From: Deltaproteobacteria bacterium
Lineage (GTDB): Bacteria; Myxococcota_C; UBA6777
DNA: 37,869 nt
Assembly (NCBI GenBank): GCA_002731275.1
Contig: PCBK01000134.1
Coordinates: forward strand, 1 to 37,869
Reading direction: 5' to 3'
Below the pieces are notes generated by a model. The model was not told the DNA's origin and ran no database searches. It was given only the letters and a program-made list of their open reading frames with translations. The translations under genes were made by a program, and so were the position numbers. Shown here one piece after another: positions 1-37,869 of the stretch (position 1 is its first letter; every line of letters begins with the position of its first letter).

Positions 1-43
1 CGCTCTCGAAGAGTAATACAACAACACAAACAAAAACAAAAAG

Positions 44-1000
44 TTGCCCACTAACTCGCCCCTGAAGAAGCGAGACTGCGTGGGCTTGATCTCGTTCAAA
101 CTCGTAAAAACCATCCCCGACACCGTATATCTCGCCAAGATGGGTTATCCCAAATACAAAGGACGCCACAGAGGCTCACCTGTGGAGGCAGCCTTTTCTC
201 ATCAAGGTCGCTACGCCTGGATCTCCAACTACAAAACGTTTGGGCACGGCTTTCCGAGAGCTGCTCGGGACAAATGCAACCCAAATCAGCGCCTCGATAA
301 CAGCTTTGTTTACAAAGTAGACACCCAAAGCCTCTCTATCACACACGCGATCATGGTCGGCGCTGTACCCAAGTATGTCGCTGTAACCCCTGACCAAAAA
401 TATGTCCTCGTCACAAACTGGTGTAGCTGGGATGTCAGCATCATCGACGTCAACACACATCGAGAGATCAAACGCGTTCCGGTTGGACGCTATCCTAGAG
501 GGATCGCCATATCACCAGATAGCAGCTATGCGTACATCGCAGTCATGGGGACGTATCACATCGCACGGCTCGATCTCAAGACATACAAACTCCGATGGTG
601 GCGACACATCGGGCGACTCCCAAGACACCTGAATATATCTCCCGGTGGACGATATCTCTACGCGAGCTTTAGTGGTGAACAACGTGTGGCAAAGATAGAC
701 ATCAACAGTGGGAAGGTGATCAAAAAAGTTCGAACGGGTCGCGCCCCCCGGAGTATGATCATCTCGAAGGATGGTCGCTTTCTGTATGTGGTCAACTACT
801 TTGGTCCATCTGTCACACAGATCCGTACAGCCGATATGAAGGTCCTCCACACACACAAAACCAGACCTCGTCCGATCGGCATTACATACGATGATCAAAC
901 CCACCATGTCTGGGTCGCGAGCTACCGCGGCAGCCTTGAGGTCTTCAAGTCAAATGAAAAAATCGCACCAAGCAAAAGACGCAAACGCAGAAAGCGATAG
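44..1000 (+). CDS. YncE-like YVTN beta-propeller protein, N-terminus uncertain
   Basis: This is a beta-propeller protein of the YncE/YVTN type. Repeats of about 42 residues carry the pattern 'P.G.AISPDSSYAYIA....I..ID..T....': 'AVTPDQKYVLVTN', 'AISPDSSYAYIAV', 'NISPGGRYLYASF', 'IISKDGRFLYVVN'. About six blades are seen between residues 45 and 300, followed by a basic tail ending in KRRKRRKR. YVTN propellers are usually secreted and act as binding scaffolds; no catalytic residues can be assigned. The only start that covers the whole frame is a TTG at 44 with no clear ribosome binding site and no signal peptide behind it. An in-frame stop sits at 14-16. A missing N-terminus (upstream frameshift in the A-rich run at 31-43, or a longer gene cut by the window edge) is possible. 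It converges on the YfiM-like gene. Confidence 0.7.
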   Translation: MPTNSPLKKRDCVGLISFKLVKTIPDTVYLAKMGYPKYKGRHRGSPVEAAFSHQGRYAWISNYKTFGHGFPRAARDKCNPNQRLDNSFVYKVDTQSLSITHAIMVGAVPKYVAVTPDQKYVLVTNWCSWDVSIIDVNTHREIKRVPVGRYPRGIAISPDSSYAYIAVMGTYHIARLDLKTYKLRWWRHIGRLPRHLNISPGGRYLYASFSGEQRVAKIDINSGKVIKKVRTGRAPRSMIISKDGRFLYVVNYFGPSVTQIRTADMKVLHTHKTRPRPIGITYDDQTHHVWVASYRGSLEVFKSNEKIAPSKRRKRRKR

Positions 1001-1031
1001 TCATCCCTCACAGCGAAGAATCATGTTGAGT

Positions 1032-1448
1032 CTACAGACCTTCAATGACGACGAGGAGCCTCCCCTGCTTCCAACCAACGACAGCAGGCTTCTTACGAGG
1101 TCGAGGTGTGATAAGTAGCTCAACCCCCCAAGCTATCAGGACTCCCGACCCTGTCCCCACAACATTCCAGAACATATCCTTCCAGGAAGGGTGACCCAAT
1201 CCAGCAAGATCAGCGAGTTCTTTGGCAGTCCCCGCCAGCAAAGGTACACCAAACCCAAGCAAGAACCGCATGGGTCGCCACTTCGAGACCAAGACCCCTA
1301 CACCATATCCCGCCATCGCAAGCCCCGCGCTCACAGAGAAATGCAACGCCTTGTCACTACCCAACCAAGGATCCACCTCAGCAGCTTCACAAACGCAAGG
1401 TGCCATCCCCCAAATGAGCAGAGCACCCCACAAAACACACCACCTCAT
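1032..1448 (-). CDS. YfiM-like (DUF2279) small membrane/periplasmic protein
   Basis: A 138-residue protein with an N-terminal signal or membrane segment (residues 1-23, ending MAPCVCEAA). It then carries the pattern of the YfiM/DUF2279 family: 'SDKALHFSVSAGLAMAGYG' near residues 31-49, a second hydrophobic stretch, 'GTAKELAD' near 73-80, and 'PSWKDMFWNVVGTGSG' near 87-102. The conserved D-K..H, K-E..D and K-D..N residues resemble those of VanZ/YfiM membrane proteins, whose biochemical role is not established. Its ATG overlaps the TGA of the upstream acyltransferase-like gene (ATGA at 1445-1448), so the two are co-transcribed and probably translationally coupled. Confidence 0.65.
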   Translation of the reverse strand: MRWCVLWGALLIWGMAPCVCEAAEVDPWLGSDKALHFSVSAGLAMAGYGVGVLVSKWRPMRFLLGFGVPLLAGTAKELADLAGLGHPSWKDMFWNVVGTGSGVLIAWGVELLITPRPRKKPAVVGWKQGRLLVVIEGL

Positions 1449-2353
1449 GAACTCTTCTTTGAGCGAAGCCGTTGTAAGCCTGCGTCCTTGATGCGCTCAC
1501 GTAATGCTTCGGGATCAGGTGGTTGTTCGAGCTGTGAGGGATCCTGAAAGAAGCTCTCCAACAACGCGAGACTCCTCGCACAGTAAAAGCCGTCTGTGAT
1601 GCGTTCATCAAACGTATACTTGATATTGACAACATCTGAAACACGCATTTCACCGGACTCCTGATCAACGACGGGCGCTTTCTTGATCCGACCAATGACG
1701 GCAAAAAAGGGAATCGTACCGTACTCAAAGAGATGGTGAAAAGGCGCATCGAGACCAATGCTTCCGAGATTGGCAAGGAACATACTCGCGTACATGGGGT
1801 CCGGTTTGATCAAAGACGCTGGAAGAAGACCGTAAAAATCGAGCAGACGCTGCCCCCATAAGATGAGTCGCAACATAAAACGAGGCAAACGCGTCAACAC
1901 ACTGACCTCCTTCTCTGAGGTCGTCTGTTCCGTACCACGACCGACACCAATGGCCTCTTGGATACGCTCGGCAACCTTCTCAATGGTGTCGTCCGCCTCG
2001 AACCTGATCTTGACAGTCGTCATTGTCGCGTCATCCCGAAACGACTTCTTGACCGCGAATGAAAATTCAAGACCATCTCTTTGGTACAGGCGGCGTCCAA
2101 CCACAAATCGATTTAGCTCAGGACGCGCACCAAAAACCCGGACCAAAGAACACAAAATGACATGAAAGAATGTGATCTGTGGTCCTTCGCCGGACTCTCG
2201 CTTCGTCTTGAGATATCGCAGCACCTCCTCTACTTCCAATTGCTGCTCAAAGTAGACTGCCGCCTCGTTGCGACCGACCATAATAAAAGGGATCATTTTG
2301 CGCAGTGAAGCCGAGTCCTTCACAAGTACACCATCTGAACGACGTGATAGCAT
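1445..2353 (-). CDS. 2-oxoacid dehydrogenase E2-like acyltransferase domain protein, catalytic His missing
   Basis: A 302-residue protein that resembles the catalytic domain of E2 acyltransferases (CAT-like fold). There is no lipoyl domain and no E1/E3-binding domain. Recognisable parts are 'ITFFHVILCSLVRVF' (60-74), 'LEFSFAVKKSF' (95-105), the 'ANLGSIGLDAPFHHL' strand (194-208) and the C-terminal 'YTFDERITDG' (246-255). In working E2 enzymes the last motif reads DHRxxDG, with His as general base; here it is D249-E250-R-I-T-D-G. The protein may therefore be a non-catalytic relative or use another chemistry. Start ATG at 2353 has GGAG about 7 nt upstream. First gene of a two-gene operon with the YfiM-like gene. 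No other dehydrogenase-complex genes are nearby. Confidence 0.7.
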   Translation of the reverse strand: MLSRRSDGVLVKDSASLRKMIPFIMVGRNEAAVYFEQQLEVEEVLRYLKTKRESGEGPQITFFHVILCSLVRVFGARPELNRFVVGRRLYQRDGLEFSFAVKKSFRDDATMTTVKIRFEADDTIEKVAERIQEAIGVGRGTEQTTSEKEVSVLTRLPRFMLRLILWGQRLLDFYGLLPASLIKPDPMYASMFLANLGSIGLDAPFHHLFEYGTIPFFAVIGRIKKAPVVDQESGEMRVSDVVNIKYTFDERITDGFYCARSLALLESFFQDPSQLEQPPDPEALRERIKDAGLQRLRSKKSS

Positions 2354-2491
2354 TCGAAACTCCGTGGTATGGGCTGTAGATCATCGTGTCCCAACAGTAT
2401 CCACCAATTCAGACGTAAAAGGCAAACGAAATTTCACACAATAGCCCGACACCCAAGGTGAGTCTCATTCCTGGAGTGTCATTTGGATATG

Positions 2492-2520
2492 TTGACCCAC
2501 TGAACAAAAATCGCTACATT
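2492..2520 (+). promoter_or_regulatory. Predicted sigma-70-type promoter of the Cys-rich lipoprotein gene
   Basis: TTGACC at 2492-2497 and TACATT at 2515-2520 are separated by 17 bp, ahead of the ATG at 2564. Both boxes are read by eye. Confidence 0.4.
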
Positions 2521-2563
2521 CAGTGTCGCTTACTTCTTACAGGTACAAAAACAAGGCAAGTCC

Positions 2564-4327
2564 ATGTTCAACAAAAATATATCACGATCTTCGTTTGCGC
2601 CATTCATCGCACGAGCAGCGCTCTGTCTGCCTTTGTTGCTGCTCGTATATGGAGGATGTGGTGCCACAAAATGCAAAACAACCGATGAATGTTCTTCAGG
2701 CCTCTTTTGCATTGAAGGACTCTGTCAGGCTCCACGTTGTGAAGCGAACAACGATTGCGAAAGTGGTGAGAAATGTGCAGATGGCCAATGCCGCCGATGC
2801 AAAGGTCAAGAGGATTGCCTCAACACAGAACGCTGTGAGGATGGGCTTTGTATCGCAAACAAATGCTCAGAGAACGAACCCTGTCCGTCAGGCCAACGCT
2901 GTGTCAACACTCGGTGTGTCCCTGGCTGCAAATCAGACGCAGATTGCGAAGGCAAAGATCTCTGTAACAATGGTCGCTGTGATCCCCCCTGCTTTATCGA
3001 TACGGACTGTGGAGCTGACGAGCGTTGCGAGGAGGGTTTGTGCAAACCAAAAACCACGACAACAGGCTGCGCATCGGACAAAGACTGCGAAGGAGCAAAG
3101 CACTGTGACACCAACAGCAAAACGTGTGTTGAGTGCCTCAAACAAGCAGACTGCACAGAACAAAAAGCTTGCAAAGCAGGGACTTGCCAGGTATGCACGC
3201 AAGCGACTGATTGTACCTCAGGCGTCTGTCAATCCGGAAAATGCGTAACAACAGAGTGCTCACAAAACAAAGACTGTGCAGCCGGACAACATTGTCGTCA
3301 GGGTGTTTGTGGTCCGTGTTCAAACGACACAGAGTGCGAGGGTGGCGAGCTTTGCCTCTCGGGAAAATGCCAGCAAGGAGACTGTCGCACTGCGCAGGAT
3401 TGCACAAGCGGACAGGTGTGTCACAACAACAAATGTCAGGCTTGCACACAAGACACAGACTGTAGCGGTGGGATGGTATGCACAGGTGGTACCTGTCAAA
3501 ATGGATGCACACAAAGAAGTGACTGTCGTGGAGGGAAGATCTGCAAAGCCGGCCACTGTGGTCCTTGTTCGATAGATACAGAGTGCCTCTCTGGAGAACG
3601 TTGCATAAGTGGAGTGTGTCTTGTTGGAGGTTGCAAAGACAACACCGACTGCACAGGAGGAAAGGTCTGTATCACAAACCAATGCACGTCCTGCACACAA
3701 GATCCACAATGTCCGTCTGGGAGCTTGTGTCTTTCGGGAGTCTGTAAAGCAGGAGCGTGTCGGAAGGACACCGACTGTGCGAGCGGAAAAGTATGTAAGA
3801 GCAATGCCTGCACAACGGCAACATCAAGTGGTCCATCGTGCCTGACTGGACCTGGAATTGCAGCGTACAGATTTCGTTACAAGTACTCCACTTACAGCCC
3901 ACAATTGGAGGCATGGGGGCTCAAGTCAAAAGATTGGTGGGAGACTGTTCCAGTCGGCGCAGGCAGTAAACTTGTCGACAACAGCAAGGCCATCGAGCTA
4001 AAGAGCGCGGCTTCCTATGTACGTGTACGGTGGAGTTTTCAGGGAATCAAATCATTCACAAAAGGACGCCTGTGTATTTTCGGTCGCTCTTACAGCACAG
4101 GCGCATCGGCAAAGTTTCGCCCATGGAGCCCTATTCATGGCGACACGACGTCGGGTCTGGTCTCAGTCTACCCAGCCAAATGGTATTGTGTGGACTGGAC
4201 ACAATACATGAGCATCAACGACAAGCCAGGACTCCTCGGATATCGTCTCTACCCCGCCCAATCAGGCTCTTCCAAGTTGGCCATCCAAGCGATCGAGCTC
4301 TGCTTGGAGGGGCTGGTCTACCAATAA
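2564..4327 (+). CDS. Cys-rich tandem-repeat lipoprotein with C-terminal beta-rich domain
   Basis: A 587-residue secreted protein. Residues 1-32 form a lipoprotein-like signal (hydrophobic 'CLPLLLLVYGGC', lipid-accepting Cys at 32; Tyr at -3 is not ideal). Residues 37-420 are tandem Cys modules of roughly 37-40 residues, of the form C..D.DC..G..C....C..C, such as 'CKSDADCEGKDLC' and 'CTQDTDCSGGMVC', with several further copies. These disulfide-rich modules look like the Dickkopf/EB-type repeats common in Myxococcota surface proteins. The last ~155 residues (430-587) have few Cys and many Trp/Tyr residues, as in a jelly-roll or other beta-sandwich binding domain; I do not recognise the family. 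Probably exposed on the cell surface in an oxidising compartment. The ribosome binding site is weak. It converges on the methyltransferase gene, 13 nt apart. Confidence 0.8.
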   Translation: MFNKNISRSSFAPFIARAALCLPLLLLVYGGCGATKCKTTDECSSGLFCIEGLCQAPRCEANNDCESGEKCADGQCRRCKGQEDCLNTERCEDGLCIANKCSENEPCPSGQRCVNTRCVPGCKSDADCEGKDLCNNGRCDPPCFIDTDCGADERCEEGLCKPKTTTTGCASDKDCEGAKHCDTNSKTCVECLKQADCTEQKACKAGTCQVCTQATDCTSGVCQSGKCVTTECSQNKDCAAGQHCRQGVCGPCSNDTECEGGELCLSGKCQQGDCRTAQDCTSGQVCHNNKCQACTQDTDCSGGMVCTGGTCQNGCTQRSDCRGGKICKAGHCGPCSIDTECLSGERCISGVCLVGGCKDNTDCTGGKVCITNQCTSCTQDPQCPSGSLCLSGVCKAGACRKDTDCASGKVCKSNACTTATSSGPSCLTGPGIAAYRFRYKYSTYSPQLEAWGLKSKDWWETVPVGAGSKLVDNSKAIELKSAASYVRVRWSFQGIKSFTKGRLCIFGRSYSTGASAKFRPWSPIHGDTTSGLVSVYPAKWYCVDWTQYMSINDKPGLLGYRLYPAQSGSSKLAIQAIELCLEGLVYQ

Positions 4328-4340
4328 CCGACGTGACATC

Positions 4341-5405
4341 TTAAGAAGCTTTCACAAGCCGCCAACATCGATGGATCAATGGATCTTTAAAATCTTCAGG
4401 GACACTCTGTTTGGAGATATCCTCGATGTGATCGCACTCTATCGCATCGGCATCGAGTGAAAATTTACGAAAGTTGTTTGAAAAATAGATCACGCCACCA
4501 GGCGCTGTGAAAGAAAGAATGCGATTGAGCAACCACACGTGATCTCGTTGGATATCGAGTGTATGTTGCATCCTTTTGCTGTTGGAAAAAGTCGGTGGAT
4601 CGATCACGACAAGATCATAGACTTCCTTGTCTCGCTCCTCACTGCGTAAAAAAGCGAAGACGTCATCCTGGATCAAGCGATGTCGCGCCAGATCAAAGTC
4701 GTTGAGGATGAGATTGTCTTCCACCCACTGAATATAGGTGTTCGACATATCAACTGTTGTCAGCTCACGTGCACCACCAGCGGCTGCATAGACTGTAAAT
4801 GCGCCCGTGTAGGAGAAGAGATTCAAGAAGCGCTTTTCTTTGGCCTCTTTCTCAACAAGCGCGCGAGTAGGTCTGTGATCCAGGAACAAGCCAGTGTCGA
4901 GGTAATCCGATAAATTCACCCAGAATTTATGGCCTCCTTCATGGACGACAAAACGCTTGCCCTCCTGCGCAAAATGCGTGTACTGCTGGCTTCCCTTTTG
5001 TCGCCGACGATGCTTCACAAAGACCTTCTCAGCGGAGACCCCTATCGTTTCAACAGCAGCATCAAGCAACGCCTTCTCCCATTGGTAGATCTTCTCCTCA
5101 GACTCGTCAGCACGACGCTTACGAGAAAAGATGGCGATGTGTAACGACCCCTCATACCAATCGATGACCAAGGGAAGCTCGGGAATATCTCGATCGTACA
5201 AACGATAACATGTCACCCCTGTCCTCTTACTCCACTTGCGCCTCTTTTTAAGATTTTTTCGCAGGCGATTCACCAACATGTCAACCTGCTTTTGTGTGGT
5301 CTCTGACTCCAAGAAGCCCTCCTTCTTCAAACACGCTCCGACATTGCCATACACAGGACAGACCGGTCTCTGCCCCTTGAATATTTCGGACAGAGAATAT
5401 ACCAT
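4341..5405 (-). CDS. rlmK: Stand-alone RlmK-type 23S rRNA methyltransferase
   Basis: A class I SAM-dependent methyltransferase matching the C-terminal (RlmK) half of E. coli RlmKL, which makes 7-methylguanosine at G2069 of 23S rRNA. The landmarks are 'NRLRKNLKKRRKW' (46-58), 'VFVKHRRRQKGSQQY' (128-142), 'DYLDTGLFLDHRPTR' (167-181), the SAM-binding 'FLNLFSYTGAFTVYAAAGGA' (193-212), 'TTVDMSNTY' (216-224) and the catalytic-region 'DPPTFSNSKRM' (269-279). At 354 residues it lacks the THUMP domain and the RlmL (m2G2445) half, so it is a single-function version. The first ~42 residues are an extra N-terminal segment; Met43 is another possible start, since no strong ribosome binding site precedes 5405. 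Substrate position is inferred from the family. RlmI is the nearest alternative but fits less well. Confidence 0.8.
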   Translation of the reverse strand: MVYSLSEIFKGQRPVCPVYGNVGACLKKEGFLESETTQKQVDMLVNRLRKNLKKRRKWSKRTGVTCYRLYDRDIPELPLVIDWYEGSLHIAIFSRKRRADESEEKIYQWEKALLDAAVETIGVSAEKVFVKHRRRQKGSQQYTHFAQEGKRFVVHEGGHKFWVNLSDYLDTGLFLDHRPTRALVEKEAKEKRFLNLFSYTGAFTVYAAAGGARELTTVDMSNTYIQWVEDNLILNDFDLARHRLIQDDVFAFLRSEERDKEVYDLVVIDPPTFSNSKRMQHTLDIQRDHVWLLNRILSFTAPGGVIYFSNNFRKFSLDADAIECDHIEDISKQSVPEDFKDPLIHRCWRLVKAS

Positions 5406-5495
5406 TCACACAATCAAGTCTATAGACGAGGCCAGAGGTTTCGAACATCAAAACCCCTAAGGTCCGTTCGAAGAAGTAGGTCTTTCACGACAGGT

Positions 5496-6485
5496 ATGGT
5501 TTACATGGTTCGTCTGAAGTATCTGTGCATGATGATATTGTTTCTCTGCCACTCATCAGCTTGGTCTGCCAACAAGTCACCTCACCCAGCGCATATTCAT
5601 CTGCACAATGGCTCCGTCATCATCGGGACATTGACAAACCTTGGTAAGGACAGCCTGACGATCAAAACACCATACGGCCAATTGAATATCCCCCGAACCT
5701 CTATCCGCCGCATTATCCTGTCCAAGCCTGGACAATGGTCCACCACCCCTCCCACAATACAAAGACTCCCACTTCCACCTCCGACTCGCCGGGCGAGTCC
5801 ACAAAAGCGCGTCAAAAAGAGTGTTGTCGACATTGTCTACCTCGAGAATGGGACGTCCTTGGAGGGGAAACTCATCAAAGAAGACAACACCGAAGCGATT
5901 GTCAAATTCAAAACGGCATACGGTGTACTCACGCTCTCCAAGATGGTCATCAAAAAGATCGCCCGGAACCAACAGCCATCCCCTCGACAACCGCCCCCCC
6001 GACAAAAACAACGACAGCCCACACCAAGCGTCGACTCATACGAGCTTCAGAGCAAGAGTGATGTCACCACGAAAGATCGAATCACCTATCTCAAAAAGCT
6101 GAAACAAAAGAGCAAAGTGACCACCGCACAGGTTGGTCTTACGATCTTGGCCACTGCTTACGGCGCGAACGCGCTCGCTTCAGCGGCCTTCGTTTATCTT
6201 CCCATTCTAGGCTCGGGGAGGATAGCTTTTCCAACCACTCCGTTCGTCCTGCTGAACATCCCAATTATTGGGCCCACGATCTTTTTGGGGACACTCGGAA
6301 GCTATACCCCGTTACCTGTCGGTGCGCTTCTTGTTGGTCTCTCGCTCATACAACTCACAGGAGGTATCATCCTCATCGCAGGACTTTGGCCCTCCAAGCG
6401 CAACACGAAGCTGTCACGACGCAAAAAACTCCTCCCTCCTCCTCACATAAATGCGAGCTCACTGACACTTCTCAGCACACAATAG
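5496..6485 (+). CDS. Membrane protein with two SH3-like repeats and C-terminal helices
   Basis: A 329-residue protein of unknown function. It opens with a signal peptide or anchor ('LCMMILFLCHSSAWSA'). Two similar beta-rich repeats follow: 'IHLHNGSVIIGTLTNLGKDSLTIKTPYG...' (residues ~34-70) and 'VYLENGTSLEGKLIKEDNTEAIVKFKTAYG...' (~112-150). Both have the x-L-x-N-G-x-x-x-x-G-x-L layout of SH3/Sm-like barrels. Each is followed by a basic segment, and Pro-rich linkers separate them (PPPTRR; QPPPRQKQRQP). Two long hydrophobic segments (~208-240 and ~245-295) suggest membrane insertion near the C-terminus. ATG 5508 is an alternative start, as the AGG at 5492-5494 is better spaced for it. Divergent from the methyltransferase gene. 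Confidence 0.6.
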   Translation: MVYMVRLKYLCMMILFLCHSSAWSANKSPHPAHIHLHNGSVIIGTLTNLGKDSLTIKTPYGQLNIPRTSIRRIILSKPGQWSTTPPTIQRLPLPPPTRRASPQKRVKKSVVDIVYLENGTSLEGKLIKEDNTEAIVKFKTAYGVLTLSKMVIKKIARNQQPSPRQPPPRQKQRQPTPSVDSYELQSKSDVTTKDRITYLKKLKQKSKVTTAQVGLTILATAYGANALASAAFVYLPILGSGRIAFPTTPFVLLNIPIIGPTIFLGTLGSYTPLPVGALLVGLSLIQLTGGIILIAGLWPSKRNTKLSRRKKLLPPPHINASSLTLLSTQ

Positions 6486-6589
6486 TACCTACGTCCCCTT
6501 GACAATATTCACCAACAAAAAACAATGCACTCCTCGTATCTCTGGGATATGTCATCTCAGACAGACCGAAAGAAACAGGAGAACGCAAC

Positions 6590-6886
6590 ATGAGAGTGAT
6601 GATCGATTTATGTATTGTTCCGATTGGTGTAGGAACATCTCTCTCCAAGTACATCATCGTGTGTGAAAAGATCCTCCAAGAGACTGATCTTGAGATCCAG
6701 CTTCATGCGTACGGGACAAACATCGCAGGTCCGTGGGACGACGTGTTCGCTGCAGTCAAACGCTGTCATGAAGCCCTGCATGAGCTTGGCGCTCCTCGCA
6801 TCACAACCACCATCAAATGCGGGACAAGGACAGACAAAACACAAACCATCCAACAAAAAATCGACAGTGTCGCTGATCACCTCTAA
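6590..6886 (+). CDS. MTH1187/YkoF-type thiamine-binding protein (DUF77)
   Basis: A 98-residue cytoplasmic protein of the MTH1187/YkoF family (UPF0045, PF01910). It has a ferredoxin-like fold, and relatives bind thiamine or a similar HMP-type ligand. Family hallmarks are 'DLCIVPIGVGTSLSKYI' at the N-terminus (5-21), 'HAYGTNIAGPWDDVFAAVKRCHEALHELG' in the middle, and 'RITTTIKCGTRTDK' near the C-terminus. Length matches the family (about 95-105). The ATG is preceded by AGGAG about 8 nt upstream. No thiamine biosynthesis or transport gene lies next to it, so its ligand is inferred from the family only. It probably stands alone, or is loosely followed by the ExbD-like gene 127 nt downstream. Confidence 0.85.
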   Translation: MRVMIDLCIVPIGVGTSLSKYIIVCEKILQETDLEIQLHAYGTNIAGPWDDVFAAVKRCHEALHELGAPRITTTIKCGTRTDKTQTIQQKIDSVADHL

Positions 6887-7013
6887 TCGTATATGTGTAT
6901 GGCGTTAAGAAACGCTCTCAAACTCATACAGGAACTTTTCCTCTCGCTTGTTGACTAGAGAGAGTGTGGGCCCACAAAACACACTCAACCAAGCAAAGCG
7001 ATGAGAGGAAACG

Positions 7014-7550
7014 ATGAAAAAAATCCGCCTCCCTGAAGATGCATCAGGACAGATCAATATCATGCCCTTGATGAACATTATCATGTTATTGATCCCCTTT
7101 TTGATCATGAGCACGGAGTTCATCAGGCTCAGTGTTGTTGACACAACACTACCTGCCTTTTCAAACAATGAACAAGTGAAGCCACCGACCGTTCACAAAA
7201 AAGCCACTCTGCAGTTACATCTGACAGTCACGCAAAGTGGCTTTACACTGATGACACAAAACAAACGCATCCCTACAGGGTGTGATTTGCGCCCAACAGC
7301 AACCCCAACGCCAAGCAAACCAACACTCCCACGTTCAGGAAAGAAACTCCCGTTCAAGGAGCTTGGCGCTTGCCTACAAAAGATCAAGGCGCTCTTCCCC
7401 AAAGAGAAGCGGGTTGTTTTGTTATCCAAACAAAGCATCCCATACAATACGATCATTGCAACAATGGACACTTGCAAAGGATACAGGCGTATGGATAGAG
7501 GAGATAAGCCATTGTTTCCCGATATAGTCATCAGTCCCGGCATACTTTAG
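7014..7550 (+). CDS. Solitary ExbD/TolR-like membrane protein with Asp-to-Asn change
   Basis: A 178-residue protein with the ExbD/TolR layout: a short cytoplasmic N-terminus, one membrane helix (residues 17-36, 'MPLMNIIMLLIPFLIMSTEF') and a periplasmic domain. 'INIMPLMN' aligns with the 'INVTPFID' signature of ExbD, where the Asp carries protons for the ExbB-ExbD or TolQ-TolR motor. Here that position is Asn21, so proton-driven motor function is doubtful. The periplasmic part is split by a Pro/Thr-rich insert ('RPTATPTPSKPTLPRSGK', ~93-110) and ends 'PDIVISPGIL', a typical ExbD-like finish. No exbB/tolQ or tonB gene is in the window. GAGAGGAAACG precedes the ATG. Confidence 0.7.
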   Translation: MKKIRLPEDASGQINIMPLMNIIMLLIPFLIMSTEFIRLSVVDTTLPAFSNNEQVKPPTVHKKATLQLHLTVTQSGFTLMTQNKRIPTGCDLRPTATPTPSKPTLPRSGKKLPFKELGACLQKIKALFPKEKRVVLLSKQSIPYNTIIATMDTCKGYRRMDRGDKPLFPDIVISPGIL

Positions 7551-7629
7551 GCTAGGGAAACAAAAGAGAACATTGTGGGGGATAAAAAGGAGGAAAGGGG
7601 GAAGAATCCAAGGAGAAAATGAAGGGGTC

Positions 7630-8034
7630 TTATTTTTTCTTGGAAGTTTTCTTCTTTGCAGTGGTTTTCTTGGGAGCTGCTTTCTTAGCAGCTGCCTTCT
7701 TGGGAGCTGCTTTCTTGGCAGCCGCTTTCTTGGGAGCTGCTTTCTTCTTCTTTTTCTTGGGATTTGCAACAACGTCTTTCAAGTCGGACCCAGCGCTAAA
7801 GAAGGGAACTTTACGTGCGGGAATCTGGAGAGTTTCACCAGTCGCGGGGTGACGTCCAGTTCTTGGTGCACGCTCTTTGACAGAGAATGTTCCGAAGCCT
7901 TTGATCGCGATTTTGTCGCCGGAAGAAAGTGCGTCCTTCACAGTATCGAAGATTGCAGAGAATGCAGATTCGACGTTCTTTTTGGAAAGTTCAGTTTGTT
8001 CAGCAACAGCAGCAATCAATTCTTTCTTAGTCAT
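7630..8034 (-). CDS. hup: HU-family DNA-binding protein with histone-H1-like Lys/Ala tail
   Basis: Nucleoid protein of the HU/IHF family. Residues 1-90 are a full HU domain: 'MTKKELIAAVAEQTELSKKNVE' at the start, 'GDKIAIKGFGTFSVKERAPRTGRHPATGE' (the DNA-gripping arm) and 'IPARKVPFFSAGSDLKDVV'. After it come ~43 residues of Lys/Ala/Pro repeats (PKKAAAKKAA units), like the C-terminal tails of eukaryotic histone H1 and of HU proteins of some Myxococcota and Actinobacteria. Such tails add sequence-independent DNA binding and compaction. The frame is also open from a TTG (8040) and an ATG (8037), but AGGAGG at 8041-8046 is best spaced for the ATG at 8034, which also gives the usual HU N-terminus. 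Probably highly expressed. Confidence 0.9.
   Translation of the reverse strand: MTKKELIAAVAEQTELSKKNVESAFSAIFDTVKDALSSGDKIAIKGFGTFSVKERAPRTGRHPATGETLQIPARKVPFFSAGSDLKDVVANPKKKKKKAAPKKAAAKKAAPKKAAAKKAAPKKTTAKKKTSKKK
7660..7757 (-). repeat. Short in-gene DNA repeat encoding the HU tail
   Basis: Units of about 15 and 30 nt built from 'ttcttgggagctgct' and 'ttcttggcagcc' recur in tandem and encode the KKAAPKKAAA motif. Such arrays change length easily by slippage. Confidence 0.6.
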
Positions 8035-8190
8035 CATCAACCTCCTGGTTCTTGGAGTGCTGTATCAGCATGCGCCGGTGGCTGCAACATCCAAGACAAA
8101 AATAGCTTGCAAATGAAAAAAGGCGCAATAATGCCCCTGACGCCCATCGTCTGGGGGTCACTCCTGATATGTTTGGAGCTTTCTTTGTAG

Positions 8191-8218
8191 TAAATACAAA
8201 TCCACCCCAACTTGTCAA
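8191..8218 (-). promoter_or_regulatory. Predicted promoter of the HU gene
   Basis: Read on the minus strand, TTGACA (8218-8213) and TATTTA (8196-8191) are 16 bp apart and lie about 160 nt upstream of the HU start. A second TTGACA is found at 8248-8243 with a poorer -10 partner. Confidence 0.5.
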
Positions 8219-8665
8219 CAAATCATTTCAATCAACGCCCCTTGTCAAGGCTCGATGCGCGGTTTTTCGTTTTTTTCGTATCGCCAGAAAACCCGGATTC
8301 ATCGAGACTTTGCGATTACTCCGGATATTACGAGAGGCGTGGAATTTTTTTCAAAAAAACACTGCCACGCCCCTCCGAAAAAACCCTTTTCAAAGGGGCC
8401 TTTGGGGCAAAAACAATCAAAACGTTGGCAAAAAGAGCCCGAAATCACTCTTTCACACCCTTCAAAAAGTGATCGGATCACGGAGATCACCGGGGAAAAC
8501 AGGAGATCATACCCCATTCTCTGACCTACTATCATTATATGCGTCAGTGTTTCTTCCAGTTGGCAGAGTATCAACCCCCTCTCAACCGGCATCTTGGAAG
8601 GAAAAAGTGGAACGAGAGAGGCTATGAGACAAAGCTGAGTCACATTCACGCAAAACAGCAGTCCC
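8219..8665. other. Gene-free stretch between HU and the DUF934 gene
   Basis: No convincing gene is seen in this stretch. A plus-strand open frame across it (8169-8627) has no family resemblance, no good ribosome binding site and covers the HU promoter. It holds the terminator at 8378-8398 and a perfect GTGATC-G-GATCAC inverted repeat at 8469-8481, followed by two more GATCA(C/T) words, which could be a regulator site of unknown identity. Confidence 0.5.
8378..8398 (-). terminator. Predicted rho-independent terminator downstream of the sulfite reductase operon
   Basis: On the minus strand, a CCCTT-TGAA-AAGGG hairpin (8398-8384) is followed directly by six T (8383-8378). The stem is short. It lies about 270 nt after the DUF934 stop. 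Confidence 0.45.
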
Positions 8666-9145
8666 TCAACGTCTGTATATTGGCTTCTCAGTGTCAGCAG
8701 CAGCCTGATAGGTCACTGTAAAATCAGAAAAACTCTCAAGTGCTTCCTGAAGATCTTTACCATCAGTCACTTCGAAGGCACTGACACCACATCGCAATAA
8801 GTAAAAGATCTGATCCTTTAGGATATCCCCGATCGCTCTCACCTCACCACGAAAACCAAGCTCATCGCGCAAAATACGCGCTTGCGAGTAACCTCTTCCA
8901 TCAGCAAACTTAGGAAAAGTTAACACAATAAGGTCTACTTTTTCTAAGTCATCCTTCATGAGGCGGATATCATCTTCACCTGTCAGGCGTACCCCCACCT
9001 GTGTATCGCGCTGTAAAAGAGACGTCTTCTCCTCTTGCCATCGCTTTAGAGAGACTGAAATGTCACCTTGTGGTATCGATTGGTCATCTTCAATGTGGAG
9101 CATGCCACATTCGACGATCTCACCATCACGAATGATCTTGCGCAT
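8666..9145 (-). CDS. DUF934 family protein, sulfite reductase partner
   Basis: A 159-residue cytoplasmic protein of the DUF934 family (PF06073), whose members sit directly behind sulfite/nitrite reductase genes in many Proteobacteria and are thought to help in sulfite reduction. No enzymatic activity is known to me. Landmarks are 'VGVRLTGEDDIRLMKDDLEKVDLIVLTFPKFADGRGYSQARILRDELGF', the family core (D..R....P.F.DGRG.S.A..LR), then 'GEVRAIGDILKDQIFYLLRCGVSAFEV'. The frame is open further upstream, but the ATG at 9145 has AAAGGAAAAG about 8 nt upstream and matches the family length. It overlaps the 3' end of the reductase gene by 20 nt, so the pair is one operon. Confidence 0.85.
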   Translation of the reverse strand: MRKIIRDGEIVECGMLHIEDDQSIPQGDISVSLKRWQEEKTSLLQRDTQVGVRLTGEDDIRLMKDDLEKVDLIVLTFPKFADGRGYSQARILRDELGFRGEVRAIGDILKDQIFYLLRCGVSAFEVTDGKDLQEALESFSDFTVTYQAAADTEKPIYRR

Positions 9146-10787
9146 AGACTTTTCCTTTAAATGGTTGGGGACCAATCCGTCTGTATGTGTCCAAAAATCG
9201 TTCATCACCCTCACGATGCACAACAAAGACATCGAGCAGCGCCTCAAGCGCATCCACAATTTTGTCCTTTGCGATTGCAGGACCAAGCCACCGACCTAGC
9301 GAGACATCGTTTTCAGCAGACCCCCCAAGCATGATTTGGTAGAACTCAACCCCTCGCTTGTCGATCCCAAGGATACCAATGTGACCGGCGTGGTGATGAC
9401 CACAAGCGTTAATACAGCCTGACATCTTCAGCTTGAGCTCACCAAAGTCGTACAAGTCATCAAGTTCATCAAAGCGCTTGTTGATCGCATCCGCGATACT
9501 GATCGAGGAAGCGTTGGCGAGGCTGCAAAAATCCAGCCCTGGACAACAGATCATATCCGTAAGCGTCCCAATGTTGGGCTGGGCAAGCCCGTGCTCATCC
9601 AACGTACTCCAAACCTTGTGTAGGTCAGCGTTCTTCACATCTGCGAGCATGAGATTTTGCTCGTGGGTTGTACGAATTTCACCAAAACTACATTCATCTG
9701 CAAGATCAGCGACGACAAGCATTTGTTGATCAGTGATGTCTCCAGGGGGAACTTCAGGGTGCTTGAGGCTCACACAGACAACATGGTACCCCGCGACCTT
9801 ATGAGGCTTGACGTTGTACTTCAGCCAGCGCGAAAAGGCCTCGTCCGAACGCGCAAGCTCAAGGTACGTCTTGTCCTCATCCGCTGCAGGATCATAGTCT
9901 GGCGGAGCAAAAAACGACCGGACACGCTCGATCTCTTCATCCGGCAACATCATCGCACCATCGCGAATCCGCTCCCACTCCTCCTCAACGAGGCGACGAA
10001 AGGCCTCTATCCCCAACCGACGAACGAGGATCTTGATCCTGGCTTTGTACTTGTTTTTACGATCACCACGTAGGTTGTAAACCCTCATAATCGCTTCAGT
10101 ATAAGACAGCAGGTGCTTTTTCTCCAAAAAGGGGCAGATCTCTTGCGCGATCACAGGCGTTCTCCCCAATCCTCCCCCAACAAAAACCTGAAAACCAACC
10201 TCTCCGTCATCGTTCTGAACCAAGCGAAGGCCGATATCGTGAAACATCACCGCGGCGCGATCTTGCGCCGCTCCTGTGACTGCTATTTTAAACTTTCTCG
10301 GAAGGTACGAAAACTCAGGATGGAAAGTAGAATACTGCCGCAAGATCTCACAATACGGACGAGGATCTTCCAGCTCATCAGCGGCGACTCCAGCAAACTG
10401 ATCCGAGGTCACATTCCGAATACAATTCCCACTCGTCTGGATCGCGTGCATCTCCACAGACGCCAACTCATCCAAGATCGTCGGGACGTCCTCAAGCGCG
10501 GGCCAATTGTATTGAATGTTCTGCCGCGTCGTAAAGTGACCATACCCCTTATCAAACTCCTTCGCAATGTACGCAAGCTTACGCAGCTGTTGCGAAGAGA
10601 GCAGACCATACGGGATCGCCACTCGCAACATGTACGCGTGTCTCTGCATGTAAAGACCGTTCATCAAACGTAACGGTCGAAACTCATCCTCCGTGAGGCG
10701 ACCATCAAGGCGGCGCTCAACCTGACCTCGAAACTGCCTCACTCTCTCCTGGACAATCTTCTTGTCCACTTCATTGTACTGATACAT
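9126..10787 (-). CDS. cysI: Nitrite/sulfite reductase hemoprotein (CysI-like)
   Basis: Siroheme- and [4Fe-4S]-containing assimilatory sulfite reductase, taking sulfite to sulfide with six electrons for cysteine synthesis. The 553-residue protein has both ferredoxin-like halves of the family: 'HAYMLRVAIPYG', 'GYGHFTTRQNIQYNWP' and 'IQTSGNCIRNVTSDQFAG' in the N-terminal half. The cluster-binding Cys are in 'CCPGLDFCSLA' (around 413-420) and 'SGCINACGHHHAGHIG' (around 455-470). It resembles the single-polypeptide CysI found with DUF934, rather than the two-subunit NADPH enzyme; the electron donor is not visible. The frame is open to 10865, but the ATG at 10787 has GGAG at a proper distance and gives the typical N-terminus MYQYNEVDKK. 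The gene needs siroheme, made by the SUMT at 13504. Confidence 0.9.
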   Translation of the reverse strand: MYQYNEVDKKIVQERVRQFRGQVERRLDGRLTEDEFRPLRLMNGLYMQRHAYMLRVAIPYGLLSSQQLRKLAYIAKEFDKGYGHFTTRQNIQYNWPALEDVPTILDELASVEMHAIQTSGNCIRNVTSDQFAGVAADELEDPRPYCEILRQYSTFHPEFSYLPRKFKIAVTGAAQDRAAVMFHDIGLRLVQNDDGEVGFQVFVGGGLGRTPVIAQEICPFLEKKHLLSYTEAIMRVYNLRGDRKNKYKARIKILVRRLGIEAFRRLVEEEWERIRDGAMMLPDEEIERVRSFFAPPDYDPAADEDKTYLELARSDEAFSRWLKYNVKPHKVAGYHVVCVSLKHPEVPPGDITDQQMLVVADLADECSFGEIRTTHEQNLMLADVKNADLHKVWSTLDEHGLAQPNIGTLTDMICCPGLDFCSLANASSISIADAINKRFDELDDLYDFGELKLKMSGCINACGHHHAGHIGILGIDKRGVEFYQIMLGGSAENDVSLGRWLGPAIAKDKIVDALEALLDVFVVHREGDERFLDTYRRIGPQPFKGKVYAQDHS

Positions 10788-10855
10788 TGGTGCTCGCTCC
10801 AACTTGTGATCAGAAACTGATGTCTTCCATACTGACCGTAAAGGCCATCTACGGA

Positions 10856-10884
10856 AAGCTATCACGCACCTATATCCGTGTCAA
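10856..10884 (-). promoter_or_regulatory. Predicted promoter of the sulfite reductase operon
   Basis: On the minus strand, TTGACA (10884-10879) and TAGCTT (10861-10856) are 17 bp apart, giving a leader of about 60 nt before the ATG at 10787. Confidence 0.45.
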
Positions 10885-10893
10885 CAGATTAAC

Positions 10894-10908
10894 CTACTAG
10901 ATTAGTAG
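10894..10908. promoter_or_regulatory. Perfect inverted repeat upstream of the sulfite reductase promoter
   Basis: CTACTA-GAT-TAGTAG, a perfect 6-3-6 inverted repeat, ends 9 bp upstream of the predicted -35 box. That position suits an activator or a dimeric regulator of sulfur assimilation. A partly similar site lies upstream of the SUMT gene (13391-13405). The regulator is unknown; AT-rich short dyads of this kind are seen for Rrf2-type proteins, but this is only a guess. Confidence 0.4.
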
Positions 10909-11034
10909 TCTTTATTTTCCCCTTGCTGTCTAATGACTTGGAATCAAAGGAACTTAAGTAGACAAATACATCCACTAAAAGAAAAGAAAGTGTGAAAATT
11001 GTTGAATGGAGATTCAGAGAGAGGAAGGTGAAGT

Positions 11035-13146
11035 CTACAAAGAGGCGCGAGAGTGGGGTGTTGCGGTGAGCATTTTTGCTTTAACACGACGGGATGGACG
11101 TTTTGTTGTCTTGACAGAGACACGAGAGGGCTTTTTGTTCGTCAAGAATTGAGCGTACAGTGTGCTTTCGTTTTTCACGAGCGCCACACCGCCACCAATG
11201 GCAGAGCCGTCCACGTGCAAGAACTTCACTTTCCCCATCATCGCACGGTGAGAGGTGAAAGAGACTGGATTCAGTGTCTTCGCGTCGCGGACCTCGATAC
11301 CACTGTGGAAGAGCAGGTAGAGCCACTTTCCATCACGAGAAAAACCAATCGCGTGTCCACGACGATACGTTTTAAACGACTTTTGTTGTCCAGTTTGTAA
11401 AGAGATACGGGCAAGTTGGCCTTGTTTTGAACCGTACACGAGGAGTGTGGATTGATCGGGCGTGAAGACAACCCCGTAAGGCACACGAGGAATGGCGTGG
11501 GAAGAGGCTTTTTTTGTTCGCGTGTCTACGACGTATACACGTCCGTGCTCATTCTTCATCTCTGTGTATTCGACAACAGCAATGTTTGTGAAGTCTTTGT
11601 TGGGTACAACAGACTCAATTTTGTACTTATGAGTGATACTCGCAACACGTTCGGACTGTCCGGTCTGAATATCCATTTTCATCAGCGCCTGGAGCTGGTT
11701 GCTTCCTTTGAGTTGCTTGCGCAGCGCGACGATCTGCTTGCAGCTCGCTGCAGACGGTTCACGACGGGACAAGTAGTAAAAGGAGCGTCCATCAGGAGCG
11801 ACACCGACATGCTTAAACGCTCCCATGCATCCAGAAGGACCGAGCTCCCACGAGCGTGTGATGCGTTGTTGTTGGATATCCCATTGTAGAAAGGCAAAGC
11901 GATAACGTCTTTTTTGTGTCGCGGAGACCGAGGCACGTAACAAGATCCCTGCTTTTCGCTGGCTGGGATCAAAGTGGACGAGGGTGAGCTTTACAGGTGC
12001 GTGCTTGGCACCTTGGAACCAGGGAAGATAGCGTTTGTTCTTGAGCAAAAAAGCACGTACAGGTGGACGCAGAGAGCGAATACGTTTCAACTTTCCGTCC
12101 CAGACGTAAAATGGACGATCTTCACAATGAGCTTGGGAGTAACGTCCACCCATGCCCAACACAGCAAAACGCCCACCACGCGAGTGGATAGGGCGAACAG
12201 TGTATCCACCGTCATATCGATACGTTTTTGCTTTCCAGAGAAATGATTTTCCCCATTGTTTTTGGCTCAAAAACTTGGGAAATGGTGCGCTTGGATAACG
12301 TTTCTTCTCGGAAGCACAGTAAGCCTGCCATGCCTGGATATCTTTTCCTGCAACTGGATGGGTAGGTGCAGGCGTTGATGATGGAGGCTGAGCAGGAAAA
12401 TCATCCTTGGGTTGTGTTGTCGTCGAAGGTGGTGGTGTCGACGGAAAGGAATCGGGTGACGGCTTGGGATTCGAGGCCGCAGGTGGTGGTGTTGTAGGGA
12501 ACGCATCGGACTTATGAGGGGTCACTTTTGGTGCGGATGGGGCCTTGGGTGTACCAGTCCGATTGGATCTCCAACCAGGAGGTGGAGGTGCGAAGCCAGT
12601 CCGACCACGTGTTGCGTAGGTCCGATGTTTGGGAAAGTGACCATAACGTGTCATGTAACGATATCGAAGACGATACATCCGATGCTGCACACGAATCACG
12701 CCACGACGATACCGCCACAAACGACTTCGAAGTGCACGTAAATGATGTTGCTGTCGTGGGGATACATATCCGAAATTTCTGTATCTCGTTAAAAGTGCCC
12801 GCGCTCTCCAATTCAGGTTCGCGATCACTTTGCGATATTTTTGAATTTTTTTGGCCAAACGCCCCATCTTTGCATGGTAATGCCGAAGTTGCTTGGCTTG
12901 TCTGCGTTTCATCTTGGCGACTTTGCGTCGGCGAGCCTTCAAGCGCCTACTTCTCAGGCGATTGAGTCGAGCTTGTCGCTGTCTCAACTGCTGAATCGTC
13001 GGTCCTGTTGAGACATCACCAGACCCATCCAGATCCGGATCATAGCCAGGTCCCCCCTGGTAATGACCACTATCTTGGGTGTGATGCAAACAACCTGTCC
13101 CGAGTAACAGGCCAGGAAACAGAACCAAAATCATTAATTTTTTCAC
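11035..13146 (-). CDS. Lipoprotein: basic coiled-coil, Pro-rich linker and beta-propeller
   Basis: A 703-residue outer-membrane or periplasmic lipoprotein of unknown function. The signal 'MKKLMILVLFPGLLLGTGC' ends in lipobox Cys19. Residues ~50-180 are very rich in Arg/Lys and Gln, likely helical (coiled-coil). Residues ~190-270 are a Pro/Ser/Thr linker with three copies of a D-x-F-P-x-x-P-P unit (DAFPTTPPP, DSFPSTPPP, DDFPAQPPS). From ~290 to 690 there are WD/YVTN-like strands ('VGVAPDGRSFYYLSRR', 'GVVFTPDQSTLLVYG', 'AIGFSRDGKWLYLLF'), pointing to a beta-propeller. The start is a GTG at 13146 with GGAGAG 8 nt upstream. The basic region suggests binding to polyanions such as LPS or nucleic acid (inference). 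It sits between two sulfur genes without an obvious functional link. Confidence 0.75.
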   Translation of the reverse strand: MKKLMILVLFPGLLLGTGCLHHTQDSGHYQGGPGYDPDLDGSGDVSTGPTIQQLRQRQARLNRLRSRRLKARRRKVAKMKRRQAKQLRHYHAKMGRLAKKIQKYRKVIANLNWRARALLTRYRNFGYVSPRQQHHLRALRSRLWRYRRGVIRVQHRMYRLRYRYMTRYGHFPKHRTYATRGRTGFAPPPPGWRSNRTGTPKAPSAPKVTPHKSDAFPTTPPPAASNPKPSPDSFPSTPPPSTTTQPKDDFPAQPPSSTPAPTHPVAGKDIQAWQAYCASEKKRYPSAPFPKFLSQKQWGKSFLWKAKTYRYDGGYTVRPIHSRGGRFAVLGMGGRYSQAHCEDRPFYVWDGKLKRIRSLRPPVRAFLLKNKRYLPWFQGAKHAPVKLTLVHFDPSQRKAGILLRASVSATQKRRYRFAFLQWDIQQQRITRSWELGPSGCMGAFKHVGVAPDGRSFYYLSRREPSAASCKQIVALRKQLKGSNQLQALMKMDIQTGQSERVASITHKYKIESVVPNKDFTNIAVVEYTEMKNEHGRVYVVDTRTKKASSHAIPRVPYGVVFTPDQSTLLVYGSKQGQLARISLQTGQQKSFKTYRRGHAIGFSRDGKWLYLLFHSGIEVRDAKTLNPVSFTSHRAMMGKVKFLHVDGSAIGGGVALVKNESTLYAQFLTNKKPSRVSVKTTKRPSRRVKAKMLTATPHSRASL

Positions 13147-13503
13147 GACTCACTCTCCAAACGTGAAGATTGCACCAAACTCAGCCAAAAGACTTGTCTC
13201 TACACTCCTCTTTCTCAAAGGCTCTCTGAGAGGCTAGCAAAGTCCATACCACAAGGAAACATACCTTTTGAGGCCCTAAACACACAACTCAGACGAGTTT
13301 ATGGAGCACCTCTACTCCAAACAAATGGAACAGCGTTTATCCATGTCACCAAAGCCTCCACAAAAAGTTTGTGTGTGATTTACAGTGGATAGATGAATCT
13401 ACTAAGTCAAAGTCTTCAATCGATTGCGATGAGTACCTATCATGACCTAATTGAAATGATAGTCTCCCGAACGACAACAAACAACAGGCGGAAACACAAA
13501 ACC
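13147..13503. promoter_or_regulatory. Divergent intergenic region of the propeller lipoprotein and cobA
   Basis: No gene is seen here. An in-frame upward extension of cobA to an ATG at 13393 is open but lacks family sequence and a ribosome binding site. A weak promoter candidate for cobA is TTGCGA (13424-13429) and TAATTG (13448-13453) with an 18-bp spacer. Upstream of it, at 13391-13405, lies AGATGAATCTACTAA. It matches the reverse complement of the sulfite reductase dyad at 9 of 15 positions, including the central AATCTA. Confidence 0.35.
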
Positions 13504-14343
13504 ATGACCAAACAAAGCGAGCACAAAGGTAAGGTCATTCTTGTAGGTGCCGGTCCAGGTGCCCCTGATCTGATCACGATACGCGCCATGCGTTACCTTC
13601 AACAAGCAGATGTCGTCTTATACGATCGACTCACCCACCCCGATCTGCTGTCCCACACTTCAACCCACACACGATGTATTTACGTCGGAAAACACCCCGA
13701 TCGTCCCGGCGCAGAAAGACAGCAAAACATCCACGATCTGCTGGTACAACACGCTCGCGAAGGCTCCCTTGTCGTCCGCTTAAAAGGCGGTGATCCGTTC
13801 GTCTTTGGTCGAGGTGGAGAAGAAATAGAGGCACTACAACGGGATGGGATTGCGTACGAAATCGTACCGGGTTTAACCTCAGCGCTTGCCGTCCCCACAA
13901 GTGTCGGCATCCCTCTCACCCACCGAGATTTCGGCTCGTCCTTCGCGGTCTTTACAGGGCGCAGCGCGACAGGGAGTCAACTCGACAATGCCCACTGGGA
14001 GCTCGCGGCCAAGATCCCCACCGCGATTTTTTTGATGGGCGTAAGAAATCTACAAACCATCCTGTCCAAACTGGTCGAACATGGGAGAAGCCAAGACACT
14101 CCAGTCGCCATCATCGAGAGAGGAACATACCCATCGGAACAATTGACAAAGGGGACCATCGCATCTTTCAGGAACACACCTCCAAAGGTGGCTTCCCCTG
14201 CGGTGATCATGTTGGGTGAAATTGTCTCACTCGCCGATCAAAAGGAACTCGCACACTTTGCCAATGAGCAAGTCTCAAACCTCAACCTCAACAACAATCC
14301 CCCAACACAACCTTTTCATTCCTCTTCCGACCAATCGCGGTGA
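13504..14343 (+). CDS. cobA: Uroporphyrinogen-III C-methyltransferase (SUMT)
   Basis: Uses two SAM to methylate uroporphyrinogen III at C2 and C7, giving precorrin-2, the precursor of siroheme and cobalamin. The 279-residue protein has all family marks: 'GKVILVGAGPGAPDLITIRAMRYLQQADVVLYDRL' at the N-terminus (P-loop GAGPGAPDL), 'VVRLKGGDPFVFGRGGEE', 'YEIVPGLTSALAVPTSVGIPLTHR' and 'TAIFLMGVRNL'. It lacks the CysG dehydrogenase/ferrochelatase half; no partner for that step is in the window. Start ATG 13504 follows AGGCGG; the upstream ATG at 13393 is less likely. The siroheme need of the nearby sulfite reductase explains its location. Its last 28 nt overlap the 3' end of the convergent GAF gene, and the C-terminal ~30 residues are Asn/Ser-rich. 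Confidence 0.9.
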   Translation: MTKQSEHKGKVILVGAGPGAPDLITIRAMRYLQQADVVLYDRLTHPDLLSHTSTHTRCIYVGKHPDRPGAERQQNIHDLLVQHAREGSLVVRLKGGDPFVFGRGGEEIEALQRDGIAYEIVPGLTSALAVPTSVGIPLTHRDFGSSFAVFTGRSATGSQLDNAHWELAAKIPTAIFLMGVRNLQTILSKLVEHGRSQDTPVAIIERGTYPSEQLTKGTIASFRNTPPKVASPAVIMLGEIVSLADQKELAHFANEQVSNLNLNNNPPTQPFHSSSDQSR

Positions 14344-14855
14344 ATGACGCTCCCCAAGATCGTCACCAGATCTTGCATCGCCTGAATGTCTTGCGCAACA
14401 AAATCACCCCCAGCGTCTTGAAGGGTCGCACCTTTGCGGCAGACCTGCACAATCCCCAGCACATCTTTCCCATGAACGACAGGCACACTTACCATCTTTT
14501 GGATGGGTAATGGCTTGCGCTCGCCTGTTTTGATTCGCTCAAAAAAATGGAGATTTTTGACATGAGACATGTCGTTTTCGATAGATGGTTTTTTGTACAC
14601 GATAACACTCCCAGCGACGGATCCTGTCGAAACAGGAAAAGTTGATCCGCTGTTGTACAATCCCCGAGGCGCGAGAAAGCGCAGAGACTCTCGATCAGAT
14701 GAGAGCGCGAGAATCGCGACTTCATCAACCTCCAAAGAGAGATACTCTGCGATCTCACCAGCGATCAACTCCGCAGCATCGACAAGACGATCACGCCTCT
14801 CTTCAGGCGTATTGGCATCAGGTAACCCTTCTAATTTCATGAGGACGTGACTCAT
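14316..14855 (-). CDS. GAF-domain protein
   Basis: A 179-residue soluble protein consisting of one GAF domain preceded by a helix. The domain runs from 'RRDRLVDAAELIAGEIAEYLSLEVDEVAILAL' through 'FPVSTGSVAGSVIVYKKPSIENDMSHVKN' to 'KMVSVPVVHGKDVLGIVQVCRKGA' and a closing helix. GAF domains bind small ligands (cyclic nucleotides, haem, 2-oxoacids) or serve as dimerisation units; the ligand cannot be told here, and no output domain is attached. AGGAGA is spaced 6-8 nt from the ATG at 14855, which is chosen over the open frame reaching 14927. It follows the HEAT-repeat gene by 84 nt on the same strand, so the two may be co-transcribed. Confidence 0.75.
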   Translation of the reverse strand: MSHVLMKLEGLPDANTPEERRDRLVDAAELIAGEIAEYLSLEVDEVAILALSSDRESLRFLAPRGLYNSGSTFPVSTGSVAGSVIVYKKPSIENDMSHVKNLHFFERIKTGERKPLPIQKMVSVPVVHGKDVLGIVQVCRKGATLQDAGGDFVAQDIQAMQDLVTILGSVIHRDWSEEE

Positions 14856-14939
14856 CTTTGATCTCCTTGCATGGGGTTTCGACCTCACATCACTTGTGCT
14901 CGATCGTATGCGCCTTTCAGGCAACAAAAGTCATGGAGA

Positions 14940-17000
14940 CTATTTTGCCCATTTTCCCAGCGGACGCAAGATATCATATGCGGCGCTCTTGACGGCAAAT
15001 GATGGATCTTTGCGTGTCTGCTGCAATACAGAGATCGCTTCCTTCCCTAAAAATGCCCTATGCCCCAGAACTCTCACAGCTTCCAACCGTCCCTGCCACT
15101 TCGACTCCAACATCCTCTTCACCACCCAAGCGAACACACGTTTTGTCCGAACACCGCTTCGTAAGATCATCGTAAGAGCTGCACGCTTAACAGTCCATGC
15201 GCGAGTCTCCAGTCCAGGCAAAATCGAATCAATATGCGCTCGTAGCGACCTCTTCGCTGCCGCAAACGCCAACAGTGAGAACTCTGTGATCTCGTCATTT
15301 CGACCCAGACACAGGCGCACAAGTCCAGGCACGAGCGCAGGCACTCGATCACCTGCTTTTGAGATCAACGCGAGAAAACCCCTCAGCGCAGAGGGTGTGG
15401 CATCGCGAAAGCGCCTAGCCAAGACATGCTGAACGCGAGCCAACCAGCGCGGCTGCTTCGCCAAAAACCCGGCCACATACTCCCTCGTGCTGATATCATT
15501 CGAAGACAAAAGTGACAGCCAAAGATGACCATCATCAGGCCGAAATGGCAACGAACCAAACGCTTTCACCATTTGGTAAGATGGTGCCTTCTGCTTTGCG
15601 AGAGCCTGAATAAACCGCGCACGGACAATCGAACTCGCAGGCGCAACCTGTGACAAAGTAGGCCAAAACACGTGGGAAAGGCCGTCCTTTTCAGAAGCAT
15701 CCCACCAACGCAGCAGCGCCCTCGCGACGTCCTCTCCTCTTGAGACAATACCCAATGAAAAGAGCGACTCCTTCACCAGTACAGAGACTTTGGATGAAAG
15801 AGAACGCAGCAAAATGCCTGTAAAGTGGCGACTCCAAGCGGGGTGTTTCCTCCACACTGCAGGTTTGATACGTCCTAAGGCCCGACTTACAACATACCGC
15901 TCCACAGGGACACGACTCTTCGCGAGCTTTGCGAGACACTCAAAACCAGCAACCCCAAAAGACGCGAGTAATTGAGAAGAGTGACGCTTTTTATCCTCCG
16001 AAAAGTGCGGGAACTTGAGACAAAACGCATGTATCCACTCTTTGTCTTTACTCTTGAGGCGTCCCAATCCACGCAACGCGGCAAACCAAATCGCAGGATC
16101 ACTGTGTTGGTACAAACTCCATAGAGGTGGCTGCCCTTGTGACTTCATACGAGACAGAAGAATCGTGCCTCGCTCTCGGAGCGTGTGAGGATTTTGCAGA
16201 ATCAAAGAGACCAACCCAGGTATCGCTTGTTCCCCAACGCGAACGATTTGCTCCTCCGCCAATCGCTGAACATCGACGCGCTTGTCTCGCAAAGCCAACA
16301 ACCACAAAGGAAGCGCTTGCTTTGCTATCGAAGGAGCTTGTGCGAGGGAACGCAACACTGCAAGCCGAGAAGACCAGTAGAGGTCCGTGTCAGAAAGGCA
16401 GAGGGGGATCTTGCGCCCTTCTTTGGACAGCTGCTTTCCATCCTCATGGTGGTGATGATGGTGGTGCTCATGTGTATCGTGGAGTGGAAGAGGCTTTGCG
16501 GGCTTGGTCCCCTTGCGAAGCAACGTTTCAAACGCCGACAACATCATGGGGAGCTTCTCGCCATAGCCTGCCATCCCATGTATCGCTCGATCTTTGATCT
16601 CCGGTTCGGGACTCTTCATCGCCCGGCGAAGAAATGAAAAAAGCTTTGGGTGTCTTGGACGCATACGCCCAATGGCCTGTACGATCACATCCCGAACCCG
16701 CCAGTCTTTGTGTCTCTCGTACATTTGTTCGAGCGAAGGCAAATAAGAAACATCTCCAAAAGACAAAATACGAATGGTCGCACGACGCCTCTCGATCGAA
16801 GAGCCAGCCAAACCTTTCATCAACCACGGAAGCGCTTGCTGTCTTCTTAAAAAGAGCTTATCGATGGCTTCACGTTGTTGTGGGTTCTCTGAACGTAACA
16901 TCCTGACATGTTTGGTGAGGTAATAGTCATCCCACTTGAGAAGTCCCCACCCCACACACACACCAAAGCACAAAAGAACGACAAAATGACGAGTTGGCAT
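14940..17000 (-). CDS. Membrane-anchored HEAT-repeat protein with poly-His stretch
   Basis: A 686-residue protein. An N-terminal hydrophobic segment (residues 6-22, 'FVVLLCFGVCVGWGLLK') acts as a signal anchor, placing the rest outside the cytoplasm. Nearly all of the remainder is alpha-helical HEAT-like repeats of 30-40 residues ('LPWLMKGLAGSSIERRRATIRILSFG', 'VRDVIVQAIGRMRP', 'PEIKDRAIHGMAGYG', and so on), which form solenoids for protein binding. Between repeats, residues 174-185 hold 'HDTHEHHHHHHH', a likely metal-binding loop (Ni, Zn or Cu; inference). The start ATG at 17000 follows GGGGGTG. Function unknown; such solenoids often act as scaffolds in large Myxococcota envelope assemblies. 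Confidence 0.75.
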   Translation of the reverse strand: MPTRHFVVLLCFGVCVGWGLLKWDDYYLTKHVRMLRSENPQQREAIDKLFLRRQQALPWLMKGLAGSSIERRRATIRILSFGDVSYLPSLEQMYERHKDWRVRDVIVQAIGRMRPRHPKLFSFLRRAMKSPEPEIKDRAIHGMAGYGEKLPMMLSAFETLLRKGTKPAKPLPLHDTHEHHHHHHHEDGKQLSKEGRKIPLCLSDTDLYWSSRLAVLRSLAQAPSIAKQALPLWLLALRDKRVDVQRLAEEQIVRVGEQAIPGLVSLILQNPHTLRERGTILLSRMKSQGQPPLWSLYQHSDPAIWFAALRGLGRLKSKDKEWIHAFCLKFPHFSEDKKRHSSQLLASFGVAGFECLAKLAKSRVPVERYVVSRALGRIKPAVWRKHPAWSRHFTGILLRSLSSKVSVLVKESLFSLGIVSRGEDVARALLRWWDASEKDGLSHVFWPTLSQVAPASSIVRARFIQALAKQKAPSYQMVKAFGSLPFRPDDGHLWLSLLSSNDISTREYVAGFLAKQPRWLARVQHVLARRFRDATPSALRGFLALISKAGDRVPALVPGLVRLCLGRNDEITEFSLLAFAAAKRSLRAHIDSILPGLETRAWTVKRAALTMILRSGVRTKRVFAWVVKRMLESKWQGRLEAVRVLGHRAFLGKEAISVLQQTRKDPSFAVKSAAYDILRPLGKWAK

Positions 17001-17200
17001 TTCACCCCCATATCATTAAAAGTATTGTAGAAGTCAACAGATAGAAGCTATTCATTCGACCTCAGTTCGCGAAGAAAAGGACAGCGTGATTCGCGGCCTG
17101 CGCTCAGACATATCAACCCTCACAAAGGAACCTTTCGGAACGGAATCAAAGATATGTTCTCAACCCTCAGTTGCCGTTGGAAAGTATCCACGCACCAACC
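17001..17200. other. Divergent intergenic region before the kinase promoter
   Basis: No gene is seen between the HEAT-repeat gene and the kinase promoter. No strong hairpin or repeat is visible apart from a short AAGGAACCTT palindrome near 17126. Confidence 0.4.
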
Positions 17201-17230
17201 TTGACATCATACGATGACACGGGCTATTGT
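17201..17230 (+). promoter_or_regulatory. Predicted promoter of the tail-anchored Ser/Thr kinase
   Basis: TTGACA (17201-17206) and TATTGT (17225-17230) are 18 bp apart, with the GTG start 74 nt downstream. The stretch CTTGACATCAT here is identical to the one at the promoter of the cupredoxin-repeat lipoprotein (25738-25748). Confidence 0.55.
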
Positions 17231-17303
17231 AACGTGTGTTGCTCACTCTGGGTCCATTTTATGCTGAATGCATCCCTTTGTTTTGTGATGAGGAAAGATT
17301 CTC

Positions 17304-19109
17304 GTGGATTCTTTGTCAGGAAAAACCATCGCAGGCAAGTACCTGCTCAAAAAGCTCCTTGGCGAAGGAGCAATGGGGAGCGTGTATCTCGCAGAGCATA
17401 CAGGTTTTCAAGAAAAACGTGCGATTAAGGTCATTAAATCTGAGCTGCTAGACAACGAGAAAGTGTTCAAGCGCTTTCAATCAGAAATCCAAATGACCCG
17501 CAAAGCCAGCTTACTGACAGACCACATCGTCTCGATTTACGACGACTTTGGCAGCGAGCAAGGCATCACGTACTACGTCATGGAATACCTGGAAGGCGAT
17601 CTGCTGAGTCGGCGCATCCTGCAAGCCAAACAAAACCCCCTTCCTATCCCCTGGATCGTCCGCGTCACAAATGAAATTTGCGAAGCCATGGCCGCTGCCC
17701 ACAGGACAGGAATCCTTTTTCGAGATCTCAAACCAGAGAACATCTTCCTCATCAAGCACCGCTTTCAAGAAGACTTTGTCAAAGTGATCGACTTTGGTAT
17801 CGCCAAAGCAAAGGGACAGGAAAACCAAACCCAAGCCGGCCACATCTCAGGTACCCCTCTGTACATGTCACCAGAACAAATACAGGGACCTCCACAATCC
17901 AAAAAACAATCCACCACCAACTACCTCGATGCACGCACTGATATCTACTCACTCGGTTGCGTGCTTTACGAAATGCTCACGGGGCGTCCTCCCTTTATGA
18001 TCGATGAGTGGAGCTCCACAATGGATCTCCTCTTGATCTTTCAATATCACCTCAACAAACAACCGACGCCCCCAAGTGAGCTACGTCCGGACATCCCCAA
18101 GGAGCTCGAAAAGGTCGTATTAAAGGCACTTGAGAAAGATCGAGAGAACCGCTTCTCAAGCATGACTGAGTTTGCCGAAGAAGTCCTCCTGAGCACAGCA
18201 GGCATGTCTGACGCGCTTCTGGATGTCTCCGAACACGAGGCGACAGTGATCAAGGCCTATCAGCCCAAGCAAGAAGCTCCTGTGATACCAACCCCTCAAC
18301 CTATCGATGATTTCATGCCGTTGGGTCCTGGTGAGGAGTTTATTGTCGAATCAGGTGAGTTTCTCTCCCCACACACCATCCCCTCTGCCAAGCTCGCAGA
18401 AATGACGGGAGACTCTATACCGAAAAACGCCACCCTGGCATACAAAAGCCCAGGCCGGATTGTCGAAGGTGAGACATCAACACCAACCTTCGAGGAGGCG
18501 ACCCCGCAAACTCATATGTCCGAGGACAACCTCTTCCTCGCACAAGCTCCCTCCGAACAACATGTAGGTGGACATGGCAGTAGAGAGATCACAGAGACCA
18601 ACTTCTCTCCCAAAAATGTCGATGTATTTGAAGAAGTCATCACAAGTCAGGAAACACCACTCCCCCTCTCGATCACACCTGATCTCGAAAAAGTAACCTT
18701 GGGCGAAGAACAACCCGGTATGGGCGTTGCAACACTTCCGACAACACCTGCTGTAAGCCCTGATCAGCTCAACTCACCACCAAACACACACACCGCTGTC
18801 GATCTCGCAGCCAAAACAGAAGATGATCCCTCTTTGGAGTTTGATGAAGCGGAGATACCACCAAATATCCCCGTCAAAACAGAGGAGAACAACGCTTTCA
18901 CTGACGATGAGCGGACCCCTATCGACCCTCTTGAGCTACAATCCAAAGCACCCCAAAAACGACCTACCAAACCACTCCGGCACGAAGACACAAAAGTCGA
19001 CACCAGCATCCCCTTTACCAAAAAAGCTCCCAATCAAATGTTGATCGGCGCGCTCCTATTTGGCATCGCTGGACTCCTCGTCCTCCTTGGATGGCTCATC
19101 CTCAAGTAA
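17304..19109 (+). CDS. Tail-anchored Hanks-type Ser/Thr protein kinase
   Basis: A 601-residue Ser/Thr kinase. The kinase domain (about 13-300) has the Gly loop 'LGEGAMGSVY' (19-28), ATP-anchoring Lys42, catalytic 'RDLKPEN' (140-146, Asp141), Mg-binding DFG (163-165) and 'GTPLYMSPEQ' in the activation segment. The His of the usual HRD is Phe (FRD), a change seen in some active kinases. A ~270-residue acidic, Pro/Thr-rich, low-complexity linker follows, and the protein ends in one hydrophobic helix (~577-600, 'LIGALLFGIAGLLVLLGWLIL'). The kinase is thus cytoplasmic, with almost no outer part, so the signal must come from the cytoplasm or membrane. Start GTG 17304 has GAGGA 9 nt upstream. It lies just before the bufferin-like genes, with a second kinase just after them. 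Confidence 0.88.
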   Translation: MDSLSGKTIAGKYLLKKLLGEGAMGSVYLAEHTGFQEKRAIKVIKSELLDNEKVFKRFQSEIQMTRKASLLTDHIVSIYDDFGSEQGITYYVMEYLEGDLLSRRILQAKQNPLPIPWIVRVTNEICEAMAAAHRTGILFRDLKPENIFLIKHRFQEDFVKVIDFGIAKAKGQENQTQAGHISGTPLYMSPEQIQGPPQSKKQSTTNYLDARTDIYSLGCVLYEMLTGRPPFMIDEWSSTMDLLLIFQYHLNKQPTPPSELRPDIPKELEKVVLKALEKDRENRFSSMTEFAEEVLLSTAGMSDALLDVSEHEATVIKAYQPKQEAPVIPTPQPIDDFMPLGPGEEFIVESGEFLSPHTIPSAKLAEMTGDSIPKNATLAYKSPGRIVEGETSTPTFEEATPQTHMSEDNLFLAQAPSEQHVGGHGSREITETNFSPKNVDVFEEVITSQETPLPLSITPDLEKVTLGEEQPGMGVATLPTTPAVSPDQLNSPPNTHTAVDLAAKTEDDPSLEFDEAEIPPNIPVKTEENNAFTDDERTPIDPLELQSKAPQKRPTKPLRHEDTKVDTSIPFTKKAPNQMLIGALLFGIAGLLVLLGWLILK

Positions 19110-19475
19110 AAAAAAAAAAAACACAATCATTTCAAGCAACTTCCAGACAAATATAAATCTTCCCAATTTTTGAAATCCAACCTCTTTGCGTTCTTCGTAC
19201 TGCTTGGTGAATTTGATGACTTTCCATTGCGAGCAAGTTCTTGACAAAGAAAGAAGAATCAGGCACATTTTGCCCATGTGAAAAACTTTTTTGCATTTTT
19301 TTTCTTCAAGCTGTAACAACAACCAAAGCCACACGACATTACCTGTGAATTTGGTTCTTGCAGTTCACTTTGTTTGCAAGATTGTCGAAGATGTTCAGTT
19401 TGCGTGTTTCCTGTTTTTCACAACAAAAAAACAGGGTATTGTTCAACACTTTTTTTGTTTGTAGGAGAGAGACTC
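19110..19475 (+). promoter_or_regulatory. AT-rich leader region of the bufferin-like gene
   Basis: No gene is seen. A run of 14 A (19108-19121) follows the kinase stop. A promoter candidate is TTGACA (19241-19246) with CACATT (19264-19269), 17 bp apart, which would give a leader of about 200 nt. Within that leader CCTGTTTTT (19410-19418) pairs with AAAAACAGG (19427-19435) to form a 9-bp hairpin. About 17 nt later comes a run of seven T (19450-19456). The leader may control expression by structure; no known riboswitch is recognised. Confidence 0.4.
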
Positions 19476-19733
19476 ATGAAACAATTCGTTAAAGGTGCAC
19501 TCGTTGCTTCCGCTGTTGCTGGCCTCGTCATGACTGTTGGTTGTGGTGATAACACTGGAACAAACACTGACGAAGTCAAATGCTCCGGTGTCAACGACTG
19601 TAGCGGAAAAGGCGAATGTGGTGCAGCTGATGGTTCCCACGACTGCGCTGGTAAAAACGAGTGTAAAGGAAAAGGTTGGGTCAAAATGTCCAAAGATGAC
19701 TGTACCTCCAAAGGTGGTACTGTTGTCGAATAA
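19476..19733 (+). CDS. bufA: Bufferin-like (BufA2-type) Cys-rich RiPP precursor with lipoprotein-like signal
   Basis: An 85-residue precursor peptide, placed by its sequence and by the DUF692 and DUF2063 genes behind it. Residues 1-23 are an export signal ending 'LVMTVGC'; Cys23 with Gly at -1 and Val at -2 looks like a lipobox, though Thr at -3 is not standard. The core has six Cys (36, 42, 48, 57, 63, 76) in two related units C-S-G-V-N-D-C-S-G-K-G-E-C and C-A-G-K-N-E-C-K-G-K-G-W, then DDC-TSKGG. Bufferins are exported, copper-binding peptides whose Cys are modified by the DUF692/MNIO enzyme. Modification of this one is inferred, and lipid anchoring would be unlike the usual soluble bufferin. 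AGGAG lies 8 nt before the ATG at 19476; the frame is open further upstream but lacks signals. Confidence 0.78.
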   Translation: MKQFVKGALVASAVAGLVMTVGCGDNTGTNTDEVKCSGVNDCSGKGECGAADGSHDCAGKNECKGKGWVKMSKDDCTSKGGTVVE

Positions 19734-19748
19734 TCCAACATGTTCCTC

Positions 19749-19789
19749 GCTTTCCAACGTATAGATGACATGTCATCTTTGTTGAAAGC
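19749..19789. repeat. Perfect palindrome inside a longer imperfect inverted repeat
   Basis: AGATGACATGTCATCT (19763-19778) is a perfect 16-bp palindrome. It is flanked by GCTTTCCAAC and GTTGAAAGC, which pair with one base missing, so the whole stretch could fold into one long hairpin just after bufA. It may protect the precursor mRNA or bind a dimeric regulator. Confidence 0.5.
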
Positions 19790-19803
19790 ATAGATCTCAA
19801 GAG

Positions 19804-19836
19804 AAGCCGAGCCCATTGGGCTCGGCTTTTCTTTTT
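19804..19836 (+). terminator. Strong rho-independent terminator between bufA and bufB
   Basis: AAGCCGAGCCC (19804-19814), loop ATT, GGGCTCGGCTT (19818-19828), with T-rich tail to 19836. The 11-bp GC-rich stem is the best terminator in the window. It would let most transcripts end after the short precursor, with less read-through into the maturase and partner genes. Confidence 0.88.
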
Positions 19837-19864
19837 CGTACCCACCCCATCCAACAGGTGTCTC

Positions 19865-20758
19865 ATGTGGAACAAAACATATCTAGGGCACGGTATCGGT
19901 CTACGTACCGCGCATTACACTTATCTCCTTGAACACCCTGTCAAAGGAGTTGATTGGTTTGAGATCATCTCGGAAAACTTCTTTGGTCCGGGTGGTCGCC
20001 CCTGGGCAGTCCTCCGCAAAGTGCGAGAACAAGTCCCCATCGTGATGCATGGTGTCTCTTTGGGGATAGGTAACACCTCCCCCCTCGACTGGGACTACCT
20101 CAAACAACTCAAAGATCTGGCCGAAAAAGTCGAACCAGCCTGGGTTTCCGATCATATCTGCTGGGGAGGCTATGGAGGACACTACTCACACGACCTGCTC
20201 CCCCTCCCCTACACACAAGAAACACTCGACCACCTCGTCCCACGAATCCACGAAGTCCAAGAGTTCTTAGGACGTCCCATGATGTTTGAGAACGCATCGA
20301 GTTATGTCTCTTTTGCAGAGAGCGAGATGTCCGAATGGGAGTTTGTCGCTGAGTTGGCCAAGCGCACAGGTAGCGGTATCCTTCTCGACGTCAACAATGT
20401 CTATGTCAGCGCAAACAATCACAACTTCGAAGTCGATGATTACATCAACGCGATCCCCAAAGAATACGTCGGTCAATTCCACGTCGCCGGCCACACAGAC
20501 AAAGGGAACTATCTCCTCGACACACACATAGGCCCTGTGATACCAGAAGTGTGGGATGTTTACAAAAAAGCTCTCGCGCGCTTTGGTCCGATCTCAACGC
20601 TCGTAGAGTGGGACGAAGATGTTCCAAGTTTTGAAGAGGTTGTCGCTGAATCCCAACGCGCAAGACACATTGAACAGGAGTTCCTTCATGACACACCCAC
20701 ACAATCTCGATCGCATTCAGAGGTGGTTTTGGAAGAGCATCTCCGCACCACCCGTTGA
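19865..20758 (+). CDS. bufB: DUF692/MNIO-family bufferin maturase
   Basis: A 297-residue member of the multinuclear non-heme iron oxygenase family (MNIO, DUF692; TIM barrel), related to MbnB, TglH and BufB. These enzymes oxidise Cys residues of a precursor peptide in the cytoplasm. The likely iron ligands and signature motifs are present: 'HGVSLGIG' (His62), 'SDHICW' (His97), 'FENASSY' (Glu142), 'LDVNNVYVSANNH' (Asp175, Asn178), 'HVAGHTD' (His206, His210, Asp212), 'DTHIGPV' (His221) and 'VEWDED' (Glu248). The start 'GLGHGIGLRT'-like segment 'YLGHGIGLRTAHY' is typical too. It needs the DUF2063 partner, whose gene overlaps its 3' end by 71 nt (20688-20758). An AGGTG lies about 5 nt upstream of the ATG at 19865. 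The substrate is almost surely the upstream Cys-rich peptide. Confidence 0.9.
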   Translation: MWNKTYLGHGIGLRTAHYTYLLEHPVKGVDWFEIISENFFGPGGRPWAVLRKVREQVPIVMHGVSLGIGNTSPLDWDYLKQLKDLAEKVEPAWVSDHICWGGYGGHYSHDLLPLPYTQETLDHLVPRIHEVQEFLGRPMMFENASSYVSFAESEMSEWEFVAELAKRTGSGILLDVNNVYVSANNHNFEVDDYINAIPKEYVGQFHVAGHTDKGNYLLDTHIGPVIPEVWDVYKKALARFGPISTLVEWDEDVPSFEEVVAESQRARHIEQEFLHDTPTQSRSHSEVVLEEHLRTTR

Positions 20759-21566
20759 GGATCAAAACGGGGAAGTCCAACCTGTCGAAGATGGAAGCCG
20801 TCCCCTCTCGAAGTGGATCGCCTCAGACAGCGAAGACATGGCAGAAGAACGTCTTCAAGTCTATGCGAACATGTACTTCTTTCGTATTCGCGATGTTTTG
20901 ATGGATTTCTTCGAGAAAGCCTATCTCGCGATAGGTCGACAGCATTTTAATGATCTCGTGATCGATTACCTCCCCAACTATCCATCGGACAACGCCTCTT
21001 TGTTCCACATCGGTGGCCAATTGGCAGAGTACACGAAGACACACTCACTCGGACAAACGTACCCTTGGCTACCAGAGCTGCTGCGCTTTGAGCGTCTGCG
21101 TACCAACGTCATCACGATGGAAGACACACCTGTCCTCACAGAAGCATCCCTCAAAGCCTATCCACCAGAACAATGGGGAGAGTTGTCCTTCGAGCCGATC
21201 AAAGCGCTCTACTTTGAGTCCTTTGCGTATCCTATCCATATCCCTTGGAAACGTGTGGAAGAAAAAGATGATGAGCTTTCGGAAGACGAACGCCCAACGC
21301 TTGATCCAAAACCAACCCCTATCGTGATCTGGCGTATGACGTTCAACTCGGCATTTTACGTGATGGGCGAAAACGAAGCGAAAGCCTTCTCGTTGTTACT
21401 GGAAGGAAAAACCTTCAATGAGATCTGCGAGGCCTTTGTCCCTGCTGATATGAGCGAGGAGCCATCAGCAGAAGACATACAAGCCATCGTCCAAGAAGCA
21501 TATCACGCACTCAGCCGCTGGCTCACCAACGGCCTCCTCTCCAAAATCAACGCCCCTAACGCCTAA
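20688..21566 (+). CDS. bufC: DUF2063 family protein, BufC/HvfC-like partner of the maturase
   Basis: A 292-residue protein. Its N-terminal ~110 residues match DUF2063 (PF09836): 'LDRIQRWFWKSI', 'RLQVYANMYFFRIRDVLMDFFEKAYLAIG', 'DYLPNYPSDNASLFHIGGQLAEYTKTH', 'YPWLPELLRFE'. In RiPP loci this protein binds the precursor and delivers it to the MNIO enzyme. The C-terminal half ('PIVIWRMTFNSAFYVMGENEAKAFSLLLEGKTFNEICEAF') has the HvfC/BufC second domain, possibly winged-helix-like. AGGAG at 20676-20680 points to the ATG at 20688, giving a 71-nt overlap with bufB and thus coupled translation. The earlier in-frame ATG at 20619 is unlikely. A charged loop ('EEKDDELSEDERP', ~185-197) is an insert of unknown role. 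Confidence 0.85.
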   Translation: MTHPHNLDRIQRWFWKSISAPPVEDQNGEVQPVEDGSRPLSKWIASDSEDMAEERLQVYANMYFFRIRDVLMDFFEKAYLAIGRQHFNDLVIDYLPNYPSDNASLFHIGGQLAEYTKTHSLGQTYPWLPELLRFERLRTNVITMEDTPVLTEASLKAYPPEQWGELSFEPIKALYFESFAYPIHIPWKRVEEKDDELSEDERPTLDPKPTPIVIWRMTFNSAFYVMGENEAKAFSLLLEGKTFNEICEAFVPADMSEEPSAEDIQAIVQEAYHALSRWLTNGLLSKINAPNA

Positions 21567-21629
21567 GGTCACTCGATTCAAAAAGAATACGGAAAGTGAA
21601 CCCCCCTCTCATCGAGAAAACCCCTACAC

Positions 21630-21645
21630 GGGTGAGATCTCACCC
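21630..21645. promoter_or_regulatory. Perfect 16-bp palindrome upstream of the second kinase promoter
   Basis: GGGTGAGATCTCACCC is a perfect palindrome ending 22 bp before the -35 box. It has no T run and is not a terminator, so an operator for a dimeric regulator is the likely reading. Like the palindrome behind bufA, it has the form TGA-N4-TCA in its core. Confidence 0.45.
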
Positions 21646-21667
21646 ACAAATGCGACCTGTTAGCATC

Positions 21668-21696
21668 TTGACCAAAACCGACCTCGTTGGTAAGTT
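21668..21696 (+). promoter_or_regulatory. Predicted promoter of the second Ser/Thr kinase
   Basis: TTGACC (21668-21673) and TAAGTT (21691-21696) with a 17-bp spacer. Transcription would start near 21703, which rules out the upstream GTG at 21697 as the start codon and supports the ATG at 21748. Confidence 0.45.
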
Positions 21697-21747
21697 GTGG
21701 AGACAGAAGCGAGGCAGACACCACTTTCATATCCCAAAGACAAAACA

Positions 21748-24648
21748 ATGCAAAAGTTGAGACATCCAACCCCATCGTCACTTGTGGGGCTGAAAATCGA
21801 TAAATGGAAACTTGAAAGACAGCTCGGCGAGGGCGGGATGTCTGTCGTATACCTGGGAAAACATGAGTGGCTCCCCACGAAAGGCGCTGTCAAAGTCCTC
21901 CGACCAGCGCTGTGTGATGATCCAAACCAAATCGAGCGCTTCCGTCGAGAGGCCATCGCCGCAAGTGAACTTGACCACGAAAATGTCATCCACGTACACG
22001 ACTTTGGATACAACGAAGAGAGCGGATACTTCATGGTCCTCGAATATCTCGATGGCCAGGATCTCGACCACTTTATCGACGACGCGCCCTTTCCCAAAGA
22101 GTGGATCCTCAATATCATCCGACAAGTTTGCTCCGGGCTCACAGCCACACACGAAGCTGGCATTATCCACAGAGATCTCAAGCCCTCCAACATCTTCCTG
22201 TTACCTGGCGATGACGACGGTCCACCCAAAGTGAAAATCCTCGACTTTGGTATCGCCAAAAACCAGGGCAACAACGACAAAAAACTCACCGCAACAGGCT
22301 CACTCGTCGGTACCCCAGCCTACCTCGCCCCCGAACAGGTCAACAACCAGGGAAAAACCAAACTCACTCCTCGCGCCGATATTTACGCCATCGGCGTGCT
22401 TCTTTATCAAATGTTTACCGGTGAGTTGCCCATCGAACGAGAAGGCTTCATCGAGCACTTTATCGCTGTTTTACAACATCCCCCCGAACCGATGGGCATC
22501 CTTCGCCCATCTCTCTCAGGCACAAAGCTCGAAGCTCTTGTCATGAGACTCCTCGACAAGAACCCCAACAACAGACCACAATCGACAAAGCAGCTTTGGG
22601 AAGAGCTCGAAGAAGCGGCTGCCCAATGGAGTGATCCACTCTCGGACTACCCTCATCCCGTTGTCAAAGCACGACAACTCCCACACATGCCGCTGCCCAC
22701 GGCTGATCAGCCTCCCGTTTCTCCACAAAAGCGGATCACGATCAAACCAAAACAAACGAAAAAGCGCCATTTTGATGCGTACACGCCGACAAAAACAGCA
22801 GAAGCCTTTGTCGGAGACCTCAAAGTTGAGTCGCCACCAGAAACCCCCAAACCAACAAAACCAACAAAGCCAACAAAGCCAACACAGCGCAAAACAGAAA
22901 ACCGAACATCTCCACCTCCGGCAACCAAGCATCCTAAGGCAACGCCTGCTCCTTCAACCGAAGAGCTTGCGCTCGCTGACACACAGATGGAGCTTGAGCA
23001 GCCGGACGATCCTCGAAAACCCAACAACACCCTCCCCAACCTCACTGCTATCGTCGTGTTGCTAGGAAGTTTTGTCTTCGCGGCTATTTGGCTGGCCCCT
23101 ACGTTTTTTCCCAAACCACCTCCTAAACCTCCTATCATCCGAGAAAGAAAGCCCCCAACGCGCAAGCAACCCAACCCAACCCTCGCGCTGCTCCAAACGT
23201 TGATGGCTGAAGGTACAAAAGCCTTTCAAGACAAAGACTACAAAAAAGCCTTTCGTCTTTGGAAACGCGTCTCCAAGATGCCTTCTTTTAAGAAGAAAAA
23301 GCACTACAAGCTTTACAAAGGGATGGGGGTCGCCCTCGCAAGACAGAACCTTCACTACTCAGCGATGGTCTACTACAAACGCTTTCTGAAGTTTAGCCCT
23401 CGACAAGACGAAGAATACAATCGCATCGATAAGTCCTTGCTCCCACAAATGGTCGAGCAGATGGAAAAGCGCACCAAAAAAGCCGAGCGACTTGTCAAAC
23501 AACTCTTGCGTTTGCTGCGGCAAAAACGCTGGTCTTCTGCCTATAAAGTGTATGAAAAAATCCTAAAGGTCGCGCCCTCAGCCCCACACGTTCATGAACA
23601 GATGGCCAAAAAATTACAGCGCTTGATGCCACAACAGGCCGTACAGATCTATCAAAAGATGCTCGACTCCATGGAGCTGACCAACGAAGAGACCAAGCGC
23701 ATCCTCTCCCGTCTCGCCTCCACAAAACAGGCCACTCAAAAAGAAGACCAGAAGCTGACGACCCAACTCGCTCGCGTACGACGAGATCTCAAGAACGGCC
23801 AGTACAAAAGAGGAAAACGGCGACTTGGAAGACTGCTCAAACAACATCCGACCCTGATCATCAAACACTCTGCGTTATTCCAAATGCTACGTGCTGCGGT
23901 CAAAGAAAACCTCGATGAGGCGCTCTGGTTGCTCAAGCAGATCAAACGCCAAAAAATAGCCTTCGAAAGACGTCAACGCTCGAAATGGCCCCCCTTACCA
24001 ACCAAGAATGTGCCTTCTCTGCGGAGTATCAACGAACAGATCAGTGTGATCAAAAACATCAAGCGTTTCCGCAAAGATATCGAAACAATCCGATACGCCA
24101 TGGAGAGCAAGAATCCTACGAAAGCCGCAAAAGCCTTCAGAAAATTGGCTGACATGTACAAGAAAATGGTGCGGTTGGACAAGTGGAAGTTGTCGGATAA
24201 AGCGCTCGAAGATATCGTTAAACAAAAAAAAGAAGTCGACACTGTCAAAAAAGCTTTCTCCTACTGGACCCAACTCGAAGCCAAGCTCCAGCAAGGAAAA
24301 TTTCGTGGCTTTGATAAGTACCACAACCTCTTAAGCGAACACCTCTCCAAACACATTGGGCTGCTCAAACGCTGGCTCTCCCTCCCTGCTTTTCGCGCCT
24401 GGCTCTTCCAGCTTGATGGGCTTCAGCGTATCCGCAACAACGCCGAAAACGAACTCACGATGGGAGAAAAACTCTACAAAAAGGAGCAATGGGTGCTCGC
24501 AGCCAAACGCTTCGAAGAGTACATCCGTCTCCTCCCCAAGGCCAACAACATCAAAGACATCAAAAAGAAATACAATATCAGTCGGTGTTCGTCTGGAGTG
24601 ACCTGGAAATCCTGCAAAGAGATCCTCAAACAACTCAAGAAAAAGTAG
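21748..24648 (+). CDS. Transmembrane Ser/Thr kinase with TPR-like outer domain
   Basis: A 966-residue Hanks-type kinase. The cytoplasmic kinase domain (about 18-290) has Gly loop 'LGEGGMSVVY' (26-35), Lys49, 'HRDLKPSN' (141-148, Asp143), DFG (166-168) and 'GTPAYLAPEQ'. A linker with a PKPTKPTKPT repeat and acidic segments leads to one membrane helix (~431-452, 'TAIVVLLGSFVFAAIWLAPTFF'). The ~510-residue periplasmic part is Lys/Arg-rich and helical. It begins with a clear TPR pair ('AEGTKAFQDKDYKKAFRLWKRV', 'HYSAMVYYKRFLKFSP') and ends with another TPR-like unit ('LYKKEQWVLAAKRFEEYIRLLP'). TPR domains bind proteins, so it may sense an envelope protein. It follows bufC with its own predicted promoter; all catalytic residues are present. 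Confidence 0.88.
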   Translation: MQKLRHPTPSSLVGLKIDKWKLERQLGEGGMSVVYLGKHEWLPTKGAVKVLRPALCDDPNQIERFRREAIAASELDHENVIHVHDFGYNEESGYFMVLEYLDGQDLDHFIDDAPFPKEWILNIIRQVCSGLTATHEAGIIHRDLKPSNIFLLPGDDDGPPKVKILDFGIAKNQGNNDKKLTATGSLVGTPAYLAPEQVNNQGKTKLTPRADIYAIGVLLYQMFTGELPIEREGFIEHFIAVLQHPPEPMGILRPSLSGTKLEALVMRLLDKNPNNRPQSTKQLWEELEEAAAQWSDPLSDYPHPVVKARQLPHMPLPTADQPPVSPQKRITIKPKQTKKRHFDAYTPTKTAEAFVGDLKVESPPETPKPTKPTKPTKPTQRKTENRTSPPPATKHPKATPAPSTEELALADTQMELEQPDDPRKPNNTLPNLTAIVVLLGSFVFAAIWLAPTFFPKPPPKPPIIRERKPPTRKQPNPTLALLQTLMAEGTKAFQDKDYKKAFRLWKRVSKMPSFKKKKHYKLYKGMGVALARQNLHYSAMVYYKRFLKFSPRQDEEYNRIDKSLLPQMVEQMEKRTKKAERLVKQLLRLLRQKRWSSAYKVYEKILKVAPSAPHVHEQMAKKLQRLMPQQAVQIYQKMLDSMELTNEETKRILSRLASTKQATQKEDQKLTTQLARVRRDLKNGQYKRGKRRLGRLLKQHPTLIIKHSALFQMLRAAVKENLDEALWLLKQIKRQKIAFERRQRSKWPPLPTKNVPSLRSINEQISVIKNIKRFRKDIETIRYAMESKNPTKAAKAFRKLADMYKKMVRLDKWKLSDKALEDIVKQKKEVDTVKKAFSYWTQLEAKLQQGKFRGFDKYHNLLSEHLSKHIGLLKRWLSLPAFRAWLFQLDGLQRIRNNAENELTMGEKLYKKEQWVLAAKRFEEYIRLLPKANNIKDIKKKYNISRCSSGVTWKSCKEILKQLKKK

Positions 24649-24735
24649 CTCACACAACACCCCCCACCCTGGTGTGCAACTTTCAGACAACCCCTTCTTA
24701 CCTTTGTAACAAGCTCCAAAGAACTTAACAGCACT

Positions 24736-25344
24736 TCACCCCAATTGACCAGCGAGATGCCCCTGAAGTTTTCGCATCCCTTGTCTCATGCGGGTCTTTA
24801 CAGTCCCCAGCGGAAGCTCTGCTTGCTCAGCAATCTCCGACTGCGAAAGCCCCCCAAAGTACGCCATCATAATGACCTCTCTTTGTTCATCGGGGATCTT
24901 CTGCATAGCCTCTTGTAACAGCTCAGCCCGTTGTGACATCATCGCAAGATCAAAGGGTGTATCACTTGCCATTGTCATCGCAAAATCGACCGCTTTGTTT
25001 TCTTCCCGGAATTTTTGCTTCTTGTTACGCTTGCTTTTCTCGGAACGTGTACGATCAATCGCTCGGTTTCTCGACAGTGTGACAAGCCACCCATAAACGT
25101 TGCCCTTCTTTCGATCAAACACGCTGGCCTTCTCCCACACAAGCATAAACACTTCTTGTACGAGGTCTTCAGCGTCTTCCTGACTTCCTAAAATACGGTA
25201 GACCAGAGAATAAACGAGTTTTGCATAGAGATCATAGAGAGCCTGCAGCGCCTCTGTGTCCTTTTGGGCAATCCTTTCAATCAACTCGATCTCTTCATCG
25301 CTTGTAAAGCGACGAACAACAGCACGAAGAAATGCAAGTAACAC
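24736..25344 (-). CDS. ECF RNA polymerase sigma factor
   Basis: A 202-residue sigma-70-family factor of the extracytoplasmic function type, directing RNA polymerase to its own promoter set. Region 2 is 'LQALYDLYAKLVYSLVYRILGSQEDAEDLVQEVFMLVWEKASVFD' through 'VYGWLVTLSRNRAIDRTRSEKSK'; region 4 is 'IPDEQREVIMMAYFGGLSQSEIAEQAELPLGTVKTRMRQGMRKL'. The DAEDLVQEVF and LGTVKTR motifs are intact. The spacer is rich in Lys/Arg. It looks SigK/RpoE-like. No anti-sigma gene follows: the next gene downstream is the convergent kinase, so control may be through that kinase or in trans. Start GTG 25344 has GAGGA 9 nt upstream. Divergent from the cupredoxin-repeat lipoprotein gene, a natural candidate target. 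Confidence 0.9.
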   Translation of the reverse strand: MLLAFLRAVVRRFTSDEEIELIERIAQKDTEALQALYDLYAKLVYSLVYRILGSQEDAEDLVQEVFMLVWEKASVFDRKKGNVYGWLVTLSRNRAIDRTRSEKSKRNKKQKFREENKAVDFAMTMASDTPFDLAMMSQRAELLQEAMQKIPDEQREVIMMAYFGGLSQSEIAEQAELPLGTVKTRMRQGMRKLQGHLAGQLG

Positions 25345-25405
25345 TGCTCTATCCTCACTTTCTGCTCACGTACACATCAATTTCGTTCAATGGACATTGC
25401 ACTGG

Positions 25406-25433
25406 ATTATAGCAGCATCCAAAGAAACCACAA
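25406..25433 (-). promoter_or_regulatory. Predicted promoter of the ECF sigma factor gene
   Basis: On the minus strand, TTGTGG (25433-25428) and a perfect TATAAT (25411-25406) are 16 bp apart, with the start codon about 60 nt downstream. Confidence 0.5.
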
Positions 25434-25525
25434 TCACTCCCTGCCAATTGTGCGCTCAAACACACCCGACAACACAAACTCCATCATCCCCCAAACCAGC
25501 CTTCATCACTTTGGAGTGAACCCTG

Positions 25526-25561
25526 TAAGGCTGCTGCAAGGAAAAGCGCACAGCAGCCTTA
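25526..25561. repeat. 11-bp perfect inverted repeat
   Basis: TAAGGCTGCTG (25526-25536) and CAGCAGCCTTA (25551-25561) pair perfectly around a 14-nt loop. There is no T run on either side, so a terminator is unlikely. It lies between the two divergent promoters and could be an operator or the stem of a small RNA. Confidence 0.5.
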
Positions 25562-25738
25562 GGTCGCTCCAAAGCCTCTCAACGTTACATAACGACCGAC
25601 TGGCGTCGCCTACCACTTCCGCCCGGAAAAAGGCTGAGACACGTGCCCCAAAAAAAGAGTCAAACTTTTGAAATCCGAATGAAAAGAGATCAACGTAGTT
25701 CATTGACGAATAGGCGTGACAACAACCCAAGTCGTTTC

Positions 25739-25768
25739 TTGACATCATGTAAAGTCGACCCCTATGGT
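25739..25768 (+). promoter_or_regulatory. Predicted promoter of the cupredoxin-repeat lipoprotein
   Basis: TTGACA (25739-25744) and TATGGT (25763-25768) with an 18-bp spacer, 93 nt before the ATG. A 70-type promoter fits; an ECF-type promoter for the divergent sigma factor cannot be excluded. Confidence 0.45.
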
Positions 25769-25861
25769 AGGTTGATGAGATTTCCAAATACGATTTGAAC
25801 GTCACAGTTTATGTTTGATTGTTTTTTCTTTTTGTATCTGTACTTGGAGGAAGTATCACGA

Positions 25862-28800
25862 ATGAAACGAATTGCTTTTCTATCATGCCTCGTGTTTGCA
25901 GTCCTGTGGACTGCTTGTAGCGGCGAGATTGTAAATAACAACAACGGTGATCCATCGGTCACACTCACCTTGGACAAACAGACAGCCAAAGCAGGGGACA
26001 CCATCAAATTGAGTATAGAAGTCAAAAACTTCCAGCTCGATAAAAACAAGATGGATTCATCCAACCAAAGCGGAACAGGTCACTATCACGTCTACCTGGA
26101 TGACAAAAAAGACACTGATTACTTCGCTGCCGATGCAGCAGCGACCTTAGACTTCAAAGTTCCTTCCGATATCACAGAGGGAAAACATACGTTGCGGGTC
26201 GAGCTGCGCAACAACGACCACTCGCCTCTCGATCCAGTCGTTGAGGCGAAAGCAGAATTTACCGTCGCAGGCGAAACCACTGGCGGTGATCCAAAGGTCA
26301 CAGCGACACTGGATCAAAACAAGACTAAAGCCGGTGGTGTGTTGAAGATCACAGTGAAAACCGAAAACTTTTCGCTCGTCGACCCCAAGCCGGGCATGAC
26401 GCCAAAAGCCAACGAAGGACACTACCACGTCTACCTTGACGACAATGTCGGTAGTAACTACCTCTACGCCGGATCAAAAGATAGCACCGAGATCACGATC
26501 CCCGTCAGCGCAGCGCCAGGCGCCCACAAGTTGCGCGTGTCACTTCGCAACAATGACCACACTCCCCTTGACCCCGTCGCCGAGGCCACATTGGACATCG
26601 AGGTCGAAGCCCCACAAGGTCCCGCAGTCTCTGCGACTGTCACTCCCACTTCCCCCACACAAGGCCAAGAGCTCGAAGTCAAAGTCTCCGTGGTGAACTT
26701 CAAACTCGACAAAAACAAAATTGGAAAAACCAATGAGGCCGGAGTCGGACACTACCACATCTACCTCGACGACAAGACCGGAAATGACTACATCCATGTC
26801 GCAGCCGACGCGACCACCAAATTCAAACTCCCTGGAGATATCTCAAAAGGTGAACACTCCCTTCGTATCTCACTTCGTAACAACGATCACTCTGCGCTCA
26901 GCCCTGTAGCTGAAGCCAAAGTCAAGATCAACGTCGTCGAAAACACATCCCCCAAAGTGACCGCTACAATCGATAAAACAGACGTCGAAACGGACAGCGA
27001 TGTCACCGTTGACATCAAAACACAGAACTTCATCCTCGACCCTGCCAGCATCGGAAAAGCAAACGTCTCAGGTTCCGGGCACTATCACATCTATCTCGAC
27101 GACAAAACAGGAAACGACTACCTCTACGCTGGCGCCAATGGCAAAGCCACATTCCGTATCCCAGCAGACGCCACAGAGGGCGCGCACAAACTGCGTGTCT
27201 CACTGCGCAACAACGATCATTCAGAGCTCAACCCAAAGGCCGAAGCGATCATCGATATCAAAGTCACCAAAGGGAACCCCAGCGTCACAGGAACAGCCAA
27301 CCCCAAGGTCGTGTTCTCCGGTGGAGAGATCAAACTCGATCTCAAGGTCCGAAACTTCACTCTTGATGCCTCTCAGATCGGCAAAGCGCCGAAGGCTGGC
27401 GTCGGTCACATCCACATCTACCTCGACCAAGAGACGGGCACCAACTACCTCTACGCCGGCGCTGATGCAAACCCAACAGTGACCATCCCTGTGAACACAA
27501 AGCCAGGCGCTCACATCCTGCGCGTCTCCCTCCGCAACAACGACCACTCTGCCCTCAATCCTGTTGCAGAGGTCAAACTCGACTTCAACATCACAGAAGA
27601 CAGCAAACCCGCCGTGACCGCAAAGGCAGACAAGACAACTGTCGAAGCTGGTAAAACATTCAAGCTCACAGTCTCCACAACCAACTTCATCCTGGACGTA
27701 GCGCAAATCGGCAAAGCCAACAAACTCGGTACAGGTCACTACCACGTCTATATGGACAACAACACAGGACTCAACTACCTCTACGCTGGCGCTGATCTCA
27801 ACCCAACGATCACAATCCCCAACGCGACGACAAAAGGAAAACACACCATCCGAGTGTCCCTCCGCAACAACGACCACACGCCTTTCACCCCCACAACCGA
27901 GGCCACCTTTGACCTCACGATCAACGAAAGCACAAGCCCCGTTGTGAGCGCAACTATCGCAAACAACCTCGTGATCGCTGGCGACAAAGTGAAGCTCGCC
28001 GTCACCACCAAGAACTTCACACTTAACCCCAATGGGATCGGCAAAGCCAACGTCGCAGGCGAAGGACACATTCACGTCTATCTCGATAACAACGTTGGAA
28101 GCAACTACCTTTACGCTGGCGCCGACGCAAATCCAGAGTTCACCATACCAGCCGCAACGACTCTCGGCGTACACCAACTCCACGTCGTCCTCCACAACAA
28201 CGATCACAGCGAATACTCCCCCAAAACAGAAGCCATCGTGAACATCACCGTTTCAGATGGCTCCCCAAAGGTCTTTGCACAAGGAACCAAAGGGAGCGTC
28301 AAACCCGGTGAACAAATGGGTGTCTCTGTCACTGTTCAGAACTTCAAATTGGACCCCAATGGGATCGGAAAAGCCAACGTCAAAGGCGAGGGACACATCC
28401 ACATCTACCTCGACAATGAAACGGGCTCCAATTACCTCTACGCTGGCGCAGACGCAAACCCCACATTCAACATCCCAGCATCGACCAAAGCCGGCGCACA
28501 TACATTGCGTGTTGCGCTCCACAACAATGACCACTCTGCCGTTTCCCCTGCGGTTGAGGCGACCGTGAGCTTTACAGTGAGCAGCGGCTCCGCGCCCTCT
28601 GTAACAGCGACACCTGACAAAACCACCATCGCAGCAGGCGACAAGATCACATTGACTGTCACCGCGCAAAACTTCAGCATCGACGCATCCCAAATCGGAA
28701 AGGCCAACTCTCCAGGTGTCGGTCACTACCACGTCTACCTCGACAACGAAACGGGCAACAATTACCTTTACGCTGGTGCCGATGCAAAAGCAGTCATCAC

Positions 28801-29266
28801 CATCCCAGGAACGACAGCAGCTGGTGCACACACACTCCGCGTATCACTCCGCAACAACGACCACTCAGCCGTTTCCCCTGCGGTTGAGGCGACCGTCAAC
28901 TTTACAGTGAGCAGCGGCACAGCGCCCAAGTGCAGCGCATCATACGCAAACTGTACGAACTACACGGACTTGACAGCGTCAGCTTCTATTCGTGAGGTCA
29001 AGTTTGGCTCGGCTGGTAGCGGGAACTCATACACACCCAAGTGTATCAAGATCAAGGTCGGACAAACTGTGAAATTTGATGGTAACTTCAGCGGTCACCC
29101 CCTCAAAACACAATGTCAGGAAGCTTCCGACATGACAGACACAAGTACCGGCACGACCAAAAACTTCACATTCACGAAACCTGGCTACTACAACTACTAC
29201 TGCCAATTCCACTCAAACGGTACAACAGGCTCTGGTATGGCTGGTAACATCTGGGTTGTCCCCTGA
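25862..29266 (+). CDS. Giant lipoprotein with nine His-bearing repeats and C-terminal cupredoxin domain
   Basis: A 1134-residue secreted protein. 'MKRIAFLSCLVFAVLWTAC' is a lipoprotein-like signal (Cys19). Nine repeats of about 110 residues follow, each with a G-H-[YI]-H-[VI]-Y-[LM]-D motif, an 'NYLYAGADANPT' strand, a 'G.H.LRVSLRNNDH' segment and a '.P..EA...V' end. Thus about four His per repeat stand at fixed places. The layout resembles DUF4399-type domains, beta-sandwiches with GHxH and DH motifs, but the match is by eye. The last ~110 residues form a plastocyanin-like cupredoxin with the type 1 copper ligands: His in 'SGHPL', Cys and His in 'YYCQFH', and Met in 'SGMAGN'. So it can bind one copper in the C-terminal domain and probably more metal in the repeats (inference). 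ATG 25862 follows GGAGGAAG. Confidence 0.85.
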   Translation: MKRIAFLSCLVFAVLWTACSGEIVNNNNGDPSVTLTLDKQTAKAGDTIKLSIEVKNFQLDKNKMDSSNQSGTGHYHVYLDDKKDTDYFAADAAATLDFKVPSDITEGKHTLRVELRNNDHSPLDPVVEAKAEFTVAGETTGGDPKVTATLDQNKTKAGGVLKITVKTENFSLVDPKPGMTPKANEGHYHVYLDDNVGSNYLYAGSKDSTEITIPVSAAPGAHKLRVSLRNNDHTPLDPVAEATLDIEVEAPQGPAVSATVTPTSPTQGQELEVKVSVVNFKLDKNKIGKTNEAGVGHYHIYLDDKTGNDYIHVAADATTKFKLPGDISKGEHSLRISLRNNDHSALSPVAEAKVKINVVENTSPKVTATIDKTDVETDSDVTVDIKTQNFILDPASIGKANVSGSGHYHIYLDDKTGNDYLYAGANGKATFRIPADATEGAHKLRVSLRNNDHSELNPKAEAIIDIKVTKGNPSVTGTANPKVVFSGGEIKLDLKVRNFTLDASQIGKAPKAGVGHIHIYLDQETGTNYLYAGADANPTVTIPVNTKPGAHILRVSLRNNDHSALNPVAEVKLDFNITEDSKPAVTAKADKTTVEAGKTFKLTVSTTNFILDVAQIGKANKLGTGHYHVYMDNNTGLNYLYAGADLNPTITIPNATTKGKHTIRVSLRNNDHTPFTPTTEATFDLTINESTSPVVSATIANNLVIAGDKVKLAVTTKNFTLNPNGIGKANVAGEGHIHVYLDNNVGSNYLYAGADANPEFTIPAATTLGVHQLHVVLHNNDHSEYSPKTEAIVNITVSDGSPKVFAQGTKGSVKPGEQMGVSVTVQNFKLDPNGIGKANVKGEGHIHIYLDNETGSNYLYAGADANPTFNIPASTKAGAHTLRVALHNNDHSAVSPAVEATVSFTVSSGSAPSVTATPDKTTIAAGDKITLTVTAQNFSIDASQIGKANSPGVGHYHVYLDNETGNNYLYAGADAKAVITIPGTTAAGAHTLRVSLRNNDHSAVSPAVEATVNFTVSSGTAPKCSASYANCTNYTDLTASASIREVKFGSAGSGNSYTPKCIKIKVGQTVKFDGNFSGHPLKTQCQEASDMTDTSTGTTKNFTFTKPGYYNYYCQFHSNGTTGSGMAGNIWVVP
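25950..28925 (+). repeat. Nine tandem ~330-bp direct repeats inside the cupredoxin-repeat gene
   Basis: The GHYH/GHIH motif codons recur near 26077, 26418, 26749, 27079, 27406, 27736, 28066, 28393 and 28720, a period of 327-341 bp. The copies differ in most third positions, except that the end segments of repeats 8 and 9 (about 28535-28595 and 28862-28922) are almost identical in DNA. Confidence 0.85.
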
Positions 29267-29324
29267 TCTCAAGTATCCTCTCTTCCCCTCCAAACCTCCC
29301 ATCCCCAAAGTGCGAAAAACACCC

Positions 29325-31406
29325 TCACCACTTTAAATTCTTAAGGAACTTCTTCCGCCTCTTTCTTCGCTCAGCTCTTCGCTGCTTGCGTTTCTTCTGG
29401 CGTTCAGCGCGCCTTTTTTTGCGTTTGTCTTGTCGACGTTTTGCGTTTGTTTTGACCTTCTCGATAAACGCTTTGATCTTCTTGCGTCGCTCTTTACGTC
29501 GCTTTTTGCGCTTCTCACGACGCGCCTGCCTTCTCTTTTTTCGCGCTTCTCTGCGGGCTTTTCGCTTCTCTCGACGTTTCTTCATCCCCTCTCGAAACTT
29601 CGCAAAAAAGCCACCTCGCTTGCCCTTTTTCCCCTCTCTCAAACGCTTCATCACTGCTGCCTTCAAAAACCCAAGCTTTGGGTGCTTTTGGAAGACACTC
29701 TCGAAAAAGGCGATGAGGAAACGCTTGCCAACAACACGCGCAAACACGTCAGGGCGTAACGCCAACTCTCTCTCCTTCAAGGTCACGGTCGTCTGGATGC
29801 GATACCCTTCAGGATGATTGAGAAAGTGACGATTGAGCAAACCGACCGCGATCCGCAAGGCGAGCTTTTTCAAACCGGGCTGTCCTTTCGCGATCTTCGC
29901 GTGGAAATTGCGTATCGCAAAATGGACCGTCGCGTTCATGAACCCAGCGCCTGTCTTCTTGAGGGTGAGGATGATATCCAACCGCCCCATGTCGATGTAG
30001 AGTGGTAACTTCTTGGCCCCTAGCACTTGGTTGACCACTGAAACAGGAAATCCCATCAGTTTAATACGCTGGGCACCAGACTTGAGGATGGTTGAGTGAA
30101 AACGCCATCCACCATGCCCAACCAAGAACGCCTTTCCATCACCTGTAAAAGGCTGCGTCAACAGATAGCGAGTGTCGAAATCGTTAAGCGTTGCGTCTAG
30201 ACGGGAGAGTCGCACACGCATCCCCTGAGGCAACTTGCTCTTTGCGCCGGGCTGAATCCGAAAAGAGATCGTGCCATTTCGCATCCGAAAGGAACGAAAT
30301 CCCAACCAGACCTTTCGCTTTTTGCGTTTGCGCTTGCGCCCGGCCTTCATCTGGATATTTAATGTTGGCTTTGAGAGAGACAACTGTTTGAGCTGTAACG
30401 CACCACCGATCAGAGAAGGCAAGTACATATGCACCTTGGCTTTTGGGAGGCGAATGAGCAACGTCCGATCATTGGAGGTGTTGGCCATCTTCATCCCTCG
30501 AAGATGGATAGGACCACGCATATGGCGAAAGTCCGCATCAAAGGACTTGATCGACAACTTCATTCGACGATGTTTTTGGGTGCGTTTGAGTTGGAGCACA
30601 CCGCGGTGGATCTTCAACAGCTCAATGTGAGGTGCGAGCAGCTTCAATTTGCGCGCTATTTTCTTCTTCCTGCGAGGGCGTTTTTTCCCGGTGTTGTCGA
30701 TACGCCATATCGGCGAAAACAACTCGATCTTTTTGATGAGGGGTTTCTCTGTCAGCAAGGCGTCGAGTCGGAACGTGACGTTCCCATTGGGGATCACAAT
30801 GTGGATACGCTTTTTCGCCTGTTTGAGGCTGAGGACAGCGCGCTTGACACGTAACACACCGCTCCATTTTCGTAGCTCTGTGTCGAGCTGGCCGATGTCC
30901 AACTGAAGCCTACGTCCTGGCCGGCTCTGATCGATGAAGGAGACCTTCCCCCGCTCGATTTTTAACCACCCAATCTCCACCCCTCTTTTGCGTAGTCGTC
31001 GAAGGAGACGGCGTGCTTTTGAGAGTCCCCCTTTTTTGCGCTTCACGACCTTCACCACGGTTTTCCCTCGTAACACACGTATCGAAGGAGACACGACATG
31101 TAGCTCTGGGATAAATCGACGGCCAAAGATCACCTGCCACACGTGGAGAGACAAGCGCCCTTTCTTGGCGTGTAGTGTGAGGACTTGCTGGGGTTTGTGA
31201 CGTCGAAATGTGAGTTCTTTGACGTCGACCCTTGCGCGAAACAGATCAGCGTCCGTCACGGTCGCGTAAAAACCATATGGACGAAGCCTCTCTAGCGCGA
31301 ACTGCGCGAGCACCTTAGGAAAAAAGTAAGCCCCTGCGAGCATCGTTAAGAGCGACAAGACAAACAAAAAGACAGACCATTTGAGCCATTTGCGCAAACG
31401 TTTCAT
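29325..31406 (-). CDS. AsmA/DUF748-like envelope protein with highly basic C-terminal tail
   Basis: A 693-residue protein with one N-terminal membrane helix (residues 11-31, 'SVFLFVLSLLTMLAGAYFFP') and a long periplasmic beta-rich part of the AsmA/DUF748 kind. It shows 'RPYGFYATVTDADLFRARVDVKELTFRR' near the start and further strands such as 'IGWLKIERGKVSFIDQSRPGRRLQLDIGQLDTELRKW', 'LKQLSLSKPTLNIQMKAG' and 'PLYIDMGRLDIILTLKKTGAG'. The family forms long grooved bridges that carry phospholipids between membranes or shape the outer membrane. Unusual is the tail: residues ~590-690 are nearly all Arg, Lys, Ala and Glu (units like KRREKRKARREARKKRRQ), probably one long charged helix. AAAGG lies 8 nt upstream of the ATG. 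Family assignment is by layout; function in this organism is inferred. Confidence 0.7.
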   Translation of the reverse strand: MKRLRKWLKWSVFLFVLSLLTMLAGAYFFPKVLAQFALERLRPYGFYATVTDADLFRARVDVKELTFRRHKPQQVLTLHAKKGRLSLHVWQVIFGRRFIPELHVVSPSIRVLRGKTVVKVVKRKKGGLSKARRLLRRLRKRGVEIGWLKIERGKVSFIDQSRPGRRLQLDIGQLDTELRKWSGVLRVKRAVLSLKQAKKRIHIVIPNGNVTFRLDALLTEKPLIKKIELFSPIWRIDNTGKKRPRRKKKIARKLKLLAPHIELLKIHRGVLQLKRTQKHRRMKLSIKSFDADFRHMRGPIHLRGMKMANTSNDRTLLIRLPKAKVHMYLPSLIGGALQLKQLSLSKPTLNIQMKAGRKRKRKKRKVWLGFRSFRMRNGTISFRIQPGAKSKLPQGMRVRLSRLDATLNDFDTRYLLTQPFTGDGKAFLVGHGGWRFHSTILKSGAQRIKLMGFPVSVVNQVLGAKKLPLYIDMGRLDIILTLKKTGAGFMNATVHFAIRNFHAKIAKGQPGLKKLALRIAVGLLNRHFLNHPEGYRIQTTVTLKERELALRPDVFARVVGKRFLIAFFESVFQKHPKLGFLKAAVMKRLREGKKGKRGGFFAKFREGMKKRREKRKARREARKKRRQARREKRKKRRKERRKKIKAFIEKVKTNAKRRQDKRKKRRAERQKKRKQRRAERRKRRKKFLKNLKW

Positions 31407-31493
31407 GGAAAAACCTTTTGAGATGGGTCAAGAAAAAGAGAAGGAGGTTGAAACATGACAGAGCAGTCTTGGATTGTTTTTCCCAGCGTTGGG

Positions 31494-31970
31494 TTATGAA
31501 GGTCTTTGACGAACAGCTGTACCGTAGGCGATGATTTCGGCAGCTCCACCCTGACTTCGTCCTGAAGGATCTCCGATCATAGAGGTCTCAACGCGAACGT
31601 TGATCACGAGATCTGCGCCCTTCATCTTGGCTTGATCGAGCATCCGCACGATCGCCTCCCGACGCCCTCTCTCCATTACCGTCTCAAGGATGGAGATACG
31701 ACCACCAAAGATCGTCTGGATGGAAGCCACAAAGCGTTTAAAATAATCCGACCCCATCACCACAGAGCCCATACACAAAGAACCCTCAAGTGGCGTGTAG
31801 CCTTCGGGAACCTTCTTCAGGTTGGTGACGATGATTTTGCGGTGTTGTTGCTCTCTCTTCGCGAGCGCTGTAAAGTGATTGTTCTCGATCTGCCGACCAA
31901 TAAAGTAAAAAAGAATCACAGGGACGGCCGTAAAAAATGCCCATATAAGGACAATGATGAGTCCACTCAT
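31494..31970 (-). CDS. YbjQ-family (UPF0145) protein with N-terminal membrane helix
   Basis: A 158-residue protein. A membrane segment (residues 3-24, 'LIIVLIWAFFTAVPVILFYFIG') is followed by a YbjQ/UPF0145 domain (PF01906, 'putative heavy-metal-binding'), with 'GSVVMGSDYFKRFVASIQTIFGGRISILETVMERGRREAIVRMLDQAKMKGADLVINVRVETSMIG' and the closing 'GAAEIIAYGTAVR'. The domain forms pentamers in known structures; its ligand is not established. ATG 31970 has GGAGGT 5 nt upstream; it begins 10 nt after the stop of the plain YbjQ gene, so the two are an operon. Confidence 0.85.
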   Translation of the reverse strand: MSGLIIVLIWAFFTAVPVILFYFIGRQIENNHFTALAKREQQHRKIIVTNLKKVPEGYTPLEGSLCMGSVVMGSDYFKRFVASIQTIFGGRISILETVMERGRREAIVRMLDQAKMKGADLVINVRVETSMIGDPSGRSQGGAAEIIAYGTAVRQRPS

Positions 31971-31980
31971 GTTGACCTCC

Positions 31981-32301
31981 TCATTCAGGCTCGACGACCA
32001 CTGCGGTACCGTACGCAAACAACTCAGCCGCACCCTGCGCGACAGAGGAGGTCGCAAAGCGCACGTTTACGATGGCGTTGGCACCAAGCCCCTTCGCATG
32101 CCCTTCCATACGCTCAGTCGCTTGTTGACGAGCTTCCGTCAGCAGCTCGGTGTATCCTTTCAGTTCTCCACCCACTAGGTTCTTCAAACCGGCCATAAAG
32201 TCGCGACCGATGTGCTTGGCTCGAATGGTGTTTCCTTGCACAAGACCCACATACTTCACGATTCTGTACCCAGGGATGGTTTCAGTGTTTGCAAGTAACA
32301 T
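31981..32301 (-). CDS. ybjQ: YbjQ-family (UPF0145) protein
   Basis: A 106-residue soluble protein, full length for the family. It has 'MLLANTETIPGYRIVKYVGLVQGNTIRAKHIGRDFMAGLKNLVGGELKGYTELLTEARQQA' compressed in the usual order, then 'LGANAIVNVRFATSSVAQGAAELFAYGTAV'. The family is labelled heavy-metal binding, but this role is not proven. ATG 32301 follows AGGAAAGGAA and gives the standard N-terminus. First gene of a two-gene operon with the membrane-anchored paralogue. Divergent from the amidohydrolase gene. Confidence 0.9.
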   Translation of the reverse strand: MLLANTETIPGYRIVKYVGLVQGNTIRAKHIGRDFMAGLKNLVGGELKGYTELLTEARQQATERMEGHAKGLGANAIVNVRFATSSVAQGAAELFAYGTAVVVEPE

Positions 32302-32391
32302 GGAGCGTTCCTTTCCTTTGTCATAAGTCAGTTCATTGCGATTGAATATGTGCCAAAGCATACACAGAGTCACCTCAAAACACCACCCGCC

Positions 32392-32420
32392 TTGATCGAT
32401 CCTATCGAACGACCTATAGT
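32392..32420 (+). promoter_or_regulatory. Predicted promoter of the amidohydrolase genes
   Basis: TTGATC (32392-32397) and TATAGT (32415-32420), spacer 17 bp, about 90 nt before the ATG at 32508. Confidence 0.5.
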
Positions 32421-32507
32421 GTGTGCCTTCATAGGGAAAACGAACTCTTCCAACGGGACATTCTTCAATGTCCACCGGAATGATCGTCATAGAGTCAGGA
32501 GAAAAAT

Positions 32508-33977
32508 ATGAAGCAGAGCTGGATCTGTTTGACACTTTGCCTTGGGTTGATCGCGACCGCTACGATCCACCACAAGACCCCTCACGCGGTCGCCAAACGC
32601 AACAAGAAAACGACAACACCAACACTCCCAGCGACATGGGATGCGAGCACAACGTCCCCTCACCACGTGTTGCTCAAAGGTGCGACTGTATGGACTGCTG
32701 AAGGGAAAATCATCCCTAGCGGACAAGTCCTCTTATACAAAGGAAAGATCAAGGCCGTCGGCGAGCAGGTGACTGCCCCCAAAGGCACGACTGTGATCGA
32801 TGTCAAAGGCAAACACGTCACACCAGGCCTGATCGACACCCACTCACACATCGGCGTCTACGCTGTCCCTTACTTGCGCGCAACGTCCGATGGAAATGAG
32901 ATGAGCCGCCCCGTGACAGCTTACGCTTGGGCCGAACACGGCTTTTGGCCGCAAGATCCTTCGATCCTCGCGGCCGTCGCAGGTGGAACGACCACCGCAC
33001 AAATTCTCCCTGGCTCTGCCAACCTGATCGGAGGACGAAGCGTTATCCTCAAGCTTCGATACGCTCGCTCCGTACAAAAGATGAAGTTTCCAGGTGCCAG
33101 ACAAGGACTGAAGATGGCATGTGGCGAGAACCCCAAGAGAGTCCACAGGAGCCTCTGGAGCCGGATGGGGAGCTACGCAGGATATCGTCGCGCTTACCTG
33201 AAAGCCACCGCGTACAAACGCAAATGGGATGCCTACTTCAAGAAGCTCAAGGCGTGGAAAGAGAAGACCAAGAAGGCCGCCAGCCAACCCACAAAGAAGG
33301 CGACCAGCCAACCCGCAAAGAAAAAAAGCGCGCTGAAAAAACCCAAAGCCCCTCGCAAAGACATCAACCTCGAAACGCTGCGACTCGTTCTCGAAGGGAA
33401 GATCTACGTCCACATCCACTGCTACCGTGCAGATGAGATGTTGCAGATGATCAAGTTGTCCAAAGAGTTTGGATTCAAGATCCGCTCCTTCCACCACGCG
33501 GTCGAAGCCTATAAGATCGCTGATGTTCTCGCCAAAGAAGGCATCTCGGCGTCCATTTGGGCTGACTGGTGGGGCTTTAAACACGAAGCCTTTGACGCGA
33601 TCCAAGAAAACGCTCCCTTCGTCTCGGCAGCAGGTGGACGCGCGATCATCCACTCGGACTCGGCCACAGGCATCCAACATCTCAATCAAGAAGCCGCAAA
33701 GACATTTTATCGCGGCAAAAAAATCGGGCTCAAGTTGAGCGAAAATGAAGCCATGCGTTGGATCACCCTCAATCCAGCATGGGCACTGGGAATCGACAAA
33801 GTAACAGGTTCACTCAAGCCAGGAAAAATGGCGGACATTGTGGTCTGGGATGGTCACCCATTTAGCGTCTACACCCGCACACAGATGGTCTTTATGGACG
33901 GAAACATTGTCTATCATCGACAAGCCAAGCGTCCCATCACAGACTTTCAAGTCGGGTTAGGTCCCATCCTCAAATAG
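32508..33977 (+). CDS. Secreted amidohydrolase-family protein
   Basis: A 489-residue member of the metal-dependent amidohydrolase superfamily, imidazolonepropionase/dihydroorotase-like. It is exported by a signal peptide (residues 1-20). The family's first metal motif is intact, 'TPGLIDTHSHIG' (His112, His114). Later likely ligands are 'VHIHCYR' (His302, His304), 'SFHHAVEAYK' (His329, His330) and 'IHSDSATG' (Asp384). 'GSLKPGKMADIVVWDGHPF' is the usual C-terminal beta-sandwich. A Lys/Ala/Ser-rich insert with tandem 'KKA(A/T)SQP' (~256-283) sits where the metal-bridging carboxylated Lys is often found. The substrate is unknown; secreted relatives cleave cyclic amides or peptides. The ATG follows AGGAGAAAAAT. 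It starts a plus-strand run with the paralogue 22 nt downstream. Confidence 0.85.
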   Translation: MKQSWICLTLCLGLIATATIHHKTPHAVAKRNKKTTTPTLPATWDASTTSPHHVLLKGATVWTAEGKIIPSGQVLLYKGKIKAVGEQVTAPKGTTVIDVKGKHVTPGLIDTHSHIGVYAVPYLRATSDGNEMSRPVTAYAWAEHGFWPQDPSILAAVAGGTTTAQILPGSANLIGGRSVILKLRYARSVQKMKFPGARQGLKMACGENPKRVHRSLWSRMGSYAGYRRAYLKATAYKRKWDAYFKKLKAWKEKTKKAASQPTKKATSQPAKKKSALKKPKAPRKDINLETLRLVLEGKIYVHIHCYRADEMLQMIKLSKEFGFKIRSFHHAVEAYKIADVLAKEGISASIWADWWGFKHEAFDAIQENAPFVSAAGGRAIIHSDSATGIQHLNQEAAKTFYRGKKIGLKLSENEAMRWITLNPAWALGIDKVTGSLKPGKMADIVVWDGHPFSVYTRTQMVFMDGNIVYHRQAKRPITDFQVGLGPILK

Positions 33978-33999
33978 CACCACCAATAGAGGCATCGAT

Positions 34000-35355
34000 A
34001 TGGTACAGCGACATAACACCCCCCAAACCCCACTCAAACAGACAAGCACACTTCACAAGGTGCTGTTGCTCGTCGTGGGCTTTTTTCTACCGGGAATACT
34101 CCTCGCGTGGGCGGGCTCCACATCCGTGAAGACCTCGTCTTCAGCCGCCAAGAAAACCGCATCCCCTGCACCTTACACAGGTCCCGTGACAGCGATCATT
34201 AACGCACACATTCATCCGATGACAACGGCGTCCTTCAAAGGAACCATCTTGCTCCAAAGTGGGCGCGTCAAAGCGTTAGGAAAGACACTCACACCCCCTC
34301 AAGGTGCCAAGATCATAGACGCCAAAGGAAAACCTGTCACACCAGGGATCGCGCTCTCAAACACCAGCCTCGGTCTCGTCGAGATCAGTCTTGAGAAGAG
34401 CACGCGCAACGCCGCGATGAAAACACACGCGCCTATCCGCGCTGCCTTCCGTGCGATCGATGGTTTTGATCCCAGCAGCACGACGATCCCCATCGCCCGC
34501 ATCGAAGGCATCACGACCGCCATTCTCCGCCCTAGAGGTGGTATCATATCCGGACAATCCGCATTTGTCAGGCTTTGGGGGCTCGGCGAAGCGAGCCACA
34601 TCAAAACTCCACTCGCCGTCCATGCCAGCCTTCGTGATGGCCACGTCGCCCACACATGGCTGCGTTTGAGACAACTCTTCAGCGATACACGTATGTGGAT
34701 GAAGGGCGCAAACACATCGACAAACGGACACCACCGCACCTTGGGTGCCGGCGTACTTGACCTCAAAGTGATGGCAAAGGTCGTCAAGAGAGAGCTTCCA
34801 TTCGTACTCGAAGTACACCGCGCGATCGATATCCTCAACGCGATCAAGTTCGCCAAACAACAAAAGATCAAACTCGTCATCTCCGGCGCTTCAGAAGCCT
34901 GGCGTGTCGCCAAACAGCTCGCCAAACACAACATCCCTGTCCTGCTCGGTCCACTTCGCAATCTCCCACGCAGCTTCTCTCGATTGGGGAGTCGCTACGA
35001 TAACGCCGCTCTCCTCCACAAAGCAGGCGTCCTGTTTGCTCTTGGAGCCGGTGGTGGCGCACATCATATCAGACACATCAGACAATACGCCGGACAGGCT
35101 GTCTCATACGGACTCCCACACAAAGCCGCGATGAAGGCCATCACACACAACTTGTTCCGCATCTACGGACTGCACCAACAAGCAGGCGCACTCACCCCAG
35201 GTATGGAAGCCAATGTCGTCTTGTGGAGCGGTGATCCCCTCGAGCTCTCCACCATCGCCAAGCAAGTCTGGATCAGCGGGAATATGATCCCCATGAGATC
35301 ACGACAAACACTGCTCAGAGACCGATACCTCAAGCGACTCAAGCTCAAAAAATAA
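34000..35355 (+). CDS. Secreted amidohydrolase paralogue without the HxH metal motif
   Basis: A 451-residue paralogue of the preceding gene, exported (hydrophobic 'VLLLVVGFFLPGILLAWAG', 21-39). The N-terminal beta-sandwich and the C-terminal 'AGALTPGMEANVVLWSGDPLE' are normal for the family. The first metal motif TPGLIDTHSH is instead 'TPGIALSNTSLG' (114-125), with both His missing, and no HSD motif is seen near the end. 'VLEVHRAIDI' (~267-276) remains. Catalysis by the normal two-metal route seems impossible, so it may be a non-catalytic subunit of its neighbour, as is seen for paired amidohydrolases in related bacteria. Start ATG 34000 has AGAGG 7 nt upstream; the gap to the first gene is 22 nt, pointing to one operon. 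Confidence 0.8.
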   Translation: MVQRHNTPQTPLKQTSTLHKVLLLVVGFFLPGILLAWAGSTSVKTSSSAAKKTASPAPYTGPVTAIINAHIHPMTTASFKGTILLQSGRVKALGKTLTPPQGAKIIDAKGKPVTPGIALSNTSLGLVEISLEKSTRNAAMKTHAPIRAAFRAIDGFDPSSTTIPIARIEGITTAILRPRGGIISGQSAFVRLWGLGEASHIKTPLAVHASLRDGHVAHTWLRLRQLFSDTRMWMKGANTSTNGHHRTLGAGVLDLKVMAKVVKRELPFVLEVHRAIDILNAIKFAKQQKIKLVISGASEAWRVAKQLAKHNIPVLLGPLRNLPRSFSRLGSRYDNAALLHKAGVLFALGAGGGAHHIRHIRQYAGQAVSYGLPHKAAMKAITHNLFRIYGLHQQAGALTPGMEANVVLWSGDPLELSTIAKQVWISGNMIPMRSRQTLLRDRYLKRLKLKK

Positions 35356-35423
35356 CCCCCTCCCCTCACAGCCCAAAAACACATGTTCCAGACACAGACC
35401 CAACGACCCCAAATGGAGACCCC

Positions 35424-37202
35424 ATGAATACACTCTTGCGCACGCTCTCTCGATCGTTCGTGTTCTTGTTGTTGGGCGCGAGCGCTCCAGCGAGCGCTTC
35501 CCAAAACACACCCACAACCAAAGGCACAAAGCACCTAACGGACTTCGAGAAGAGCAAAGGCCTCAAAACAGTCCATCCAACACGCACCATGCTCTTCTAT
35601 AGACAGCTCGCCGCCAAAGATCCTCGCGTGCATATCGAACAAATAGGGACAGGAGATGCGGGTCATCCCATCCACGTCGTGATCGTCTCAAAATCCAAAC
35701 GATTTACACCCAAACAGATCGGACAACACGCAGTCATCCTCGTTAATAACGGCATTCATTCCGGAGAATCTTGCGGCATCGACGCCACACAACTGATGGT
35801 CAGAGAGCTCTTACAGGACATGGAGAAGGGACACACATACGACAACCTGATTTTTGTAACCATCCCCGTCCTGAATGTCGGTGGTCAACGACAATTCAGA
35901 CGATACAATCGCGCCAATCAAAATGGTCCTGTCCGTATGGGGTTTCGTGGAAATGCCCGCAATTACGATCTCAACAGGGACTTCATCAAAGCAGACACAC
36001 AAAACATTCTCGCCTTCACGAAACTCTTTCACCGATGGAAGCCACATATCTTTGTGGACAACCACTCGACGAATGGCGCTGATTACCAACACACCATGAC
36101 CTACACTTTGCCAGAAGGCCCCGACCTTTCCCCCTCGATGAGAGCGCTGATCAAGACACAGCTCAAACCCTTCGTCGAAAAAGACATGGCAAAGAAAGGG
36201 CTCCCCCTTTGCCCCTACGTCACACCTGTAAAGTACCAGGATCTCAAAAAGGGATTGAAAGGCTGGATCTACTCGGGACGCTTTTCCACGGGCTATGTAA
36301 AATTCTTCCACACCATCCCGGTCTTGAGCGAAACACACATGCTCAAGTCCTACAAAAAGCGGGTGCGAGCTTCCTTCGAGTTGATGAAGACGCTCGCCCA
36401 GTATGCCTCCAAGCACGCGCGCTTGCTCCACCAAACAAAACAAAAAGCCACCCAAGAGGCGATGCAACAAACGCGCTACACGCTCCGATGGAAACGCACC
36501 AAAGCATCCAAAAAGATCACCTTCTTGGGGTACGCGTACTACAAAGAGAAGAGCTCATTAACAGGCGGTCTTCTGACGAGATATGATCGCAGCAAACCAC
36601 AAACGTGGACGATCCCCTTTTACAACTCATTTGCCCCAAAGCACCAAATCGATATCCCACACGCCTATCTGATCCCACCTGCGTGGAAAGGTGTGCTCAA
36701 ACGCCTGCGACACAACAAGATCAAGATGACAAAAGTCGAAAAGACGCACACCTTGACCGTGCGACAAAGCATCTTCACAAAGGCGGCGTGGAGCAAACGA
36801 CCATATGAAGGGCATTTCTATCCAACGACTCTTCAAACGGAGTCCTTTACACGTCGCGTTGTGATCGAAAAAGGGACCTGGATCGTCCCCACAAAACAAC
36901 CCGGTCGTCGCTATATCATCGAAACCCTCGAACCAACTGCGAGAGATGCCTTTGTCAGGTGGGGATTCTTCAACACACTCTTTCAACAAAAAGAGTACTT
37001 CAGCCCCTACACCTTCGAAGGTATCGCCAAAAAACTGCTCAAACGAGACAAAAGATTGAGAGAGATCTTTGAAAACCGACTCAGAAAGGAACCTGACTTC
37101 GCGAGCAGCCCACGCAAGCGACTTCAATTCATCTACCAATCCTCACCCTACTACGAAAAACCCCACAACACCTACCCCATCGTCAGGTGGTTTAAAAAGT
37201 GA
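35424..37202 (+). CDS. Secreted M14-family zinc carboxypeptidase
   Basis: A 592-residue protein with a signal peptide (1-26, ending 'SAPASAS') and an M14 metallopeptidase domain. Zinc ligands are 'HSGES' (His112, Glu115) and 'VDNHSTNG' (His214). Substrate-binding 'ARNYDLNRDF' (Arg179, Asn180) is present, and the likely catalytic Glu is E303 in 'VLSETHML'. These enzymes remove C-terminal residues from peptides or cell-wall stems. The rest (~330-592) is a further domain I do not recognise, perhaps a beta-rich accessory domain. It follows the amidohydrolase pair by 68 nt and may share their transcript, making this a group of secreted hydrolases of the envelope. The start ATG 35424 has only a weak ribosome binding site (GGAGACCCC). 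Confidence 0.85.
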   Translation: MNTLLRTLSRSFVFLLLGASAPASASQNTPTTKGTKHLTDFEKSKGLKTVHPTRTMLFYRQLAAKDPRVHIEQIGTGDAGHPIHVVIVSKSKRFTPKQIGQHAVILVNNGIHSGESCGIDATQLMVRELLQDMEKGHTYDNLIFVTIPVLNVGGQRQFRRYNRANQNGPVRMGFRGNARNYDLNRDFIKADTQNILAFTKLFHRWKPHIFVDNHSTNGADYQHTMTYTLPEGPDLSPSMRALIKTQLKPFVEKDMAKKGLPLCPYVTPVKYQDLKKGLKGWIYSGRFSTGYVKFFHTIPVLSETHMLKSYKKRVRASFELMKTLAQYASKHARLLHQTKQKATQEAMQQTRYTLRWKRTKASKKITFLGYAYYKEKSSLTGGLLTRYDRSKPQTWTIPFYNSFAPKHQIDIPHAYLIPPAWKGVLKRLRHNKIKMTKVEKTHTLTVRQSIFTKAAWSKRPYEGHFYPTTLQTESFTRRVVIEKGTWIVPTKQPGRRYIIETLEPTARDAFVRWGFFNTLFQQKEYFSPYTFEGIAKKLLKRDKRLREIFENRLRKEPDFASSPRKRLQFIYQSSPYYEKPHNTYPIVRWFKK

Positions 37203-37461
37203 ACACACCCCGGCGAGGCCAACCAATCGACATGCGCGGGATTTGAGAGCGGACATAAGACCCGACACTACTGAGTTCCAAACGACATATTCGAAGATTT
37301 GGCGACATCAGGGGCAAACCCTATACACGGGGTTTCGCTAGAAAACTGATCCGGCGGACGTTGCACTTGCGTCCAAGGCAAGCGCCCTCATCGGGCTGAT
37401 TTGCCTCGTACGCTTTGCAACATACGCCTCAACAAACTCACCACCCTGTCGCTCCGCTCCT

Positions 37462-37492
37462 TCCCTCCTCTCAAACCTTTCGAGAGGAGGGA
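37462..37492. repeat. Hairpin within the intergenic repeat, copy 1
   Basis: TCCCTCCTCTC pairs with GAGAGGAGGGA (11 bp) around a 9-nt loop. No T run follows on either strand, so a rho-independent terminator is not supported. Confidence 0.65.
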
Positions 37493-37722
37493 CCAATTAA
37501 CCGATATACTCGAATATTTGGCTTAAATTCTGATCCGGCGGACGTTGCACTTGTGTCTCCGCAAACTCCCCTGACTCCACTCTACAATCCCCCACTTGCA
37601 GGCGGATATAGCAAAGCCATATCCTTGGGTTCCCTTTTGCTTTCGAGCTTACAGTGGGTTTTTTGCGTCTTCACTTGCAATCATCCGCCTCTACAAACTC
37701 TCCACCCTGAGCCTTCGGCTCT

Positions 37723-37753
37723 TCCCTCCTCTCAACCCTTTCGAGAGGAGGGA
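37723..37753. repeat. Hairpin within the intergenic repeat, copy 2
   Basis: The same 11-bp stem TCCCTCCTCTC / GAGAGGAGGGA as in copy 1, with one or two loop changes. Confidence 0.65.
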
Positions 37754-37869
37754 CAAACCAACCGATAGATACGGGGATTTAGGTCGGACACAAGGCCCGA
37801 CCCTACTGACATCCGTCCGATATACACGAAGATTTGGCGATACATGGGGCAAACGATATACACGGGGGA

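Follow-up and report, generated by a model that had tools for sequence, protein, structure and literature searches.

The lipoprotein described here, encoded within a 37,869-nucleotide stretch of contig PCBK01000134.1 (the window), joins two known kinds of domain in an unusual way: a tandem array related to DUF4399, a family without known function, and a plastocyanin-like cupredoxin. Table 1 presents the features of the gene and its surroundings. In the structure proposed, nine DUF4399-type domains with an Ig-like fold would line up as a rod, anchored by its lipid at one end and tipped at the other by the plastocyanin-like domain. Each Ig domain would present one solvent-facing site of three histidines, made up of the HxH motif of strand C and the NNDH histidine past strand F, while the tip domain would hold a type 1 copper ion. 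By these means the lipoprotein may capture copper and buffer it beyond the inner membrane, either at the membrane or at the cell surface. The description of the protein as a copper-binding lipoprotein of the surface or periplasm, with an Ig-like stalk and a role in capturing or buffering copper, has about an even chance of being right. It builds on the repeats, the lipobox, the family match, the predicted Ig fold, the cupredoxin ligands and the joint loss of site residues; metal binding, the identity of the metal, the location and the buffering role are the steps that we infer from these.

Table 1. Features of the lipoprotein gene and of nearby genes in the window
Feature	Position	Strand	Basis or remark
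Bufferin-type precursor, 85 residues, lipoprotein-like, six Cys after lipobox	19476-19733	+	
MbnB/TglH/ChrH enzyme	19865-20758	+	
DUF2063 partner	20619-21566	+	
ECF sigma factor gene, transcribed away from the lipoprotein gene, ~515 bp apart	24736..25344	-	possible regulator, from position only
Lipoprotein gene	25862..29266	+	1134 residues; ATG at 25862, stop at 29266
Lipoprotein signal peptide with lipobox LWTA-C19 followed by Ser (+2)	25862..25918	+	sequence
Repeat 1 (DUF4399-like Ig domain, predicted three-His site)	25952..26290	+	
Repeat 2 (DUF4399-like Ig domain)	26291..26620	+	
Repeat 3 (DUF4399-like Ig domain)	26621..26950	+	
Repeat 4 (DUF4399-like Ig domain)	26951..27277	+	
Repeat 5 (DUF4399-like Ig domain)	27278..27607	+	
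Repeat 6 (DUF4399-like Ig domain)	27608..27937	+	
Repeat 7 (DUF4399-like Ig domain)	27938..28264	+	
Repeat 8 (DUF4399-like Ig domain)	28265..28594	+	
Repeat 9 (DUF4399-like Ig domain)	28595..28924	+	
Plastocyanin-like cupredoxin domain, ligands H1079, C1114, H1117, M1126	28925..29263	+	profile and 1bxu match

Domain architecture and relatives

The N-terminus of the protein, MKRIAFLSCLVFAVLWTAC, comprises by eye a signal peptide and a lipobox (LWTAC) ending in Cys19, in agreement with the first-pass annotation, which had called a lipoprotein. That annotation also counted nine repeats of about 110 residues, each with GH[YI]H, GxH and NNDH, and about 36 histidines among them. Both counts hold: nine in-register repeats of 109-113 residues begin at residues 31, 144, 254, 364, 473, 583, 693, 802 and 912, all nine carry the three motifs, and 36 of the 42 histidines lie in those motifs, the remainder being two cupredoxin ligands and four elsewhere (312, 774, 778 and 887). 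Pairwise identity among the repeats is 39-63%, with a mean pS of 0.67 against a mean pN of 0.35, which marks them as old copies under purifying selection and not as a recent tandem duplication.

A comparison with DUF4399 (PF14347), proposed earlier as a check, came out in favor of a relationship. The whole protein matches the profile over seven stretches (E 1.8e-34, 118.4 bits, gathering cut-off 28), while the three best single repeats reach 24-26 bits each when scored alone against the same cut-off. The canonical members compared are mostly single domains of ~150 residues, with GHHHLLID, an HxHFG-type motif, PGxHTL and a later His. Since the HxHFG-type motif is absent from all nine repeats, they represent a divergent branch of the family. 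A full-text literature search found no published function for DUF4399, which three papers name once each; in one modelling study, DUF4399 is predicted to form a complex with DoxX (PMC13311259). A sequence profile of the repeats retrieved no relative of them from the PDB, and an Rfam search of the window gave no match.

Turning to the tip, the C-terminal ~113 residues match plastocyanin 1bxu (E 3.6e-7) with the four ligands of Table 1 in register, bearing out the original assignment of a complete set of type 1 copper ligands. The ligand loop reads C-x2-H-x8-M, compared with C-x2-H-x7-M in a paralogue from the same genome and C-x2-H-x4-M in plastocyanin, so that the His-to-Met loop is four residues longer than in plastocyanin. 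This longer loop counts against the copper-binding reading, as does the poor quality of the cupredoxin part of the structure model (mostly pLDDT 44-76). Only two PF00127 domains were found in the source genome, one at the tip of the window protein and the other at the tip of the paralogue.

Among the genomes of the phylum examined, the repeats occur in three of five. G003 encodes a five-repeat lipoprotein without a cupredoxin, and G001 a similar repeat gene interrupted by contig ends. A scan of 84,980 species, which used a pattern from an alignment of the window repeats only and, being pattern-based, can miss members, found 42 related loci, each holding between one and six repeats, in Myxococcales, other Deltaproteobacteria, Gammaproteobacteria, Chloroflexota, Bacillota, Aenigmatarchaeota and others. 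In none of these 42 loci are the repeats fused to such a cupredoxin, and the plasmid and phage collections searched gave no match to the repeats. The fusion of a DUF4399 array to a cupredoxin was found in the source genome only, where it occurs twice, in the window gene and in the paralogue. No literature was found on cupredoxins joined to Ig-like repeats, and a broader search found none on such a design; within these searches, the earlier remark that no named protein is built this way stands. At loci L104 and L110, a canonical DUF4399 domain appears, by eye only, within proteins resembling tricorn-type peptidases.

The predicted histidine site of each repeat

AlphaFold2 predicts a single repeat to be an Ig-like sandwich (pLDDT 96.3, pTM 0.88), and repeats 8-9 model alike. 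The predicted strands, in unit numbering, are A 2-7, B 17-25, C 42-49, F 77-87 and G 98-106. In this model, H44 and H46 of the HxH motif lie on strand C, H79 of GxH starts strand F and H90 of NNDH falls just past it. Strands C and F are antiparallel neighbors in Ig folds, which would place H44 and H46 beside H90. As strand F is 11 residues long, H79 would lie at one end of the domain and H90 at the other. Of the motif histidines whose clustering was to be checked by structure prediction, H44, H46 and H90 would thus probably lie together and H79 apart from them. Residues 45, 47 and 49, along with 81, 83 and 85, are hydrophobic in 97-100% of 73 domains, an alternation indicating that H44 and H46 face outward and that H79 faces the core.

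Patterns of loss lead to the same grouping. The second HxH histidine is lost in six of 108 domains, and all six have also lost the NNDH histidine (Fisher p 4e-9, a value that treats related repeats as independent although the losses amount to only about three separate events). These losses fall in the first repeat of the G003 and G001 proteins, in the first repeat of L025 and in the same-genome paralogue. The GxH histidine shows no association with HxH/NNDH loss across the 108 domains (p 0.24-0.38). Together, the joint loss, the independence of GxH and the core-facing, opposite-end position predicted for H79 point to one three-histidine site per repeat, formed by both HxH histidines and the NNDH histidine, rather than a four-histidine site. 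The GxH histidine is probably outside the site and is better explained as structural. For the window protein as a whole, the evidence points to about 27 candidate site histidines in nine predicted sites and not to 36 ligands. The earlier idea that the repeats bind metal is plausible for three of the four motif histidines, and a single transition metal ion is the most likely occupant of the predicted site, with copper as the best guess. Cys or Met ligands are typical of Cu(I) sites, and the lack of any Cys or conserved Met in the repeats is a point against the copper-binding reading.

Two functions suggested by the first-pass annotation can be weighed against this site. A high-capacity copper store would make sense of nine repeated histidine sites in one chain, but one site per 110 residues (a domain of ~12 kDa) is sparse compared with the Csp family, and the probable exclusion of GxH leaves 27 candidate ligands instead of 36; a storage role fits poorly and is improbable. 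The second suggestion, an electron-transfer conduit running along the histidine sites to the cupredoxin, has a plausible electron carrier at one end. However, equivalent points in tandem Ig arrays recur about every 4 nm, as compared with a tunnelling limit near 1.4 nm, and the repeats contain no heme and no Cys/Met sites. With His-only copper sites also being poor fast electron carriers, a conduit is very unlikely. At the usual length of 4 nm per Ig domain in tandem, the extended rod of this lipoprotein, most likely located in the outer membrane or at the surface, would measure roughly 35-40 nm.

Fold searches with the repeat model returned only common Ig/Fn3 sandwiches, the best being Spo0M (Z 9.5 over 93 residues at 3.1 A), and the nearest folds are generic modules that include those of biofilm and S-layer proteins. 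SOD1 was absent among the fold matches listed. Foldseek also listed copper LPMOs and CopC (5icu), but only weakly (E 1e-3 to 1e-2), and these matches were taken as generic. Folds of this sort would suit an adhesin-like or spacer stalk that holds the cupredoxin off the membrane, with the histidines being structural or with a metal that merely stiffens the domain or joins molecules. The free variation in repeat number among relatives (one to six elsewhere, three and nine in the source genome) is consistent with such a stalk, as is the paralogue, which retains the stalk and cupredoxin without the site. On the other hand, the outward HxH and NNDH residues are near invariant across phyla, whereas most other surface positions of the 73 domains are variable, and this near invariance speaks more for ligand binding than for maintenance of the fold. 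A stalk of this kind is possible, if on the doubtful side.

The same-genome paralogue and gene neighborhoods

The paralogue (L075:6364-7788, contig C3 of the source genome) encodes a lipobox and three repeats followed by a cupredoxin that is 52% identical to that of the window protein. Its repeats read GHFR, GYYK or GHYK, and NDG, such that the site is lost in all three while GxH is kept; persistence of the architecture without the sites is a further point against the copper-binding reading. Upstream of the paralogue, one gene codes for an exonuclease-like protein of 287 residues and another for a long coiled-coil protein; the repeat genes of G003 and G001 have similar upstream neighbors. By virtue of these neighbors, the paralogue is probably the positional counterpart of the multi-repeat genes of G003 and G001, with the window gene as the extra copy. 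The paralogue offers a natural control, having the same layout in the same genome but repeats without the candidate sites, and its contrast with the window protein could show if HxH and NNDH bind metal and which metal. Such a contrast would give DUF4399, a family spread over several phyla and tied by the window protein to a blue-copper domain, a first function.

A copper role for the window lipoprotein is suggested by its cupredoxin, by a CopD gene between DUF4399 genes and by copper monooxygenase fusions. The CopD gene belongs to a Chloroflexota cluster (L016:1803-4611) that encodes an ECF sigma factor, RskA, a DUF4399 lipoprotein, CopD and another DUF4399 lipoprotein. The fusions are found in Gammaproteobacteria, where L023 and L019 combine a cytochrome, Cu2_monoox_C and a DUF4399-like domain in one protein. 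A survey of 112 proteins neighboring the relatives found no copper enrichment, and this result, like the signalling genes that adjoin Bacillota members, stands against the copper-binding reading. L018, L024, L029, L033, L036, L049 and L050 resemble L023 and L019; these gammaproteobacterial proteins have about 850-990 residues, and several of them carry a His/Asp-rich insert ahead of GHYH.

The neighborhoods also bear on extracytoplasmic sensing, whereby a metal-bound lipoprotein would signal to a membrane sensor or an ECF sigma factor. The divergent sigma gene beside the window gene, the Chloroflexota cluster, in which the sigma factor is the window ECF protein's sole homologue among the related loci, and the Bacillota members, five of six of which precede HAMP-type or GGDEF-HD-GYP sensor genes, all favor such a system. 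The Bacillota arrangement suggests that these lipoproteins are sensing partners. For the window protein, sensing is nonetheless rather unlikely: no anti-sigma factor gene lies next to the window sigma gene, nine repeats and a cupredoxin exceed the needs of a sensor partner, and there are same-family relatives without an ECF sigma neighborhood. L027, L032, L038, L047 and L051 (near 5700-8100) are Bacillota single-domain DUF4399-like lipoproteins before GGDEF-HD-GYP or HAMP histidine kinase genes.

The window also contains a bufferin-type RiPP cluster (19476-21566, plus strand) that ends about 4 kb upstream of the lipoprotein gene. Bufferins sequester periplasmic copper (PMC12452194). MNIO genes are present in four of the five phylum genomes, on contigs other than those with repeat genes; being common in the phylum and unlinked to repeat genes elsewhere, they give the cluster no weight as copper evidence.

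Comparison with known systems

The copper-binding lipoprotein proposed here can be set beside four known systems. CopC is likewise extracytoplasmic with an Ig-like fold, and DUF4399 is found beside CopD in one cluster. An earlier proposal to compare the repeats with CopC-type folds was answered in part: 5icu is among the weak fold matches, but these are regarded as generic, and the CopC profile (PF04234) matches nothing in the five genomes examined from the phylum, the source genome included. Moreover, CopC uses an N-terminal His, whereas the N-terminus of the window protein is a lipidated Cys. A bolder and tentative proposal is that DUF4399 is a CopC-like extracytoplasmic copper family with an HxH and NNDH site, in which case the window protein may capture copper at the surface through its many sites and pass it on to its type 1 tip, regulated by the divergent ECF sigma factor.

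The Csp copper storage proteins share the proposed sequestration of copper. They are Cys-lined four-helix bundles that bind many Cu(I) per small chain, whereas the window repeats, predicted to be all beta and lacking Cys, are Ig domains with one candidate His site each. Plastocyanin and halocyanin-type cupredoxins (PF00127) share all four type 1 ligands with the window tip, which also matches 1bxu in sequence; the tip differs in its fusion to a DUF4399 array, its H-x8-M rather than H-x4-M spacing and its weak match to the family models. DUF4399 itself shares with the repeats the conserved GHxH, GxH and His after strand F, as well as export or lipid anchoring, and its canonical members differ from the window array in being mostly single-domain proteins that carry the HxHFG-type motif.
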